DNA of 64,000 nt from Catenuloplanes atrovinosus (lineage in GTDB: Bacteria; Actinomycetota; Actinomycetes; Mycobacteriales; Micromonosporaceae): contig NZ_JAVDYB010000001.1 in the NCBI RefSeq assembly GCF_031458235.1, positions 1,447,001 to 1,511,000 on the forward strand. The letters run 5' to 3'. Under the pieces are notes generated by a model. It saw only the letters and a list, made by a program, of their open reading frames with translations. It did not search any database and was not told the origin of the DNA. Position 1 is the first letter of the stretch. Each line of letters begins with the position of its first letter. The translations under genes were made by a program, and so were the position numbers. This document shows, one piece after another, positions 1 through 64,000 of this stretch.

Positions 1-988
1 GCGTGATCGGCGGGAACTGCCCGTGGTAGCCGAGCCGCAGCAGCCCGGCCTCGTCCGGCGCGCCCCGGTCCGCGAAGTAGCGCAGCGCGCCGGAGGCCAG
101 CCGCCGCGTCTCGCCCGGCGGCAGCGGCGTCGCGTCCGCCAGCGCGCCGGTCCACAGCGCGGCCGCGGCCGCGTACCGGTAGGTCAGCGACCGGCCCTGG
201 TGCATCGGCGCGCCGTCGCGGGCGAACATCAGCCGGAAGTCGTCCAGGAACGCGTGCAGCCGCTCCCGGTACCGTGCCACGCGGTCGGAGCCGGCCGCGC
301 CCGGCATCCGCGCCCAGAGCAGCGGGTAGAGGTGCATGGCCCAGCCGGCGTAGTGGTCGTAGTGCTGGCCGGCGCCGTCGGAGTACCAGCCGCCGCCCCG
401 GTACCAGCCCTCGATCGCGTCCAGGCCGCCGGTGATCTCGGCGGGGTCGTGCCGGCCGCCGGTGTCCGCCAGGAACTGCTCGACCACGACCTGGAACAGC
501 AGCCAGTTGCACGGCCACGGGCGCGTGCCGACGATCCCCTCCAGCCAGCGGTGCACCGACCGGCGCACGCCGGCGTCGAGCCGGTCCCACAGCCAGGGGC
601 GCGTCTCGGCCAGCATCAGCGCCACGGACGCGGCCTCGACGATCGGCTGCGAGTAGTCCTCGATCGGGGGCCACGCGTACCGGTGGCGCGGGTCCGTGCC
701 GGTGGCCAGGCCCTCGGCGTACCGCTCGATCAGGATTTTCGCCCTGGGGGTCTCGCCGCGGTCGCCGGAGATGCGCATGCCGGCCAGCAGGAACGTGCGG
801 GCGAAGCCCTCGAGGCCGTCGGAGGTGGCGCCGGCCCGGCTGGTGCGGCCGGGCAGCCGGATCTGGGCGAAACCGGGCACCGCGTACGGCACGACGGCCT
901 CCAGCAGGTGGTCGGCCATCGCCTCCCAGTGCGCGCGGGTCCAGCCGGTGTGCGGCGAGCGGATCCGGTCTTCCGAGGGGAGCTCCAC
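1..988 (-). CDS. DUF2264 domain protein, 3' end outside window
   Basis: Partial gene; its C-terminus lies beyond the left edge, leaving about 329 codons. The protein begins VELPSEDRIRSPHTGWTR and continues with Trp/Tyr/His-rich segments (WPPIEDYSQPIVEAASVAL, WPCNWLLFQVVVEQFLADTG, YSDGAGQHYDHYAGWAMH) typical of DUF2264 proteins. These have an (alpha/alpha)-barrel fold like polysaccharide lyases and unsaturated glucuronyl hydrolases; a role in glycan degradation is inferred from the fold only. I chose the GTG start at 988 because the conserved N-terminal motif begins there and TAG/TAA triplets lie close upstream. It is divergent from a ROK regulator, a common arrangement for carbohydrate genes, so that regulator may control it. 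Confidence 0.8.
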   Translation of the reverse strand, partial: MELPSEDRIRSPHTGWTRAHWEAMADHLLEAVVPYAVPGFAQIRLPGRTSRAGATSDGLEGFARTFLLAGMRISGDRGETPRAKILIERYAEGLATGTDPRHRYAWPPIEDYSQPIVEAASVALMLAETRPWLWDRLDAGVRRSVHRWLEGIVGTRPWPCNWLLFQVVVEQFLADTGGRHDPAEITGGLDAIEGWYRGGGWYSDGAGQHYDHYAGWAMHLYPLLWARMPGAAGSDRVARYRERLHAFLDDFRLMFARDGAPMHQGRSLTYRYAAAAALWTGALADATPLPPGETRRLASGALRYFADRGAPDEAGLLRLGYHGQFPPIT

Positions 989-1027
989 GACGGCACCTTA
1001 GTTCTCGGGCCCGAAACACTTCAATGC

Positions 1028-1056
1028 TTGACGAATGAAAGTCCATTGATTACCGT
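1028..1056 (+). promoter_or_regulatory. Promoter of ROK regulator, leaderless
   Basis: A -35 box TTGACG (1028-1033), a 17-bp spacer and a -10 box TACCGT (1051-1056) precede the ATG at 1065 by 8 nt. This matches a housekeeping-type promoter giving a leaderless mRNA; no Shine-Dalgarno sequence is present. CAATG (1022-1026) and CATTG (1044-1048) flank the -35 as a 5-bp inverted pair and could be half-sites for the ROK protein or another regulator, but arms this short are weak evidence. Confidence 0.6.
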
Positions 1057-1064
1057 CCACATCC

Positions 1065-2198
1065 ATGGATCGCCGATCTTCGATCGCCGCCATCGTCCGG
1101 GCGGTGCTCGCGGCGGGCCCGCTGCGCCGCGCCGACCTGGAGGCGCGCACCGGGCTGTCGCAGCCCACCATCGCGAAGCTGACCCGCGCGCTGATCGACT
1201 CCGGCTACCTCACCGAGACCACCGCCGGCGGTGCGCCCGGCCACATCGGGCGCCCGGCCGCCGCGCTCGACGTGCGCGCGCACCGCGCCTTCTTCGCCGG
1301 CGTCAAGGTCACCCCGGACGAGCTGATCGGCGTGGTCACCGACCTGCGCGCGGTGGTCCACGGCACCGCGCACGTGCCGCTCGGCGACGCCCGCACCCCG
1401 CCGGACGTGGTCGCCGCGATCGCCCGGCTCACCGCGCAGCTGCGCCGCGAGCACCCGGTCGGCGCGCTCGGCGTGTCCGTGGCCGGGGACGTCGACCGGG
1501 ACACCGGCGTCGCGCGGTACGAGCCGTTCCTCGGCTGGCACGACGTGGCTTTGGCCGAGCTGTGCGCGGAGGCGACCGGGCTGCGCACGGTGGCGGACAA
1601 CGACATCCGCGCGCTCACCGAGGCGGAGAACTGGTTCGGCGCCGGCGCGGACGCGCGGTCGTTCCTGCTGGTCGCGGTGGGGTCCGGCGTCACCAGCGGG
1701 CTGGTCGTGGACGGCCGGGTGCTGACCGGCGCGCACGGCGTCGCGGGCGAACTCGGGCACGTGCCGATCGATCGGCGCGGGCCGAAGTGCTACTGCGGGG
1801 CGCGCGGGTGCCTCGAGGCGGTCGCGTCGGAGCCGGCGCTGCTGCGGAGGGTCGCGGACGCGACCGGCGCGCCCGGGGTCACGCTGGATCGCGCCATCAG
1901 GCTGGCCCGCCTCGGCGACCCGCGGGTCGGCGAGGTATTCGCCGAGGCGGGTCGCGCGATCGGTCAGGCCGTCGGCGGGGTGATCAATCTGATCGGCCCG
2001 GAGCTGGTGGTCTTCTCGGCCGACCACCTCGACGGGTTCGCGCTGCTGGAGCCGCACGTGCGCGCGGCCGTGGCGGAGCACGCGTTCGGGGCGGCGGCGC
2101 GGGCCGAGATCGCGGTGCGGCCGCTGCCGTTCGAGCAGTGGGCCCGCGGCGCGGCCGTGGTGGCCATCGCGTCGTACGTGGCGTCCGTGCAGGTCTGA
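1065..2198 (+). CDS. ROK family transcriptional regulator
   Basis: A 377-residue ROK protein of the regulator type. Residues about 1-55 form a winged helix-turn-helix (LEARTGLSQPTIAKLTRALI). The rest is the ROK actin-like ATPase/sugar-binding fold, with a DNDIRALTEAE motif, the ROK signature around GELGHVPID and the zinc-binding CYCGARGCLEA motif. ROK regulators usually sense a sugar or sugar phosphate and repress carbohydrate genes. The divergent DUF2264 gene is the obvious candidate target; the downstream GGDEF-EAL gene is separated by about 125 bp. The ligand cannot be told from the sequence. Confidence 0.9.
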   Translation: MDRRSSIAAIVRAVLAAGPLRRADLEARTGLSQPTIAKLTRALIDSGYLTETTAGGAPGHIGRPAAALDVRAHRAFFAGVKVTPDELIGVVTDLRAVVHGTAHVPLGDARTPPDVVAAIARLTAQLRREHPVGALGVSVAGDVDRDTGVARYEPFLGWHDVALAELCAEATGLRTVADNDIRALTEAENWFGAGADARSFLLVAVGSGVTSGLVVDGRVLTGAHGVAGELGHVPIDRRGPKCYCGARGCLEAVASEPALLRRVADATGAPGVTLDRAIRLARLGDPRVGEVFAEAGRAIGQAVGGVINLIGPELVVFSADHLDGFALLEPHVRAAVAEHAFGAAARAEIAVRPLPFEQWARGAAVVAIASYVASVQV

Positions 2199-2323
2199 AC
2201 CCAGCCCGCCGTTGACGGTCCCGGGACCGGCGAGAGGATCTAGGCTGGTCCCCGGAGCCGAGGTGCGGGGGTGGGACGCTGAGCGCACAGACGGGGGCGG
2301 GCGGCGACCGGTGGCGTAACCGG

Positions 2324-4537
2324 TTGTGGTGGATGTTCGCGCTCGTCGGCGTGGTCGCCACCGGGCTGTACGTCGCGGGCGTGGCGCAACTGGTCGACTT
2401 CGCGCTGATCGGCGCGGGCGCGGTGGCGGCCTGCGTGGCGGGGCCGTCGCTGCTCGACTTCCGGCCCGGGCGGGCCTGGCGCACGCTGGGCGCGGCCGGC
2501 GCGTTCATGCTGACCGGCGCGATCCTGCGGCCGCTGGTGGTGCCGCACGGGTCGGCGCTGCTGGCCGAGGCGTTCACCGTGCCCGGGTACGTGCTGGTGA
2601 TCGTGGCGCTGGCCGACTTCGCGTACGGCCGGCGGGCCATCGACCGGCACTCGGTGGTGGACGGGCTGATCGTCTGCGTGGGCGCGGCGACCGCGTTCAC
2701 GCTGCTGTTCGCGCTGCCGGCGATGTCGATCCCGGACCGGCCCGTGGTGCTGTCCGTGCTCGCCGCGCTGTACCCGACGTTCGACGCGATCCTCGTGCTG
2801 CTGGTGGTGATGCTGGCGTTCAGCACGGCCGCGCGCCTGCCGTCGTTCCGGCTGCTGCTCGGCATGATGGTGCTTATCTTCATCGGGGACCTGGCCTACG
2901 CGATCATCGGCAACCAGGGCGAGTACTACGCGTCCCCGGTGCTGGACCTGCCGTTCCTGCTGGCGTTCACGTTCGGCGGCGCGTCCGCGCTGCACCCGAC
3001 CGCGCGGGAGCTGGTCCGCGCGGTGCCGCTGCCGGTGCAGCCGTGGTCGCTGGCCCGGCTCGCCGTGATCATCCCGGCGGTCGCGGCACCGTTCGTGCTC
3101 ACCGTGGCCGTGGCGCCGCGCACCGTGCCGGAGCGGTGGATCGTCGGCACCGGCGGCGCCGTCATCGTGCTGCTGCTGATCCTGCGCGCGGTCAACGCGG
3201 TGCAGGCCAACGCGGAGGCGCAGGCCCGGTTCGAGTACCAGGCCACCCACGACGAGCTGACCGGCCTGCCGAACCGGCGCCGTCTCACCGGCATCCTGGA
3301 GGACCTGCTCGCGGACCCGGCCGGGCGCGGCGCGGTCTGGGTGTTCTTCCTCGACCTGGACGGCTTCAAGTTCGTCAACGACTCCTGGGGGCACCCAGCC
3401 GGCGACCGGCTGATCCGCTCGATCGGGCAGCGGCTGCGCGACACGCTGCCGGCGGACGCCACCATCGCGCGGATCGGCGGCGACGAGTTCGTGGTGGTCC
3501 GGCGCGGCACCGAGGCCGAGGCGCTCGCGCAGGCGCAGCAGATCGTGGACTGCGTGGAGCCGCCGACCCGGGTCGGCCCGGCCGAGGTGGTGATCACCGC
3601 GTCGATGGGCATCGTGGCCGCCACCCGCGCCGACGACGACGCCGAGTCGCTGCTGCGCGACGCGGACACCGCCATGTACCGGACCAAGGCGGCCGGGCGC
3701 GGGAAGTGGACCGTGTTCGACGCGTCCATGCGCCAGGCCGTGCAGGAGCGGCTGGAGGTGGAGAGCGCGCTGCGCACCGCGCTGGCCGAGGACGAACTGC
3801 ATCTGCTCTACCAGCCGATCGTGGACCTGGAGTCCGGGCGGCCGCGCGGCGCCGAGGCGCTGCTCCGGTGGGAGCATCCGGAGAAGGGACCGATCGGGCC
3901 GAACGTGTTCATCCCGGTCGCGGAGGAGTCCCGGCTGATCATCGGGATCGGCGCGTTCGTGCTGCGCGACGCGGTCCGGCAACTCGCCGCCTGGCGGGCG
4001 GCCGGCGTGGTCGGCGACGACTTCTGGATGTCGATCAACGTGTCGCCGCGCCAGCTCACCGAGCCGGGCTTCACGGCCATGGTGGCGGAGACGCTGCGCA
4101 CGCACGACGTTCCGGCCCGGTGCGTGGCCCTGGAGATCACCGAGTCGGTGATGGTGGAGGGCGGCGACATCAGCGAGGGCGCGCTGCGCGACCTGCGCGC
4201 GCTCGGCGTCTCCATCTCGGTGGACGACTTCGGCACCGGCTTCTCGTCGCTCGGCTACCTGCGCCGGCACCCGGTGACCAGCGTGAAGATCGACCGCTCG
4301 TTCGTCTCCGGCCTGGGCGGCAGCGCCTCGGACGAGGAGATCGTCCGCGCCGTGGTGGCGATGAGCGCGGCCCTCGGCCTGGCCGTGGTCGCGGAGGGCG
4401 TGGAGACCACGGAGCAGCGGGACGTGCTCGGCCGGCTCGGCGTGCGCCTCTGCCAGGGCTGGCTCTGGGGCCGGGCCGTCGACGCGCGCGCCTTCGCCGA
4501 CACCTGGGGCAGTCGTGAGCAGGCGGCAGTCTCATGA
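2324..4537 (+). CDS. Membrane GGDEF-EAL cyclic-di-GMP enzyme
   Basis: A protein of about 737 residues with roughly eight hydrophobic membrane segments in residues 1-290, then a GGDEF domain (about 305-460; active-site RIGGDEFVVV) and an EAL domain (about 475-725; GAEALLRWEHP and the DDFGTGFSSLGYL loop). Both catalytic signatures are intact, so diguanylate cyclase and phosphodiesterase activities are both possible. The membrane part probably senses an unknown signal. The start is uncertain: TTG at 2324 is the first recognised start codon in the reading frame, but the frame is open further upstream and CTG at 2279 or ATG at 2333 are alternatives. It is transcribed alone. Confidence 0.88.
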   Translation: MWWMFALVGVVATGLYVAGVAQLVDFALIGAGAVAACVAGPSLLDFRPGRAWRTLGAAGAFMLTGAILRPLVVPHGSALLAEAFTVPGYVLVIVALADFAYGRRAIDRHSVVDGLIVCVGAATAFTLLFALPAMSIPDRPVVLSVLAALYPTFDAILVLLVVMLAFSTAARLPSFRLLLGMMVLIFIGDLAYAIIGNQGEYYASPVLDLPFLLAFTFGGASALHPTARELVRAVPLPVQPWSLARLAVIIPAVAAPFVLTVAVAPRTVPERWIVGTGGAVIVLLLILRAVNAVQANAEAQARFEYQATHDELTGLPNRRRLTGILEDLLADPAGRGAVWVFFLDLDGFKFVNDSWGHPAGDRLIRSIGQRLRDTLPADATIARIGGDEFVVVRRGTEAEALAQAQQIVDCVEPPTRVGPAEVVITASMGIVAATRADDDAESLLRDADTAMYRTKAAGRGKWTVFDASMRQAVQERLEVESALRTALAEDELHLLYQPIVDLESGRPRGAEALLRWEHPEKGPIGPNVFIPVAEESRLIIGIGAFVLRDAVRQLAAWRAAGVVGDDFWMSINVSPRQLTEPGFTAMVAETLRTHDVPARCVALEITESVMVEGGDISEGALRDLRALGVSISVDDFGTGFSSLGYLRRHPVTSVKIDRSFVSGLGGSASDEEIVRAVVAMSAALGLAVVAEGVETTEQRDVLGRLGVRLCQGWLWGRAVDARAFADTWGSREQAAVS

Positions 4538-4558
4538 TCACTGCCTGAATCCGCGCTC

Positions 4559-4572
4559 AGAGAACGCTCTCA
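4559..4572. promoter_or_regulatory. LacI-family operator-like site upstream of glucanase
   Basis: AGAGAACGCTCTCA at 4559-4572 closely resembles the operator of actinobacterial LacI-family sugar repressors such as CebR (consensus about TGGGAGCGCTCCCA), matching at most positions including the central CGCT. It lies 128 bp before the glucanase start. A possible -35 TTGACC follows at about 4600. No LacI gene is in the window, so the repressor would act from elsewhere. The match is by eye. Confidence 0.45.
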
Positions 4573-4699
4573 GATTTAGGGTTCCTTAGGGTGCAGATCC
4601 GTTGACCAGCAGATGTGCCGTTGGACAGACTCGCTTACGTCCAATTGAGCTGAGTCGCCGGCAATATGGCGACTTGTGTGGGTACGAGGCGGTTTGCAC

Positions 4700-6352
4700 A
4701 TGGCGTCCCGGAGAAAGTTCCTCGGTCTCGCGGCGATCGGCGCGGTGGCGGTCGGCGCCCCGCTCGTGGCGACGGCGATCAACTCGCGGGCGTTCGCCGC
4801 CGACGGCCTGCCGATGACGGTGGTCAACTCGTCCGGGACGTTCGGCAACGGCGAGATCTTCATGTACATCGTCGGCACCGAGCTGGCCACCGGCCGCCAG
4901 GGCTACGTCAAGCAGAGCGGCGTCTTCACGCCCTGCTCGCCGGCGGACAACGGCGCGGACGGTTTCGCCGACCTCGCGGTCCCGCTGAACGCGACCGGCA
5001 CCACCACGATCAACCTGCCGAAGATGTCCGGCCGGGTGTACTTCGCGATCAAGAACAAGCTGAAGTTCAAGGTGGTCACGGACGGCGCGGGCAACAGCGC
5101 GCTGCAGTACCCGGCCGGCTGGGTGGCCAACGACCCCAGCTACACCGTGCTGCACGACTGCGTGGAGTTCACGCACAGCGACGCCGGCATGTTCTGCAAC
5201 TCCACCATGGTGGACATGTTCAGCATCCCGCTGGGCATAAAGCTCACCGGCGCCAAGGAGCAGGTCACCGGCGTGCTCAAGCCGGGCGGCCGGGACAAGA
5301 TCTTCGCGGCGGCCCGTGCGCTGCCGGACTTCAGCCGCCTGGTCGTCGGCGACAACCTGCGGGTGATCGCGCCCGGCCACGGCATCGGCGCGGGCCTGTT
5401 CTCGGCGAACTACTTCGACCCGTACATCGACGAGGTGTGGGCCAGGTACGCCACCACCGACCTCAGGGCCACCACCAACGCGGGCACGTTCACCGGCCGG
5501 GTCACCGGCGGGCTGTTCACGTTCGACAAGGGCGTCAAGGCGTTCGCCAAGCCGACCACCAAGGACGTGCTGTTCTGCGACGGCGCGCTGGCCGCCCCGA
5601 ACGACGGCGTCACCGGCCCGGTCGCGGCGATCCTCGGCGCCGGCTTCAACCGCGGCACGCTGGTCAGCCAGCCGAACCAGCCGAGCACCGACCCGGCCAC
5701 GTTCTACCGGACGCCGATCGCCAACCACTACTCGCGGATCATCCACGAGCAGACCGTGGACGGTAAGGCGTACGGCTTCGCCTTCGACGACGTGGTGGAC
5801 TTCGCCTCGTACATCCAGGACACCGCGCCGCGGGCGTTCGAGGTGACCATCGAGCCGTTCGGCGCCTCCCACCCGAACCCGGGCCCGTCCGCCGTCGCGA
5901 CCGCCACGGCCACCGCCACCGCGACGGCCACCGCGACCGCCGCCGCTCCGGCCGGCGCCCGCGGCGCGTTCGCCGCGATCCGGGCGGAGACCGCGGACGC
6001 GCAGGCCGGCACGCGGGTGGAGGGCAGCGCGGTGGCGTACATCGCCAACGGCGACTGGCTGCGCTTCGACAACGTGGCGTTCGGCACCGACCCGGTCCGG
6101 CAGTTCACCGTCCGGGCCGCGTCCGGTGCGCCGGCCGGCGTCTCCGGGCTGATCGAGGTGCGCCTCGACTCGCGTACCGCGGCGCCGGCCGGCACCGTCG
6201 CGGTCGGCAACACCGGCGGCTGGCAGTCCTGGCGCTCCGTCGCCGGCGCGCTCGGCACCGGCGTGACCGGCACCCACACGGTCTTCCTGACGTTCACCAG
6301 CGGCCAGCCGGCCGACTTCGTGAACGTCGACTGGCTGCAGTTCGCCCGCTGA
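4700..6352 (+). CDS. Tat-exported GH64 beta-1,3-glucanase with CBM6
   Basis: A secreted enzyme of 550 residues. The N-terminus MASRRKFLGLAAIGAVAVGA is a twin-arginine (Tat) signal peptide followed by an AFAAD cleavage region. Residues about 35-395 match the GH64 family (laminaripentaose-producing beta-1,3-glucanases), for example VYFAIKNKLKFKVV, CVEFTH and DVVDFASYIQD. A low-complexity Ala-Thr linker (ATATATATATATA) joins it to a C-terminal CBM6 module of about 130 residues with the typical NGDWLRFDNVAFG and DFVNVDWLQFAR motifs. Expected substrate: beta-1,3-glucans of fungal or plant origin. I chose ATG 4700 rather than the upstream GTG because the Tat signal starts there. A LacI-type operator candidate lies upstream and a strong terminator downstream. 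Confidence 0.93.
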   Translation: MASRRKFLGLAAIGAVAVGAPLVATAINSRAFAADGLPMTVVNSSGTFGNGEIFMYIVGTELATGRQGYVKQSGVFTPCSPADNGADGFADLAVPLNATGTTTINLPKMSGRVYFAIKNKLKFKVVTDGAGNSALQYPAGWVANDPSYTVLHDCVEFTHSDAGMFCNSTMVDMFSIPLGIKLTGAKEQVTGVLKPGGRDKIFAAARALPDFSRLVVGDNLRVIAPGHGIGAGLFSANYFDPYIDEVWARYATTDLRATTNAGTFTGRVTGGLFTFDKGVKAFAKPTTKDVLFCDGALAAPNDGVTGPVAAILGAGFNRGTLVSQPNQPSTDPATFYRTPIANHYSRIIHEQTVDGKAYGFAFDDVVDFASYIQDTAPRAFEVTIEPFGASHPNPGPSAVATATATATATATATAAAPAGARGAFAAIRAETADAQAGTRVEGSAVAYIANGDWLRFDNVAFGTDPVRQFTVRAASGAPAGVSGLIEVRLDSRTAAPAGTVAVGNTGGWQSWRSVAGALGTGVTGTHTVFLTFTSGQPADFVNVDWLQFAR

Positions 6353-6466
6353 TCACGGGCACCCGCCGGGACTCGGCCGCAGTGGGCGGCGGCCGGTCCC
6401 CACGCCACGACTGTGGGCAGTGGCCGGCCCCGACGGGGTGGCGGGAGCACGTGGAGCGGGGTTGAT

Positions 6467-6526
6467 GGCGGCACCCGGTCGCGCCGATCGGTCAGGATCG
6501 GCGAGGCCGGGTGCCGCCCCTTTTTT
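6467..6526 (+). terminator. Rho-independent terminator
   Basis: Perfect 12-bp inverted repeat GGCGGCACCCGG (6467-6478) / CCGGGTGCCGCC (6507-6518), with a smaller GCCGATC/GATCGGC hairpin in the loop, followed by CC and six T residues (6521-6526). It is oriented to stop transcription from the glucanase before the YCII-ECF42 operon. It is the only classical U-tract terminator I saw in the window. Confidence 0.85.
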
Positions 6527-6626
6527 CGCACCCGGGTTATCTTTCTTCCTCCGGCGGTGTCCGGTCCCGGCCGGCGGCTCCGACGTCTCCCGCGAAACCG
6601 TCACCACGGCATGCGAGGAGACCATG

Positions 6627-7048
6627 ATGAAGTACATGATCCTGACGTACGGCACCCAGCTCGACTACGACGAGATGGGTGGCGCGGAGACCGGCCGGCC
6701 CGCGTGGACGCCCGAGGAGGCGGCCGCGATGGGCGAGTTCATGGCCGCGTTCACCGCGAAGCTGGCCGAGTCCGGCGAACTGGTCGAGACGCGCGCGCTG
6801 GCCGCGCCGGTGCTCACCCGCCGGGTCGCGCCCGACCTGCGGTCCGGGCTCCCGGTCGTCACCGACGGGCCGTACGCGGAGACCCAGGAGGTCCTCGCCG
6901 GGTACTGGATCGTCGACGTGGACGGCATCGACCGCGCCACCGAGATCGCCGCCATGCTCAACGACACCCCGGCGCCCGCGCACGTCCGGGCCGGCGCGTA
7001 CGCGGACGTGCGTCCGCTGATGGACGAGCGCGCCGAGCTTCTCGAGTC

Positions 7049-7052
<4 letters not shown>
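6627..7052 (+). CDS. YCII-related (DGPF) domain protein
   Basis: A protein of about 141 residues starting MKYMILTYG, with the YCII/DGPF signature (VTDGPYAETQEVLAGYWIVDVD). Proteins of this family are characteristically encoded next to ECF42 sigma factors, and here the stop overlaps the GTG of such a sigma factor by 4 bp, so the two are translationally coupled. The biochemical activity is unknown; the family has a ferredoxin-like dimeric fold. GAGGAG at 6615-6620 serves ATG 6627 at a 6-nt spacing; ATG 6624 is also possible. Confidence 0.9.
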
Positions 7053-8245
<1,193 letters not shown>

Positions 8246-8308
8246 AAGCCGGTCCCGGTGGGTAACCTCCTGGTCACCCTCACACGCTGACCATCCGAGG
8301 TGGCGACC

Positions 8309-8494
8309 ATGGCCACGGACCGAAACGGGGATCCCGTCCCACCGACCAGCCCCACACCCCCCACGGACGACGACGACCTCGACGAGGTCCGTCGTCGCGC
8401 CGCCGAGCGCGCGGGCGAGATCGAGCGTCTCAGCGCGCGCATCGACGACCTGCACGGCCAGATCGAGGCGTACCGCCGGCGGCGCGGCTCATGA
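8309..8494 (+). CDS. Small charged coiled-coil protein
   Basis: A 61-residue protein: a Pro/Thr/Asp-rich N-terminal part (PPTSPTPPTDDDDLDE) followed by a single charged helix (VRRRAAERAGEIERLSARI) ending in an Arg-rich tail. I start it at ATG 8309, with GAGG at 8297-8300 as ribosome-binding site; GTG 8300 is in frame but lacks a site. No family is recognised. The heptad-like spacing suggests a coiled coil. It sits between the ECF42 gene and the pentapeptide-repeat gene with no obvious partner. Confidence 0.55.
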   Translation: MATDRNGDPVPPTSPTPPTDDDDLDEVRRRAAERAGEIERLSARIDDLHGQIEAYRRRRGS

Positions 8495-8546
8495 GGTGCC
8501 CCGGGCCGCGTCCGGCGCCGGACGGTGACGAACCATAATCACCGGC

Positions 8547-9671
8547 ATGAACGCACGGCAGTCGGAGGCGGACGCGCTCTGTGCGGCGCGGGACCTGGTG
8601 GCGCTCACCGCGCTGCTGCGCGCGCCCGGCGAGGCGCTCGACGTCGACCTGCGCGGCGCCACGCTGCCGGAGCTGGACTGGTCCGGCTGCCGGTTCGGGG
8701 CGGCGCGCTTCGACGACGCGCGGTTCACCGGCGCGGCGCGGTTCGACGGTGCGGAGTTCACCCGGGACGCGGTGTTCGCGCGCGCGGTGTTCGACGGGCC
8801 GGCCACGTACCGCCGCGCGCTCTTCGGCGCGGAGGCGGTGTTCGGGCGGGTGCGGTTCCGCGGCCCGGCCGAGTTCGACGGCGCGGTCTTCGGCGGTGCG
8901 GCCTGGTTCGGGCGCGGCGAGGACACGCTGTGGGAGGACGACGACGAGGGCTGGGCGTACGTGGAGCGCGCGCGGCAGCAGCCCTGGGACGAGCCGCTCG
9001 AGGCGGACCCGCACTGGCCGGTCGCGGTGCTGATCGAGGACTACCAGGACTGGGAGGAGGGCGGCGTCGGCGCGTCGTTCCGCGGCCCGGCCTCGTTCCG
9101 GGACGCCCGGTTCCGCGACGCGGCCTGGTTCTACAACGCGCGGTACGCGGCCGGCGCGGACTTCCGGGGCGCGGAGTTCGGCGCGCGCGTCCACCTCGAC
9201 CATCCGGCGACCGCGCTGGCCGGCGCGTCCTGGCCCGGCGCGGACGCCGCGGTGGCGTACTGGCCGCTCGGCTGGACCGTCACGGACGACGGCGCGCTGG
9301 TCGAGGACCCCGGCACGTCGGCGCTGGCGGCGGCCGATTTCGGCGACGTGGCCGACCACGGCCTGCGGCAGCGGGTGATCGACGCGCTGTGCGCGCGGCT
9401 GCGCGAGCCGGCCGGCCCGGACGTGGCCACGCGCCGGCTGGTGCAGGCCGCGCTCGCGGACCGGCTGCGCGAGTGGCCGGGCCTGGTGGTGAACCTGTGC
9501 GGCGCCGTGCTGTTCGACGTGGACCTGACCGGCTGCCGGGCGGCCTACGCGGACGTGTCGGGGGCGCAGTTCCACGGCACCGCGCGGATCTCCGGCGCGC
9601 TGTTCGACCGGATCGCCACCGACCTCGGCGGTGCCCACGGCCGCGCGGTCTTCCACGGCGCGCACGTCTGA
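8547..9671 (+). CDS. Pentapeptide-repeat protein
   Basis: A 374-residue protein. Residues about 30-130 carry repeats of the A(D/R)F type (FGAARFDDARFTGAARFDGAEF), which fold as a right-handed quadrilateral beta-helix. Further repeats occur at about 170-220 and at the C-terminus (LFDVDLTGCRAAYADVSGAQF), separated by two non-repeat inserts. It is much longer than MfpA/Qnr-type DNA-gyrase protectors and interrupted, so a gyrase role should not be assumed. CATAAT at 8534-8539 lies 7 nt before the ATG, as in leaderless genes. No linked partner is seen. Confidence 0.85.
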   Translation: MNARQSEADALCAARDLVALTALLRAPGEALDVDLRGATLPELDWSGCRFGAARFDDARFTGAARFDGAEFTRDAVFARAVFDGPATYRRALFGAEAVFGRVRFRGPAEFDGAVFGGAAWFGRGEDTLWEDDDEGWAYVERARQQPWDEPLEADPHWPVAVLIEDYQDWEEGGVGASFRGPASFRDARFRDAAWFYNARYAAGADFRGAEFGARVHLDHPATALAGASWPGADAAVAYWPLGWTVTDDGALVEDPGTSALAAADFGDVADHGLRQRVIDALCARLREPAGPDVATRRLVQAALADRLREWPGLVVNLCGAVLFDVDLTGCRAAYADVSGAQFHGTARISGALFDRIATDLGGAHGRAVFHGAHV

Positions 9672-9730
9672 GGCGCCGGTGCGCGTCCTGCTCTTGGGGC
9701 GCGGCTCCACGCGGCCGCGGGGAGTGGGGT

Positions 9731-10561
9731 TCAGTCGTGCCAGACCGTGGCGACCTCGGGCGCGACGCGCCGGCCCTGCGCGACCGCGGCCTCCACCACG
9801 GCGTCCCAGCGTTCCGTGTCGAAGACGTTGGGGCCGATGGCGGCCATCGCGTCGTCGTCCGGCGCGATCAGCGCGACCCGGGAGCGGCGGCGCAGCGCGT
9901 CGATCTCGGCCGCGGGCGCGCCCCGGCCGCGGATCGGGGCGAGCGGCGCCAGCACCACGATGCGCCTGGCGTCGGCGGCCAGGTCCGCGTTGGTGCCGGA
10001 GCGCACGCCGCCGTCCATGTAGCGCCCGCCGTTCACCGTGACCGGCGGGAAGATCGCCGGCACCGCGCAGCTCGCGGCCACGGCCCGGTCCAGCGGCACG
10101 CCGGAGGCGCGGTCCCAGGCGACCGGGTGCCCGGACGCCGCGTCCACCGCGGTGATCAGCAGGTGCTCCGGCCAGTCGCGCAGCGGCAGCCGCCGGCCGA
10201 GCGAGGCCACGTACGGGTCCTCCTCGACCACGTCCGCGGCCAGCGCCAGCTCGCCGACCGCGGCCCGGATCGACGCCGGCTCCATCCGCTCGTCGTTGAG
10301 CAGCGTGAACACCGCCGTCCCGCGTTCCCAGTCCGGGCGGAACGGCGGGTCGACGTGGTCCAGCCGGGCCTCGATGCGCGCCGCCTCCTCCGGGTCGAGG
10401 CCGGACGCCAGCAGCGCCCCGGCGACCGCACCGGCGGAGGTGCCGACGATGACGTCGGCACCGGTGAGGTCGACGCCGCTCGCACGCAGGCCGATGGTCA
10501 GTCCGAGATGCCAGGCGATGCCGGTGAGCCCGCCGGCGCCGAGCACGAGCGCGGAGTCCAT
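9731..10561 (-). CDS. Patatin-like phospholipase
   Basis: A 276-residue patatin-family acyl hydrolase. It has the glycine-rich oxyanion loop (GAGGLTGIAWHLGL), the nucleophile elbow GTSAG (Ser near residue 42) and the DGG motif (YMDGGVRSGTNADLA), which supplies the Asp of the Ser-Asp dyad. There is no signal peptide, so it is probably cytoplasmic. Substrates would be phospholipid or other acyl esters. It is convergent with the pentapeptide-repeat gene and reads away from the VOC gene. Confidence 0.9.
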   Translation of the reverse strand: MDSALVLGAGGLTGIAWHLGLTIGLRASGVDLTGADVIVGTSAGAVAGALLASGLDPEEAARIEARLDHVDPPFRPDWERGTAVFTLLNDERMEPASIRAAVGELALAADVVEEDPYVASLGRRLPLRDWPEHLLITAVDAASGHPVAWDRASGVPLDRAVAASCAVPAIFPPVTVNGGRYMDGGVRSGTNADLAADARRIVVLAPLAPIRGRGAPAAEIDALRRRSRVALIAPDDDAMAAIGPNVFDTERWDAVVEAAVAQGRRVAPEVATVWHD

Positions 10562-10594
10562 GCCTCCATGATTAACACGCCCGGCCGGCGATCG

Positions 10595-10966
10595 TCAGAC
10601 CGCCGGTCCGGCGAGCCCGATCAGGTTTCCCTCCGGGTCGGTGACGTGCGCGACGACCAGGTCGCCACCGGGCGTCCGCTCCGGGCCCATGACCCGGGTG
10701 CCGCCCAGCGCCACCGCCCGCTCCAGCGCGGCCGGGACGTCCGGCACGCCCACGTAGAACAGGCTTCGGGGCGCGTGGTCCGGGCCGCCGCCGATGCCGC
10801 CGGGGATCGGGCCGGGCTCGGTGAAGCCGTACCGCCCCTCGGCGGACACGCCCGGCGCGGTGTCACCACCGACCGCGAACGTCCAGCCGAACAGCGTGCC
10901 GTAGTACTCCCGGAGCTTGCCGGGGTCCCGGCCGATGATCTCGAAGTGCACAACGGGATGCGTCAT
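10595..10966 (-). CDS. VOC/glyoxalase-fold protein
   Basis: A 123-residue single-module vicinal-oxygen-chelate protein (VVHFEIIGRDPGKLREYYGTLFGW ahead of a second half ending VAHVTDPEGNLIGL). The fold carries metal-dependent isomerases, dioxygenases and resistance proteins, so the substrate is unknown. Its divergent neighbour is an HxlR-type regulator, and a perfect dyad lies between them, so the pair is probably a sensor/response unit for a toxic electrophile or aromatic compound (inference). Confidence 0.88.
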   Translation of the reverse strand: MTHPVVHFEIIGRDPGKLREYYGTLFGWTFAVGGDTAPGVSAEGRYGFTEPGPIPGGIGGGPDHAPRSLFYVGVPDVPAALERAVALGGTRVMGPERTPGGDLVVAHVTDPEGNLIGLAGPAV

Positions 10967-10985
10967 GTCCGCGACCGTACCATCG

Positions 10986-11004
10986 TGGTTGCGAAAAACA
11001 ACCA
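10986..11004. promoter_or_regulatory. Candidate HxlR operator
   Basis: TGGTTG (10986-10991), 7 bp, CAACCA (10999-11004) is a perfect 6-bp dyad in the 52-bp gap between the VOC and HxlR genes. HxlR/HypR-type regulators commonly bind sites with GTT...AAC half-sites, which this contains. A -10 box TAGGAT (11007-11012) directly follows, 7 nt before the GTG of the regulator, so binding would block the leaderless transcript of the regulator and probably also the divergent VOC gene. Confidence 0.6.
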
Positions 11005-11018
11005 GTTAGGATCTCGTC

Positions 11019-11633
11019 GTGCCGACCAGCCGCAGCTATCAGGACCCGTGCGGGATCGCCCGCGCGCTCGACGTGGTGGGCGAGCGGTGGGCGCTGCTGG
11101 TCGTCCGCGAGCTGCTGCTCGGCGGTCGCCGCTTCTCCGACCTGCGCCGCGCGCTGCCCCGGGCCAGCTCCAACATGCTGGCCGACCGGCTGCGCGAGCT
11201 GGAGTCGCACGGCGTGGTGCACCGGCCGCGGCCGCCGCTCTACGAACTCACCCCGTGGGGTCGTGACCTGGAGCCGGTGCTGCTGTCGCTGGGCTCCTGG
11301 GCGCTGCGCGAGGTCCCGGTGCCGGACGGGCCGCTGCACCTGAGCGCGGTCTCGATCCTGCTGTTCCTGCGCGGCTCGCTGCGCTCGCCGGTGCCGCTGA
11401 CGCTGCGCGTCGACCTGGACGAGACCCCGTGGACGGTGCGCACCTCCGGCGCCGGCACCGAGGTCGAGCAGGGCGCGCCGGAGACCGCGGACGCCGCGCT
11501 GGCCACCACGCCGCTGATCCTCAACGACCTGGCCGCCGCCGGGTTCGGCGCGGCACTGGACGCGGCGCTCGCGGACGGCCGCGTCACCGCCACCGGCGAT
11601 CTGCCCGCGCTGCGCGGCCTGCGGGTGGCGTGA
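11019..11633 (+). CDS. HxlR-family transcriptional regulator
   Basis: A 204-residue protein. Residues about 1-105 are the HxlR winged helix (CGIARALDVVGERWALLVVRELLLG and FSDLRRALPRASSNMLADRL). The C-terminal 95 residues (LTLRVDLDETPWTVRTSG, ATTPLILNDLAAAGFGAAL) look like the SCP2-like extension found in some actinobacterial HxlR proteins and may bind a hydrophobic ligand. Translation starts at GTG 11019, 7 nt after a TAGGAT -10 box, so the mRNA appears leaderless. It probably regulates itself and the divergent VOC gene. Confidence 0.9.
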   Translation: MPTSRSYQDPCGIARALDVVGERWALLVVRELLLGGRRFSDLRRALPRASSNMLADRLRELESHGVVHRPRPPLYELTPWGRDLEPVLLSLGSWALREVPVPDGPLHLSAVSILLFLRGSLRSPVPLTLRVDLDETPWTVRTSGAGTEVEQGAPETADAALATTPLILNDLAAAGFGAALDAALADGRVTATGDLPALRGLRVA

Positions 11634-11678
11634 CCGGGGCGTCGTTCCCGCCGACGCCCCGGCGACTTCCCCGACGCC

Positions 11679-12893
11679 TCAGGCGATGACCCGCAGCCGT
11701 ACGGTCTGGGGCAGCGCGGCGAGCTGGTTCACCAGGTCCGGCGTGAAGTCGATGCCGATGTCGGTGAGCAGGTAGCCGTACTCGCCCTTGGTGGCCAGCA
11801 GCTGACCCTCCACGTTCACCGCGTGCTCCGCCAGCACCCGGTTGACCTGCGCCAGCACGCCCGGCGTGTTGCGGTGCAGGTAGACCAGCCGGTGCCCCTC
11901 GCCGTGCGGCGGCAGCGCCACGGACGGCAGGTTCACGCTGAGCGTGGTGTTGCCCTCGGTCAGGTAGGTGACCAGCTTGTTCGACACGAACGCGCCGATG
12001 TCCGCCTGCGCCTCCTCGGTGGAGCCGCCGATGTGCGGCGTGAGGATCACGTTCGGCAGGCCGCGCAGCCCGGACTGGAACTCGTCGCCGCGCCCCTTCG
12101 GCTCGACCGGGAAGACGTCCACGGCCGCGCCCGCGATGTGCCCGTTCTCCAGGTGGCGGCGCAGCGCCTCGTGGTCGATCACCATGCCGCGGGACAGGTT
12201 GAGGAAGATGCTGCCCGGCTTCATCCGGGCGAACTGCTCGTCGCCGAAGAAGCCGCTGTTGCCCGGCCGGCCGTCCACGTGGATCGTGACGATGTCGGCC
12301 ACGTCCAGCAGCTCGTTCAGCGTGCTGCATCGGCGCGCGTTGCCCAGCGACAGCTTGTCCGCGCTGTCGTAGAAGTAGACCCGCATGCCCAGCGCCTCGG
12401 CGAGCACGGACAGCTGGGTGCCGATGTTGCCGTACCCGACGATGCCGAGCCGCCGGCCGCGGACCTCGTGGCTGCCGTCGGCCGCCTTGTCCCACACGCC
12501 GGCGTGCATGCCGTTGTTCTTCTCGGTGAGCCGGCGGGTCAGCGCGATGATCTCGGCGAGCGCCAGCTCGACCACGCTGCGCGTGTTGGAGAACGGCGCG
12601 TTGAACACCGCGATGCCGGACTCGGACGCGGCGGCCTGGTCGATCTGGTCCGTGCCGATGCAGAACGCGCCGATCGCGGCCAGGTCCTTCGCCGCGTCGA
12701 TCACGCGCGCGGTCACCCTGGTCTTGGACCGGATGCCGAGCAGCCTGACCCCGTCGATCCGGGAGATGAGCTCCTCCTCGTCGAGCGCGGAGGAGACAGC
12801 CTCGACGACATAGCCCTCGGACTCGAACCGGGCCACCGCGTCGGGGTGGATGTTCTCCAGGAGAAGGACTCGCGCCTTACCGTCGTCGATCAT
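11679..12893 (-). CDS. serA: D-3-phosphoglycerate dehydrogenase
   Basis: A 404-residue D-isomer-specific 2-hydroxyacid dehydrogenase for the first step of serine synthesis. It has the NAD-binding motif GIVGYGNIGTQL, the catalytic region (LNLSRGMVIDHEAL, LTPHIGGSTEEAQ; His with Glu/Arg), and a C-terminal ACT domain (LVYLHRNTPGVLAQVNRVL) expected to bind serine for feedback inhibition. Its length and single ACT domain match the E. coli SerA type rather than the longer mycobacterial type with an extra domain. I start it at ATG 12893 (MIDDGKARVLLLENIHP), with GAGGAACC upstream. It stands alone. Confidence 0.93.
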   Translation of the reverse strand: MIDDGKARVLLLENIHPDAVARFESEGYVVEAVSSALDEEELISRIDGVRLLGIRSKTRVTARVIDAAKDLAAIGAFCIGTDQIDQAAASESGIAVFNAPFSNTRSVVELALAEIIALTRRLTEKNNGMHAGVWDKAADGSHEVRGRRLGIVGYGNIGTQLSVLAEALGMRVYFYDSADKLSLGNARRCSTLNELLDVADIVTIHVDGRPGNSGFFGDEQFARMKPGSIFLNLSRGMVIDHEALRRHLENGHIAGAAVDVFPVEPKGRGDEFQSGLRGLPNVILTPHIGGSTEEAQADIGAFVSNKLVTYLTEGNTTLSVNLPSVALPPHGEGHRLVYLHRNTPGVLAQVNRVLAEHAVNVEGQLLATKGEYGYLLTDIGIDFTPDLVNQLAALPQTVRLRVIA

Positions 12894-13038
12894 CGGGGTT
12901 GGTTCCTCGGTTTCCCTGCTGCGTGGTGCGGTCGACTCCACCTTAGCGAGGCCCGCATGCGGGTTTCCGGCACCGGCCGACCGGGTCCCACATTGCGGCC
13001 CCGGCACATTTGCGTGAGTCGATATAGCGTCGCCTGGT

Positions 13039-13341
13039 ATGCGCAGCGTGCCGGCACTTGTCGCGTCGCTGCTCCCGGTCGCGCCCGCGCCCGCGCCGGC
13101 GGCGCCGCCGGTCACCCGGATCGGTGACACCGAGCCGGACCCGGCCGCGCGGGCACGGTCGCCGGCACCACCGGCGGCCCACGCGTCGCCGTCGGCACCC
13201 CGGCCTGATCGTCGACCCGCCCGGCGTCGACCACGGCGCTCCCGCATCCCCGTCGACGGCGTGCTGTCGATCCTCTACCAGCGCCGCTCCACCGGCACCG
13301 CCCCGTCCGCCATCCGCGTCCTCGACCTCCGCCTCGGCTGA
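13039..13341 (+). pseudogene. Possible decayed exported protein gene
   Basis: An ATG at 13039 opens a signal-peptide-like start (MRSVPALVASLLPVAPAPAPA) followed by VTRIGDTEPDPA, after which the frame turns into an Arg/Pro/Ala run unlike a folded protein. The other two forward frames contain more protein-like stretches in turn (GTVAGTTGGPRVAVGTP near 13155, then LIVDPPGVDHGAPASP near 13209). This suggests a small exported protein disrupted by frameshifts, but the GC richness alone could produce such readings. Low confidence. Confidence 0.2.
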
Positions 13342-13434
13342 CCCCCGGTTCCGCCGACTCCGCCCGACCCGGTGATCAGGCGACGTCCACGGTGTTAGAC
13401 AGAGATGTCACACATGTGGCGAAGGGGGAAAACG

Positions 13435-13899
13435 GTGAGAAAAGGACTCCGCGGGATCATGAGCGCGACGGCGACGTGCGCACTCGGTGCCGCGCTCAAC
13501 GTCGCGGCGACGGCCGCTCCGGCGCGGGCGTCGGTCGCCGAATGCACCAACGGAGCGAACGGCTTCGTGAGCATTCCCTACCACCAGTCCGGGACCGTGC
13601 GCCGCTCCATCCACCTCGGCGCGAACGACCGGGCCCTGATCACGCTGCAATCGGCCACGATCCAGGGCCTGACCCGCGGATACGCCAAGATTTCCGGCAG
13701 TACCCGGGTGGGCGACCAGGTCTGGATGGACTGGACCACGACCGGCGGCAACGGCTGGCTCCAGTGCGGCCCGTGGTACGTACGGTCCGACGGGGCGCCG
13801 AACACCAGCGCCGCTCAGCGCACCGACCCGTCGTCGCAGTGGCTGTTCCGCGCCTGCGGGCTGGTGGACGGCGAGGGCGGCTGCACCGGCTGGTGGTGA
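13435..13899 (+). CDS. Small secreted Cys-containing protein
   Basis: A 154-residue preprotein. MRKGLRGIMSATATCALGAA and following Ala-rich residues ending ARA form a Sec signal peptide. The mature part of about 120 residues has Cys at ECTNGANGF, LQCGPWYV, RACGLVD and GGCTGWW, so two disulfides are likely. The YHQSGTVRRSIHLGANDRALI segment and Trp-rich end suggest a small all-beta extracellular protein. I do not recognise the family. GTG 13435 follows a purine-rich GAAGGGGG; ATG 13405 is in frame upstream. Confidence 0.75.
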   Translation: MRKGLRGIMSATATCALGAALNVAATAAPARASVAECTNGANGFVSIPYHQSGTVRRSIHLGANDRALITLQSATIQGLTRGYAKISGSTRVGDQVWMDWTTTGGNGWLQCGPWYVRSDGAPNTSAAQRTDPSSQWLFRACGLVDGEGGCTGWW

Positions 13900-13918
13900 T
13901 CGCCGCCCGGCCCGGGCG

Positions 13919-14161
13919 TCAGGCGGCGTCGGGGGAGAGGTATCGCTGGGCCCACTCCGGGACGCGCTTGGCCTTCTTGTAGCGGCGCGTGACGCGGACG
14001 CGGGGGGACTCGATGCACTGGCCGCTGATCGACAGCTGCTGGAACTCGCCGTCGTCGAAGACCACGGTGATGTTGTCGGGTGCGATGGTGCGGCCGGGGT
14101 GGTCCGTCTCGACGGCGGGGGCGCCGGTGACGGGGTAGTGGTACTCGTCGGTGGTGCTCAC
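13919..14161 (-). CDS. Small conserved-looking cytoplasmic protein
   Basis: An 80-residue protein (MSTTDEYHYPVTGAPAVETD, later NITVVFDDGEFQQLSISGQC) with good codon-position GC bias and no signal peptide or membrane segment. The central part looks like a short beta-rich domain and the end is basic (RVRVTRRYKKAKRVPEWAQR). Function unknown. It lies between the convergent secreted-protein gene and, upstream, the 3' end of a same-strand membrane-protein gene 47 bp away. Confidence 0.65.
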   Translation of the reverse strand: MSTTDEYHYPVTGAPAVETDHPGRTIAPDNITVVFDDGEFQQLSISGQCIESPRVRVTRRYKKAKRVPEWAQRYLSPDAA

Positions 14162-14208
14162 GTGAGGGGTCTCCCGATCAGTCGAACCAGAGATTCACTC
14201 TACGACCG

Positions 14209-15438
14209 TCACGTGGGTCCTGGCGACGGCATCGGCGCACTCGCCCGGGCGCGCCGCCGCCGGACGAGCGCGGGCAGCCACGGGGACACCGCGACGAGCA
14301 GCGTCAGCGCGAGCAGGGGAGCGCGCCACCAGCCGGAGACCGCGGGTGGCGGCGGGCCGGGGACCGGCGTGGTCCACGGGCGGGCCGTCTTCGACCAGGC
14401 CAGGAAGGCATCGCCGATCGGGAGCAGGCCGAACGCGTACCGCTTGGTGGTGAACGACTCGGCCGGCAGCCCGGCGAACTCGCCGAACGAGGCGAAGCCG
14501 GCGGCCAGCGAGGTGTCGCCGTGGGACTGCGCGGCGCCGAGCGCGACCACGGTGGTGGAGAGGCTGATGCCGAGCGGCAGCGGGCCGGAGTCCACGTCGG
14601 CGGGACCGTCCACGCCGTGCGGATACTCCCGGACCGCGGGGCCGAGCCCGAGCGGGCGGTCCAGGAACAGCGTGCGGAACCGCAGGTACTGCTCGCGGGC
14701 GAAGGCCGGGTCCACGTCGATCAGGAACCGCTGGATGATCGCCTGGGAGGTGCCGCGCGAGCCGGTCCGCACGGGGGCGACCGCGTGCGGCATCAGGCCG
14801 GTCGCGGGGTCGAGCCGCTCGCGGGCCTGGGCGACCCAGCGGGAGACCACCGGCGCGTGCCGGGTGGTGCCGGAGAGCGTGTCGGCCAGGCGCAGCGAGG
14901 CGATCGCGACCGTGGAGTCGCAGGGCCAGGCCTGGCCGGGGTACGCCTCCAGGAACGGCGTGCCGGAGGACCGGAACGCGGCGGCGAGCGCGTCGGAGCC
15001 GGCGGTGAACCGGGCGCGCTCGGCGGGGTCGTCGCGCAGCGTCAGCAGGCCGCCGCGCAGCCAGTTCGTCCAGCCGGCGTAGAAGACGCCGTACGGCGGG
15101 GTGGCGCCCGGGTCGAACGGCGCGCGGCCGGGCGCCGACTCGACCCGCGCGAGCGCCCACGCGGCCTGGTCCGCGGCCTCGGTGACGGCGACGCCGCGCT
15201 GGCCCAGCTCCACCCAGGACAGACCGTAGAGCACGTGCAGGAAGTAGTAGCCCTCCGGGAACAGCGACTGCGCGTGCGTGGCCGCGCCGCCGTCCAGCGC
15301 CTCGCGGATGAAGGCGAGCTGGCGGCGTACCCCCGGCGGCTCCTGATCGTGGCCGTCGGCCAGGGCCGGCAGCGTCAGCCGCGCCGCACCGCCCAGCGCC
15401 AGCAGGGTGAGCAGGGCCGCGAGGACGCGGCGGATCAC
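14209..15438 (-). CDS. Membrane-anchored protein with terpenoid-barrel-like domain
   Basis: A 409-residue protein with an N-terminal hydrophobic helix (MIRRVLAALLTLLALGGAA), a long outside domain and a second membrane helix near residue 370 (APLLALTLLVAVSPWLPALV) with a basic tail. The outside domain has helical motifs such as PYGVFYAGWTNWLRGGLLTL and AYPGQAWPCDSTVAIASL, reminiscent of the (alpha/alpha) barrel of linalool dehydratase-isomerase-like proteins. That resemblance is from memory and no substrate can be named. The GTG start overlaps the stop of the upstream DivIVA-like gene by 4 bp, so they form an operon. Confidence 0.7.
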   Translation of the reverse strand: MIRRVLAALLTLLALGGAARLTLPALADGHDQEPPGVRRQLAFIREALDGGAATHAQSLFPEGYYFLHVLYGLSWVELGQRGVAVTEAADQAAWALARVESAPGRAPFDPGATPPYGVFYAGWTNWLRGGLLTLRDDPAERARFTAGSDALAAAFRSSGTPFLEAYPGQAWPCDSTVAIASLRLADTLSGTTRHAPVVSRWVAQARERLDPATGLMPHAVAPVRTGSRGTSQAIIQRFLIDVDPAFAREQYLRFRTLFLDRPLGLGPAVREYPHGVDGPADVDSGPLPLGISLSTTVVALGAAQSHGDTSLAAGFASFGEFAGLPAESFTTKRYAFGLLPIGDAFLAWSKTARPWTTPVPGPPPPAVSGWWRAPLLALTLLVAVSPWLPALVRRRRARASAPMPSPGPT

Positions 15439-15857
15439 GAGGAGAGGTCGGCCGCGGCGGCGTGCAGGTAGGCGTCGACCGCGGCCCGGTCGAAGCCGCG
15501 CACCACCTCGTGGAACGCGGCGCCGCGCACCTCCGCGGCCACGGCCGCGCGCAGCCCCGGGTCGGCCGAGGCGCGCGCGGCCTCGATCCGGGCGGACAGC
15601 GCTCGCACCTCGCCCATGTCGTATCCGCGCAGCACCACCACGAAGTTCGGCGTGGATCCGGGCGCCGGCGGGACCGGGACGCGCCGGCGCGCCGAGTCGT
15701 CGGGGAGCCGCTTCACCACGTTGCCCAGCGCGATGAACCAGATGAGCGCGACGCCCGCCGAGATCAGGTAGCTCTCCGTGAGCACGGCGAGGCCGTACAT
15801 GACGACGAAACCGGCCAGCAGGCCGACGAGGAGCACAACGATCGGTTTCACGCGCAC
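15435..15857 (-). CDS. Membrane protein with DivIVA-like motifs
   Basis: A 140-residue protein with two hydrophobic helices (residues about 5-25 and 30-48) and a soluble C-terminal part. That part holds two copies of the short DivIVA-type motif, FVVVLRGYDMGEVRAL and FHEVVRGFDRAAVDAYL. In actinobacteria such motifs occur in polar-growth and cell-division proteins, so a membrane-linked role is plausible but not proven. It is translationally coupled (GTGA overlap) to the next gene, suggesting that the two products act together. Confidence 0.75.
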   Translation of the reverse strand: MRVKPIVVLLVGLLAGFVVMYGLAVLTESYLISAGVALIWFIALGNVVKRLPDDSARRRVPVPPAPGSTPNFVVVLRGYDMGEVRALSARIEAARASADPGLRAAVAAEVRGAAFHEVVRGFDRAAVDAYLHAAAADLSS

Positions 15858-15879
15858 CGCGCCAGCCTAGCGGCGCGCG

Positions 15880-16902
15880 TCAATCCGCGAGCAGCGCGCG
15901 CACCCGCGGGATCACCTCGGTGCCGTACAGCTCGATGGACCGGCTCATCGCCTCGTGCGGCAGCGTGCCGTTGGAGTACTTGAGGTCGAAGCGCTGGATG
16001 CCGAGCGCGCGCACGGTCCGGGCGATCTTCTGCGCCACCGTCTCCGGCGAGCCGACGTGCAGCGCGCCCTCCGCGATGTCCGAGTCGAACCGGCGCCGGG
16101 TCATGGGCGGCCAGCCGCGCTCCCGGCCGATCCGGTCCATGATCACACGCAGGTGCGGCCAGAGCGTGTCCGCGGCCTCGGCGTCGGTGTCCGCCACGAA
16201 CCCGGGCGCGTGCACCGCGACCGGCAGCTCCGGCGCGCCCAGCTCGCCCAGCGCGCGGTGGTACAGCTCGACGTAGGGCGCGAACCGGGCCGGCTCGCCA
16301 CCGATGATCGCCAGTACCAGCGGCAGCCGGTGGCTCGCCGCGCGGATCACCGACTCCGGGCTGCCGCCCACGCCGATCCACGTGGTGATCCGCCCGGACT
16401 CGGTCTTCGGGTAGACCTGCTGCTCCGCCAGCCCGGGCCGGACCGAACCCGTCCAGGTCACCGGGCCCTCGTCGAGCAGCCTCACCATCAGGTCCAGCTT
16501 CTCGGAGAACAGCTTCTCGTAGTCGCGCAGCTCGTAGCCGAACAGCGGGAACGACTCGGTGAACGAGCCGCGGCCGAGGACGATCTCGGCGCGCCCGCGC
16601 GACACCGCGTCCAGCGTCGCGAACCGCTCGAACACGCGCACCGGGTCGTCGGAGCTGAGCACGGTCACGGCCGTCCCGAGCCTGATCGTCGAGGTGCGCG
16701 CGGCGATCGCGGCCAGCACGATCTCCGGCGCGGACACCGCGAAGTCGTCCCGATGGTGCTCGCCGACGCCGAACGCGTCCACGCCCACCCGCTCGGCCAG
16801 CACGGCCTGCTCCACCACGTCACGGATGACCTGTGCGTACGGCAACCGTTTCCCGTCCGGACCGACGGTCACGTCGCCGAAGGTGTCCAGCCCGAATTCC
16901 AC
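15880..16902 (-). CDS. Luciferase-like flavin-dependent oxidoreductase
   Basis: A 340-residue member of the bacterial-luciferase/LLM superfamily (TIM barrel; FMN or F420 dependent): MEFGLDTFGDVTVGPDG, GVDAFGVGEHHRDDFAVSAP, IRLGTAVTVLSSDDPVRVFE, ARAEIVLGRGSF-type motifs. The GEHH and TVLSSDDPV segments are typical of the branch with unknown substrates that occurs widely in actinomycetes. The GTG start at 16902 is preceded by GAGGAG. It is divergent from a beta-lactamase-family gene across a 164-bp gap. Confidence 0.9.
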   Translation of the reverse strand: MEFGLDTFGDVTVGPDGKRLPYAQVIRDVVEQAVLAERVGVDAFGVGEHHRDDFAVSAPEIVLAAIAARTSTIRLGTAVTVLSSDDPVRVFERFATLDAVSRGRAEIVLGRGSFTESFPLFGYELRDYEKLFSEKLDLMVRLLDEGPVTWTGSVRPGLAEQQVYPKTESGRITTWIGVGGSPESVIRAASHRLPLVLAIIGGEPARFAPYVELYHRALGELGAPELPVAVHAPGFVADTDAEAADTLWPHLRVIMDRIGRERGWPPMTRRRFDSDIAEGALHVGSPETVAQKIARTVRALGIQRFDLKYSNGTLPHEAMSRSIELYGTEVIPRVRALLAD

Positions 16903-17066
16903 GCTCTGCTCCTCGCTCCGGCCCCTCGGCGGGGCGTCCGGGGCCAGTCAACCGCATCGGCCCCCGGCCGATTCCCGGGACCTGCACATCCAGATCAAAC
17001 GCATGCACCGGTACGAACAGCGCGCGCCGGATACCGTACCGATGCAGGGGTTTTAGGGTTGTGTTC

Positions 17067-18443
17067 ATGTCTCTCGATGTGATCAGGTCGACGCTGGGTG
17101 ACCGTCTCCCCGCCCTGCTGTCCCGCTTCCAGGTGCCCGGCGCGGTGCTGGCGGTGGACGCGGGCGGCGAACGGTTCGCGCTCGCGCACGGCGTGCTCAA
17201 CACGCGGACCGGCGTCGAGGCGACCACCGACGCGCTGTTCCAGGTCGGCTCGATCACCAAGGTCTGGACCACCACGCTGATCATGCAGCTGGCCGACGAG
17301 GGTCTGCTCGAACTGGACACGCCGGTCCGCCACTACCTGCCGGAGCTGCGGCTCGGCGACCCGGACGCGGCGGAGACCGTGACCGTCCGGCAGCTGCTCT
17401 GCCACACCGGCGGCTTCGAGGGCGACCTGTTCACGGACACCGGCCGCGGCGACGACTGCGTGGCCCGGTTCGTCGCCACGCTCGGCGACACGCCGCAGCT
17501 GTTCCCGCCCGGCACCATGCTGTCCTACAACAACGCCGGGTTCGCGGTGCTCGGCCGGGTGGTGGAGGTGCTGCGCGGCCGGCCGTTCGACGTCTGCCTG
17601 CGCGAGTCGCTGGCGGTGCCGCTGGGCGTGACCGCGTTCGCCACCGACGCGTACGAGGCGATCCTGCACCGCACCGCGGTCGGCCACATCCGCCCGTCCG
17701 CGGACGCGCCGCTCGCGCCCGCGCCGGTCTGGTCGCTGCCCCGGTCCAACGCGCCGGCCGGCAGCATGCTGGCGATGAGCGCGGGCGACCTGCTGCTGTT
17801 CGCGCGGATGCACCTGTCCGGCGGCGCCGGCCTGCTCTCGCCGGACGGCGTCAAGGCCATGCAGCAGCGCGCCGCCGACCGTCCGGCGCCCGGCATGCCC
17901 GGCGCCGGCTGGGGACTCGGCTGGGAGATCATGAACGACGCCGGTACGGTCATCGGCCACGACGGCGGCACCATCGGCCAGGCCGCGTTCCTGCGCGTCG
18001 TCCCGGACCGCGACGTGGCCGCGGTGCTGCTCACCAACGGCGGCGACGCGGTCTCGCTCTACCTGTCGCTGCTCCCGCCGCTGCTGCGCGAGCTGACCGG
18101 CATCGCGCTGCCCGCGCCGGCCGAGGTCCCGGCCGACCCCGCGCCGTTCGACGCGGCCCGCTACCTCGGCGTCTACTCCTCCCGCGTCGCCGAGCTCACG
18201 GTCTCGCGGGACGGCGACGGCCGGGTCTGGCTGCACGACGCGCCGAAGGGCATCTTCACCCAGCTCGGCCCGCCCGCCCCGGCCCAGGAACTCGTCCACC
18301 TGACCGGCGACACGCTGATCGTCCGCGACCACCCCGGCCTCGCCCACCCGGTCTACGCCTTCCTCGGCGACGACGGCCACGGACGCTCGCTCTACCTGCA
18401 CGGCGGGCGCGCCACGCGTCGCAGGGCGGTGCGGCAACCATGA
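17067..18443 (+). CDS. Beta-lactamase-family serine hydrolase
   Basis: A 458-residue protein of the class C beta-lactamase/DD-peptidase fold. It has the SxxK motif in QVGSITKVWTTTLIM (SITK), the YxN motif in MLSYNNAGFAVLG and an HDGG motif (GHDGGTIGQAAFLRVV) in place of KTG. A C-terminal beta domain of about 100 residues (YLGVYSSRVAELTVSRDGDG) resembles DUF3471-type tails. No signal peptide is seen. Most such proteins are esterases or peptidases rather than antibiotic-resistance enzymes. TAGGGT (17054-17059) lies 7 nt before the ATG, so it is likely leaderless. Confidence 0.9.
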   Translation: MSLDVIRSTLGDRLPALLSRFQVPGAVLAVDAGGERFALAHGVLNTRTGVEATTDALFQVGSITKVWTTTLIMQLADEGLLELDTPVRHYLPELRLGDPDAAETVTVRQLLCHTGGFEGDLFTDTGRGDDCVARFVATLGDTPQLFPPGTMLSYNNAGFAVLGRVVEVLRGRPFDVCLRESLAVPLGVTAFATDAYEAILHRTAVGHIRPSADAPLAPAPVWSLPRSNAPAGSMLAMSAGDLLLFARMHLSGGAGLLSPDGVKAMQQRAADRPAPGMPGAGWGLGWEIMNDAGTVIGHDGGTIGQAAFLRVVPDRDVAAVLLTNGGDAVSLYLSLLPPLLRELTGIALPAPAEVPADPAPFDAARYLGVYSSRVAELTVSRDGDGRVWLHDAPKGIFTQLGPPAPAQELVHLTGDTLIVRDHPGLAHPVYAFLGDDGHGRSLYLHGGRATRRRAVRQP

Positions 18444-18785
18444 TCAGCCCGGGTACCACACCGCGGGACTGCCGGGAACCGCGCGCACGTCGTAGCCCCA
18501 GCGGCGCAACGTCCCGACGAGCCGTGCGACGCCGGGCGGGTTCGCCGAATGGACGTACACCACGCCGACGTCGAACGGGGCGCCCTCGAAGGCCGCGCGT
18601 TCGAGCACCTCGACGACCGGCCAGCTGGTGTCCGTGCCGCCGAGGTCGTGGTCCAGCCACAGCTCGTCGATGCGGGCGCCGCGGTGCCGCTCCAGCAGCG
18701 CGATGCCCTCCGCGCTGGTCCGGGCGATCAGCGCGGCGCGGTCGTCCGTGAACGACCGCAGGTCGTCGATCAGGAGAGTCAGCAT
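18444..18785 (-). CDS. Cyclic-phosphate processing receiver-domain protein
   Basis: A 113-residue single-domain protein: MLTLLIDDLRSFTDDRAALI, then DELWLDHDLGGTDTSWPVVE and VVYVHSANPPGVARLV. The acidic pair DD and the central DHDLGG match a small receiver-like family called the cyclic-phosphate processing receiver (cREC), predicted to act on 2',3'-cyclic phosphates or nucleotides. The biochemistry is unproven. Its stop codon abuts the stop codon of the convergent serine hydrolase. A short Cys-rich protein gene lies 43 bp upstream on the same strand. Confidence 0.7.
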   Translation of the reverse strand: MLTLLIDDLRSFTDDRAALIARTSAEGIALLERHRGARIDELWLDHDLGGTDTSWPVVEVLERAAFEGAPFDVGVVYVHSANPPGVARLVGTLRRWGYDVRAVPGSPAVWYPG

Positions 18786-18828
18786 GTGCCGGGGGACGAG
18801 ATCCGGGTGCCCGGGGGCACCCGGGGTC

Positions 18829-19014
18829 TCAGATGAGCGTCGCGGCCTGGGTGAGCAGTTCGCCGGTGCGCGGGTCACGGCACAGGTATCGCTGTCCCTC
18901 GTGCATCCAGCCCCAGATGTCGTCCTGGACCAGGGGCTCCTTGCAGTGCAGGCACCGCGGATCGGTCGGCTGCGCGGTCGAGCCACCGGCGCGCACGGAT
19001 GAGGTGGGCGTCAA
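18829..19014 (-). CDS. Small Cys-rich (zinc-ribbon-like) protein
   Basis: A 61-residue protein with CLHCKEPLV and a later LCRDPRTGELL, an incomplete zinc-ribbon pattern (CxxC plus one further Cys and nearby His residues). The middle (DDIWGWMHEGQRYLC) is compact and well conserved in character. It is upstream of, and co-oriented with, the receiver-like gene, separated by 43 bp, so they may be co-transcribed. No specific function is recognised. Confidence 0.65.
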   Translation of the reverse strand: MTPTSSVRAGGSTAQPTDPRCLHCKEPLVQDDIWGWMHEGQRYLCRDPRTGELLTQAATLI

Positions 19015-19261
19015 GGTCGGCTTCCCTTCGGGTCGTCTGGTCGGGGCCGTTCCATGTCCCCCCGGAGATCAGTTGCAATACCGCACCGTAGCGGATCGCG
19101 CGGAATCCGCTGACATGGGCATTGACCTCGGGCAACGTCAATCACCATTAGTGTGACCGGGGTCTCAGTTGGTGGTAATTCCTCCGCATGCCCTAGGTTT
19201 GGCCGAAGGGCCCCGCACGATCGGCGGTTACGCCGACCGGCCGGCACGAAGGAGGCGCGGC

Positions 19262-20908
19262 TTGTCGACCAGCGGCGTCACTGAGGCTGACAGACGGCCG
19301 TCGACCGCGACGGAGCTGTACGAGGAGGCCGAGCGCGCGCGCACGCGCGGCGACTACCGGTCCGGCGTCGCGCTCGCCCGGCGCGCGGCCGACCTCAGCG
19401 CGCGGCACGGCGACGTCGCCGGCCAGGCCGCCGCGCTGCGGCTCGCCGCGAACCAGCTCCTCCGGGTGGGCGAGCAGGAGGCCGCGATCACCGCGTGCAC
19501 CGAGGCGACCGGCCTGTTCGAGTCGATCGGCGACGAGCGCGGCATCTGCGAGACCCTCACCGTCCAGGCGATCCCGTTCAACGACCTCGGCCTGCACGAG
19601 GAGGCGCTCGACGCGCTGGACCGCGCGCGCCGGATCGCGCAGCGGCTCGACGACCGCGCGCTGCTCTACTGGGTGCACAACCGCACCGGCGTGGTGCACG
19701 CGGCCATGGGCGACCTCGCCTCCAGCAACGAGTGCCTGCGGCACGCGCTGGCCGTGGTCGACCCCGGCGACGACGAGGCCCGCTTCTGCGTGCTGAACAA
19801 CCTCGGCGACAACGCGGTCTACCGCATCCCGCAACTGCGCGAGCTCGGCCGCGAGGACGAGGCGGACGAGCTGCTGGAGACCGCGCTCGGCCACGTGCGC
19901 ACCGCGCTGGAGCTGGCCGAGGCCGCCAACCACCCGTACCGGCAGTCGATCGTGCTGGACAACTTCGGCATGCTGATGGCGCACCGCGGCGAGTACGGCG
20001 AGGCCTTCACGCTGGTGGAGAACTCGCGCATGATCGCGCTGGCGCACGGCTACCGCTCGCTGGAGTCCGCCGCGCTGCAGCACCAGGCGCAGATCCGGCT
20101 GCTCCGCGGCGACTGCGCGATCGCGGTGCTCGGCCTGCTGGAGGCGCTGGAGCGCGCGAAGGAGGCCAAGGAGAAGCCGATGACCATGGCCATCCACCTC
20201 CAGCTCTCCCAGGCGTACGAGCGGATCGGCGACTTCAAGGCCGCGCTCACCCACTACCGCTCCTACCACGCGCTGGAGCGGGAGTCGCACAACGACGTCG
20301 CCGCGGTCCGCGCCCGGATGATGGTGCACATGTTCGAGCTGGACAACGCGCGGCTGGAGGCGGACAACGCGCGCCTGGAGTCCGAACTGCACCGCATGCG
20401 CAGCGCCGAACTGGAGCAGCAGGCGCTCACCGACGCGCTCACCGGCCTGGCCAACCGCCGCGCCGTCGACCAGCGCCTCCCGGAGCTGGCCACACTGGCC
20501 GCCGCCACCGGCCGCCCGTTCTGCCTCGCCATCGCGGACGTCGACCACTTCAAGAGCGTCAACGACCGCTTCGGCCACGCCGCCGGCGACGACGTGCTGC
20601 GCCGCCTCGGCGCGCTGCTGCGCGAGCACGTCCGCGGCATCGACCTGGTCGCCCGCCTGGGCGGCGAGGAGTTCCTGGTCGCGTTCGAGGGCGTCGACCT
20701 GCCGGAGGCGACCCACCTGGCGGAGAAGCTGCGGCTGATCATCCAGAACCACGACTGGTCCACGCTCCAGCCCGGCCTCGCCGTCACTGTCAGCATCGGC
20801 GTCGCCGAGTGCGAGGACGGCGACCACACCGCGCTGCTGCCGCGCGCGGACGCCCGCCTCTACGCGGCCAAGCGCGCCGGCCGCAACCGGGTGACGGCGG
20901 AAGGCTGA
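19262..20908 (+). CDS. TPR-GGDEF diguanylate cyclase
   Basis: A 548-residue cytoplasmic protein. Residues about 15-370 are TPR-like helical repeats (ELYEEAERARTRGDYRSGVA, ALDALDRARRIAQRL, THYRSYHALERESHNDVA), then a coiled-coil linker (LDNARLEADNARLESELHRM) and a GGDEF domain with intact GGEEF active site (ARLGGEEFLVAFEGVD). It probably makes c-di-GMP in response to a protein or ligand bound by the repeats. The start is TTG 19262: AAGGAGG at 19249-19255 sits 6 nt before it, which is better supported than any upstream start in the open frame. No phosphodiesterase domain is present. Confidence 0.9.
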   Translation: MSTSGVTEADRRPSTATELYEEAERARTRGDYRSGVALARRAADLSARHGDVAGQAAALRLAANQLLRVGEQEAAITACTEATGLFESIGDERGICETLTVQAIPFNDLGLHEEALDALDRARRIAQRLDDRALLYWVHNRTGVVHAAMGDLASSNECLRHALAVVDPGDDEARFCVLNNLGDNAVYRIPQLRELGREDEADELLETALGHVRTALELAEAANHPYRQSIVLDNFGMLMAHRGEYGEAFTLVENSRMIALAHGYRSLESAALQHQAQIRLLRGDCAIAVLGLLEALERAKEAKEKPMTMAIHLQLSQAYERIGDFKAALTHYRSYHALERESHNDVAAVRARMMVHMFELDNARLEADNARLESELHRMRSAELEQQALTDALTGLANRRAVDQRLPELATLAAATGRPFCLAIADVDHFKSVNDRFGHAAGDDVLRRLGALLREHVRGIDLVARLGGEEFLVAFEGVDLPEATHLAEKLRLIIQNHDWSTLQPGLAVTVSIGVAECEDGDHTALLPRADARLYAAKRAGRNRVTAEG

Positions 20909-20916
20909 GCCGTTTT

Positions 20917-20963
20917 CCCGCTTCCGGCGTGGTCGCGGTCCCATGCTCCCGCGGGCACCGGTC
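20917..20963. repeat. Dispersed intergenic repeat, copy 1
   Basis: A 47-bp stretch directly after the TPR-GGDEF gene (begins CCCGCTTCCGGCGTGG, contains CATGCTCCCGCGG) recurs with few changes at 61710-61757 directly after helD. Both copies have the same orientation relative to the upstream gene. It may be a terminator-type or REP-like element of this genome. Confidence 0.5.
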
Positions 20964-21000
20964 GGCCGCGGGGCGGCCTCCCTGCCGGTTTCGTCGTGGC

Positions 21001-21474
21001 TCAGAGCGTTTTGCGCATCTGCTGCGTGATGACCTCGTAGCCGGACGACCGGTACAGCGCGGTCGCGGGCGCGTTGAAGCCGAACACGTGCAGCTCCATC
21101 GCGCGGGCGCCGCGGGCGCGGGCCTCCGCCTCCACACCGTCGAGCAGCGCGTGCCCGAGGCCGTGGCCGCGGTGGGCCGGGTCGACCAGCAGCATGTGCA
21201 GGAACGCGCACCCCTCGACGCCACGCGGGTGCCGGATGCCGAACCAGGCGGCGCCGACGCGCGCGCCGTCCACCTCGCCGACCAGCAGCACGTGCTCCGG
21301 CGTGTCGAAGCCGAGCGGGAGCGAGGTCCGGACGCCGTCGACCGCCTGCGCGCGGGCGGCGTCCCGGCCGACCCCGATGGCGGTCACCATCGACTCGACC
21401 ATCGTGTCCACCACCGAGGCCCGGAACGCACCGAACTCGCCGGCGTGCATCGCTCGCATCGTCATCGTGGCCAT
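21001..21474 (-). CDS. GNAT-family N-acetyltransferase
   Basis: A protein of about 157 residues with the GNAT acetyl-CoA-binding region (FLHMLLVDPAHRGHGLGHALL; the R/Q-x-x-G-x-G/A motif is RGHGLG) and the C-terminal MELHVFGFNAPATALYRSSG segment typical of the fold. The substrate is unknown. The exact start is uncertain: ATG 21474 is used here, with ATG 21465 and GTG 21495 also in frame. It ends next to a repeat and is separated by 22 bp from the upstream same-strand membrane gene. Confidence 0.88.
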   Translation of the reverse strand: MATMTMRAMHAGEFGAFRASVVDTMVESMVTAIGVGRDAARAQAVDGVRTSLPLGFDTPEHVLLVGEVDGARVGAAWFGIRHPRGVEGCAFLHMLLVDPAHRGHGLGHALLDGVEAEARARGARAMELHVFGFNAPATALYRSSGYEVITQQMRKTL

Positions 21475-21496
21475 CCGCCTCACCCCTGCCACCACG

Positions 21497-22117
21497 CTAT
21501 GACGCGCCCATCCGGGACGAAAGGGCGAACTCGGCGAAACTCGCCTCCATCCGCGCCATCGACCGCACCAGCGGCATCAGCGTCAGCGCGAAGAACAGTC
21601 CGCAGGCGGTGAAGAACCAGATCCGCGTCTCGGTGGCCGAGCCCAGCCCGATCAGCGCCGGCAGCCCCTCGTACCGGGGCTCGTACGGGATCGCCCAGTC
21701 CCACAGCGCCGTGCTGAGCCCGCCGATCGCGGCCGCCCACCAGGTCACCACCAGACCGGAGGCGACCGTGTTCGGCACGAACCGGACCAGCGCGTACGCC
21801 AGCGCCCGCCACGCCTCCGCGCTCGCCAGCCGCGACCCGCGCCGGGCCGGGTACGGCGCCGGCACCGGACGGCCGAGCACCCGCGCGGCGCGGCGACGCT
21901 CGGCCGCGGCGACGCGCGAGGCCGCCGCCAGCGTCCCCGCCAGGATCGGCACGCCGACGACCAGCACCGCGGTGCCGGCGCCCAGCGCCAGGCCGGCGAC
22001 GGCGCCGGCGAACGTGAGGATGCCGATCGGGAACCCGGTCAGCACGTAGCGCGTGTCGGCACCGAGTTGCCGCAGCGCGGTGTCGTTCCGGAAGGCGGCA
22101 ACGGTCGCGGTCGTCAT
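21497..22117 (-). CDS. Stand-alone membrane sensor-domain protein
   Basis: A 206-residue membrane protein with four predicted helices, two near the N-terminus (LTGFPIGILTFAGAVAGLAL; AVLVVGVPILAGTLAAA) and two near the C-terminus (LVVTWWAAAIGGLSTALW; WFFTACGLFFALTLMPLV). The pattern and the ERRRAARVLGRPVPAPY segment match the putative sensor domain that normally forms the N-terminus of actinobacterial histidine kinases or sits next to PadR/LuxR genes. No kinase domain is fused or adjacent here, so this is a detached sensor or a degraded kinase. Confidence 0.75.
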   Translation of the reverse strand: MTTATVAAFRNDTALRQLGADTRYVLTGFPIGILTFAGAVAGLALGAGTAVLVVGVPILAGTLAAASRVAAAERRRAARVLGRPVPAPYPARRGSRLASAEAWRALAYALVRFVPNTVASGLVVTWWAAAIGGLSTALWDWAIPYEPRYEGLPALIGLGSATETRIWFFTACGLFFALTLMPLVRSMARMEASFAEFALSSRMGAS

Positions 22118-22192
22118 GCCGTCGACGCTATCGACCGCGGCCGCCGCACCCCATACGGCGAGCCCGCGTCCGCGGGGTAGGGCCGGCCCTAC

Positions 22193-22954
22193 CTATGCCA
22201 GGCCGAGCGCCCGCCGCCACACCGTCTCGTGGCGCGCGATGTAGTCCGTGTCGTCGCGCCACGCGTCGCCGTGCCCGGTCCGCCAGTGCGTGGTCCACGG
22301 CTCCACGCCGAGCGCCGCCTGGTCGCGCAGGAAGTCGTGCATGGACGAGGTCCGGCGGGCCAGCAGCGGCACCAGCGCCTCCCGCTCCCCGCCGTCCAGG
22401 CCGTAGGCGTCCGCGAAGATCCCGAGCCGCCGCCCGTGGTCCCAGTCCGACCAGGTGGCCAGCGGCATGAAGCCGTGCGCCGCGTACGCCAGGTCCCACA
22501 GCCGGGAGCCGGGCGCGGTGCCGTCCCAGTCGATGAACGTCAGCCGCTCGCCGATCACCAGGTTCCACGGCGCCAGGTCGTTGTGCGTGATCAGCTCCGC
22601 CCGGTCCGGCGCGATCAGCGTGTTCCACACCGCGTCCGCCGGCGGCACGAAACCGGCCGCCGCGTCGTGCAGCTCGCGGATCACCCGCGCCACCGCCCGG
22701 ACCGCCTCGTCGCCCGCGAGCAGCGGGAGGTCGTCGCCCCACGGCACCGTACCCTCGGCGAACGTCAGCACCTCCCGCCCGCGCTCGTCGAACCCGAGCG
22801 GCCGGGGCGCGTGCGCGAACCCCTGCCGGTGCAGGTGCTCCAGGAACGCGTGCACCGACCGCGTCCACGGCCCGGCCGGCCGCCGCACCGTGTCCCCGAC
22901 CCGCACGATGTCACCGCTCACGTTGCCGCGCGGCAACAGGATCTCCTCGTCCAC
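22193..22954 (-). CDS. Aminoglycoside phosphotransferase-family kinase
   Basis: A 253-residue protein of the APH/choline-kinase fold. It has the catalytic loop ITHNDLAPWNLVI (Brenner-type HxDxxxxN with Asp and Asn intact) and the metal-binding FIDWDGTAPG (IDWD in place of DFG). The N-terminus GDIVRVGDTVRRPAGPWTRS is typical of a common actinobacterial subfamily of unknown substrate. Real aminoglycoside resistance should not be assumed. It is divergent from a GNAT gene. Confidence 0.9.
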   Translation of the reverse strand: MDEEILLPRGNVSGDIVRVGDTVRRPAGPWTRSVHAFLEHLHRQGFAHAPRPLGFDERGREVLTFAEGTVPWGDDLPLLAGDEAVRAVARVIRELHDAAAGFVPPADAVWNTLIAPDRAELITHNDLAPWNLVIGERLTFIDWDGTAPGSRLWDLAYAAHGFMPLATWSDWDHGRRLGIFADAYGLDGGEREALVPLLARRTSSMHDFLRDQAALGVEPWTTHWRTGHGDAWRDDTDYIARHETVWRRALGLA

Positions 22955-22997
22955 GTCCCGATCCTCCCGCGCCCCGCCACCGGTTTACGATCTCCGG

Positions 22998-23546
22998 ATG
23001 GCCGAGCTGCGTACCGAACGACTGCTCCTCCGGCGCTGGCGGGCGACGGACCGGAAGCCGTTCGCGGCGCTGAACGCGGACCCCGAGGTCATGCGGCACT
23101 TCCCCGCGCCGCTCAGCCGCGAGCAGTCCGACGCGATGATCGACCGCATCGACGGCGACCTGGCACGCCAGGGCTACGGCCTCTGGGCCGTCGACGCCCC
23201 CGGCGGCTTCATCGGCTTCGTCGGACTGGCCCGCCCCCGGTTCGAGGCGCACTTCACGCCCGCGCTGGAGATCGGCTGGCGGCTGGCCCGGCACGCCTGG
23301 GGTCACGGCTACGCCACCGAGGCCGCGCGCACCGTGCTCACCCACGCGTTCACCACGCTCGGCATGGACGCGCTGGTCAGCTTCACCGCGCACACCAACA
23401 CCCGGTCCCGCGCCGTGATGGAGCGCCTCGGCCTCACCCGCGACCCGGCCGAGGATTTCCTGCACCTCCAGATGCCCCCGGACCACCCCCTCCAGCCGTG
23501 CGTCCTCTACCGCCTCGACGCCACCACCTGGCGCGCCGGTCAGTGA
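22998..23546 (+). CDS. RimJ/RimL-type N-acetyltransferase
   Basis: A 182-residue GNAT of the ribosomal-protein-acetyltransferase-like branch: MAELRTERLLLRRWRATDRK, EIGWRLARHAWGHGYATEAA (acetyl-CoA motif) and FTAHTNTRSRAVMERLGL. Such proteins acetylate protein N-termini, amino acids or small toxins; the substrate is unknown. TACGAT (22986-22991) precedes the ATG by 6 nt, so translation is probably leaderless. Confidence 0.9.
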   Translation: MAELRTERLLLRRWRATDRKPFAALNADPEVMRHFPAPLSREQSDAMIDRIDGDLARQGYGLWAVDAPGGFIGFVGLARPRFEAHFTPALEIGWRLARHAWGHGYATEAARTVLTHAFTTLGMDALVSFTAHTNTRSRAVMERLGLTRDPAEDFLHLQMPPDHPLQPCVLYRLDATTWRAGQ

Positions 23547-23637
23547 GCCGGACCCGCGCGCGGCTTCGGCCCGCGGACCAGTGTGCCGGCGCCGGCCGGG
23601 TTGCGCCGGTCCGGCCACGGCCGACGGGGGCGATCGC

Positions 23638-24618
23638 GTGTTCGGGCTGACCCGGCCCGTGCTGGTGGCGCCGATGGCCGGCGGGCCGTCCACGGTCGCG
23701 CTGGTCGTGGCCGCGGCGCGGGCGGGCGGCCTGGGGTTCCTGGCCGCGGGCTACAAATCGCCGGAGGTGACCGCGCGGGAGGTCGGGGAGGCGCGCGCGG
23801 CCGGCGTACCGTTCGGGCTGAACATCTTCGTGCCGGAGGCCGCGCCGGCGGACGAGGCCGCGGTCCGCGGATACCGGGCCCGGCTGGAGGCGGAGCACGG
23901 GCCGCTGCCGCAGCCGCGGCTCGCCGACGACGACCACTTCGCCGAGAAGCTGCGGATCGCGGCCGACGCGCCGTTCGTCAGCTTCACGTTCGGGCTGCCA
24001 CCGGCGGACGCGATCGCGGCGCTGCGCGCGTCCGGCAGCACCGTGCTGCTCACCGTGACCAGCGCGGACGAGGCGCGGCGCGCGCTCGCGGCCGGAGCGG
24101 ACGCGCTGATCGCGCAGGCCGGCACCGCCGGCGGCCACTCCGGCACGTTCGACCCGGCCGGCTACCGGGGCACCGGCACCGCGGCCGAACTGCTGCGGTC
24201 GCTGCCGGCGAGGGTCCCGATCGTCGCGGCCGGCGGCACCGGCACCGCGGCCGACGTGCGCGCGCTGCTCGACGCCGGCGCGAGCGCGGTCCAGGCCGGC
24301 ACCGCGTTCCTGCTCGCCGAGGAGGCCGGCACCCGGGCCGCGCACCGCGCCGCGCTCGCCGAGCGGCGGGAGACCGTGGTCACCCGCGCGTTCACCGGCC
24401 GGCCCGCCCGCGCGCTGCGCAACCGCTTCACCGACACCTACGGGCCGCACGCGCCGCTGGCGTACCCCGCGGTCCACCACCTCACCGCGCCGATCCGCGC
24501 GGCCGCGGCGGCCCGCGGCGACGCCGAGTCGATCAACCTCTGGGCCGGCACCGGGTACGCCGCCGCACGCCCCGGCCCGGCCGGGGTGATCCTGCGCACG
24601 CTGGCCGGTTGCAATTAG
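23638..24618 (+). CDS. Nitronate monooxygenase / 2-nitropropane dioxygenase-like
   Basis: A 326-residue FMN-binding TIM-barrel protein: VFGLTRPVLVAPMAGGPSTV, KSPEVTAREVGEARAAGVPF, QAGTAGGHSGTF (the conserved GGH), PIVAAGGTGTAADVRALLDA and AVQAGTAFLLAEEAG. The family oxidises nitronates such as propionate-3-nitronate with FMN and O2; some members are enoyl reductases. GTG 23638 follows a G-rich site (GGGGG, 8-nt spacing). The following 200 bp hold the manganese riboswitch of the next gene. Confidence 0.9.
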   Translation: MFGLTRPVLVAPMAGGPSTVALVVAAARAGGLGFLAAGYKSPEVTAREVGEARAAGVPFGLNIFVPEAAPADEAAVRGYRARLEAEHGPLPQPRLADDDHFAEKLRIAADAPFVSFTFGLPPADAIAALRASGSTVLLTVTSADEARRALAAGADALIAQAGTAGGHSGTFDPAGYRGTGTAAELLRSLPARVPIVAAGGTGTAADVRALLDAGASAVQAGTAFLLAEEAGTRAAHRAALAERRETVVTRAFTGRPARALRNRFTDTYGPHAPLAYPAVHHLTAPIRAAAAARGDAESINLWAGTGYAAARPGPAGVILRTLAGCN

Positions 24619-24681
24619 TCACAACCCGCCCCTGAACTGGTAGTTCTCAGGAATCATCCAGGTAAGGCCCATATGGTTGCG

Positions 24682-24811
24682 CGTCGAGGGGAGTACCCCA
24701 CAAAGATCGCTCCGGTCAGTACGGGTGCACCCATGTGACCCCCGGGCGATCGCCGTGCCGAGATCTCGGTGCGGCGGGGGAGACCTCAGGCGATTTCGCG
24801 TGCGCCTGAGG
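24682..24811 (+). ncRNA. yybP-ykoY (manganese) riboswitch
   Basis: The leader of the terC gene has the hallmarks of this class: GGGGAGTA at 24688-24695 on the 5' side and GGGGGAGACC ending at 24785 on the 3' side, closing on a P1 helix (CGUC-GAGG at 24682-24689 with CCUC-A-GGCG at 24784-24792, one bulged A). The 3' P1 strand can instead form a perfect 9-bp hairpin with CGCCTGAGG (24803-24811), which overlaps the ribosome-binding site GAGGAGG (24808-24814). Metal binding would therefore free the ribosome site. Family assignment is from motif memory; the competing helices are visible directly. Confidence 0.85.
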
Positions 24812-24821
24812 AGGCACACCC

Positions 24822-25844
24822 GTGGAAGTCCTGTCCGCTCCGCTCCAGACGATCGGATCGCCCGCGCTCTGGACGGTCACCCTCGTCATCCTGTTCGGCC
24901 TGCTGGCCGTGGACTTCGTCATCACCCGCCGGCCGCACGACGTGCACATGAGGGAGGCCGTCGGCTGGACGATCTTCTACCTGGCGTTGCCGGTCGCCTT
25001 CGGCCTGATCATCTGGCCGCTCTACGGCGCCACCCCGTCCATCGAGTTCTTCACCGGCTACGTCGTCGAGAAGTCCCTCTCCGTCGACAACCTCTTCGTC
25101 TTCATGCTCCTGCTGGCCGCCTTCGCCGTGCCGAAGGAGCTGGCCCAGCGCGTCCTGCTCTACGGTATCGTCGGCGCGCTAGTCCTCCGCGCCATCTTCA
25201 TCGCCATGGGCGCCGCCGTGCTCAGCACCGGCACCTGGGCCTTCCTGCTCTTCGGCGGCATCCTGCTGGTCACCGCCGTCAAGGTGATGCGGGACGCGAT
25301 CCGGGGCACCGACCACGAGGTCGACATCGACGGCATGCGCAGCGTCAAGCTGCTGCGCCGCCTGATGCCGGTGACCACGACGTACCACGGCTCCAAGCTG
25401 TCGATCGTGGAGCACGGCAAGCGCACGCTCACCCCGATGGCGCTGGTCGTCGTGGCCGTCTTCATGACCGACGTGGTCTTCGCGGTCGACTCCGTGCCCG
25501 CGGTCTACGGCGTGACCGAGGACCCGTACCTGGTCTTCGCCACGAACGCGTTCGCGCTGCTCGGCCTGCGTGCCCTCTACTTCGTGCTGCAGAACGCGCT
25601 GAGCAAGCTGCGCCACCTCAACCACGGCCTCGCCATCATCCTGGCGTTCATCGGCTTCAAGCTGGTGCTGCACTGGGCGCACACGGTCTGGTCGTGGATT
25701 CCGGACGTGCCGACGCCGCTGTCGCTCGCGGTCATCATCCTCACGCTGGTCACCGTCACGCTCACGTCGCTGGCCGCCAACCGCCGCGCGGAGGCGGCGG
25801 CCGTCGAGTCCTCGGAACCGTCCCGGCCGTCCGCGCACGTCTGA
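24822..25844 (+). CDS. TerC-family membrane protein (Mn exporter type)
   Basis: A 340-residue integral membrane protein with about nine hydrophobic segments and the TerC signatures (FFTGYVVEKSLSVDNLFVFM; VFMTDVVFAVDSVPAVYG; DPYLVFATNAFALLGLRALY). The acidic residues inside membrane helices (EKSLSVDN; TDVVFAVDS) are the expected metal-binding positions. TerC/Alx/MeeF proteins are implicated in Mn2+ efflux and metal loading of exported proteins; older tellurite-resistance names are by homology. The gene is preceded by a Mn-type riboswitch, which agrees with that role. GTG start 8 nt after GAGGAGG. Confidence 0.93.
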   Translation: MEVLSAPLQTIGSPALWTVTLVILFGLLAVDFVITRRPHDVHMREAVGWTIFYLALPVAFGLIIWPLYGATPSIEFFTGYVVEKSLSVDNLFVFMLLLAAFAVPKELAQRVLLYGIVGALVLRAIFIAMGAAVLSTGTWAFLLFGGILLVTAVKVMRDAIRGTDHEVDIDGMRSVKLLRRLMPVTTTYHGSKLSIVEHGKRTLTPMALVVVAVFMTDVVFAVDSVPAVYGVTEDPYLVFATNAFALLGLRALYFVLQNALSKLRHLNHGLAIILAFIGFKLVLHWAHTVWSWIPDVPTPLSLAVIILTLVTVTLTSLAANRRAEAAAVESSEPSRPSAHV

Positions 25845-25853
25845 CGTCGCCGC

Positions 25854-25915
25854 ATCGTGGCCGGGGCCCGGCGGCCCGCGTGCTTCGCGCGCGGGCGGAA
25901 GGCCCCGGCCACGAT
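25854..25915. terminator. Long nested hairpin after terC
   Basis: Perfect 15-bp arms ATCGTGGCCGGGGCC (25854-25868) and GGCCCCGGCCACGAT (25901-25915), with a second GCCCGCG/CGCGGGC hairpin in the loop. There is no U-tract. Placed 10 bp after the terC stop, it most likely ends or protects that transcript. Confidence 0.65.
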
Positions 25916-26011
25916 ACGGGCGATCTACCGTGACCGATCCCGCGGGCGGGGTGGCGCCGCGGTGAAGGTGCGTGTGTACTGGGCGACGGGCACACCAGGG
26001 AGGGAGCGTCC

Positions 26012-26596
26012 GTGGACTACACGGAGAACGATCCGGCCAGAGAGCTCGGCGCGATCGTCGGGCGCGGGATCTGCGCGCTGCTCTGCATCGCGCTGGTCGC
26101 GCTGATCGCGTTCGGCATCTACAAGCTGGCGACGAGGAACCGCGCGGGCGCCGCGCCGCAGCCCGGCCAGCCGCCGTATCCGGGCCAGCCGCCCTACCCC
26201 GGCCAGCCGCCCTATCCGGGCGCGCCCGGCTATCCGGGCTATCCGCAGTCGTCGTACCCGGGCCAGCCGCCCTACCCCGACCAGCCGTCCCATCCGGGTC
26301 AGCCGCCCTACGATCCGCAGCAGCCGGGCCCCGGCCAGCCCTACGAGCCGCCGCCGTCGCACCCCGGCCAGCCGCCGTACCCGGGCCAGCAGCCGTACCC
26401 CGGCCAGCCGTATCCGGGCCAGCAGTCGTATCCCGGCCAGCAGTACCAGGGCCAGTCGCCCTACGACCCGCCCGGCCACCCGGGGCCGCAGTCCCACCCG
26501 TCCCAGGATCCGCCGTCCCCGGGCCCGTCCTCCGACTCCTCGCCGCCGGACTCCGGCTCGTCCTCGTCGTCGTCCTCCGGATCGTCCGACTCCTGA
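26012..26596 (+). CDS. Single-pass membrane protein with Pro-Gly-Gln-Tyr repeats
   Basis: A 194-residue protein: a short N-terminal part, one membrane helix (residues about 16-38; IVGRGICALLCIALVALIAF) and about 130 residues of PGQPPYP-type repeats followed by a Ser-rich acidic tail. Such PGQ/GYP-rich, low-complexity tails are common in actinobacterial membrane proteins and may be disordered or phase-separating. No enzymatic domain is present. GTG start, with GGGAGGGAG upstream. It is convergent with the oxoamine synthase gene, 7 bp apart. Confidence 0.75.
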   Translation: MDYTENDPARELGAIVGRGICALLCIALVALIAFGIYKLATRNRAGAAPQPGQPPYPGQPPYPGQPPYPGAPGYPGYPQSSYPGQPPYPDQPSHPGQPPYDPQQPGPGQPYEPPPSHPGQPPYPGQQPYPGQPYPGQQSYPGQQYQGQSPYDPPGHPGPQSHPSQDPPSPGPSSDSSPPDSGSSSSSSSGSSDS

Positions 26597-26603
26597 GGGA
26601 GCG

Positions 26604-27734
26604 TCACGACAGCGCGGCCAGCGCGGCGACGACCGTGGCGAGATGCGCGTCCGTGTGCGCCGCGGTCGTGGTGATCCGGAGCGAGCAGCGGGCGGCCGGC
26701 GGCACCACCGGGTTGACGTAGACGCCCGCGGCCAGCAGCCCGTGCCAGGCGGCGAGCGTGGCCGGCAGGTCCGGCATCGGCAGCGACACGATCGGCCCGG
26801 TCCCCGGCGGCACCGCGTGCCCCATCGAGATCAACGCCGCGCGCAGTGCCGCCGCCGCGGCCACCGCCCGTGCCCCGCGCCACGGCTCCGCCGCCGCGAT
26901 CCGGAGCGCGGCCAGCGCCGCCGCCACCGACGACGGCGGCGCGACCGCGCTGTAGATCTCCGCGCGCGCGTGGTGGCGCAGGTAGTCGATCACCTCCGGC
27001 GGACCCAGCACCGCGCCGCCCACCGACGCCAGCGCCTTGCTGAACGTCACGGTCAGCAGGTCCACGCCGTCCACGTCCAGCGCGCGCACACCGAACCCGT
27101 GGGCGTCGTCGACGAGCAGCCGGGCCCCGTACCGGCGGCAGGTGGTGATCATCGAGGGGAGTGGGCAGGACTCGCCGCTCATCGAGTAGAGCCCGTCGAC
27201 CACCACCAGACGGGCGGCGTCGCCGGACTGCGCCGCGAGCAGCCGGTCCAGCGCGGCCGGCGAGTTGTGCCGGAACCGCGCGGCGCGCCCCGGCCCCAGC
27301 GCCGCCCCGTCGTACGCGGAGGCGTGCGCCTCCGCGTCCACCAGCACCGCGTCCCGCCGCCCGGTCAGTCCCGCGATCGTGCCGACGTTCGCCTGGTAGC
27401 CGGTGGGGAACAGCAGCGCGTCCGGCATCCCCGCGTACGCGGCCAACTCCCGCTCCAGCTCCGCGTGCAGCGGCGTCCCGCCGTTCAGCATCCGCGAGCC
27501 GGCGCGCGACGTGCCGTAGGCCGCTGCCGCGTCCTGCGCCGCCCGGATCACCCGTGGGTCCGCGGCCAGCCCCAGGTAGTCGCTGGACCCGCACATGATC
27601 ACGGTGCGCCCGTCCAGCACCGCGGTCGCCCCGCATGGCCCGGAGAACGCCTGGTAGTACGGGTACACCCCGGCGGCGCGCGCGGCCCGCGCCACCTCGT
27701 AGTCCCGGCACCGCGCGAAGAGATCGACCCCCAT
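26604..27734 (-). CDS. PLP-dependent alpha-oxoamine synthase
   Basis: A 376-residue fold-type I PLP enzyme of the AONS/KBL/ALAS family. It has GSSDYLGLAADPRVI, GTSRAGSRMLNGGTPLHAEL, the PLP-Asp region LVDDAHGFGV, and the Schiff-base lysine in LTVTFSKALASVGG. The family condenses an amino acid with an acyl-CoA, losing CO2, as in biotin synthesis (BioF), heme synthesis, threonine breakdown or CqsA-type autoinducers. No other bio, hem or tdh genes are nearby, so I do not assign a symbol. The N-terminal extension (residues 1-40) is typical of BioF-like members. It is 56 bp downstream of the snapalysin gene on the same strand. Confidence 0.88.
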   Translation of the reverse strand: MGVDLFARCRDYEVARAARAAGVYPYYQAFSGPCGATAVLDGRTVIMCGSSDYLGLAADPRVIRAAQDAAAAYGTSRAGSRMLNGGTPLHAELERELAAYAGMPDALLFPTGYQANVGTIAGLTGRRDAVLVDAEAHASAYDGAALGPGRAARFRHNSPAALDRLLAAQSGDAARLVVVDGLYSMSGESCPLPSMITTCRRYGARLLVDDAHGFGVRALDVDGVDLLTVTFSKALASVGGAVLGPPEVIDYLRHHARAEIYSAVAPPSSVAAALAALRIAAAEPWRGARAVAAAAALRAALISMGHAVPPGTGPIVSLPMPDLPATLAAWHGLLAAGVYVNPVVPPAARCSLRITTTAAHTDAHLATVVAALAALS

Positions 27735-27790
27735 GCGTGCCAGCGTGGCACCGGCGCGCCACCGTGACCCCGGTGGCGCGCCCTGCCCGG

Positions 27791-28315
27791 TCAGCGCCAG
27801 ACGTACGTGCCCGCGGTGGCCAGCGACCCCGCGAACGCGGCGTCGACCTGGCGGATCTCCGCGCTGTTCGGGTTCGGGTTGGTGCACGACACCGGCGCGC
27901 TGGAGCCCGACATCAGGTCCCCGCACAGCCCGGTCCGCCGGTCCGGCAGCCCGAGCAGGTGGCCGAACTCGTGCGCGGCGATCCGCGGCTGGTAGTACCC
28001 CTGGCTGGTCGCCTCGCGGCCCATGTACCAGCGCCCGTTGCCGAGCGAGGTGACGTAGGCGCGCGGCCACCCGTTGTCCGCGTACACCCGGATGTTCGGC
28101 GTGCGCCCGGCCGGGACCGGGTCCAGCCGCACGTTGGTGACGCGCGCGTTCCAGATCTGCGCGCCCTGGTGCACCACGGACGCGAACTCCTGCGCGGTGC
28201 TCGCGTCGTAGTAGAGCACGCGCACGGCGGCCTGGGCGGGTGACGCCGCGACCAGCACGCCGCCGAGCAGCAGCGCGACGGCGGCGGCCAGGGCGGACAG
28301 TCGTCGTAGGACCAT
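27791..28315 (-). CDS. Snapalysin-type secreted zinc metalloprotease
   Basis: A 174-residue preprotein. MVLRRLSALAAAVALLLGGV with cleavage near AQA is a Sec signal peptide. The mature part has the extended zinc motif AAHEFGHLLGLPDRRTG (HExxHxxGxxD, with Asp as third ligand, the mark of snapalysin, family M7), and Cys in GLCGDLMSG and VSCTNPN for one disulfide. Its small size fits the streptomycete enzymes; no pro-region is obvious. ATG 28315 has GCGAGG 7 nt upstream. Streptomycete snapalysin genes usually lie beside a LysR gene; here the divergent gene is an oxidoreductase. Confidence 0.92.
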   Translation of the reverse strand: MVLRRLSALAAAVALLLGGVLVAASPAQAAVRVLYYDASTAQEFASVVHQGAQIWNARVTNVRLDPVPAGRTPNIRVYADNGWPRAYVTSLGNGRWYMGREATSQGYYQPRIAAHEFGHLLGLPDRRTGLCGDLMSGSSAPVSCTNPNPNSAEIRQVDAAFAGSLATAGTYVWR

Positions 28316-28463
28316 CGCGGAACCTCGCAATCGGATCGATCGATGCGATCGAGTGACGAACGGTTCCTCGACGCTAACCACCGTAGAGATGATTGTGGAT
28401 ATATCGGTTTCGGCCTACCGTCCGTGTGATACGCCGGTAAAGCGATCAACCAGGGGGTACGCC

Positions 28464-29414
28464 GTGCGCGCTGTCCAGATCACCGAGTTCGGCGGTCCCG
28501 AACTGCTCACCGTCTCCGAGGTGCCGGAGCCGGTGCCGGGCGACGGCGAGGTCGTGCTGGACGTGCTCGCCGCCGGCGTCAACTACGCGGACACCCACCA
28601 GACCGAGGACTCCTACCTGGCGAAGCAGACGCTGCCGCTGATCCCGGGCGGCGAGGCGATCGTCCGCGGCCCGGACGGCCGGCGCTACGCCACGCTGGTC
28701 GGCTCCGGCGCGTACGCGGAGCGGGTGCTCGCCCGCCCCGACCGGCTGATCCCGGTCCCGGACGGCGTCGACGACGCCGCCGCGCTCGGCACGCTCGTCC
28801 AGGGCTCCACCGCGTACCTGCTGATCCATCGGGCCGCGCGCCTGGAGCCGGGCGAGTCCGTGGTGGTGCACGCGGGCGCGGGCGGCACCGGCTCGCAGGC
28901 GATCCAGCTGGCCCGCCGCGCCGGCGCCGGCCGGGTCATCGCGACCGCGTCCACGCCGGACAAGCGCGCGATCACCCTCGACCTGGGCGCGGACGCGGCC
29001 GTGGACGTCACCGGGGACGACCTGCGGGACCGGCTGATCGAGGCGAACGGCGGCGCGAAGGTCGACGTGGTGCTGGAGATGTCCGGCGGCCCGGTCTTCG
29101 ACGCGAGCCTGCGCGCGCTGGCGCCGCTCGGCCGGCTGGTGCACTTCGGCATGGCGTCCCGCACGCCGGCCACGCCGGTGCTGCCGTCCGCGCTGATGCG
29201 GGCCGGTCGCAGCGTGATCGGCTTCTGGCTGTTCCACGTGATCCGCAGCCGCCCCGACCTGTACGCCGCGGCCGTCGGCGAACTGCTCGGCGCGCTGGCG
29301 GACGGCTCGCTCCGGTCGCTGCACGGCGGGGAGTTCCCGCTGGAGAAGGCGGCCGACGCGCACCGGGCGCTGCTCGGCCGGACCACCTCGGGAAAGCTGA
29401 TCCTGCGGCCGTGA
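28464..29414 (+). CDS. Quinone-oxidoreductase-like MDR protein
   Basis: A 316-residue zinc-free medium-chain dehydrogenase/reductase (QOR type): MRAVQITEFGGPELLTVSEV, GVNYADTHQ, GSTAYLLIHRAARLEPGESV and the NADPH-binding VVVHAGAGGTGSQAIQLARR. No zinc-ligand Cys/His set is present. Expected reaction: NADPH-dependent reduction of quinones or enones. GTG start with a G-rich CAGGGGG upstream. It is divergent from snapalysin across 148 bp. Confidence 0.9.
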   Translation: MRAVQITEFGGPELLTVSEVPEPVPGDGEVVLDVLAAGVNYADTHQTEDSYLAKQTLPLIPGGEAIVRGPDGRRYATLVGSGAYAERVLARPDRLIPVPDGVDDAAALGTLVQGSTAYLLIHRAARLEPGESVVVHAGAGGTGSQAIQLARRAGAGRVIATASTPDKRAITLDLGADAAVDVTGDDLRDRLIEANGGAKVDVVLEMSGGPVFDASLRALAPLGRLVHFGMASRTPATPVLPSALMRAGRSVIGFWLFHVIRSRPDLYAAAVGELLGALADGSLRSLHGGEFPLEKAADAHRALLGRTTSGKLILRP

Positions 29415-29418
29415 GGCC

Positions 29419-30348
29419 TCAGCGGTCGATCGAGTCCGCGGGCGCCATCACGCGCAGCGCGTTCGCGTCCAGGCCGATCCGCATCGGCGTGCTCCCGCAC
29501 GGCTCGCCGTCCACCTCGACCGGCGCCGGCCGGCCGGTCTCCAGCCACAGCTCGCCCACGGCCAGGAACGGGTCGTCGCCGAGCGTGCGCCGGTGCCCGA
29601 GCGTGGCGTTCCGCGCGGTCTCCCGCAGCAGGCCGAACCGGCCCTCACCGCCCACCGGGTACGCGATCAGCAGCCGGTCGTCCGCGTCCGCGTCCTTCGT
29701 GATCGGCCGTCCCGCGTGGAACCCGCCGTTCGCCACGTAGAGCTGGTGGGTGCGGAACTCGTGCTCGCGCCCGTCCGCGCGCACCACCACGCGCATCGGC
29801 CGGTGCCCGAACAGCAGGGCGAGACCGGTCATCGGGTACGCCCAGCGCCCGGCGACCCGCTTCAGCGGCGGCGGGGCCGCGTTCATCACGGCCGCGGACA
29901 GCCCGACGCCGACGTGGTTGGTGAACGGCATGTCCCCGGCCAGGCCCAGGTCCACGTCCACCACCTTGCCCTCGACCAGCGTGCGGATCGCCTCGTCCAG
30001 GTCGATCGGCACCCGTACCGTGCGGGCGAAGTTGTTCGTGGTGCCGAGCGGCAGCAGGCCCAGCGCGTTCTCCCGGTGCGCCATCATCCGCGCGGCCGTG
30101 CTGATCGTGCCGTCACCGCCGCCGGCCACCACCAGATCGGCGCCGGACTCGCGCGCCCGGATCAGGGTCTCCTCCAGGTGGCGCGGCTTCTCCACCGAGT
30201 ACGACGCGATCAGGTCGAACCCGGCGCCGAGCAGCCGCGACCGCGCGCCCTCGTAGAGCAGCCGGCCGCGCCGGGAGTGCGTGTTCACCACCAGCACCGC
30301 TCGCCGGTCCCGGTGGATGTCCTCGGTCAAGCGTTGCTTCGTCCGCAT
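29419..30348 (-). CDS. Diacylglycerol/lipid kinase family protein
   Basis: A 309-residue YegS/DgkB-like lipid kinase. It has the nucleotide-binding region VVNTHSRRGRLLYEGARSRL, the GGGDGT motif in LVVAGGGDGTISTAARMM, LGLLPLGTTNNFARTVRVP, and a C-terminal beta-sandwich ending in PVEVDGEPCGSTPMRI. It would phosphorylate diacylglycerol or a related lipid on the inner face of the membrane. It is convergent with the quinone-oxidoreductase gene, 4 bp apart. Confidence 0.9.
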   Translation of the reverse strand: MRTKQRLTEDIHRDRRAVLVVNTHSRRGRLLYEGARSRLLGAGFDLIASYSVEKPRHLEETLIRARESGADLVVAGGGDGTISTAARMMAHRENALGLLPLGTTNNFARTVRVPIDLDEAIRTLVEGKVVDVDLGLAGDMPFTNHVGVGLSAAVMNAAPPPLKRVAGRWAYPMTGLALLFGHRPMRVVVRADGREHEFRTHQLYVANGGFHAGRPITKDADADDRLLIAYPVGGEGRFGLLRETARNATLGHRRTLGDDPFLAVGELWLETGRPAPVEVDGEPCGSTPMRIGLDANALRVMAPADSIDR

Positions 30349-30387
30349 CGGTGCGCAGCCTACCCGCTGATCATCTTCGTCGCCGGG

Positions 30388-30879
30388 TCACACTCCCGCG
30401 GCGAAGAAGCGCGCCGCCACGATCGTGTGCAACGGGAATCCGAGCTCGGCCGGGCCGTCCAGGACATGGTGACCGAGCGACTCCTCGTTCGGGTGCGACG
30501 CCGGCAGCGCCACGGGCGAGATCGGCGGCAGCAACCCGAAGATCAGCACGGTGCCGTCCGGTGCGCTGTGCACGTCGAAGAGCGTGACCGCGTCCGGGTC
30601 CGCGACCACGCCGGTCTCCTCGCGCAGCTCCCGCGCGACCGCGTCCTGCCAGCGCTCGCCCACGTCGATGTAGCCGCCGGGCAGCGCCGGCGCACCGTAC
30701 GCCGGTGGCACGCCGCGCCGGACCACCAGCAGCCCGCGGCCGACCGGCTGCACCGCGACCGCGACCGGCACCGGATTGCGGTAGCTGGTCCGGCCGCACC
30801 CGGCGCAGAGCCGCGGCCAGGGCTGGTCCGGCGCGAACGCGGCGCCGCAGAACGAACAGTGGGCGTGGGGGACGGCCAT
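30388..30879 (-). CDS. NUDIX hydrolase with N-terminal zinc ribbon
   Basis: A 163-residue protein. It starts with a zinc ribbon (CSFCGAAF and [12 protein letters not shown]; two CxxC pairs), as in NADH pyrophosphatase-like NUDIX proteins, followed by the NUDIX box [20 protein letters not shown] ending ETGV, with all Glu residues intact. Probable substrate: a nucleoside diphosphate derivative such as ADP-ribose or NAD(H); it cannot be fixed from sequence. I start it at ATG 30879, in front of the first Cys pair. Confidence 0.9.
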
Positions 30880-30938
30880 GGCGACGAGCCTCCCACGAAA
30901 CGCCGGACGGGCGGCGTACCGGCTGGGATCATGGGGTG

Positions 30939-32156
30939 GTGAAGGCACCGGTGCCCGTCGACGAACCGCAGCGGGTGGCGGCGCTGCGCGAGACGGCGAT
31001 CCTCGACACGCCGCCGGAGACGGAGTTCGACGACATCGCCGTGCTCGCCTCCGAGATCTGCGGCACGCCCATCGCGCTGGTCAGCCTGGTCGATTCGGAC
31101 CGGCAGTGGTTCAAGGCCCGGATCGGCCTGGACCTGCCGCAGACCAGCCGGGACGCGGCCATGTGCGCCTACCCGGTGGCGGACCGCGGCATGCTGGAGG
31201 TGGGCGACGCCGCCGGGGACGCGCGGTTCGCGGACAGCCCGCTGGTCGCGGAGGAGGGCGTCCGGTTCTACGCGGGCGCGCCGCTGCTGATGCAGGACGG
31301 GCACGCGGTCGGCACGGTCTGCGTGATGGACCGCGAGCCGCGCGAGCTGACCGGCGACCAGCGGCGGGCGCTGCGCGCGCTGGCCCGGCACGCCGCCGCC
31401 CACCTGGAACTGCGCCGGTACGCCCGCCGCGTGGTGGCCGCCGCGGACCGGCTGCGCGAACTGGACCGGCTCAAGGACTCGTTCCTGGCCAGCGTCAGCC
31501 ACGAACTGCGTACCCCGCTGTCGCTGATCCGGGGTTATCTGGAGGTGCTGCTGGACGACGACGCCGACCCGGACACGGCCCGCCGCTTCCTCGCCGTCAT
31601 GCAGCGCAACGCGGACCGGCTGCTGCGGCTCATCGACGACCTGCTGCTGGTCGCCCGGCTGCACGAGGACGGGCTGGAACTGTCCAGCACGTCCGCGGAC
31701 CTGTCCGAACTGGTCTACCAGGTGACCGTGGCATCCCGGCCGCTGGCGGAGCACAAGGGCATCACGGTGGTGGAGCACACCGGCGCGCCGATCCCGATCT
31801 CCGGCGATCCGCAGCGGCTGTCCCAGGCGTTCAGCCACCTCATGTTCAACGCGATCAAATTCACTCCGGAGGGCGGCCGGATCGCGGTGGCGACCAGCGG
31901 CGACGAGGAGCCGACGCTGACGATCATGGACACCGGCGTCGGCATCCCGCGCGCGGACCTGCCGTACCTGTTCGACCGGTTCCATCGCAGCAGCACCTCG
32001 GACCTGCTGGCCACGCAGGGCTCCGGCGTCGGGCTGACGATCGTCAAGGCGATCATCGACGCGCACGGCGGCACCATCGCGATCGAGAGCGAGCCGGACG
32101 AGGGTACGACCGTGTGCGTGACGCTGCCCCGGCACCCGGTGGCGCCGTGCGGGTGA
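30939..32156 (+). CDS. GAF-domain sensor histidine kinase
   Basis: A cytoplasmic kinase of 405 residues: a GAF domain (about 20-155; [34 protein letters not shown]), an H-box with phospho-acceptor His in [20 protein letters not shown], and a HATPase domain ([11 protein letters not shown]-box, [13 protein letters not shown]1, [13 protein letters not shown]2). No membrane segment is present, so the signal is intracellular, perhaps redox or a small ligand. GTG 30939 or 30936 is the start. The stop overlaps the start of a second kinase by 4 bp. No response-regulator gene is adjacent. Confidence 0.9.
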
Positions 32157-33712
32157 CCGGCCGGGTGCAGCGGCCGGAGCGGCTGGCCGCCGTCTCCGCC
32201 ACCGGGCTGGCGGACCGCCGCGACGTGCCCGGCCTGGACCGGCTGGCCCGGCTCGCGTCCCGGCTGCTCGGCACGCCCACCACCCTGGTCTCGCTGGTCA
32301 CCGCGGACCGTCAGGTCTTCCCCGGCCGGGTCGGGATGGAGGTGGGCGGGACCCCGCTCTCCCACTCGTTCTGCCAATACGTGGTCGCGGACGACGAGCC
32401 GCTGGTCGTGACGGACGCGCGCGCCGATCCGCGACTCAGCGACAACCTGGCCATCCCGGACCTGGGCGTGATCGCGTACGCCGGCATACCGATCCGGGTG
32501 GACGGCGAGACGCTCGGCGCGTTCTGTGCGATCGACTCCCGGCCGCGTGCCTGGACCGGCACCGACCTGGCCGTGCTGGAGGACCTGACCGCCGCGGTGG
32601 AGTCGGAGATCGCGCTGAGCCTGGCCGCCCGCGACGCGGAGCGGTCCGCCGCCGCGTTCGCGGCCGTGCTGGACGTGGCGCACGACGCGTTCGTCTCCAT
32701 CGCGCCGGACGGCGTGGTCGTGGAGTGGAACCAGGCCGCCGAGGCGATGTTCGGCTGGTCGCGCGCGGAGGCGACCGGCCGCGAGCTGACCGGCCTGATC
32801 ATCCCGCCCGAGTACCACGCCGCGCACGACGCCGGCCTGATCCGGGTGCGGGCCACCGGCGTCTCCGCGCTGGCCGGCCGGCGCGTCGAGCTGACCGGGC
32901 AGCACCGCACCGGCCGCCGCTTCCCGGTGGAGCTGACGCTCCAGGTCACGGCCGGCCATTCGGGACTGCGCCTGCACGGCTTCCTGCGCGACATCAGCGA
33001 GCGGCGCGCGGCCGAGGACGCGCTCACCGACCGCAACCGCCGGCTGGAGCAGGCCAACCTGCTCAAGCTCGACCTGATGGGCATGCTCTCGCACGACATC
33101 GGCACGCCGCTGGCCACCATCATCGGGTACGGCGAGGTGCTCGCCGAATCGCTGAGCGAGCCACGCCAGCAGACCATCCTGGACAAGATCCTGAACGGGG
33201 CCCGCCGGATCGACCAGCTCCGCCAGAACGTGCTGGCCATGTGCACGATCGACGCCGACCGCCTGCAGGCCCGCCGCGAGCCGGTGCCGCTGGCGCCCGC
33301 GCTCCGGGAGGCGCTGCTCGCCGCGGACCTGGCCGTGCCGGTCGCCTGCCCGCCCGGCGTCACCGTGCTGGTCAACCCGGCGCACCTGCAACAGATCGTG
33401 GTCAACTTCCTGAGCAACGCGGCCAAGTACGGCGGCGGCCCGACGCTGATCGCCGTGACCGCCGGCGAGGACGCCGTCGGCGTCTCCATCCACGACGAGG
33501 GCCCCGGCGTGCCCGCGGCGATGCGCGCGCACCTCTTCGAGCGCTACACCCGCGCGGCCGGCGTCACCGCGAAGGGCCACGGCCTGGGCCTGCACATCGT
33601 GGCCAGCCTCGCCGAGGCCAACGGCGGCTCGGTGTCGCACCGCGACAACACGCCGGCCGGCAGCGTCTTCACGCTCACTCTCCAGCCGGCCCGGCCGGAG
33701 CCCGGCCACTGA
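32153..33712 (+). CDS. GAF-PAS sensor histidine kinase
   Basis: A 519-residue cytoplasmic kinase translationally coupled to the previous one. Order: GAF (about 15-155; VSLVTADRQVFPGRVGM), PAS (about 165-285; AHDAFVSIAPDGVVVEWNQA and FLRDISERRAAEDALTDRN), an H-box with His in LMGMLSHDIGTPLATIIGYG (DI replaces the usual EL), then HATPase motifs (VVNFLSNAAKYGGG, DEGPGVPAAMR, GHGLGLHIVASL). The start is GTG 32153; GTG 32147 is also in frame. The paired GAF kinases may heterodimerise or form a relay. The 3' end overlaps the convergent TetR gene by 38 bp. Confidence 0.9.
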   Translation: MTGRVQRPERLAAVSATGLADRRDVPGLDRLARLASRLLGTPTTLVSLVTADRQVFPGRVGMEVGGTPLSHSFCQYVVADDEPLVVTDARADPRLSDNLAIPDLGVIAYAGIPIRVDGETLGAFCAIDSRPRAWTGTDLAVLEDLTAAVESEIALSLAARDAERSAAAFAAVLDVAHDAFVSIAPDGVVVEWNQAAEAMFGWSRAEATGRELTGLIIPPEYHAAHDAGLIRVRATGVSALAGRRVELTGQHRTGRRFPVELTLQVTAGHSGLRLHGFLRDISERRAAEDALTDRNRRLEQANLLKLDLMGMLSHDIGTPLATIIGYGEVLAESLSEPRQQTILDKILNGARRIDQLRQNVLAMCTIDADRLQARREPVPLAPALREALLAADLAVPVACPPGVTVLVNPAHLQQIVVNFLSNAAKYGGGPTLIAVTAGEDAVGVSIHDEGPGVPAAMRAHLFERYTRAAGVTAKGHGLGLHIVASLAEANGGSVSHRDNTPAGSVFTLTLQPARPEPGH

Positions 33713-34445
33713 CCCCGGCCAGCCACGCCTCCAGCCCGTCCAGGATGCGGTCCAGGCCGAACGCGAAGTTCTCGTCCCAGGCGGAGGCGTCCATCGGCAC
33801 GGCGCCGACCGACTCGCGCCACGCCCGGTGGTGCGGATAGTCGTCGCCGACCCGGTCCAGATAGGGCGTGACCCGCTCGGTGACCTCCGCCGGCGTCAGC
33901 CCGGACGCCGCCGTGCCGGCCGAGACCGCGGCGGTGGCCAGCGCCGCCCCGATGGAGTGGTTGGTGATCACCGAGCTGGCGTGCGACAGCGCCAGCCCCT
34001 CGAAGCCGCTCGCGACCAGCAGCGCCACGATCCGGTCGCCGACGCGCAGCGCGTTCGGCCCCAGGTTGGGGCGGGTGCCCAGCAGCGGGATCGCCCACGG
34101 GTGGCGCAGCAGCATGGCGCGCAGGCCGGTGGCGTACACGGACGCGCCGATCCGGAAGCTGACGTCGCCCGGCTCCGGGACGTAGAGCTCGCCCATGATC
34201 TCGTCGACCGCCAGCTCGAGCAGCTCGGTCTTGTTCGTCACGTGCCAGTAGAGCGACGTGGCGCCGGAGCCGAGCCGGGTGCCCAGCCGCCGCATGCTCA
34301 GGCCCTCGGCGCCCTCGGCGTCGAGCAGCTCGATCGCGGTGCGCACGATCTGCTCGCGGGTGAGCGTGGGCGCGCCGCCGCGGGTGCGGGCCGGCGGCCG
34401 CAGCCAGACCGAGTCGGTGTACGGATCGGACTTCTGCGGCGCCAT
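33675..34445 (-). CDS. TetR-family regulator of the adjacent MFS gene
   Basis: A 256-residue TetR protein. The helix-turn-helix is at about 25-75 (LTREQIVRTAIELLDAEGAE; MRRLGTRLGSGATSLYWHV), followed by the long TetR_C-type ligand domain. The N-terminal extension before the helix-turn-helix is Pro/Arg rich. It is divergent from a drug-exporter gene with a dyad at that gene's start, so it most likely represses it and responds to an exported compound. TAGACT (34458-34453 on this strand) precedes the ATG by 7 nt, so it seems leaderless. Confidence 0.9.
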   Translation of the reverse strand: MAPQKSDPYTDSVWLRPPARTRGGAPTLTREQIVRTAIELLDAEGAEGLSMRRLGTRLGSGATSLYWHVTNKTELLELAVDEIMGELYVPEPGDVSFRIGASVYATGLRAMLLRHPWAIPLLGTRPNLGPNALRVGDRIVALLVASGFEGLALSHASSVITNHSIGAALATAAVSAGTAASGLTPAEVTERVTPYLDRVGDDYPHHRAWRESVGAVPMDASAWDENFAFGLDRILDGLEAWLAGVSGRAPAGPAGE

Positions 34446-34491
34446 GCCGCCCAGTCTACGGCCGCGACACACCGGCAACAGACCTCGATGG

Positions 34492-34519
34492 TACGGTGTT
34501 CGAGTGACTAGTACACCGT
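34492..34519. promoter_or_regulatory. TetR-type operator over MFS promoter and start
   Basis: ACGGTGT (34493-34499), 13 bp, ACACCGT (34513-34519) is a perfect 7-bp dyad. The left arm overlaps the -10 box TACGGT (34492-34497) and the dyad spans the GTG start at 34504. A bound repressor would cover both promoter and start of a leaderless mRNA. Assignment to the divergent TetR protein is by position. Confidence 0.6.
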
Positions 34520-36048
34520 TCGAGAAGCCGCGTGATCCACGGCGCTGGGTGATCCTCGGCGTCCTCTGCCTGAGCCTGCTCGTGGTCGTCATCGACAACA
34601 TGGTGCTCACCATCGCGATCCCGTCCCTGATCAGCGACCTGGGCGCGAGCACCGCCGAGGTGCAGTGGATCGTCGACGCGTACATCCTGGTCTTCGCGGG
34701 CCTCCTGCTCACCGCCGGCTCGCTCTCCGACCGCTACGGGCGGCGGCGCGGCCTGATCATCGGCCTGGTGGTGTTCGGCGGCGCGTCCGTGCTGGCCACG
34801 CTGGCCCGCACGCCGGAGCAGCTGATCGCGGTGCGCGGCCTGATGGGCGCGGGCGCCGCCTTCCTGATGCCGGGCACGCTCTCCGTGCTCACCACCGTCT
34901 TCGCCGAGGACGAGCGGAAGAAGGCGATCGCGATCTGGAGCTCCGTGCTGATGCTCGCCTCGCTCGGCGGCCCCACGCTCGGCGGCCTGCTGCTGGAGCA
35001 CTACTGGTGGGGCTCGGTCTTCCTGCTCAACGTGCCGATCGCGGCGCTCGGCATCGTCGCCGCGTGGCTGCTCATCCCGGAGTCGCGCGGGCCCGCGTCC
35101 CGGCCGGACGTGCTCGGCGCGCTGCTCTCCACCGCCGGGATGGCCGCGCTGGTCTGGGGCGTGATCAACGTGGCGTCGCACGGGTGGGCCGCGGGCCGTA
35201 CCGTCGCGGGCTTCGCGCTCGGCGCCGCGCTGCTGGCAGCGTTCGTGTGGTGGGAGCGCCGGGCACCCGAGCCGATGCTGCCGCTGTCGCTGTTCCGCGA
35301 CCGTGACTTCGGCGGCGCCAGCCTCTCCATCGTGCTGCTGTCCTTCTCGGCCGGCGGCATGATGCTCGCGCTCACCCAATACCTGCAGTTCGTCCTCGGG
35401 TACGGCCCGATGCGCGCCGGCCTCGCCTTCATCCCGATGCTGGTCACCACCATGGTCTTCAACGGCATCGGCGTGGTCGTCGACAGGCGGTCCGGGGCCC
35501 GCGTCGCCATCGCGGCCGGCCTGCTGCTGATGGCCGCCGGCTTCACGATCCTGGCCACGACCGGCCCGGACGACGGCTACCTCAGGCTGGCGCTGGCGTT
35601 CGTGGTGATGGGCGCGGGCAGCGGCATCGCGGCCCCGCCCGCGGTCGGCACGCTGCTCGGCGCGCTCCCGCCCGACCGCGCCGGCGTCGGCTCCGCGGTC
35701 AACGACACCGTGCAGCAGGTCGGCGCCGCGCTCAGCGTCGCCGTCATCGGCACGGTGCTGACCACGGTCTACGGCTCCGCGATGCCGGGCGACGCGGCCG
35801 AACCGGCACGCCGCTCGATCGGCGAGGCGCTCTCCGTCGCCGCCACCACCGGCGACGCGGCCCTGATCACGGCGGCCCGCGAGGCCTTCGTCGCCGCGCT
35901 CTCCGCCACCTCGTGGCTCGGCGTCATCGGCGCCACCGCCGCGGCCGGCGTGGCCGCCACGGTCCTGCGCGCCAAGCCCACCCCTCCTCCACCGGCGTCC
36001 GCGCCGGAGCCGGCGTCCGCGCCGGAGTCGGCCTCGGCGCGGGAGTAG
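34504..36048 (+). CDS. DHA2-type MFS drug exporter
   Basis: A 514-residue transporter with about 14 membrane helices and the MFS motif A region (LTAGSLSDRYGRRRGLIIGL) and motif-C-like LASLGGPTLGGLLLEHYWWG. It belongs to the EmrB/QacA-like drug:H+ antiporter family and its best clue to regulation is the divergent TetR gene. The last 20 residues (PASAPEPASAPESASARE) are hexapeptide repeats encoded by three 18-bp units. The TAG stop occupies the first codon of what would be the next 18-bp unit, and the repeat array carries on downstream. GTG start, apparently leaderless. Confidence 0.92.
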   Translation: MTSTPFEKPRDPRRWVILGVLCLSLLVVVIDNMVLTIAIPSLISDLGASTAEVQWIVDAYILVFAGLLLTAGSLSDRYGRRRGLIIGLVVFGGASVLATLARTPEQLIAVRGLMGAGAAFLMPGTLSVLTTVFAEDERKKAIAIWSSVLMLASLGGPTLGGLLLEHYWWGSVFLLNVPIAALGIVAAWLLIPESRGPASRPDVLGALLSTAGMAALVWGVINVASHGWAAGRTVAGFALGAALLAAFVWWERRAPEPMLPLSLFRDRDFGGASLSIVLLSFSAGGMMLALTQYLQFVLGYGPMRAGLAFIPMLVTTMVFNGIGVVVDRRSGARVAIAAGLLLMAAGFTILATTGPDDGYLRLALAFVVMGAGSGIAAPPAVGTLLGALPPDRAGVGSAVNDTVQQVGAALSVAVIGTVLTTVYGSAMPGDAAEPARRSIGEALSVAATTGDAALITAAREAFVAALSATSWLGVIGATAAAGVAATVLRAKPTPPPPASAPEPASAPESASARE

Positions 36049-36760
36049 GCCGCCGCGCTGGAGGCGGGCTTCGCGCCGGGTTCGGTTTCCGCGTTGGAGA
36101 CGGGTCTTATGTCGCGTTCGGCTCCCGCGTCCAGGTCGGCTTCCGCGTCCGAGGCGGGCCTTCGCGTCGCATTCGGCTTTCGTGCCGGGGTCGGTTTTCG
36201 CGCGGGCGTCGGTTCCCGTGCCGGGTCGGCTTTCGCGCGGGAGTCGGTTTCCGTGCCGGGGTCGGCTTTCGTGCCGGGTCGGCTTTCGCGCGGGAGTCGG
36301 TTTCCGTGCCGGGGTCGGCTTTCGTGCCGGGTCGGCTTTCGCGCGGGAGTCGGTTTCCGTGCCGGGGTCGGCTTTCGTGCCGGGTCGGCTTTCGCGCGGG
36401 AGTCGGTTTCCGTGCCGGGGTCGGCTTTCGTGCCGGGTCGGCTTTCGCGCGGGAGTCGGTTTCCGTGCCGGGGTCGGCTTTCGTGCCGGGTCGGCTTTCG
36501 CGCGGGAGTCGGTTTCCGTGCCGGGGTCGGCTTTCGTGCCGGGGCCGACCTTCGCGTGGGGAGTCGGCTTTCGTGCCGGGGTCGGCTTTCGCGCGGGGGT
36601 CGGCTTTCGCGCGGGAGTCGGCTTTCGCGCGGGAGTCGGCTTTCGTGTCGGAGGCGGGCCTTGCGCCGGAGGCCGGTGTCCCCACCCGGGTCGGCTTCCG
36701 GGCCGGAGGCGGGTCTCGCGTCGGAGCCGGCCCGCGGCCGAGGCCGCGCCCGGCACACGC
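35992..36760. repeat. 18/53-bp minisatellite at the 3' end of the MFS gene
   Basis: From 35992 the sequence is built of 18-bp units (type TCGGCTTTCGCGCGGGAG). The first three encode the end of the MFS protein; the rest follow its stop. From 36226 to 36490 the array becomes five identical 53-bp units (18+18+17 bp), and a sixth runs to 36543 before the units become diverged again up to about 36760. Because 53 is not a multiple of 3, the reading frame rotates in each unit and all frames stay open, which explains long meaningless open frames here. The 774 bp from 36049 to 36822 contain no gene I can support. Confidence 0.9.
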
Positions 36761-36822
36761 GACGAACCGGCCCGCCGTGATCCGGCGGGCCGGGAGGTGA
36801 TCGACGCGGCCGGTCGCGGCGG

Positions 36823-37749
36823 TCAGGCGGGCGTGGTGACCGCCGCGTCGCGGGTGGCGGGGAGCGTCTCCGGGACCTCGTCGCCGGCCGGCGCGGAGGG
36901 GCGGGCCGGGCGGGTGGACAGCCAGCAGCCGGAGGCGATCAGGGCGAAGCCGGCCACCGTGGCGACGCCGATCGGCTCGCCGAGCAGCGCGACGCCGAGC
37001 AGCACCGCGACCACCGGGTTGACGTAGGTGACCAGGCCGGCGCGGGACGGGCCGGCCTCCGCGATCAGGCCGTAGAAGGCGAGCAGCGCGACCGCGGTGC
37101 AGAGCACGCCGAGCCCGGCCAGCGCCAGCCAGGACACCGGCCGTACCGGCGCGACCGGCAGCGCGAACAGCGCGAACGGCAGCAGCACCAGCGAGCTGAT
37201 CGTGGTGGTGCCGGCGGTCAGCGCGACCGGCGGCACGTCCGCGGCCCAGCGCTGCACCAGGATGGTCGCGACCGCGTAGCCGATCGTGGCCAGCAGCACC
37301 ATGCCGGCGCCGATCAGGCCCAGCCGGTCGCCGGAGATGTCCGCGCCGACCAGCACCGCGACGCCGGCGAAGCCCAGGCCCAGGCCGGCGGCCCGGCCGA
37401 GGCTGAGCGGCTCGGTGCGCAGCAGGAGCAGCGTGACCACGGCCGGCTCGATCGCGATCAGCAGCGCGGTCAGCGAGGAGCTGATGTGCACCTCGCCGTA
37501 CGTGATGAGCAGGAACGGGCCGACGATGTGCACGAACGAGATGGTGGTGATCACCAGCAGCCGCCCGCGCAGCGCGGTGAGCACGCCGCGCGCGGCCGCG
37601 ATCGGCAGCAGCACCAGCGCGGCGATGGCGAGCCGGCCGAAGACCACCGCCAGCGGCGACAGGTCCTCGATCGCCACCTTGATCAGTAGGTACGGCATCC
37701 CCCACAGCAGGGAGACGGTGAGGAAGAGAAACCAGGCACGTCTGTTCAC
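36823..37749 (-). CDS. EamA-family (DMT) transporter
   Basis: A 308-residue protein with ten membrane helices and two EamA repeats (first WFLFLTVSLLWGMPYLLIKV; second starts near GMVLLATIGYAVATILVQRW, with the typical TYVNPVVAVLLGVALLGEP). Members export amino acids, metabolites or drugs. GTG 37749 follows GAGAGG. It is divergent from a LysR gene with a dyad between them, suggesting LysR control. Confidence 0.9.
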   Translation of the reverse strand: MNRRAWFLFLTVSLLWGMPYLLIKVAIEDLSPLAVVFGRLAIAALVLLPIAAARGVLTALRGRLLVITTISFVHIVGPFLLITYGEVHISSSLTALLIAIEPAVVTLLLLRTEPLSLGRAAGLGLGFAGVAVLVGADISGDRLGLIGAGMVLLATIGYAVATILVQRWAADVPPVALTAGTTTISSLVLLPFALFALPVAPVRPVSWLALAGLGVLCTAVALLAFYGLIAEAGPSRAGLVTYVNPVVAVLLGVALLGEPIGVATVAGFALIASGCWLSTRPARPSAPAGDEVPETLPATRDAAVTTPA

Positions 37750-37767
37750 GACGTCAGCCTCTCGCCG

Positions 37768-37784
37768 TACCGTTGTAAGCGGTA
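37768..37784. promoter_or_regulatory. Candidate LysR operator
   Basis: TACCG (37768-37772), 7 bp, CGGTA (37780-37784) forms a perfect dyad with the T-N11-A spacing expected of LysR-type recognition sites, in the 70-bp gap between the divergent EamA and LysR genes. Confidence 0.55.
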
Positions 37785-37819
37785 GTGATGATTCGCTGGG
37801 GTTGTTTTAAGGAGCACTG

Positions 37820-38719
37820 ATGATCGACGTGCACCGGCTCAGGGTACTGCGCGAGGTGGCGCGGCACGGCAGCTTCAACCGCGCGGCGGTCGCGCTGCGG
37901 ATGACCGCGTCCGCGGTCTCCCAGCAGATCGCCGCGCTGGAGCGCTCGGTCGGCACCCCGGTCGTCGCGCGCAGCACGCGCGGTGTGCGGCTGACCGACG
38001 CGGGCCTGATCCTGACCGAGACCGCGGACGCGGTCACCGCGGAGCTGGATCGGGCCGTGCACGACCTGGCCCGGCTGTCCGGCGACGCGGACCGGCACCT
38101 CGCGGTCGCCACGTTCACCAGCGGCGGGCAGCGGCTGCTGCCGCCCGCGCTCGGCCGGTTCCACCGCGAGCACCCGGACGTGCTGCTCAACGTGGTGGAG
38201 GCGGACACCGAGGAGAGCCTGCCGCGGGTGAGCACCGGGGAGGCGGATCTGGCGATCGCGTACCACTTCGACGGCCCGCCGCCGTCCGTGCCGGGCCTGG
38301 CGTGGACGCCGCTGCTCGACGATCCGATGTGGGTGGTGCTGCCGTCCGGCCATCCGATGGCCGGCCGGGACACGGTCACGCTCGGCGAACTGGCCGAGGA
38401 GCGCTGGATCCTCGGCTGCGTCGGCCTCGACGACATGCTCGGGCAGCACGCGGCGCTGGCCGGGTTCGCGCCGGTGATCGCGTGCCGGAGCACCGACTAC
38501 GTGTTCGCGCAGTCGATGGTCCGGGCCGGCATCGGCATCAGCCTGGTGCCGCAGGTGGCGCTGGCCGCCGACCGCGGCGGCCTGTCCGTGGTGCCGCTGA
38601 TGGGCCCGGGCCCGATCCGGTACGTGGGTGTGGCCACGCCGCGGCGGCGGGTGCGCCCGGTGGCGGCCGCGCTGCTGCGGGCGCTGCAGGAGACGGTCGC
38701 GGGGCTGCCGGTCGCTTGA
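37820..38719 (+). CDS. LysR-family transcriptional regulator
   Basis: A 299-residue LysR protein: helix-turn-helix in residues 1-60 (VARHGSFNRAAVALRMTASAVSQQ), followed by a periplasmic-binding-like effector domain (HLAVATFTSGGQRLLPPALG). AAGGAG sits 5 nt before ATG 37820. The divergent EamA transporter is the likely target; the effector may be the transported compound. Confidence 0.93.
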   Translation: MIDVHRLRVLREVARHGSFNRAAVALRMTASAVSQQIAALERSVGTPVVARSTRGVRLTDAGLILTETADAVTAELDRAVHDLARLSGDADRHLAVATFTSGGQRLLPPALGRFHREHPDVLLNVVEADTEESLPRVSTGEADLAIAYHFDGPPPSVPGLAWTPLLDDPMWVVLPSGHPMAGRDTVTLGELAEERWILGCVGLDDMLGQHAALAGFAPVIACRSTDYVFAQSMVRAGIGISLVPQVALAADRGGLSVVPLMGPGPIRYVGVATPRRRVRPVAAALLRALQETVAGLPVA

Positions 38720-38766
38720 CCCGTGCCGCCATCCTGAGACGGTAGTCGATAAAAGGGGTGACGGCG

Positions 38767-40047
38767 ATGGCGCGGTTCCTGTTCTCGGCCACGGCGCTGG
38801 CCGGGCACGTGAACCCGGCGCTTCCGCTGGTCGCGGCGTTGACCGCGGCCGGGCACCGGGTGCGGTTCATGACCGGCGCCGAGTTCGGCGACGCGATCAT
38901 CCGGGCCGGCGCCGAGTTCCACCGGGCGCCGCCGGAGGCCGAGGTCGGCGACTCCAACCTGGACCGGCGGTTCCCGGAGCGGGCCGCGCTGCGCGGGCTG
39001 CGCAAGCTGCGCTGGGACCTCGCGCACCTGTTCGTGGCGCCGGCCGTGCCGGTGGCCGCGGAGTTGGGGCGGCTGCTGGCGGACGAGCCGGCGGACCTGC
39101 TGGTGGCGGACGTGCTGTGTCTCGGCGCCGGGCTGGCCGCGGAGGCCGGTGGCCCGCCGCTCGCGCTCTACGGCATGAGCGTGCTGCCGTTCCCCAGCGT
39201 GGACGTGGCGCCGACCGGGCTGGCGCTGCCGCCCCGGTCCGGCCCGCTCGGCCGGCTCCGCAACCGGGCGCTGCACGCGCTGGTCCGGCGCACCGTGTTC
39301 GGGTTCACGACCGGGCTGATGGACGCGCAGCGTGCCCGGCTCGGGCTGCCGCCGGCCGGCCGGACCGCGCTGGAGATCGCGCCGCCCGCCGCGTACCTGC
39401 AGCTCTCGCCGCCCGGGTTCGAGTATCCGCGCGGCGACCTGCCGGGCTTCGTCCACTTCGTCGGGCATCCCCGCCCGCGGCCGCCGGACCCGGGCTGGGC
39501 GCGGCCGGCGTGGTGGTCCGAGGTGGAGTGCGCGCGGCGGCCGGTCGTGGTGGTCACCCAGGGCACGGTCGCCACCGACCTCGGCCAGTTGGTCCGGCCC
39601 GCGCTGGCCGCGCTCGCCGGCGAGGACGTGCTGGTGGTGGCGCTGACCTCGGGCGCGGACCCGGCTGAGCTGGGCGCGCTGCCGGCGAACGCGCGCACGG
39701 CCGCCTGGGTGCCGTTCGGCGCGCTCTTCCCGCACGCGTCCGTGGTGGTGACGAACGGCGGCTTCGGCGGCGTGCAGACCGCGCTCGGCTTCGGCGTGCC
39801 GCTGGTGGTGGCCGGCCGGACCGAGGACAAGGCGGAGGTGGCGGCGCGCGTGGCGTACAGCGGCGTGGGGGTTGATCTGCGCACCCAGACGCCGGCGCCG
39901 GCGGCGATCCGGGACGCGGTGCGCCGGGTGCTGGCCGGCCCGTCGTTCGCGGCCCGGGCCCGCGCGCTGCGCGACGAGACCGGCGGCCAGGACCCGGCCG
40001 AGCGCGCGTCCGCGCTGCTCACGGCGCTGGCGAACGGCCGTATGTAA
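38767..40047 (+). CDS. GT1-family (MGT-type) glycosyltransferase
   Basis: A 426-residue GT-B enzyme. The N-terminal acceptor domain starts MARFLFSATALAGHVNPALP; the C-terminal donor domain has WVPFGALFPHASVVVTNGGF and GVQTALGFGVPLVVAGRTED with the DKAEVAARVAYSG segment, which resemble macrolide-type UDP-sugar transferases. The usual THGG of the family reads TNGG. The acceptor is unknown, perhaps a polyketide or other lipophilic molecule, and no biosynthetic cluster is adjacent. I chose ATG 38767 because AAGGGG lies 8 nt upstream; GTG 38758 is in frame. Confidence 0.88.
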   Translation: MARFLFSATALAGHVNPALPLVAALTAAGHRVRFMTGAEFGDAIIRAGAEFHRAPPEAEVGDSNLDRRFPERAALRGLRKLRWDLAHLFVAPAVPVAAELGRLLADEPADLLVADVLCLGAGLAAEAGGPPLALYGMSVLPFPSVDVAPTGLALPPRSGPLGRLRNRALHALVRRTVFGFTTGLMDAQRARLGLPPAGRTALEIAPPAAYLQLSPPGFEYPRGDLPGFVHFVGHPRPRPPDPGWARPAWWSEVECARRPVVVVTQGTVATDLGQLVRPALAALAGEDVLVVALTSGADPAELGALPANARTAAWVPFGALFPHASVVVTNGGFGGVQTALGFGVPLVVAGRTEDKAEVAARVAYSGVGVDLRTQTPAPAAIRDAVRRVLAGPSFAARARALRDETGGQDPAERASALLTALANGRM

Positions 40048-40056
40048 AAAATTGTA

Positions 40057-40110
40057 GACATCATGTCCAGTAGACCTTACCTTGGTGATGTCAAAGATTT
40101 TGTACATCAC
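40057..40110. promoter_or_regulatory. Twin operators upstream of the membrane protein-XRE operon
   Basis: An AT-rich leader contains a perfect 11-bp palindrome GACATCATGTC (40057-40067) and a dyad GTGATGT (40085-40091) / ACATCAC (40104-40110) with a 12-bp spacer. The two share the ACATCA/TGATGT half-site, so one regulator could bind both; the XRE protein encoded at the end of the operon is the natural candidate. Confidence 0.6.
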
Positions 40111-40125
40111 GGGAGGGACGGTGCC

Positions 40126-40515
40126 ATGTCGCTGGAGGAGAGGCGGGCCTGGATCAGGCTCGTCGTCGCGGTGATCGCCTACGGGGTCTACGTGGCGGTG
40201 GTGGCCGCCGGCGCGCCGTACGGCCCGGCCCTGCTCTGGTCCGTCGGCGGCGCGATCGCGGCCGGCATCCTCGGCGAGATCCTGCTCGGCGGCCGGTCCC
40301 GCGAGATCGACGAGCGGGACCGCGAGATCGGCCGCGCCGGTGACCACATCGGGCAGTCGCTGCTGGTGGTCGGCGCGCTCGCCGGCATGCTGATGGCGAT
40401 CGCGGGCTGGGACCACTTCTGGATCGCCAACGCGATCTACCTCGGCTTCGTGCTCTCCGCCGTGCTCGGCGGCGTCGCCAAGGCCATCCTCTACCGCACG
40501 GGCATGCCGTGGTGA
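40126..40515 (+). CDS. Four-helix membrane protein of XRE-linked type
   Basis: A 129-residue protein with four hydrophobic helices (LVVAVIAYGVYVAVVAAGA, LLWSVGGAIAAGILGEILLG, IGQSLLVVGALAGMLMAIAG, AIYLGFVLSAVLGGVAKAIL) and a charged loop REIDERDREIGRAGDHIG. Proteins of this DUF2178-like design are commonly encoded just before a small XRE regulator, as here, with a 4-bp overlap. Their function is unknown. GGGAGGG upstream is the ribosome site. Confidence 0.82.
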   Translation: MSLEERRAWIRLVVAVIAYGVYVAVVAAGAPYGPALLWSVGGAIAAGILGEILLGGRSREIDERDREIGRAGDHIGQSLLVVGALAGMLMAIAGWDHFWIANAIYLGFVLSAVLGGVAKAILYRTGMPW

Positions 40516-40739
40516 AGCCGACCCGGGTGACGAACAGCATCCGCGCCCTCCGCTTCGCCCACGACGAGATGACCCAGGCCGACCTGGCCCGGCGCATCGG
40601 CGTCACCCGGCAGACCGTCATCGCCATCGAGCAGGGCCGCTACTCGCCCTCGCTGGAGATCGCCTTCCAGATCGCGCACGTCTTCGGCGTCCCCCTCGAG
40701 GACGTCTTCCACTACCCCTCGTCACCCGGAGAGTCGTGA
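40512..40739 (+). CDS. Small XRE-family regulator
   Basis: A 75-residue protein consisting of a single helix-turn-helix (MTQADLARRIGVTRQTVIAI with EQGRYSPSLEIAFQIA). It belongs to the short XRE group coupled to membrane proteins. It starts at GTG 40512 inside the stop of the previous gene, and its own stop overlaps the next ATG by 1 bp. It likely represses its operon through the ACATCA-type sites upstream. Confidence 0.9.
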   Translation: MKPTRVTNSIRALRFAHDEMTQADLARRIGVTRQTVIAIEQGRYSPSLEIAFQIAHVFGVPLEDVFHYPSSPGES

Positions 40740-41716
40740 TGAAAGCCCTGATCAACCGGCGGTACGGAGATCCGTCCGCGGTCCTGGAGCTCGCCGACCT
40801 GCCCCGCCCGTCGCCGGCCCGCGGCGAGGTGCTGATCCGCGTCCACGCCGCCGCCGTCGACCCCGGCGTGTGGATTCTGGTCACCGGCCGCCCGCCCGCC
40901 ATGCGCCTGATGGGCTTCGGGGTACGCCGCCCGAAGCACCCGGTCCGCGGCCGTGACCTGGCCGGCGTGGTCGTCGAGACCGGCCCGGACGTGACCACGC
41001 TCGCGCCCGGCGACGAGGTGTACGGCACCTGCGACCGCGGCTCCTACGCGGAGTACACGGTGGCGCCGGTGACGTGGCTGGCCCGCAAGCCGGCCCGGCT
41101 GTCGTTCGCCGAGGCCGCGGCCGTGCCGGTCTCCGGCCAGACCGCGCTCGCCGCGATCCGCGCCGCCGGTCCGCTCACCGGCCGCCGCATGATGATCACC
41201 GGCGCGGGCGGCGGCATCGGCGTCTTCGCGGTGCAGCTCGCGATCGCGGCCGGCGCGCGCGTCACCGCGGTCTGCGGCCCCGGCAAGGCCGCGCTGATGG
41301 AGTCGCTCGGCGTGGACCGCGTCATCGACTACACGCGCGACGAGGTCGACCGGGACGGCCCGGTCCACGACGTCATCCTGGACACCGCCGGCTGCCGCCC
41401 GTTCCCGCTGCTCCGCCGCGCGCTCACTCGCACCGGCCGGGTCCTGCTGGCCGGCGGCGGCCACGACGCCCCCGGCCTCCTCGGCGGCTTCACCCGACAG
41501 CTGCGCGCACCACTGCTCACCACCTTCGCCCGCCAGCGCTTCCGCCCGGTCGCCGGCCGGGAGAGCACCGCCGGCCTGGAGGACCTCTCCCGCGCCATCG
41601 ACGCCGGCACCCTCACCCCGGTCATCGGCCGCACCTTCCCCCTCGAATCCGGCGCCGACGCGATCACCCACCTGGCCGGCGGCCACCCCACCGGCAAGAC
41701 CGTCATCACGATCTGA
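40739..41716 (+). CDS. NAD(P)-dependent MDR oxidoreductase
   Basis: A 325-residue zinc-free medium-chain reductase: MKALINRRYGDPSAVLELAD, GRDLAGVVVETGPDVTTLAP, VSGQTALAAIRAAGPLTGRR and the nucleotide-binding MITGAGGGIGVFAVQLAIAA. It is joined to the XRE gene by TGATG, so it belongs to the same operon and its substrate is probably what the regulator system responds to. ATG 40739 is used; GTG 40736 is in frame. Confidence 0.9.
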   Translation: MKALINRRYGDPSAVLELADLPRPSPARGEVLIRVHAAAVDPGVWILVTGRPPAMRLMGFGVRRPKHPVRGRDLAGVVVETGPDVTTLAPGDEVYGTCDRGSYAEYTVAPVTWLARKPARLSFAEAAAVPVSGQTALAAIRAAGPLTGRRMMITGAGGGIGVFAVQLAIAAGARVTAVCGPGKAALMESLGVDRVIDYTRDEVDRDGPVHDVILDTAGCRPFPLLRRALTRTGRVLLAGGGHDAPGLLGGFTRQLRAPLLTTFARQRFRPVAGRESTAGLEDLSRAIDAGTLTPVIGRTFPLESGADAITHLAGGHPTGKTVITI

Positions 41717-41785
41717 CGGCACCGTGCCTCGCCACAGGATTCGCCCGGCATGAGCTTCGGCACGTGCGCGCGAGGTCCGGCCGTC

Positions 41786-43807
41786 TCAGGCCGCGATGGT
41801 GGCGATCTCGGCGGCGGTCAGCGGGCGGTCGTAGGCGCGGACGTCGTCGATGGCGCCGCCGAACGGGGCGGTCCAGACGCCGTCGATCAGGGTGCGGCCG
41901 GCGAGGAGCGGGCCGGTGGCGTTCCAGCGGACCGGGTGGTGGACGGTGGCCTCGGGGCGGCCGCCGACGAACAGGGTGACGGTGCCGGTGGCGGCGTCGT
42001 GAGTGACGGCCAGGTGGGTCCAGGTGCGCAGTTGCGGCGTGGAGGTGCCGGTGGCGACGTCGGCGTCCGGGGCGGTGGAGTCGGTGCGCGGCAGGAGGGC
42101 CCGCCAGGCGTCCGCGGCCCGGTCGTACCGGAGGATGAAAGCACTGCCCACGGCGCCCGGCTGGCAGAGGATGCCACGGTCGGCACGGCGGTCGGTGAGG
42201 TAGGCCCAGGCCATGACCGTGAAGCTCCGGTCGGTACGCACGGCGGGACGCCCGGCACTGGCCTGACCGTCCGGGGTGGACGCGCTGAACCGCATCGCGG
42301 AGCCGGTGCCGTCGTGGCCGCCCGCGACCCGGCCGGCGGTGCCGGACAGCGTGGCGGTGTTGCCGGTGCCGGAGGCGTCGGCCAGCGTACGGCCGGTGGT
42401 CTCGTCGGCCGGCCACCAGAGCTGCAGCCCGCCGGTCACGCCGTCGGGCGGCAGCGGTCGCGCGGCGCGCAGCGGGGGAGCGGAGGACCGGGGCGGCGAC
42501 GGTGCGCCGGTGGGGGCGGGCGTCGGGGCCGGCTCCAGTTCGCCGGCGAGGAACGAGCGGGTGGTGGGGATCGCGGCGACGCCGATCAGCAGCGTGCCGG
42601 TGGTCAGCGCGGCGACCGTGATGCGGCGGCGGCGCGACTCCCGGCGGTGCATGAGGTCGATGGGGGAGAGCTCCGGCGGGCCCGAGCGGTCGGCCTCCGG
42701 GGAGTCCTCGCCGGGCTCCACCTCGGCGGGGGCGGCGGGCTCGTCCTCCCGAGGATCGTCGCCCTCCGGATCGGCGGCGGCGTCCACCTGGCCGACCGCC
42801 TCGGCCGCCTCGGCCGCCTCGGCCGCCTCGGCCGCCTCGGCCGTCACGGCCGGACCGGCGGGTTCCGCCCCGGTGCGATCGGCCTCCGCCTCGCCCGCGT
42901 CCGGAGTGGACGGCTCCGTCTCGCGGCTCCGCTGCCGCCCCGGCCCGCACCCCGCGCCCGGCGCGCGCTCCACGGCCGGCACCCGGTCACCCTCGGCGGC
43001 GGACCCCAGCTCCAGCGTCCGCCGCGCGCCCGGCACCGCGGCCGGGGCGTCCAGCCACGGGTCCGGCGGCGACACCGCGAACCCGGCCGCGGCCTGCAGC
43101 TCGCGCAGCCGCTCGCCGAACTGCCGCGCCGAGTCGACCTCGACCGCGGACGGCACGCCCAGCACCGCGCCGAGCACGTCCGCCAGCCCGGGCACCGCGA
43201 GCACGCCCGGCGTGGCCAGGCCCGCGTACACGCCGAAACCCGGCTGCGGCACCGCGCCGGTCAGCAGCGCGAACAGCACCTCACCCAGGCCGGCGAGGTC
43301 GTCGCGCGGGGAGAGGTACGCCGTACCGACGCTGAAGTCGGACAGCAGCGGCCGGCCCTCCAGATCCAGCAGCACGTTCGACAGCCGCACCGCCCCGTGC
43401 GGCACGGCCAGCCCGTGCGCGTAGGCGAGCGCGTCCGCCAGCCGGACGGCCGCGGCCAGCACCCACGCCTGGTCGACCGGGCCGGTGCGCAGCAGCGCCT
43501 CGGCGAGCGTGCCGCCCTCGCCCAGGCGCATCGCCTGCCAGGCCCGCCCGGTCGGGGTCACGCCCACCGCGTGCACGGCCGCGATCGACGGGTGCCCGCC
43601 GAGCCGGCCGACCGCGCGGCACGCGTCCTGGTACGCGAGCACGGCCGCCTGGCTCCGTACGTACCGGTGAAACAGCTTCAGGGCGACCCAGCGCGCGCCG
43701 CGTTCGTCCCACGCCCGGTAGACGGTGGCGCCGCCGCCCGAGCCGATCCGATGGGTGCCGGTGTACCCGGCGGGGGTGTCGATCCCCGGACCGCTCATCA
43801 CGTCCAC
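41786..43807 (-). CDS. Membrane pseudokinase with extracellular LamG-like domain
   Basis: A protein of about 673 residues. An N-terminal kinase-like domain (about 15-260) keeps the glycine loop (HRIGSGGGATVYRA) and the ATP-binding Lys (WVALKLF). In the catalytic loop HRD-LKxxN is replaced by PHGAVRLSNVLL, so the catalytic Asp is Ala and the Lys is Arg; the DFG reads DFS. Next come an acidic Ala/Glu-rich linker, one membrane helix (about 420; RITVAALTTGTLLIGVAAI), a Pro-rich stretch, and an external LamG/concanavalin-like domain (about 465-673; GSAMRFSASTPDG, RSFTVMAWAYL, GAIDDVRAYDRPLTAAEI). I prefer GTG 43807 (GGAG 6 nt upstream) to ATG 43798. No substrate or partner is known. Confidence 0.85.
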   Translation of the reverse strand: MDVMSGPGIDTPAGYTGTHRIGSGGGATVYRAWDERGARWVALKLFHRYVRSQAAVLAYQDACRAVGRLGGHPSIAAVHAVGVTPTGRAWQAMRLGEGGTLAEALLRTGPVDQAWVLAAAVRLADALAYAHGLAVPHGAVRLSNVLLDLEGRPLLSDFSVGTAYLSPRDDLAGLGEVLFALLTGAVPQPGFGVYAGLATPGVLAVPGLADVLGAVLGVPSAVEVDSARQFGERLRELQAAAGFAVSPPDPWLDAPAAVPGARRTLELGSAAEGDRVPAVERAPGAGCGPGRQRSRETEPSTPDAGEAEADRTGAEPAGPAVTAEAAEAAEAAEAAEAVGQVDAAADPEGDDPREDEPAAPAEVEPGEDSPEADRSGPPELSPIDLMHRRESRRRRITVAALTTGTLLIGVAAIPTTRSFLAGELEPAPTPAPTGAPSPPRSSAPPLRAARPLPPDGVTGGLQLWWPADETTGRTLADASGTGNTATLSGTAGRVAGGHDGTGSAMRFSASTPDGQASAGRPAVRTDRSFTVMAWAYLTDRRADRGILCQPGAVGSAFILRYDRAADAWRALLPRTDSTAPDADVATGTSTPQLRTWTHLAVTHDAATGTVTLFVGGRPEATVHHPVRWNATGPLLAGRTLIDGVWTAPFGGAIDDVRAYDRPLTAAEIATIAA
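42798..42842 (-). repeat. 9-bp coding microsatellite in the pseudokinase linker
   Basis: Five tandem copies of GCCTCGGCC (42798-42842) encode an Ala-Glu-Ala run in the cytoplasmic linker between kinase-like domain and membrane helix. Copy number could vary between strains without frameshift and change linker length. Confidence 0.75.
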
Positions 43808-43905
43808 GTGCTGCTCCGCCCTTCCGAACGTCTGCCGACGAAGGAAACGCGACACCCCGCGCTCCGGCAACGGCCCCGCAGGGTGGGGAAGGCACAATAC
43901 CGGGA

Positions 43906-44442
43906 ATGCGCCCGGAGCCCGGACAGGTCCTCCACTTCTCCGAGGACCCCGCCATCGCCCGGTTCATCCCGCACGTGGCACCGACCAGCACCCGGGCCGA
44001 GCCGCTGGTCTGGGCCGTCGACCACGATCGGGCCCCGGACTACTGGTTCCCCCGCCAGTGTCCGCGCGCCCTGGCCTGGACCACACCGGACACCACCGCC
44101 GCCGACCGCGACCGCGTCCTCGGCCCGGGCGGCGGCGATCGCGTGCACGCCATCGAGTACGGCTGGCTGGAGGCGATGCGCACGGTGCGCCTGTACGCGT
44201 ACCGGCTGCCGGCCGACCGCTTCGCCCCGATCGGCGACCCGGTCCCGCACGCCCACGCCGCCCGCGAGCCGATCACCCCGCTCGGCCCGCCCGAGCCGGT
44301 CGGCGACCTCTTCGCGCTGCACGACCGGGCCGGCATCCAGCTTCGCGTGCTGCCCACCCTCCACCCGTTCTGGGACGACGTGATCACCACGACGCTCGGC
44401 TTCAGCGGCATCCGGCTCCGTAACGCCCGCCCCCGCACCTGA
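43906..44442 (+). CDS. DUF6886 family protein
   Basis: A 178-residue cytoplasmic protein with a HFSEDPAIARFIPHVAPTS start, WAVDHDRAPDYWFPRQCPR, HAIEYGWLEAMRTVRLYAY and LPTLHPFWDDVITTTLGFSG. The order and aromatic residues match a small family of unknown function that I know as DUF6886. It looks like a compact single-domain enzyme or binding protein. It is divergent from the pseudokinase gene. Confidence 0.75.
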   Translation: MRPEPGQVLHFSEDPAIARFIPHVAPTSTRAEPLVWAVDHDRAPDYWFPRQCPRALAWTTPDTTAADRDRVLGPGGGDRVHAIEYGWLEAMRTVRLYAYRLPADRFAPIGDPVPHAHAAREPITPLGPPEPVGDLFALHDRAGIQLRVLPTLHPFWDDVITTTLGFSGIRLRNARPRT

Positions 44443-44503
44443 CCGCCGCCCGGCCTGCACGCCGGACTCCGCGCCCGGCACATACCTGGCGAGGAGGTCA
44501 GTC

Positions 44504-44692
44504 ATGCAACCAGCTGATCGGGAACCGGGCCGCACCGACGCCACCACACTGATCATGCTCGCCAACGCCGGCCTGGTCGGCGTCCCGGCCGCCTACGCGA
44601 CGTCCGGCTCGGTGCTGGTCACGATCGTGGCCGCGCTGGCGGCCGCCGCCATGGTCGCGGTGCACCTGGCGCGCCGGCGCCCGAAGTCCTGA
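44504..44692 (+). CDS. Small two-helix membrane protein
   Basis: A 62-residue protein with two hydrophobic helices (TTLIMLANAGLVGVPAAYAT; LVTIVAALAAAAMVAVHLAR) and a basic end. GAGGAGG lies 6 nt before ATG 44504. The function is unknown. A GC-rich hairpin follows. Confidence 0.6.
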   Translation: MQPADREPGRTDATTLIMLANAGLVGVPAAYATSGSVLVTIVAALAAAAMVAVHLARRRPKS

Positions 44693-44706
44693 GGCGGGCG
44701 AGAAAT

Positions 44707-44740
44707 CCGGCCCGGCCCTTGCACGTTCCGGCCGGGCCGG
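44707..44740. terminator. GC-rich hairpin
   Basis: Perfect 11-bp arms CCGGCCCGGCC (44707-44717) and GGCCGGGCCGG (44730-44740), 12-nt loop, no U-tract. It is 14 bp after the small membrane protein gene. The remaining gap to 44988 holds three direct repeats of GGCAACCGGC (about 44839-44868) and presumably the promoter of the ECF gene; no other feature is seen. Confidence 0.6.
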
Positions 44741-44988
44741 TGCACTACTGGCTAAGGAAACAGCGACAGGAATGCACGTCCGCGACGGACGGCGGTGACT
44801 CGGCGCAACCGTCACCTCCGCCCCGCATGCACGGCAGGCCATGGGCAACCGGCGGCAACCGGCGGCAACCGGGTGCCGACGATGCCGGGAGCATCCCGTC
44901 ACTGAGGCACTCGCGAAACGGGGGAAGCGCTGATGTCGAGAGGCACGGCGCGGTCACGAGACCGACCGAGTGAACGGAGTCCAGTCCC

Positions 44989-45558
44989 ATGGATCAACGT
45001 ACGGCCACGCAGCCGGCCGCGGAGCGGCACGCCGGCTTCGACGAGTTCTACCGCGGCGAGTTCCTGCCGCTCACCCGGACGCTCATGCTGACGGGTGCCG
45101 GCCGGGCCGAGGCCGAGGACGCGGCACAGGAGGCGATGCGGACCGCGCTGCAGCAGTGGGCGCGGATCGATCACCCGCCGGCGTTCGTGCGCACGGTCGC
45201 GCTGCGCGCGCTGTGGCGCGGCCGGTCCCGGACCGGCCGGGAGATCGCCGGAACCGCCGACCGCCCGGTGTGGGCGGACGGTACCGAGTTCGAGTTCGAC
45301 GCGGACACCCGCTACGTGCTCGGGCTGCTCGGTGCGCTCTCCGCGGAGCAGCGGACCGTGATGGCGCTGCGGGTCGACCAGTACAGCACGACGGAGATCG
45401 CCGCGATCACCGGGCAGCCACCGGCGACCGTCCGGTCCAACCTGCGCCACGCACGCCGCCGGCTCGCCCGGATGCTCGACCCGGCCATGCTCGGCGAGGC
45501 CCGGAGGAGGGAGGTGGAGCGATGGAGAACGACGAGCACCTCGAGGTCGACCGGCTGA
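44989..45558 (+). CDS. ECF-type RNA polymerase sigma factor
   Basis: A 189-residue ECF sigma factor of SigE-like actinobacterial type: region 2 (HAGFDEFYRGEFLPLTRTLM; AEAEDAAQEAMRTALQQW) and region 4 (LGALSAEQRTVMALRVDQYS; TEIAAITGQPPATVRSNLRH). No anti-sigma factor with membrane helices follows; instead a 54-residue soluble protein gene overlaps its 3' end. Confidence 0.92.
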   Translation: MDQRTATQPAAERHAGFDEFYRGEFLPLTRTLMLTGAGRAEAEDAAQEAMRTALQQWARIDHPPAFVRTVALRALWRGRSRTGREIAGTADRPVWADGTEFEFDADTRYVLGLLGALSAEQRTVMALRVDQYSTTEIAAITGQPPATVRSNLRHARRRLARMLDPAMLGEARRREVERWRTTSTSRSTG

Positions 45559-45686
45559 TCGACCTGGCCGGCGACTCGATGCTGCGGAGTCTGACGCGCG
45601 GCGTGGACGTCGAGCGGCGACTCCAGGAGCTGTACGGGATGCCGGAGCCGGACGACCACGCCGAGGCGGTCAGCGCCCGGGGCTGA
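45522..45686 (+). CDS. Small protein overlapping the ECF sigma gene
   Basis: A 54-residue acidic protein (MENDEHLEVDRLIDLAGDSM; later GVDVERRLQELYGMPEPDDH). Its start lies 37 bp inside the sigma gene in another frame, after a purine-rich GGAGGAGGGAGGTGGAG, so it is translated from the same mRNA. The position is that usually taken by an anti-sigma factor, but there is no zinc-binding HxxxCxxC or membrane helix. It could be a small regulator of the sigma factor (inference). Confidence 0.6.
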   Translation: MENDEHLEVDRLIDLAGDSMLRSLTRGVDVERRLQELYGMPEPDDHAEAVSARG

Positions 45687-45725
45687 CAGGTGACGCGGGG
45701 TGGCCACCGGCCACCCCGCCTCGCA

Positions 45726-48700
45726 TCAGCGGTCCTCCAGGTCGCCCTCGGTGCGCAGGTAGACGTCGCGCAGGGCGTCCAGGGTGGGCTGGTCCGGGTG
45801 CTCCCACATGCCGCGGTCGGCGGCCTCGAGCAGGCGTTCGGCGATGCCGTGCAGGGCCCAGGGGTTGGACTGCTCGAAGAACTTCTGGTTCTCCTCGTCG
45901 AGCACGTAGGTCTGGGCCAGCGTGTCGTACATCCAGTCGGCGACCACGCCCGCGGTGGCGTCGTAGCCGAACAGGTAGTCGACGGTGGCGGCCAGCTCGA
46001 ACGCGCCCTTGTAGCCGTGCCGGCGCATGGCGGCGATCCAGCGCGGGTTGACCACGCGGGCGCGGAACACGCGGGCGGTCTCCTCGGACAGCGCGCGGGT
46101 GCGTACCGCGGCGGGCTGGGTGCTGTCGCCGATGTACGCGCGCGGGGCCGTGCCGGTCAGCGCGCGCACCGTCGCGATCATGCCGCCGTGGTACTGGAAG
46201 TAGTCGTCGGAGTCGGCGATGTCGTGCTCGCGGGTGTCCACGTTCTTCGCCGCGATCGACATGCGCCTGTAGACGGTCTCCATGTCGGCGCGCGCGGCCA
46301 CACCGTCGAGCCCGCGCCCGTACGCGTAGCCGCCCCACACCGCGTACACCTCGGCCAGGTCCGCGTCGCCGCGCCAGTTCCGGCTGTCGATCAGCGGCAG
46401 GATACCGGCGCCGTACGCGCCCGGCTTCGACCCGAAGACGCGCAGCGTCGCCCGCCGCGGGTCACCGTGCGCCTCGAGGTCCGCCGCCACGTGCGCCCGC
46501 ACGAAGTTGAGATCCGCGGGCTCGTCCAGCTCGGCCACCAGGCGCACCGCGTCGTCCAGCAGCGCCACCACGTGCGGGAACGCGTCCCGGAAGAAGCCGC
46601 TGATCCGGACGGTCACGTCCACCCGCGGCCGTCCCAGCTCGGCCAGCGGGACCACGGCCAGCCCGTTCACCCGGCGCGACGCCTCGTCCCAGGTCGGCCG
46701 CACGCCCAGCAGCGCCAGGATCTCCGCCACGTCGTCGCCGGCCGTGCGCATCGCGGCGGTGCCCCACACGGACAGCCCGACCGAGCGCGGCCACTCGCCG
46801 GTGTCCGCGCGGTAGCGGGCCACCAGCGACTCCGCCATCGCCTGCCCGGTCTCCCAGGCCAGCCGGCTCGGAATCGCCTTCGGGTCGACGGAGTAGAAGT
46901 TCCGCCCGGTCGGCAGCACGTTGATCAGGCCGCGCAGCGGCGACCCGCTCGGCCCGGCCGGCACGTAGCCGCCGTCCAGCGCGTGCAGCAGATGCGCCAT
47001 CTCGTCCGTGGTGCGATCCAGCCGCGGCACGATCTCCGTGGCCGCGAAGATCAAAACCTTTTCCACGACCTCGGGGGTACGTACGGCCGCGCGCGACACC
47101 ACGCCCGGGACCGCCGCCGGGTCCCACCCCCGCGCTTCCATCTCCTCGACCAGGGACTTCGCCACCGCCTCCACGGCGTCCACCTCGGACTTCGGCGCGG
47201 ACCCGTCCTCGGCCAGGCCGAGCGCCTCGCGCAGTCCGGGCAGCGCCGCGACCCGGCCGGCCCACATCTGCCGCGCGCGCAGCATCGCCAGCACCAGGTT
47301 CACCCGGGCCTCGCCGCCCGGCGCCTCGCCCAGCACGTGCAGCCCGTCGCGGATCTGCACGTCCTTGACCTCGCACAGCCAGCCGTCCACGTGCAGCAGG
47401 AAGTCGTCGAACTCCGCGTCGTGCGGCCGGTCGGTCACGCCCAGATCGTGATCGAGCTTTGCGGCCTGCAGCAGCGTCCAGATCTGCGCGCGGATCGCCG
47501 GCAGCTTCGCCGGGTCCAGCGCCGCGATGGTCGCGTGCTCGTCCAGCAACTGCTCCAGCCGGGCCATGTCGCCGTACGACTCCGCGCGCGCCATCGGCGG
47601 CACCAGGTGATCGACGAGCGTGGCGTGCGCACGGCGCTTCGCCTGCGTACCCTCGCCGGGGTCGTTGACCAGGAACGGGTAGATCAGCGGCAGGTCGCCG
47701 AGCGCCGCGTCCGGCCCGCACGCGGCGGACAGGCCCACGGTCTTGCCGGGCAGCCACTCCAGGTTGCCGTGCTTGCCGAGGTGCACGACCGCGTGCGCGC
47801 CGAAGTTCGCCGCCAGCCAGCGGTAGGCGGCCAGGTAGTGGTGGCTGGCCGGCAGGTCCGGGTCGTGGTAGATCGCGACCGGGTTCTCGCCGAACCCGCG
47901 CGGCGGCTGCACCATCACGACCACGTTGTTGCCGCGCAGCGCCGCCAGCACGATCTCGCCGTCCGGGTCGCCGCTCCGGTCGACGTAGAGCTCGCCCGGC
48001 GCCGGCCCCCAGTGCCGCTCGGTCTCCTCGCGCAGCTCCGCCGGCAGCGTGGCGAACCAGGCGCGGTACTCCGCCGCGGGGATCCGGATCGGGTTGCCCT
48101 CCAACTGCTCCTCGGTCAGCCAGTTCGGGTCCTGGCCGCCGGCCGCGATCAGCGCGTGCATCAGCGCGTCGCCGTCCTGCGCCGCCACGCCGGGGAACTC
48201 GCCCACGTCGTACCCGCGCTCGCTCATCGCCCTGAGCAGGCGCACCGCGGAGGCCGGCGAGTCCAGGCCGACCGCGTTGCCGATCCGGGAGTGCTTGGTC
48301 GGGTACGCCGACAGCATCAGCACGATCCGGCGCTCCGCGGGCGGGACGTGCCGCAGCCGCGCGTGCCCGGCCGCGATGCCCGCCACCCGCCGCGCCCGCT
48401 CCGGGTCGGCCACGTAGACGGTCAGCCCGTCGGCGTCGGTCTCCTTGAACGAGAACGGCACCGTGATGATCCGGCCGTCGAACTCCGGCACCGCCACCTG
48501 CGTGGCAGCGTCCAGCGGTGACAGCCCGTCGTCGTTGCCGTCCCAGGTCGCCCGGTCGCTGGTCAGGCACAGCCCCTGCAGGATCGGCACGTCCAGCCGC
48601 GCCAGCTCGCCCACGTCCCACGCGTCGTCGTCGCCCCCGGCCTGCGCCGCCGCCGGCACGATCCCGCCCGCGCCGCCGGCCGCCAGCACGGTCACGATCA

Positions 48701-49328
48701 GCGCGTCGGCCTCGCGCAGCGCCTCCAGAAGATCGTCATCCGGGGTACGCAGCGAGGCGCAGAAGATCGGCAGCGGCCGCGCGCCGGCGTCCTCCACCGC
48801 GTCCGCGAGCGCGTGCACGAACCCGGTGTTCCCCGCCATGTGGTGCGCGCGGTAGTACAGGATCGCGATCGCCGGGCCGTGCGGGTTCCTCGGCTCCGGC
48901 CGTTCCAGCCGCCCCCACGCCGGTGCCGGCTCCGGCGCCGCGAACCCGTGCCCGGTGAGCAGGATCGTGTCGCTCAGGAAGTGGTGCAGCTCGGCCAGGT
49001 TCGCCGGCCCACCGTGCGCCAGGTACATGTGCGCCTCGGCCGCGAGGTTCGCCGCCACCGTGGACAGCCGCATCAGCTCCGCGTCCGGCGCCTGCTCCCC
49101 GCCGAGCACCACGACCGGCCGCTGCTGGGCCAGGAGCGCGTCGATGCCCTCCTCCCACGCCCGGTGGCCGCCCAGAATCCGGACCACCACCAGATCCGTA
49201 CCCTCGGTAAGCCCGTCCAGATCCTCGACCGCGGTGCGGGCCGGGTTCGCCAGCCGGAAGTCCGCGCCACTGGCACGGGCACTCAGCAGATCGGTGTCGG
49301 ACGTCGACAGCAGCAGGACGCGGGGCAC
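45726..49328 (-). CDS. cobN: Aerobic cobaltochelatase subunit CobN
   Basis: A 1200-residue protein, the large subunit of the ATP-dependent cobaltochelatase that inserts Co2+ into hydrogenobyrinic acid a,c-diamide, related to magnesium chelatase ChlH/BchH. Recognisable segments: MPRVLLLSTSDTDLLSARAS, VLILYYRAHHMAGNTGFVHA-like AIAILYYRAHHMAGNTGF, HLGKHGNLEWLPGKTVGLS and PTGRNFYSVDPKAIPSRLAW. Full length. GTG 49328 is preceded by GGGGAGGAG. The leader carries a cobalamin riboswitch, so expression should fall when B12 is plentiful. The partner subunits CobS/CobT (or ChlI/ChlD-like) are not in this window. Confidence 0.95.
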   Translation of the reverse strand: MPRVLLLSTSDTDLLSARASGADFRLANPARTAVEDLDGLTEGTDLVVVRILGGHRAWEEGIDALLAQQRPVVVLGGEQAPDAELMRLSTVAANLAAEAHMYLAHGGPANLAELHHFLSDTILLTGHGFAAPEPAPAWGRLERPEPRNPHGPAIAILYYRAHHMAGNTGFVHALADAVEDAGARPLPIFCASLRTPDDDLLEALREADALIVTVLAAGGAGGIVPAAAQAGGDDDAWDVGELARLDVPILQGLCLTSDRATWDGNDDGLSPLDAATQVAVPEFDGRIITVPFSFKETDADGLTVYVADPERARRVAGIAAGHARLRHVPPAERRIVLMLSAYPTKHSRIGNAVGLDSPASAVRLLRAMSERGYDVGEFPGVAAQDGDALMHALIAAGGQDPNWLTEEQLEGNPIRIPAAEYRAWFATLPAELREETERHWGPAPGELYVDRSGDPDGEIVLAALRGNNVVVMVQPPRGFGENPVAIYHDPDLPASHHYLAAYRWLAANFGAHAVVHLGKHGNLEWLPGKTVGLSAACGPDAALGDLPLIYPFLVNDPGEGTQAKRRAHATLVDHLVPPMARAESYGDMARLEQLLDEHATIAALDPAKLPAIRAQIWTLLQAAKLDHDLGVTDRPHDAEFDDFLLHVDGWLCEVKDVQIRDGLHVLGEAPGGEARVNLVLAMLRARQMWAGRVAALPGLREALGLAEDGSAPKSEVDAVEAVAKSLVEEMEARGWDPAAVPGVVSRAAVRTPEVVEKVLIFAATEIVPRLDRTTDEMAHLLHALDGGYVPAGPSGSPLRGLINVLPTGRNFYSVDPKAIPSRLAWETGQAMAESLVARYRADTGEWPRSVGLSVWGTAAMRTAGDDVAEILALLGVRPTWDEASRRVNGLAVVPLAELGRPRVDVTVRISGFFRDAFPHVVALLDDAVRLVAELDEPADLNFVRAHVAADLEAHGDPRRATLRVFGSKPGAYGAGILPLIDSRNWRGDADLAEVYAVWGGYAYGRGLDGVAARADMETVYRRMSIAAKNVDTREHDIADSDDYFQYHGGMIATVRALTGTAPRAYIGDSTQPAAVRTRALSEETARVFRARVVNPRWIAAMRRHGYKGAFELAATVDYLFGYDATAGVVADWMYDTLAQTYVLDEENQKFFEQSNPWALHGIAERLLEAADRGMWEHPDQPTLDALRDVYLRTEGDLEDR

Positions 49329-49371
49329 CGCGGGCTCCTCCCCGGGGTCCTCGCCCCAGATCGTGACGGTT

Positions 49372-49522
49372 GACGCGGCGACCGGAGTCTCCTGGCTCCC
49401 GGATCGGCGCTCGCCCCGACCTTCCCGCCATCACGGCCGTGGTCGTCCTGGGGTCCGCTCCCCGGTGACAGTGGCGGGACCGCGCCGGACTCCCACCGGC
49501 TTCCTCCACCGTCGCCGCGCGC
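49372..49522 (-). ncRNA. Cobalamin riboswitch of cobN
   Basis: On the minus strand the leader shows the class signatures in order: GAGGAAGCCGGTGGGAGTCC, then GGCGCGGTCCCGCCACTGT, and the B12 box GCCAGGAGACTC (49396-49385). P1 is an 8-10-bp helix between GCGGCGAC (from 49518) and GTCGCCGC (from 49382). It ends about 45 nt before the cobN start, and the sequence next to the ribosome site (GGACCCC / GGGGAGG, about 49339-49353) can pair, so control is likely at translation start. It should switch cobN off when adenosylcobalamin binds. Confidence 0.92.
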
Positions 49523-49647
49523 TCATTGTGCAGCCCTCCCACTCTCCCGATCCTCGCCCCCACCCGTCAAGCCACCCCCAGTGATCTTGCTCGCCCTCCC
49601 CACCCTCGCCTCTGGTCGCCTCATCTCTGATCGCCTCGCCTCTGGTC

Positions 49648-49762
49648 GCGTCGCCACGCCATGCGTCGCCAAGCCATGCGTCGCCACGCCACGCGTCGCC
49701 ACGCCACGCCACGCCACGCGTCGCCACGCCACGCGTCGCCACGCCACGCGTCGCCTCCCGCC
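49648..49762. repeat. 15-bp tandem array between cobN and cobG
   Basis: Six or so units of GCGTCGCCACGCCAC (49648-49762), with two early variants and one 10-bp insertion. It lies just beyond the cobN riboswitch. It contains no convincing gene, although frames stay open because the unit is a multiple of 3. Confidence 0.8.
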
Positions 49763-49986
49763 GCCCGACCTCGGGTGGCCTGGCCTCGTATTGCGTCGGG
49801 TCCGCCCGTTCCCGACTCGCCCGACTCCGCCTCGCATCTCTCCGCCTCGCTCAGGTCACATACGGCATTCCCGATATGCGGCCTTTGCCGATCGGGCGCG
49901 GTTGACCGATAGCTAACCGCCTCGTGGTCCACCTGCGAGTTGTATGCGGGCATTCATGTCGTGCGCGCGCTCATAAAAGATGAAAT

Positions 49987-50007
49987 ATCGGGCGCGGAGC
50001 GCCCGAT
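49987..50007. terminator. Perfect 9-bp hairpin
   Basis: ATCGGGCGC (49987-49995), GGA loop, GCGCCCGAT (49999-50007). On the minus strand it is followed by a T-rich ATTTCATCTTTTATG, so it would act as a terminator for leftward transcription heading into the cobN region. On the plus strand there is no U-tract. Just upstream, GCGGTT (49898-49903) and AACCGC (49915-49920) form a separate dyad. Confidence 0.5.
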
Positions 50008-50069
50008 CGAGACTGCTGAGCGTGTCCCGCCGAAGTGGCGGCTTCGCCCGCGTTGCGTCCTGCGCCCAC

Positions 50070-50235
50070 GCTGGCGTGCCTCGCTCACGCTGGCGTGCCT
50101 CGCTCACGCTGGCGTGCCGCGCTCACGCTGGCGTGCCGCGCTCACGCTGGCGTGCCTCGCTCACGCTGGCGTGCCTCGCTCACGCTGGCGTGCCTCGCCC
50201 ACGCTGACGTGCCGCGCCCACGCTGACGTGTGGCT
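50070..50235. repeat. 19-bp dyad repeats upstream of cobG
   Basis: About eight and a half tandem copies of a 19-bp unit (GCTGGCGTGCCTCGCTCAC, starting at 50070, 50089, 50108 and so on). Every unit junction forms the hyphenated dyad CACGC-TG-GCGTG, so the array is a row of evenly spaced inverted repeats, two helical turns minus about 2 bp apart. It ends about 140 bp before the cobG promoter. No gene is supported between 49329 and 50388. Confidence 0.9.
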
Positions 50236-50375
50236 CCGTTTGCCGGCGCCGTGCGCGTCGCGTCGGGCGCGCGTCCCTACGAATACGTCCCCCGTCCCCG
50301 CGCGGCGGGTGGGGGCGGTTGTGACGCACGTCGGGCTTGCGTGGCCGAACGTGAAGCGACCTCCGCGACAACCCG

Positions 50376-50381
50376 TAGTAT
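50376..50381 (+). promoter_or_regulatory. -10 box of the leaderless cobG operon
   Basis: TAGTAT lies exactly 7 nt before ATG 50389, the usual geometry of actinobacterial leaderless genes. There is no ribosome-binding site before that ATG. If correct, there is no room for a riboswitch in the cobG mRNA. Confidence 0.55.
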
Positions 50382-50388
50382 CCGCCGC

Positions 50389-51693
50389 ATGTCCCCGACT
50401 CCCGTCCCCGGCCGGCCGGCCGCGCCCGTGGTGGCGCGCACCGCGCCGTCCGGCGGCGTGGTGGTGCGCACCGGGCCGGATGCCTGCCCGACCGCGCTGC
50501 AGGTGCACGCCGCCGCGGACGGTGGTCTGGCCCGGGTGCGCATCCCCGGCGGGGTGGTCACCGCGGACCAGGCCCGCGTGCTCGCCCGCGCCGCCCGTGA
50601 GCTCGGCGACGGCCACCTCGACCAGACCTCGCGCGGCAATCTTCAGCTCCGCGCGCTCCCGCCCGGAGCCGAGACGGAACTCGGCGCCCGCCTGGCGGAG
50701 GCCGGCCTGCTGCCGTCCGCCACGCACGAGCGCGCCCGCAACATCGTCGCGTCGCCGCTGAGCGGCCTGGACGGCGCCGGCCTGGCCGACGTGCGCCCGC
50801 TGATCGGCGAGTTGGACGCCGCGCTGTGTGCCGCGCCCGCGCTCGCCGCGCTCTCCGGCCGCTTCCTCTTCGCGCTCGACGACGGCCGCGGCGACGTGGC
50901 CGCGCTGCACGCCGACATCTGCCTCGCGGCCGTCGCCGGCGGCGGGTTCGCGCTGCTCCTCGACGGCGTCGACCACGGCGTGCGCACTCCGGCGGGCGAC
51001 GCGCCCGGGCTCGCGGTCGCGGCGGCCGAGGCCTTCCTCGCGGAGCGTGCCGCACAGGGCTCCGCCGGCTGGCGAATGTCCGAGATTGATCAGGGTGCGA
51101 CGCGCGTCGCCGCCCGCCTCGGCGCCACCGCCGCGCCCGTGCGCGAGCGGCGCGACCCACCCGCCCCGCCGGCCGGCGTGATCGGGTCGGGCGCCGCGCT
51201 CGCCGTGATCGTCCCGCTCGGCCGGATCTCCGCCGGACAGCTCGACCTGCTCGCCGACCTCGCCGCCGAGGGCGCCGGCGAGCTGCGTTTCACGCCCTGG
51301 CGGGGCGTGGTCGTCCCCGGACCGGCGGACGCCGCCCGCCCGGCCGCCGCCGGGCTCGTCACCGGCACGGATTCCCCCTGGTACGGCGTGACCGCCTGCG
51401 CCGGCCGGCCCGGCTGCGCGAAGTCCCGCGCCGACGTCCGCGCGGACGCCACCGCCGTGGTCGCGCTCGACCCGCCGCGGGTCGCGCCGCGCGCGCTCCC
51501 GGTCCACTGGGCCGGCTGCGAGCGCGCCTGCGGCCACCCCGCGACGCCGCACGTGCTCGTGCTGGCCACGCCGGGCGGCTACCGCGTCGACGGGTCCGAC
51601 GATCAGACCGCCGCCGACCTCGACCGGCTCGCCGCCGTGGTCGCCGGTGCCCGCACCAACCCGACGTACCCCGCACAGGAGACCGGCGCGTGA
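50389..51693 (+). CDS. cobG: Precorrin-3B synthase CobG
   Basis: A 434-residue protein of the nitrite/sulfite-reductase ferredoxin-like fold. It has [20 protein letters not shown] in the first half and the 4Fe-4S cluster motif in the second, with Cys residues in [16 protein letters not shown] and [14 protein letters not shown]. CobG is an O2-dependent monooxygenase that makes precorrin-3B from precorrin-3A in the aerobic B12 pathway. It is the first gene of a tight operon with cobH and cobIJ (4-bp and 1-bp overlaps). Confidence 0.93.
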
Positions 51694-52322
51694 CCGTTTA
51701 CGACTATGTGCGCGACGGGGCGGAGATCTACCGCCGCTCGTTCGCCACGATCCGCGCGGAGGCGCGGCTCGACGGACTGCCGGACGACGTCGCGCGCGTC
51801 GCGGTCCGCATGATCCACTCCTGCGGGATGACCGACCTGGTGGACGACCTCGCCTACTCGCCCGGCGTGGTGGCCCGGGCCGGGGAGGCGCTGCGCGCCG
51901 GCGCCCCCATCCTCTGCGACGCGCACATGGTCGCGGCCGGGGTCACCCGCCGCCGGCTGCCCGCGGACAACGAGGTGATCTGCACGCTGCGCGACCCTCG
52001 CGTACCGGCGCTGGCCGATGAACTCGGCACCACCCGATCCGCGGCGGCGCTGGAGCTGTGGCGGGACCACCTCGGCGGCGCGGTCGTCGCGGTCGGCAAC
52101 GCGCCCACCGCGCTGTTCCGGCTGCTGGAGATGCTGGACGCGGGCGCGCCCCGGCCCGCCGCGATCATCGGCATCCCGGTCGGCTTCATCGGCGCGGCCG
52201 AGTCCAAGGCGGCGCTGGCCGTACACCCGGCGGGGTGTGAGTTCCTGGTGGTGCACGGCCGCCGGGGCGGCAGCGCGATGACCGCGGCGGCGCTCAACGC
52301 CATCGCCAGCGAGGAGGAGTAA
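51690..52322 (+). CDS. cobH: Precorrin-8X methylmutase CobH
   Basis: A 210-residue CobH/CbiC protein. It has the catalytic-His region [40 protein letters not shown] and [20 protein letters not shown]. It moves the methyl group from C-11 to C-12 to give hydrogenobyrinic acid. GTG start overlapping the cobG stop by 4 bp. Confidence 0.95.
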
Positions 52323-53824
52323 TGGGCACCGGCCGGCTCTACGGCGTCGGACTCGGACCGGGCGATCCGGAGCTGGTGACCGTCAAGGCCGCCCGCCTGA
52401 TCGGCGCCGCCGACGTGATCGCCTTCCACAGCGCCCGGCACGGGCGCAGCATCGCCCGCGGGATCGCGGCGCCCTACCGGCGTGCCGGGCAGATCGAGGA
52501 GGCGCTGGTCTACCCGGTGACCACCGAGACCACGAACCACCCGGGCGGCTACCGCGGCGCGCTGGAGGACTTCTACGCGGACGCGGCCGGCCGGCTCGCC
52601 GCGCACCTGGACGCCGGGCGCGACGTGGTGGTGCTCTGCGAGGGCGACCCGTTCTTCTACGGCTCCTACATGCACATGCACAAACGCCTCTCCACCCGGT
52701 ACGAGACGACGGTCGTCCCGGGCGTCACCTCGATCGCCGGCGCGTCCGCGGAGCTCGGCCGCCCGCTGGTCGAGGCGGAGGAGACGCTGACCGTGCTGCC
52801 CGGCACGCTGCCGCCCGCGGAGCTCGCCTCCCGGCTGGCCGCCGCCGACTCCGCCGCGATCATGAAGCTGGGCCGCACGTTCGGCGCGGTACGGGACGCG
52901 CTGGAGTCGGCCGGCCGCCTCGACGACGCCTGGTACGTCGAGCGCGCCAGCACCCCACAGCAGCGGATCGCGCCGCTGGCCTCGGTGGACCCCGCGACCG
53001 TCCCGTACTTCTCGGTGGCGCTGCTGCCCAGCCGGGTGCACGCCACCACGGCCGCCGCGCTGGCCGGCGCCGCGGCGGAGCCGGCCGGCACCGGCGCGGT
53101 CACCGTGGTCGGCCTGGGCCCGGCCGGCCGGGAGTGGCTGACGCCGCAGGCGCAGGAGGCGCTGAGCGCCGCGACCGACCTGGTCGGCTACGGCCCGTAC
53201 CTGGATCGGGTGCCGGCCAACCCGCGGCAGGCCCGGCACCCCAGCGACAACCGGGTGGAGTCGGAGCGGGCCGAGTTCGCGCTGGCGCTCGCCGCGCGCG
53301 GCCGGCGCGTCGCCGTGGTCTCGTCCGGCGATCCGGGAGTGTTCGCGATGGCCAGCGCCGTGCTGGAGGTGGCGGCCACGGAGCCGTACGCGTCGATCCC
53401 GGTGCGGGTGCTGCCCGGGCTCACCGCGGCGCAGGCGGTGGCCAGCCGGGCCGGCGCGCCGCTCGGGCACGACTACGCGGTGATCTCGCTCTCCGACCGG
53501 CTCAAGCCGTGGGACGTGATCGAGGAGCGCGTGACCGCGGCCGCCCGCGCCGACCTGGTCATCGCGATCTACAACCCGGCGTCGAGGTCCCGCACCTGGC
53601 AGGTGGAGAAGGCGCGCGACCTGATCCTGGAGCACCGGGGCCCGGACACGCCGGTGGTGCTGGGCCGCGACGTGGGCGGTGCCGGCGAGTCGGTGACCGT
53701 GGTCCGGCTCGCCGACCTGGACCCGGACGCGGTAGACATGCGTACCCTCCTGATCATCGGCTCCTCGCAGACCCGGCACGTGAACGGGACGGTGTTCACG
53801 CCGCGCCGCTACCCGGCGGGCTGA
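52322..53824 (+). CDS. cobIJ: Bifunctional CobI-CobJ methyltransferase
   Basis: A 500-residue fusion of two SAM-dependent tetrapyrrole methylases. The CobI half (1-about 250; YGVGLGPGDPELVTVKAARL, CEGDPFFYGSYMHMHKRL) is precorrin-2 C20-methyltransferase. The CobJ half (about 258-500; VVGLGPAGREWLTPQAQEAL, VVSSGDPGVFAMASAVLEV, IYNPASRSRTWQVEKARDL) is precorrin-3B C17-methyltransferase. This fusion is a known arrangement in actinobacteria. CobG, made from the same operon, acts between the two methylations. The last 29 bp overlap the convergent cobK gene. Confidence 0.95.
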   Translation: MGTGRLYGVGLGPGDPELVTVKAARLIGAADVIAFHSARHGRSIARGIAAPYRRAGQIEEALVYPVTTETTNHPGGYRGALEDFYADAAGRLAAHLDAGRDVVVLCEGDPFFYGSYMHMHKRLSTRYETTVVPGVTSIAGASAELGRPLVEAEETLTVLPGTLPPAELASRLAAADSAAIMKLGRTFGAVRDALESAGRLDDAWYVERASTPQQRIAPLASVDPATVPYFSVALLPSRVHATTAAALAGAAAEPAGTGAVTVVGLGPAGREWLTPQAQEALSAATDLVGYGPYLDRVPANPRQARHPSDNRVESERAEFALALAARGRRVAVVSSGDPGVFAMASAVLEVAATEPYASIPVRVLPGLTAAQAVASRAGAPLGHDYAVISLSDRLKPWDVIEERVTAAARADLVIAIYNPASRSRTWQVEKARDLILEHRGPDTPVVLGRDVGGAGESVTVVRLADLDPDAVDMRTLLIIGSSQTRHVNGTVFTPRRYPAG

Positions 53825-54545
53825 CCCAGGCCACCGCCTCCGCCACCGACGCGACCGAGGCGACGCCGGGCGGCGCGGGCGGCCGGTCGATCATCAGGAC
53901 CGGAACGCCCAGGTCCCGTGCCGCGTCGAGCTTGGCCGCGACCGCGGGGCTGCCGCTGTCCTTGGTGACGACCACGTCGACGCGGTGCTCGCGCAGCAGC
54001 GCCCGCTCACCCTCCACCGTGAACGGGCCGCGGTCGAGCAGCACCGACATCCGCGCCGGGAACGGCGGTGCCGGCGGCTCGACCGCGCGGACCAGGAACC
54101 ACACGTCGGACAGCGGCGCGAACGCGGCCAGCGTCTGCCGCCCGGTGGTCAGCAGCGCGCGCCGCCCGATCGCGGGCAGCGCGGCCACGGCGGCGGGAAG
54201 CGACGGCACCCGGTGCCAGACGTCGCCCGGCCGCGCGGTCCAGCCCGGCCGGCGCAGCAGCAGCAGCGGGGTGCCGGTGTCCGCGCAGGCCGTGGCCGCG
54301 GACGCGCTGATCGTGCCGGCGAACGGGTGGGTGGCGTCGACGACCGCGCCGGCCCGGCGCTCGCGCAGCCACGCGGCCAGCCCCGGCGCGCCCCCGAAAC
54401 CGCCGATCCGGACCTCGCCGGGCGGGAGCAGCGGCGCGCTGGTGCGGCCGGCCAGCGAGCTGACCACGGTGAGCCCGGGGAGCGCGTGCAGCGCGGTGGC
54501 GAGCCGGCGGCCCTCGGCCGTGCCACCCAGCACCAGCACCGTCAT
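53796..54545 (-). CDS. cobK: Precorrin-6A reductase CobK
   Basis: A 249-residue NADPH-dependent reductase: MTVLVLGGTAEGRRLATALH, VDATHPFAGTISASAATACA, LTTGRQTLAAFAPLSDVWFL and VVTKDSGSPAVAAKLDAARD. It reduces precorrin-6A to precorrin-6B. I start it at ATG 54545. It overlaps the 3' end of cobIJ by 29 bp and is divergent from cbiD, 49 bp away. Confidence 0.93.
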   Translation of the reverse strand: MTVLVLGGTAEGRRLATALHALPGLTVVSSLAGRTSAPLLPPGEVRIGGFGGAPGLAAWLRERRAGAVVDATHPFAGTISASAATACADTGTPLLLLRRPGWTARPGDVWHRVPSLPAAVAALPAIGRRALLTTGRQTLAAFAPLSDVWFLVRAVEPPAPPFPARMSVLLDRGPFTVEGERALLREHRVDVVVTKDSGSPAVAAKLDAARDLGVPVLMIDRPPAPPGVASVASVAEAVAWVSPPGSGAA

Positions 54546-54594
54546 CCGATCTTGAGGGGCCGACCCTCCCGCGTTCGCGCGCACGTCACCAGGC

Positions 54595-55710
54595 ATGCTG
54601 AATACCGTGACATCGGCAGCGACCCCACCGGACGGCACCCCCGGGAAGCTGCGCTACGGCTGGACCACCGGGGCCTGCGCCACCGCGGCCACCACCGCGG
54701 CCTACCAGGCGCTGCTCACCGGCGACTTCCCGGACCCGGTCACCATCACGCTGCCCAAGGGGCAGCGGCCCGCGTTCGCGCTGGCCACGGAGGAGATCAC
54801 GCCGGGGTACGCCCGCGCGGCCGTGGTGAAGGACGCCGGCGACGACCCGGACGTCACGCACGGCGCGCTGGTCCAGGCCACGGTCCGGCGGGCGGCGCCG
54901 GGCAGCGGCGTGACGTTCCGGGCCGGCCCGGGCGTGGGCACGGTCACCAAGCCCGGCCTGCCGCTGGCGGTCGGCGAACCGGCGATCAACCCGGTGCCGC
55001 GCGCCATGATGACCGCGGCGGTGGGCGAGCTGGCGGCGCGGTTCGGCGACCCGGGCGACGTGGAGATCGAGATCTCCGTGGCGAACGGCGCGGAGCTGGC
55101 CCGCAAGACCTGGAACCCGCGGCTCGGCATCCTCGGCGGCCTGTCCATCCTGGGCACGACCGGGATCGTGGTCCCGTACTCGTGCGCGGCCTGGATCGAC
55201 AGCATCCGGCGCGGCGTGGACGTGGCCCGCGCGGCCGGGCGCACCCACGTGGCGGGCTGCACCGGGAGCACGTCCGAGCGGGTCGCGGCGGAGGTGCACG
55301 GCCTGCCCGAGGACGCGCTGCTGGACATGGGTGACTTCGCCGGCGCGGTGCTCAAGTACCTGCGCCGCCATCCGGTGCCGCGGCTGACCATCGCGGGCGG
55401 CGTCGGGAAGCTGTCCAAGCTGGCGGACGGGCACCTCGACCTGCACAGCGGCCGCAGCCAGGTGGATCTGGGCGCGCTCGCGGCGCTGGTCCGCGGCGCG
55501 GGCGGCCCGGCGGACCTGGCGGCCGGGATCGAGACCGCGAACACCGCGCTGGACGCGTTGCAGCAGAGCCGGGCGCGCGACTTCCCGCTAGGCGATCTGA
55601 TCGCGGCCGGGGCGCGGCGCACCGCGGTCGGCGTCCTGCGGGAGGCGCCGGTGCGGGTCGACGTGATCGTCATCGACCGGGCCGGGACCATCGTCGGCCG
55701 GGCCGGCTAG
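54595..55710 (+). CDS. cbiD: Cobalt-precorrin-5B C1-methyltransferase CbiD
   Basis: A 371-residue CbiD: LRYGWTTGACATAATTAAYQ, TLPKGQRPAFALATEEITPG, GGLSILGTTGIVVPYSCAAW and VAGCTGSTSERVAAEVHGLP. In the anaerobic pathway it methylates C-1 of cobalt-precorrin-5B; here it stands where CobF would act in the aerobic pathway. An alternative start is GTG 54607, which a CATGCT box precedes by 7 nt. The final 123 bp run opposite a convergent gene. Confidence 0.92.
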   Translation: MLNTVTSAATPPDGTPGKLRYGWTTGACATAATTAAYQALLTGDFPDPVTITLPKGQRPAFALATEEITPGYARAAVVKDAGDDPDVTHGALVQATVRRAAPGSGVTFRAGPGVGTVTKPGLPLAVGEPAINPVPRAMMTAAVGELAARFGDPGDVEIEISVANGAELARKTWNPRLGILGGLSILGTTGIVVPYSCAAWIDSIRRGVDVARAAGRTHVAGCTGSTSERVAAEVHGLPEDALLDMGDFAGAVLKYLRRHPVPRLTIAGGVGKLSKLADGHLDLHSGRSQVDLGALAALVRGAGGPADLAAGIETANTALDALQQSRARDFPLGDLIAAGARRTAVGVLREAPVRVDVIVIDRAGTIVGRAG

Positions 55711-56106
55711 CACCCGCCAGTCGGCGGCCCGGACCAGCGCGCGGGCCACCCTGCCGTACCGGCCGGGGTTGGTGCTGGAGAAGATCTTGACGGCCGATCC
55801 GCGGTGGTCGGCCCACAGCTCCCACGGGCGGGGGCGGCGCGCGACCAGCAGCGCGGCGGCGAGCAGCACCAGCGTCGCGACCAGCACCGCGGTGCCGATC
55901 GCCGGCCCGGCGGCGAACCAGGACACCGGCGTGGCGAACGCGAGGAACAGCGTGAGCGCGACCAGGCGGGGGAGCGCGCGGGGCAGCGGAGAGCGGGCGG
56001 TGCGCGGCGTCTCCAGCTCGTCCAGCGGCCAGGACCGCCCGCCGGTGGTGATCGTGTCGGCCGTGACGCGCACCCCGTCGCCGGGGTCGTCGAAGAAGAC
56101 GATCAT
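55588..56106 (-). CDS. DUF6232-like membrane protein
   Basis: A protein of up to 172 residues: a short N-terminal beta segment (MIVFFDDPGDGVRVTADTIT; ...GGRSWPLDELET), two adjacent membrane helices (about 50-92; LVALTLFLAFATPVSWFAAG, IGTAVLVATLVLLAAALLVA) and ELWADHRGSAVKIFSSTNPG. This layout matches the DUF6232 family, of unknown function. The last 40 or so residues lie antisense to cbiD and look like shadow sequence, so the stop may have been lost in evolution. Confidence 0.75.
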   Translation of the reverse strand: MIVFFDDPGDGVRVTADTITTGGRSWPLDELETPRTARSPLPRALPRLVALTLFLAFATPVSWFAAGPAIGTAVLVATLVLLAAALLVARRPRPWELWADHRGSAVKIFSSTNPGRYGRVARALVRAADWRVLAGPADDGPGPVDDDHVDPHRRLPQDADRGAPRPGRDQIA

Positions 56107-56202
56107 CGGGATCCCTCAATCCGGTTTCGCGTGACGTTACCGTCTCGACATGAACCGGAAAACGGTTGGCTCGCCGGGCGGAGCGACGCGAATACTCCGC
56201 GC

Positions 56203-57342
56203 ATGGACGTACCCGAGAGCTTCCGCGACGTCCGGGAGCGGTTCGAGGCCGGCGTGGCCGGTGGCGAGGAGGTCGGCGCCTCCTTCTGCGTGATGGTGGA
56301 CGGCGAGGTCGTCGTGGATCTGTGGGGCGGGCACGCGGACCGCGCGCGCACCCGCCCGTGGCAGCGGGACACGATCGTCAACGTCTGGTCCGCGACCAAG
56401 CCCATCGCGGCGCTGATCGCGCTGTTGACCGTGGACGAGACGCGGCCGGTGGCGCACTACTGGCCCGAGTTCGCGGCCAACGGAAAACGCGACATCACGG
56501 TCGCCCAGGTGCTGAGTCACTCGTCCGGCCTGTCCGGCTGGCGGGAGCCGATCACCACCGAGGATCTCTACGACTGGGAGAAGTGCACGTCGCTGCTGGC
56601 CGCGCAGGAGCCGTTCTGGCAGCCCGGCACCGCCTCCGGATACCACGTGATCACCCAGGGGTACCTGGTCGGCGAGGTCGTCCGGCGCGTCACCGGCGAG
56701 ACGATCGGCACGATGCTGCGCGAGCAGACCGCCGCGGACTTCCACATCGGACTGGCGGAGAGCGAGGACGTGCGCGTCGCCGAGCTGGTCCCGCCGGAGA
56801 ACCCGCCGTTCCGCGAGGGGCAGATCAGCGAGATCCAGCTCAACGCCGCGCGCAACCCGCCGCTGCCGCCGGAGACCACGGCCACCCGGGCCTGGCGGGC
56901 GGCGGAGATCCCGGCCGGCAACGGGCACGGCAACGCGCGGTCGATGGCGCGGGTGCTGTCGATCCTGACCGAGCCCGGCCGGGCGTCGCTGGCCGCCCGG
57001 ATCGAGCGGGAACAGATCGCCGGTACGGACCTGGTGCTCGGCATCCCGCTGCGCTGGGGCCTCGGGTTCGCGCTCGGCCGGGACTTCCTGCCCGGCCCGC
57101 GCACACTGTTCTGGGGCGGGTCCGGCGGCGCGTTCGTCGCGGTCGACCTGGACGCCCGCGCGGTCCTCGCGTACGCCATGAACCGGATGGGCGACGGCAT
57201 CGGCGACCTGCGCGGCCTCCTGCTGGCCACCGAGGCTTGGGCGTCACTGCACTCTTCTCGACCCGGCGCACCCGGGCCGTCGAGCGGCGCCAGGCCGTCC
57301 GGCCGACCGGGCCGGGCCGGGAACGGCTCAGTCGAGAAGTGA
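56203..57342 (+). CDS. Beta-lactamase-family hydrolase (esterase type)
   Basis: A 379-residue protein with SxxK in VNVWSATKPIAALIALLTVD, the Tyr motif (GTASGYHVITQGYLVGEVV) and a WGGSGGAFVAVD end instead of KTG. It is the EstB-like carboxylesterase group. Between SATK and HYWPEFAAN the usual helix-loop (GLLDLDAPV type) is shortened to VDETRPVA, about eight residues less than I expect. The C-terminal 35 residues are Gly/Ser/Pro-rich and overlap a convergent esterase gene by 15 bp. Confidence 0.87.
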   Translation: MDVPESFRDVRERFEAGVAGGEEVGASFCVMVDGEVVVDLWGGHADRARTRPWQRDTIVNVWSATKPIAALIALLTVDETRPVAHYWPEFAANGKRDITVAQVLSHSSGLSGWREPITTEDLYDWEKCTSLLAAQEPFWQPGTASGYHVITQGYLVGEVVRRVTGETIGTMLREQTAADFHIGLAESEDVRVAELVPPENPPFREGQISEIQLNAARNPPLPPETTATRAWRAAEIPAGNGHGNARSMARVLSILTEPGRASLAARIEREQIAGTDLVLGIPLRWGLGFALGRDFLPGPRTLFWGGSGGAFVAVDLDARAVLAYAMNRMGDGIGDLRGLLLATEAWASLHSSRPGAPGPSSGARPSGRPGRAGNGSVEK

Positions 57343-58161
57343 CGGGAGCAGCGCCGCGATCTGCGCGATCGCGGCGCGGGCCGCGTCGAAGACCGCGAGC
57401 TTGCGCGGGAAGTTGTGCGGCAGCCCGGCGTAGCGCACCGCGGTGGTCGGCACGCCGGCCGCCAGCAGCGCCTCCGCGTACCGGTCCGCCTCCGGGCCGA
57501 GGATGTCCAGCCCGGCGGAGATCACGATCGCGGGCGGGAGCCCCCGGAGGTCGGCCGCCAGAAGATCCAGATCGGCGTGGGTACGGACCGGCGCGTACAC
57601 GTCCCAGAAGAAGCGCATCTCGTCCCGGTGCAGCCCGTACTCGTCCAGCGGCGGGTAGTCCATGGCCGGCGACACGACCGGGCAGATCAGCACCTGCGCG
57701 GCCAGCGCGCGCCCGGCGTCCCGCTCCCGGCGCGCCGCGGCCGCGGCCAGGTGACCGCCCGCGGAGTCGCCGGCGACCACGATCGGGCGGCCCTCGCCGC
57801 GCACCGTGGCGATCGCCCGGGTCACGTCGTCCAGCGCCGCCGGATAGGGATGCTCGGGCGGCCGGCGGTAGTCGACGGACAGCACGGTGCAGCCGGTCGC
57901 GTCGGACAGCGTGCGGCACAGCCCGTCGTGCGTGTCGAGGTCGCCGAGCGCCCAGCCGCCGCCGTGCGCGTAGACGATCACGCCCGGCCCGCCGTCGCCG
58001 TACCGGCGGCCGCCCGGCACGTCCGTGACCGGCACGGACGGCCCGGGTCCGACCTCGTCGAGCGTGGCGGCGCGCATGCTCTCCCGTACCGCCGGAAGGT
58101 TGTCGATGGTCAGCGGTGAACGGCGCTGAAGCCGCAGCGCGGCGGCGGTCTGTGGATGCAC
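57328..58161 (-). CDS. HSL-type alpha/beta hydrolase (esterase)
   Basis: A 277-residue esterase of the hormone-sensitive-lipase family: the oxyanion motif VIVYAHGGGWALGDLDTH, the nucleophile elbow VAGDSAGGHLAAAA, and the C-terminal AGLPHNF with the catalytic His. No signal peptide. The GTG start at 58161 lies within 25 bp of the divergent PIG-L gene start. Likely substrates are short-chain acyl esters. Confidence 0.9.
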   Translation of the reverse strand: MHPQTAAALRLQRRSPLTIDNLPAVRESMRAATLDEVGPGPSVPVTDVPGGRRYGDGGPGVIVYAHGGGWALGDLDTHDGLCRTLSDATGCTVLSVDYRRPPEHPYPAALDDVTRAIATVRGEGRPIVVAGDSAGGHLAAAAARRERDAGRALAAQVLICPVVSPAMDYPPLDEYGLHRDEMRFFWDVYAPVRTHADLDLLAADLRGLPPAIVISAGLDILGPEADRYAEALLAAGVPTTAVRYAGLPHNFPRKLAVFDAARAAIAQIAALLPSLLD

Positions 58162-58185
58162 GACCGAAAGACTATGCTCGATCCC

Positions 58186-58905
58186 ATGGCTGAGCTGCCC
58201 GAACTGCCCGAGGACTGGGATCGCTGCCTGGCCGTGGTCGCGCACCCGGACGACATCGAGTACGGTGCCGCCGCCGCGATCGCGCGCTGGACCGCCCAGG
58301 GCAAGACCGTCACCTACCTGCTCGCCACCCGCGGGGAGGCCGGCATCGACTCGGTCCCGCCCGCGGAGGCCGGCCCGATGCGCGAGGAGGAGCAGCGCGC
58401 CGCGGCCCGCGAGGTCGGCGTGGACGAGGTCCTCTTCCTGGACCACCCCGACGGCGTGGTGGAGTACGGTCCGGCGCTGCGCCGCGACATCGTCCGGGTG
58501 ATCCGCCGGCTGCGCCCCGAGGTGATCGTGACCGGCCCGTTCGCGCTGCGGATGACCGGCGGCCTGGTCAACCAGGCCGACCACCGCGCGGTCGGGCTGG
58601 CCGCGCTGGACGCCGCCACCGACGCCGGTAACCGCTGGATCTTCCCGGAGGCGGGCGAGCCGTGGGACGGCGTGCGCTACGTCTGCGTCAGCGGCTCCGC
58701 CGACGAGACGCACGGCGTCGACGTGAGCGGCGAGCCGCTGGAGCGCGGGATCGCCGCGCTGGAGGCGCACGCGGCGTACCTGGAGGGTCTCGCGGACATG
58801 CCACCGGCCCGGCCGATCCTGACCCAGTGGCTGGGCCAGGCCGGCGCCGCGATCGGCGCGGAGGCCGCGGTCCTGTTCGAGGTGTTCGATCGCAAGCCCC
58901 GGTAA
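58186..58905 (+). CDS. PIG-L family deacetylase
   Basis: A 239-residue LmbE/PIG-L-like zinc amidohydrolase. It has the AHPDD motif in LAVVAHPDDIEYGAAAAIAR and a second-site HRAVGLAALDAA (His). Relatives deacetylate N-acetylglucosamine conjugates such as the mycothiol precursors (MshB, Mca). Length and the FLDHPDGVVEY segment suggest a short-subfamily member rather than MshB itself. TATGCT (58173-58178) lies 7 nt before ATG 58186, supporting that start; ATG 58156 and 58174 are in frame. Confidence 0.87.
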   Translation: MAELPELPEDWDRCLAVVAHPDDIEYGAAAAIARWTAQGKTVTYLLATRGEAGIDSVPPAEAGPMREEEQRAAAREVGVDEVLFLDHPDGVVEYGPALRRDIVRVIRRLRPEVIVTGPFALRMTGGLVNQADHRAVGLAALDAATDAGNRWIFPEAGEPWDGVRYVCVSGSADETHGVDVSGEPLERGIAALEAHAAYLEGLADMPPARPILTQWLGQAGAAIGAEAAVLFEVFDRKPR

Positions 58906-58914
58906 AATCCACCG

Positions 58915-59295
58915 ATGGCGCACTTCTTCGAGACCCTGGTCGACCGGAAGATCCGTGAGGCGCTGGAGCGCGGCGAGTTCGAGAACCTGCGCGGCGCCGG
59001 GAAGCCGCTGCCCGGGCACGGCGACGAATACGACGAGGACTGGTACGTCAAGGAGCTGGTCGACCGCGAGCAGGTCGGCGGCGCGGTGCTGCCCGGCACG
59101 CTGGCGCTGCGCAAGGAACTGGAGGACCTGCCGGAGACGCTCGCCCGGGTGCGCACCGAGGCCGAGGTGCGGCGCATCGTGGCGGAGCTGAACGAGCGGA
59201 TCGCCGACAACCACCGCGGCCTGCTGTCCGGGCCACCCACGATCATCAAGCGGTTGGACGCCGAGCGGATCGTGCGCGAATGGCGCGGCGCGTAG
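58915..59295 (+). CDS. DUF1992 (DnaJ-C28-like) protein
   Basis: A 126-residue protein with the DUF1992 pattern: ETLVDRKIREALERGEFENL, GAGKPLPGHGDEYDEDWYVK and a helical second half. This domain is found alone in bacteria and fused in DNAJC28; no activity is established. TAAAAT (58903-58908), which includes the stop codon of the previous gene, is 6 nt before the ATG, so it is probably leaderless. Confidence 0.9.
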   Translation: MAHFFETLVDRKIREALERGEFENLRGAGKPLPGHGDEYDEDWYVKELVDREQVGGAVLPGTLALRKELEDLPETLARVRTEAEVRRIVAELNERIADNHRGLLSGPPTIIKRLDAERIVREWRGA

Positions 59296-59391
59296 GGTAG
59301 GCTGTTCCGTCGGGCATCAGCGACGTGTGGGCACGCCAAAGCTAATCTAAGGCGTGCTGCCCGTTGCATAGTAGACAAACAGGGGGCGGTT

Positions 59392-61695
59392 TTGTCAAGC
59401 ACCGTGGCGCAGAAATCCTCGACCGGTGAGGAACAGGCCTACCTCGACGGGCTGTACCGGCGGCTCGACGGCATGCGCGCCGAGGCCTCCGCGCGCCTCG
59501 CGGAGAGGCTCAAGGAGTCCGGCGGCACGCTCCAGGAGCGGTCCCAGCGGGACAGCTCCGTCTCCATGTACACCGACCAGGTCGCGGTCCTCGGCGCGGT
59601 GGAGGAGGGCCTCTGCTTCGGCCGGCTCGACTTCGAGGACGAGGCCGAGCGGCGCTACATCGGCCGGATCGGCATCTTCGACGACGAGGGCGACTACGAG
59701 CCGCTGCTGGTCGACTGGCGCGCCCCGGCGGCCCGGCCGTTCTACCTGGCCACCGCCGCCGCCCCGCTCGGCGTGGTGCGCCGCCGGCACATCCGCACCA
59801 CCGGCCGCACCGTGGTCGCGCTCGACGACGAGGTGCTCGACCTGGAGGACGCGGGCGACGGCGCACACGACCTGACCGGCGAGGCCACGCTGCTGGCCGC
59901 GCTGGACGCCCGCCGCACCGGGCGGATGAAGGACATCGTCGAGACCATCCAGGCCGAGCAGGACCGGATCATCCGCGCCGACCTGTCCGGCACGCTGGTC
60001 GTGCAGGGCGGCCCCGGCACCGGCAAGACCGCGGTCGCGCTGCACCGCGCGGCCTACCTGCTCTACACGTACCGGCAGCAGCTCTCCAAGCAGGCCGTGC
60101 TCATCCTCGGGCCGAACCCGACGTTCCTCAGCTACATCGGCCAGGTGCTCCCGTCGCTGGCCGAGACCGGCGTGCTGCTGCGCACGCTCGGCGGCATGTT
60201 CCCCGGCGTGCTCGCCCGCCGCCCGGAGTCCCCGGAGATCGCGGAGATCAAGGGCCGCGCCGTGATGGCCGACGTGATCGCCGCCGCCGTCGCGGACCGC
60301 CAGCGCGTGCCGGACGAGCCGGTCGAGATCATGATCGACGGCGAGACCCGGCTGCTGCTGCAACCGGCCGTGATCCGCTCCGCCCGCGACCGCGTCCGCC
60401 GCACCGGCAAGCTGCACAATCTGGCCCGCCCCGACTTCGACACCGAGATCATCCACTCACTGTCGCTGCAGTACGCGGAGAAGGTCGGCACCGACCCGTA
60501 CGCGGACGACCCGCTCGGCGGCGAGGACGCGCCCGGTGACCCGATCATCTTCGACGAGGCCGACCTCGCCCAGATCCGCCGCGAGCTGCGCCGCGAGCCC
60601 GAGGTGCTGGCCGTGCTCGACTGGCTCTGGCCGCGCCTCACGCCGCAGCAGATCGTCGCCGGCCTCTACGCCTCGCTGTCCCGGATGACCGCCGCCGCGT
60701 CCGGCCTGCTCACGCTGGACGAGCAGGAGGCGCTGCTCCGCGAGCCCGAGGGCGGCTTCAGCCCCGCGGACGTACCGCTGCTCGACGAGGCCGCGGAACT
60801 GCTCGGCGAGGAGGAGAACACCCGCCGCGAGCGCATCGCCACCCTCGAGCGGCTGTTCCAGCTGGAGTACGCGCAGGGCGCGCTGGACATCGCGCTCGGC
60901 TCCCGCTCCGTCGACCTCGAGGACGAGGACGACCCCGAGCTGCTGACCGCCACCGACCTGCTCGACGCCGGCCGGATGGCCGAACGCCAGCAGTTCGACG
61001 CCGCGCTCACCGCGGCCCAGCGCGCCGCCGCGGACCGCACCTGGGCCTTCGGCCACGTCATCGTGGACGAGGCACAGGAACTCAGCCCGATGGCCTGGCG
61101 CCTGCTGATGCGCCGCTGCCCCAGCCGCTCCATGACCATCGTCGGCGACGTCGCCCAGACCGGCGACCTCGGCGGCACCTCCTCCTGGGACGCCGCGCTC
61201 TCCCCGTACCTGGAGCGCCGCTACCGCCTCGCCGAACTCACCGTCAGCTACCGCACCCCCGGCGAGATCATGGACCTCGCCGCCGCCGTCCTCGCCCGCG
61301 TCAACCCCACGCTCGCCGTCCCCCGCGCCGTGCGCCACACCGGCGCACCCCCCTGGCGCGAACTCGGTGACCTGTCCACCCTGGTCAAGGCGGTCGCCCG
61401 CTGGAACGGCGCCGGCCGCCTCGGCATCATCGTCCCGTCATCCCTCCTCGACGAGGCCGCCGCCGCCCTCCCGGACACGGCCTCCGGCGACCGCGCCGAC
61501 CTCACCACGCCGGTCGTCCTGCTCACCGTCCGTCAATCCAAGGGCCTCGAATTCGACGACGTCATCGTCTACGACCCCGACCGCATCGTCGCCGAGTCCC
61601 CACGCGGCGACGGCGACCTCTACGTCGCGCTGACGCGCGCCACCCAGACCCTGGGCCTGATCTCCCCGGAGCCGATCACGTCCCTGCCGTCGTAG
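59392..61695 (+). CDS. helD: HelD-like RNA polymerase-recycling ATPase
   Basis: A 767-residue UvrD/Rep-type ATPase of the class found in actinobacteria: an N-terminal coiled coil (EEQAYLDGLYRRLDGMRAEA), Walker A in VVQGGPGTGKTAVALHRAAY, Walker B in VIVDEAQELSPMAWRL, LTVSYRTPGEIM and the final motif VRQSKGLEFDDVIVYDPDRI, then DLYVALTRATQTL. HelD removes stalled RNA polymerase from DNA and, in some actinobacteria, protects it from rifamycins. TTG 59392 follows an AGGGGGCGG site. I did not see the rifamycin-associated element upstream. Confidence 0.9.
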   Translation: MSSTVAQKSSTGEEQAYLDGLYRRLDGMRAEASARLAERLKESGGTLQERSQRDSSVSMYTDQVAVLGAVEEGLCFGRLDFEDEAERRYIGRIGIFDDEGDYEPLLVDWRAPAARPFYLATAAAPLGVVRRRHIRTTGRTVVALDDEVLDLEDAGDGAHDLTGEATLLAALDARRTGRMKDIVETIQAEQDRIIRADLSGTLVVQGGPGTGKTAVALHRAAYLLYTYRQQLSKQAVLILGPNPTFLSYIGQVLPSLAETGVLLRTLGGMFPGVLARRPESPEIAEIKGRAVMADVIAAAVADRQRVPDEPVEIMIDGETRLLLQPAVIRSARDRVRRTGKLHNLARPDFDTEIIHSLSLQYAEKVGTDPYADDPLGGEDAPGDPIIFDEADLAQIRRELRREPEVLAVLDWLWPRLTPQQIVAGLYASLSRMTAAASGLLTLDEQEALLREPEGGFSPADVPLLDEAAELLGEEENTRRERIATLERLFQLEYAQGALDIALGSRSVDLEDEDDPELLTATDLLDAGRMAERQQFDAALTAAQRAAADRTWAFGHVIVDEAQELSPMAWRLLMRRCPSRSMTIVGDVAQTGDLGGTSSWDAALSPYLERRYRLAELTVSYRTPGEIMDLAAAVLARVNPTLAVPRAVRHTGAPPWRELGDLSTLVKAVARWNGAGRLGIIVPSSLLDEAAAALPDTASGDRADLTTPVVLLTVRQSKGLEFDDVIVYDPDRIVAESPRGDGDLYVALTRATQTLGLISPEPITSLPS

Positions 61696-61709
61696 ATCTC
61701 TTTCACTGA

Positions 61710-61757
61710 CCCGCTTCCGGCGTGGCCGGGGCCCGCATGCTCCCGCGGCCCCCGGTC
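61710..61757. repeat. Dispersed intergenic repeat, copy 2
   Basis: Matches 20917-20963 (CCCGCTTCCGGCGTGG start, CATGCTCCCGCGG core, CCGGTC end), about 15 bp after the helD stop. A related GTGGCCGGGGCCCG string also occurs in the hairpin after terC (25857-25870). Confidence 0.5.
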
Positions 61758-61790
61758 CCGCACCCCCTGCCCGCCGCTGCCGCTGCCGCC

Positions 61791-61850
61791 GCCGCCTGCC
61801 GCCGCCTGCCGCCGCCTGCCGCCGCCTGCCGCCGCCTGCCGCCGCCTGCC
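61791..61850. repeat. 10-bp tandem repeats after helD
   Basis: Six perfect copies of GCCGCCTGCC (61791-61850), flanked by degenerate copies to about 61890. It is low-complexity, non-coding sequence. Between 61696 and 62615 no convincing gene is present; the region holds this array, two 72-bp elements and a hairpin. Confidence 0.85.
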
Positions 61851-62003
61851 GCTGCCGCCGCCTGCCGGTGCCGCCGCCTGCCGCTGCCGGTTGCCCGCCG
61901 CCGCCCGTCCCCACCCCGCCCGCCTCCGGCGGCGCACCCACCTCGCCCGCACCCACCGGCGGCGCCCCGACCCGCCCCAGCCCGCCTCGGCCGCGCCCAC
62001 CCC

Positions 62004-62220
62004 GCGCGTCGATCTAGGCCGGATTCGCGTGATTGGTGATCGACGCGCGGGAATCCGCCCTAGATCGGCGCGGGGGTTGGTGACGCGGGGCGCCATCGGT
62101 GGAGCGTCGGTGCGTGCGGTGTCCGCCGGTGTGGCGTGCGCCGACCGTGCGCGTCGATCTAGGCGGGATTCGCGTGATCGGTGATCGACGCGCGGGAATC
62201 CGCCCTAGATCGGCGCGGGG
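62004..62220. repeat. Two 72-bp hairpin-forming repeats
   Basis: Copies at 62004-62075 and 62149-62220 differ at 2 of 72 positions and have the same orientation, 145 bp apart. Each can form two mutually exclusive hairpins: an 11-bp perfect one (positions 1-11 with 35-45) and a 17-bp one with one or two mismatches (7-23 with 48-64). The build is that of a REP/BIME-type or small non-autonomous element. Confidence 0.85.
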
Positions 62221-62289
62221 TAGCAGATGGTCGGGCGCTTCGCGTCCGAAAACGTCATATTGAGGGTGGGGCCGGTCGTCCAGTGTGAC

Positions 62290-62340
62290 TGTGAGGCTCA
62301 GGCACCTTATACGCGCGGAATAAGGTGCCTGAGCCTCACA
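62290..62340. terminator. Perfect 21-bp hairpin
   Basis: Arms 62290-62310 (TGTGAGGCTCAGGCACCTTAT) and 62320-62340 are exact reverse complements with a 9-nt loop ACGCGCGGA. It has no U-tract in either direction. It is much longer than a normal terminator and is less GC-rich than its surroundings, which hints at an inserted element. Confidence 0.6.
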
Positions 62341-62408
62341 AAGTGAGCGATCGGGCGGAGCGGGCGAGATCGCTCGTGATCCGTGGACCGGCCGGCCCGG
62401 CTCCCGGC

Positions 62409-62585
62409 ATGACCGCGAAGGACTCCGCCGCCAAGGCCGGTGCCGCCGAGCCCGGTGATGCTGAGCCCGGTGATGCTGAGCCCGATGCCGTCGAAATCGC
62501 TGACGCCGAGTCCGCAGGCCGGGCTACGACCGGCCGCCGGCCGAGGTCGCGCCCCGCCGCGGCGGGAGGGCGGCGGCGACGCTGA
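62409..62585 (+). CDS. Doubtful small open frame
   Basis: A 58-residue frame (MTAKDSAAKAGAAEPGDAEP, then AGRATTGRRPRSRPAAAGGR) made largely of 15-bp repeats of GAGCCCGGTGATGCT type and an Arg-rich end. There is no ribosome-binding site, and third-position GC is lower than in neighbouring genes. More likely repeat-derived sequence than a gene; listed for completeness. Confidence 0.15.
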   Translation: MTAKDSAAKAGAAEPGDAEPGDAEPDAVEIADAESAGRATTGRRPRSRPAAAGGRRRR

Positions 62586-62615
62586 TGGGGTCGTCGCCGC
62601 CCGCGCGGACCCGGA

Positions 62616-63092
62616 TCACCAGGTGTGCCAGCGGAACCAGGAGCGGGCCGCGCGCGTGTTCAGCAGCAGCAGGTAGAGCGCCGGCCCCACCAGACCCGCT
62701 GCCTGTGCCGGGTCGTTCGTGGTGGCGACCGCGACCACGACGCTTCCCACGGCGACCAGGTTCAGCATGATCATCAGAACCCGCGCCCACTGGCGCCCCC
62801 GCTGAAGCTTGCGGCCGATGAAGACCGAGATGAGCGCGGACGCGGCCAGTACGCCGGCCACGGTGTAGGCGATCGGGGTCAGGCGGGCCGGGTCCGCGAA
62901 CTGGCTGTCGCCGGCGAACGGGTCCGCGGGCATGGTGAGCAGCACGGCGGCCGCCGCGAGCTGCAGCGCGGCGCCGAGGTAGTGCAGGATCGCCAGCGTG
63001 TGCACGCTCGGCGGTGCGGACCGTCGCACCGGCTGCCGCAGGGGCGCGGCCGGGTACGCCGCGTAGTGGGGGTGGGCGTATCCGTACGACAT
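62616..63092 (-). CDS. Four-helix membrane protein
   Basis: A 158-residue protein: a Tyr/Pro-rich N-terminus (MSYGYAHPHYAAYPAAPLRQ), then four hydrophobic helices (LAILHYLGAALQLAAAAVLL; TPIAYTVAGVLAASALISVF; VLMIMLNLVAVGSVVVAVAT; AAGLVGPALYLLLLNTRAA). No family is recognised. GAGGAGGAG is 6 nt before the ATG. It is downstream of cobM on the same strand (79-bp gap) but has no visible link to B12. Confidence 0.75.
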   Translation of the reverse strand: MSYGYAHPHYAAYPAAPLRQPVRRSAPPSVHTLAILHYLGAALQLAAAAVLLTMPADPFAGDSQFADPARLTPIAYTVAGVLAASALISVFIGRKLQRGRQWARVLMIMLNLVAVGSVVVAVATTNDPAQAAGLVGPALYLLLLNTRAARSWFRWHTW

Positions 63093-63171
63093 CGTGTCGC
63101 TCCTCCTCGTTGGGGTGTCCGCTACAGCCTCGCGGGACCCCGGGCCCGGCGAATCCCGGGAAGATGCCACG

Positions 63172-63915
63172 TCAGGAGCGGCAGCGGTCCGCGCTGTAGA
63201 GGTGGCTGTCCGGGAACGCGGCGGCGGTCAGCGCCGGACCCACGATGATCACGGCGGTACGCCGGATGCCGGCGGCGTGGACCAGCGGCGCGACGGTGCC
63301 GAGCGTGCCACGCACGATCTCCTCGTCCGGGCGGGAGGCGCGGGCGACCACCGCCACCGGGCAGTCCGCGCCGTAGTGCGGGATCAGCTCGCCGACCAGG
63401 TGGTCGATGCGCTGCACGGCCAGATGCAGCACCAGCGTGGCGCCGGACGCGGCCAGCGTGGGCAGCTGCTCGCGGGGCGGCATCGCGGTCGCGCGCTCCG
63501 CGGTACGGGTGAGGATCACGGTCTGGGCGACCTCCGGCACGGTCAGCTCGCGGCGCAGGCTGGCGGCCGCGGCGGCGAAGGCCGGGACGCCGGGGACCAC
63601 GTCGTACGGGACGCCGGCCGCGTCCAGGCGGCGCATCTGCTCGGCCATGGCGGAGAAGACGGACGGGTCGCCGGAGTGCAGGCGGGCCACGTCGAGACCG
63701 GCCTCGTGCGCGGCGACCAGCGCGGCGATGATCTCGTCGAGCGACATGCGGGCCGTGTCGACCAGCCGGGCGCCGGACGGGCACCAGGTGAGCATCTCCG
63801 GCGGTACCAGGCTGCCGGCGTAGAGGCAGACCGGGCTGGCGGCGATCAGGTTCCGCCCACGCACGGTGATCAGGTCGGCGGCGCCCGGGCCGGCGCCGAT
63901 GAAGTGCACGGTCAT
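63172..63915 (-). CDS. cobM: Precorrin-4 C11-methyltransferase CobM
   Basis: A 247-residue SAM-dependent tetrapyrrole methylase: [60 protein letters not shown] and [20 protein letters not shown]. It methylates C-11 of precorrin-4. ATG 63915 overlaps the cobL stop by 4 bp (ATGA), which decides the start over ATG 63933. Confidence 0.95.
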
Positions 63916-64000
63916 GAGCTGCGTACCGTCCATTGGGTCACGGGGAGCGCGGGGCGCCAGGCGGTGAAGCCGCCGACCGCGCCGGCGCGGGAGATCTCGA
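63912..64000 (-). CDS. cobL: CobL C-terminus (partial)
   Basis: The last 29 codons of a gene that enters from the right edge: [20 protein letters not shown] then TQWTVRSS and a stop. The [16 protein letters not shown] pattern is the usual C-terminus of CobL (precorrin-6B C5,15-methyltransferase, decarboxylating), and the 4-bp overlap with cobM is a common operon arrangement. Identification rests on this short piece. Confidence 0.75.

Follow-up and report, generated by a model that had tools for sequence, protein, structure and literature searches.

At the 3' end of an MFS exporter gene, an array of short tandem repeats begins inside the coding sequence and continues through the intergenic gap that follows. 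In an earlier note on this DNA no described element of this kind was known to its author, and a hypervariable locus affecting the exporter tail or the 3' end of the mRNA was proposed. The locus therefore raises the question of whether the array is a new kind of element with a role at the exporter gene, or a bacterial minisatellite of a known kind. Throughout, the window is the whole 64-kb stretch of DNA that was analysed.

Anatomy of the array and its surroundings

The locus comprises, in order, TetR (minus strand), MFS exporter (plus strand), EamA transporter (minus strand) and a further gene on the plus strand, which we take to be a LysR-type regulator. The MFS gene scored 228.3 bits against the NCBIfam EmrB subfamily model, slightly below its cut-off of 230.2 bits, and a TetR gene is its neighbour in G003, G035 and G032 as well. 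The features of the locus are as follows (no strand is assigned where none is given).

33675-34424, minus strand: TetR-family regulator, divergent from the MFS gene, start inferred (Pfam TetR_C_1 and TetR_N)
34504-36048, plus strand: MFS exporter gene, DHA2/EmrB-like, start inferred (Pfam MFS_1, 166.8 bits)
35993-36048, plus strand: part of the array inside the MFS gene, three 18-bp units, hexapeptides PASAPE, PASAPE and SASARE (sequence and segmentation)
36049-36216: left arm of the array, degenerate, with diverged units of 17-19 bp (segmentation)
36217-36543: core, perfect 53-bp period over 327 bp, six exact 53-mers (segmentation)
36544-36731: right arm, 18-bp units, core-like at first and then degenerate (TRF and segmentation)
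36767-36793: perfect hairpin with an 11-bp stem, terminator-like, 29 bp past the EamA stop codon (sequence)
36823-37749, minus strand: EamA-family transporter gene, convergent with the MFS gene (Pfam EamA, 123.7 bits)

Segmentation divided the array into 41 head-to-tail units of approximately 18 bp each (35993-36727), of which 32 were 18 bp, six were 17 bp and three were 19 bp in length. Two periods were reported by TRF, one of 18 bp (36000-36731, 40.8 copies, 72% matches, score 537) and one of 53 bp (36173-36651, 9.0 copies, 92% matches, score 763); the right arm ends at 36731 by TRF and at 36727 by segmentation. Among 300 shuffles of 35992-36760 that preserved dinucleotides, the TRF score reached 109 at most, compared to 763 for the real sequence, which excludes a chance origin of the array.

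The last 54 coding bases of the MFS gene consist of three in-frame 18-bp units, followed by the stop codon at 36046-36048, and the encoded protein ends in PPPPASAPEPASAPESASARE. The earlier description of the units as forming the end of the gene and a hexapeptide tail was thus borne out, as was the continuation of the repeat beyond the stop codon, for which approximately 680 bp was measured (about 700 bp in the earlier note). The gap between the MFS and EamA genes is 774 bp long, and all units of the array that are outside the MFS gene lie within it. The outermost parts of both arms are diverged, while the perfect core begins 168 bp past the MFS stop codon. The exact 53-mer occurs six times (starting at 36226, 36279, 36332, 36385, 36438 and 36491), so that the identity of the units and the 53-bp period given previously were correct and the count of five was not. 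Each 53-mer of the core is made up of 18+18+17 bp, i.e. three 18-bp units minus one G: the 17-mer CGGCTTTCGTGCCGGGT is the 18-mer CGGCTTTCGTGCCGGGGT (found at 36174 and 36565) with one G fewer in the GGGG run. In the last 53-mer the third unit runs into the right arm and was accordingly segmented as 18 bp.

An extreme strand asymmetry was also observed in the core (36173-36651), where the plus strand is 2.1% A and 25.9% T; in the window as a whole the two bases account for 12.7% and 13.0%. Elsewhere in the genome, too, some arrays are nearly A-free or T-free on one strand.

Distribution of the array and of comparable arrays

The earlier note had suggested that the genome be searched for the repeat units. 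In a pattern search of the chromosome, which is a single contig of 8.9 Mb, 12 of 12 matches fell inside the array, and the other DNA matches in the chromosome were five weak ones of 26-77 bp; the array is a single locus. Among 299 other genomes of the family, six had matches to the core at E<=1e-8, with 70-79% identity, and these were arrays of 15-18-bp units, including two with a higher-order period of 54 bp (L194) and 51 bp (L192). When two unrelated arrays of the same genome were used as a control at the same threshold, 3 and 20 of the 299 genomes were matched; for this reason the matches to the core were taken as GC-rich array background, and a shared repeat family was rejected. Plasmid and phage searches with the array gave no match, and no exact match to one 27-base unit junction was found in viral contigs.

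The nearest relative compared, which belongs to the same genus (G003), shares all four genes and their order with the window, at a DNA identity of 86% over 33717-35978 and 84% over 36886-38709. Its gap between the MFS and EamA genes is 164 bp from stop to stop and is without the array. Immediately past the MFS stop codon, this gap (L127 8404-8570) holds two very strong hairpins (the plus-strand stretches folded reach -62.4 and -80.8 kcal/mol, and both strands give stable structures), which have no close counterpart in the window. A search of the genus at E<=1e-5 gave one match in the G003 genome (70%), to an 18-bp array at an unrelated place (498527-498675). In three other congeners compared, the best matches to the MFS protein were 43-45% identical and no close orthologue was found.

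Homologous loci were also surveyed, 91 of which were entered. Six were removed, one for having no stop codon (L059) and five for wrong orientation (L101, L103, L104, L106 and L107), leaving 85 readable loci. A period of 17, 18 or 53 bp was found at none of the 85, where only the TRF array with the highest score in the 900 bp downstream was taken into account at each locus. The 85 include G003 itself (L098), a repeated organism (L099, with the same tail as L031), a locus with only 46 bp downstream (L076) and one in which the stop is doubtful, in an odd frame of 610 residues (L069). Best downstream arrays of score 150 or above were seen at three loci, with periods of 23 bp (L017), 62 bp (L042) and 20 bp (L087).

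As G003 is without the array and such a period is absent from the 85 loci, the array most likely postdates the split from G003, with the polarity (gain in this lineage as against loss in G003) read from the one relative that keeps this gene order. Set against the 14-16% divergence of the flanks, the identical core would be either young or under ongoing homogenisation. The absence of the array from the nearest relative compared agrees with the earlier reading of the identical units as a product of recent amplification or homogenisation.

Comparable arrays were sought in a sample of the same genome (60 stretches of 20 kb, or 1.2 Mb). Nine TRF arrays with a score of at least 500 were identified, two in called genes, three in an open frame of 4162 codons (L139) and the following four, which are apparently non-coding.

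L131 11201: 105 bp x 3.1, TRF score of at least 500
L189 3591: 27 bp x 12.6, TRF score of at least 500
L173 9048: 18 bp x 23.2, TRF score of at least 500
L185 16978: 119 bp x 2.5, inside an open frame of 620 codons and possibly coding

Extrapolation from the sample suggests some thirty comparable, apparently non-coding arrays in the chromosome. The array of the window has the highest score among those that are apparently non-coding (763 versus 590 for the next in the sample) and is at the top of its class, not out of it. A total of 19 arrays called non-coding (score of at least 150 and at least 3 copies, that of the window included) were located in five convergent, ten co-directional and four divergent gaps; as convergent gaps contain 25% of intergenic bases, there was no enrichment of the 19 arrays in them. 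The gene calls for this count were made with a simple codon-usage script, which classed the L139 arrays as intergenic despite the 4162-codon open frame; three rows were excluded from the non-coding arrays of score 500 or above for this reason, while two L139 arrays remain among the 19, and without them the convergent share is 5 of 17.

The gap at L173 9048-9709 (G000 6029048-6029709) contains two arrays, first the 18-bp x 23 one and then one of 7 bp x 21 with 98% matches. G001 and G004 have next to nothing at this site, with flanks 24 and 36 bp apart, and in G002 and G003 it holds 1.2-1.8 kb without a match at E<=1e-20; the L173 array is lineage-specific too. A 400-kb sample of G003 also contained arrays, none of them with a score of 500 or above. 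Within the window, two more arrays were observed in one divergent gap (50063-50230, 19 bp x 8.8, 95% matches; and 49647-49755, 15 bp x 7.6).

Origin of the array and its possible function

A published survey defines bacterial satellites as four or more tandem repeats of 10-200 nt, of which 60% or more are of identical length (PMC6749651). The array has 41 units of 17-19 bp and six exact 53-mers, and 32 of its 41 units (78%) are 18 bp long. Under that definition, and with similar arrays being common in the genome, the view that no element of this kind had been described could not be upheld; the array is of a known kind, young and confined to a single locus. It is restricted to one lineage, as are most families in the survey, and differs from the satellites described there in being non-coding yet starting inside the end of a gene, and in having a higher-order level of 53 bp (PMC6749651). 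The survey lists 38 satellites for Streptomyces coelicolor and 23 for Amycolatopsis mediterranei, which puts actinobacteria within the known range (PMC6749651).

A further likeness is to VNTR3239 (ETR-F), which lies between rnc and fpg in Mycobacterium tuberculosis and is likewise intergenic, composed of identical units (five in that case) with 18-bp sub-repeats, and present in one lineage, the site consisting of only a few bases in species outside that lineage (PMC2734929). VNTR3239 is upstream of a gene and its length is linked to expression there (PMC2734929), whereas the present array lies between two gene ends and is known from sequence. Among the open-licence papers searched, none was found on intergenic tandem repeats in Actinoplanes, and searches on Streptomyces, on convergent-gene terminators and on minisatellites or VNTRs gave nothing nearer among the matches listed.

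Some MIRU loci have units of 53 bp. Mycobacterial MIRUs are described as dispersed elements whose insertion sites are start codons and whose ORF is coupled to the gene that follows (PMC12548453), and their tandem units are of similar size to those seen here, at 40-100 bp (PMC2734929). The array was rejected as a MIRU, as it is not dispersed (all pattern matches being in one array and the other five matches weak) and sits between the ends of two convergent genes and not at a start codon with a coupled ORF. A CRISPR array was also rejected, as the units abut and there are no spacers.

We consider it very probable that the array is an ordinary non-coding GC-rich minisatellite, and a candidate VNTR, which was gained in this lineage once it had separated from G003 and for which no function is needed. 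The starting point would have been the head-to-tail duplication of 18 bp at the MFS 3' end, after which the array would have expanded into the convergent intergenic gap, most likely via replication slippage or unequal exchange. The loss of one G from the GGGG run of one unit (18 to 17 bp) may have been followed by amplification of the three-unit block (18+18+17 = 53 bp) to at least six identical copies, while the edges decayed, exchange presumably being rarer there than in mid-array. A perfect centre with decayed edges is the usual look of an array that has been exchanged in its middle. The effect would be limited to a longer gap and, probably, a longer 3' untranslated region of the MFS transcript. 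As such, the array is a clean example of a bacterial minisatellite that builds a higher-order unit via one lost G, and it could be a strain-typing marker for the species; it would be of greater importance only if the unit number were shown to alter transcript ends. An effect of the array on the 3' end of the mRNA is hypothetical but possible.

Since nothing in the window closely matches the two hairpins of G003, a role of theirs may have passed to the array. It would then have replaced lost terminators and would now serve the convergent MFS and EamA genes as an insulator or 3'-end element, in which long hairpins in the G/U-rich sense transcript slow the polymerase or protect the 3' end and the unit number tunes the effect. 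We regard this as unlikely, and find quite unlikely the fuller proposal of a length-tunable 3' insulator that replaces two conventional terminators, with the unit number setting both the ends of the MFS transcript and the amount of antisense RNA that reaches EamA. The insulator reading is favoured by the weakness of the hairpin at 36767-36793, the only conventional terminator-like structure noted in the gap, for which the stretch 36760-36800 folds at -28.7 kcal/mol, relative to the two strong hairpins of G003. It is also favoured by the RNA of the gap, which folds at -514 kcal/mol on the plus strand (z -7.5) and at -358 kcal/mol on the other strand (z -2.9), each compared to 20 plain shuffles, and by a 22-nt stretch of the 53-bp unit which is fully self-complementary with G-U pairs allowed; the latter was matched by 3 of 150 shuffled units and is suggestive at best as a signal of structure. 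However, plain shuffles destroy the repeats, and five tandem copies of each of 150 shuffled 53-mers were therefore folded as a repeat-preserving control. Against these the fold of the real unit was ordinary (z -1.3 on the plus strand and -1.5 on the minus strand), 13 of the 150 being as stable on each strand, and the strong fold is largely a by-product of tandem repetition. Given this result and the lack of any Rfam match at E<=1 in 33500-38500, a structured RNA was rejected. Terminator-like sites were at chance level (one found, 2.4 expected), and the absence of array enrichment in convergent gaps also argues against an insulator.

An error of assembly, in which the repeats are real and their number is wrong, is very unlikely: tandem repeats are known to cause such errors (PMC6868369), but the chromosome is one contig and the whole array, at approximately 735 bp, is below the typical length of a long read. 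A phase-variable exporter tail, or the hypervariable one of the earlier note, where changes in repeat number would alter the MFS C-terminus, has the three in-frame units at the gene end in its favour. These units, however, belong to the diverged edge of the array while the identical core is well past the stop codon, and the tail beyond the last conserved LR is 25 amino acids long here compared to 24 in the repeat-less G003; units of 18 bp also preserve the frame and so provide no on/off switch. This reading is thus highly improbable. Least credible, with a probability close to negligible, is that the array is coding sequence on either strand (e.g. a 329-amino acid frame on the minus strand). 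Long open frames do span it on both strands, the longest over its middle being 789 codons from stop to stop, but a GC-rich, A-poor repeat leaves many frames open through composition alone. The 17- and 19-bp units shift the frame, the 18-mers are distributed over all three frames (15, 10 and 7 of 32) and no single reading frame is kept through the array; column entropy by position modulo 3 was 1.02, 0.49 and 0.74, which is not decisive alone. In addition, two such frames scanned gave no Pfam match, and G003 is entirely without the array.

A dispersed MIRU-like cassette

Elsewhere in the genome, ATGA junctions of co-directional genes were seen to carry another repeat that has no relation to the array, a dispersed element 74 or 75 bp long. 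The cassette is a 25-codon micro-ORF, typically MSELASESSAQRRP...PA; its ATG shares bases with the TGA that ends the upstream frame, and its TGA does so with the next ATG. Copies occur singly or in tandem runs of up to six; runs spaced at 74 bp chain the micro-ORFs, while those spaced at 75 bp fuse them in frame (e.g. 150 codons in L243). No copy was found in the 64-kb window, and one two-unit cassette read had no match in Pfam. Cassette loci include the following.

L132 965-1206: cassette locus outside the window
L187 15931-16132: cassette locus outside the window
L142 15804-15959: cassette locus outside the window
L146 8241-8394: cassette locus outside the window
L243, L245 and L249: example loci among L242-L261

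At 17 of 20 cassette loci (L242-L261), the ATGA closed an upstream frame of 70 codons or more, and at 16 of the 20 a downstream frame of that minimum length opened at an ATGA or GTGA, although many of these frames run off short loci and such lengths also arise by chance in GC-rich DNA. Three literal cassette strings were absent from the open-licence papers searched, where a search with combined terms also gave nothing related. The anatomy of the cassette resembles that of the mycobacterial MIRUs as set out in PMC12548453, and in our view this MIRU-like cassette merits more attention than the array. A 38-base cassette pattern, allowing up to 3 mismatches, gave 102 copies in the genome, compared to none for the reversed control. 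With a 26-base pattern and up to 2 mismatches, the reversed control of which was found in none of 200 genomes of the family, the cassette was present in 34 of the 200 (its own genome included), with 113 copies here and a maximum of 49 per genome beyond the genus.
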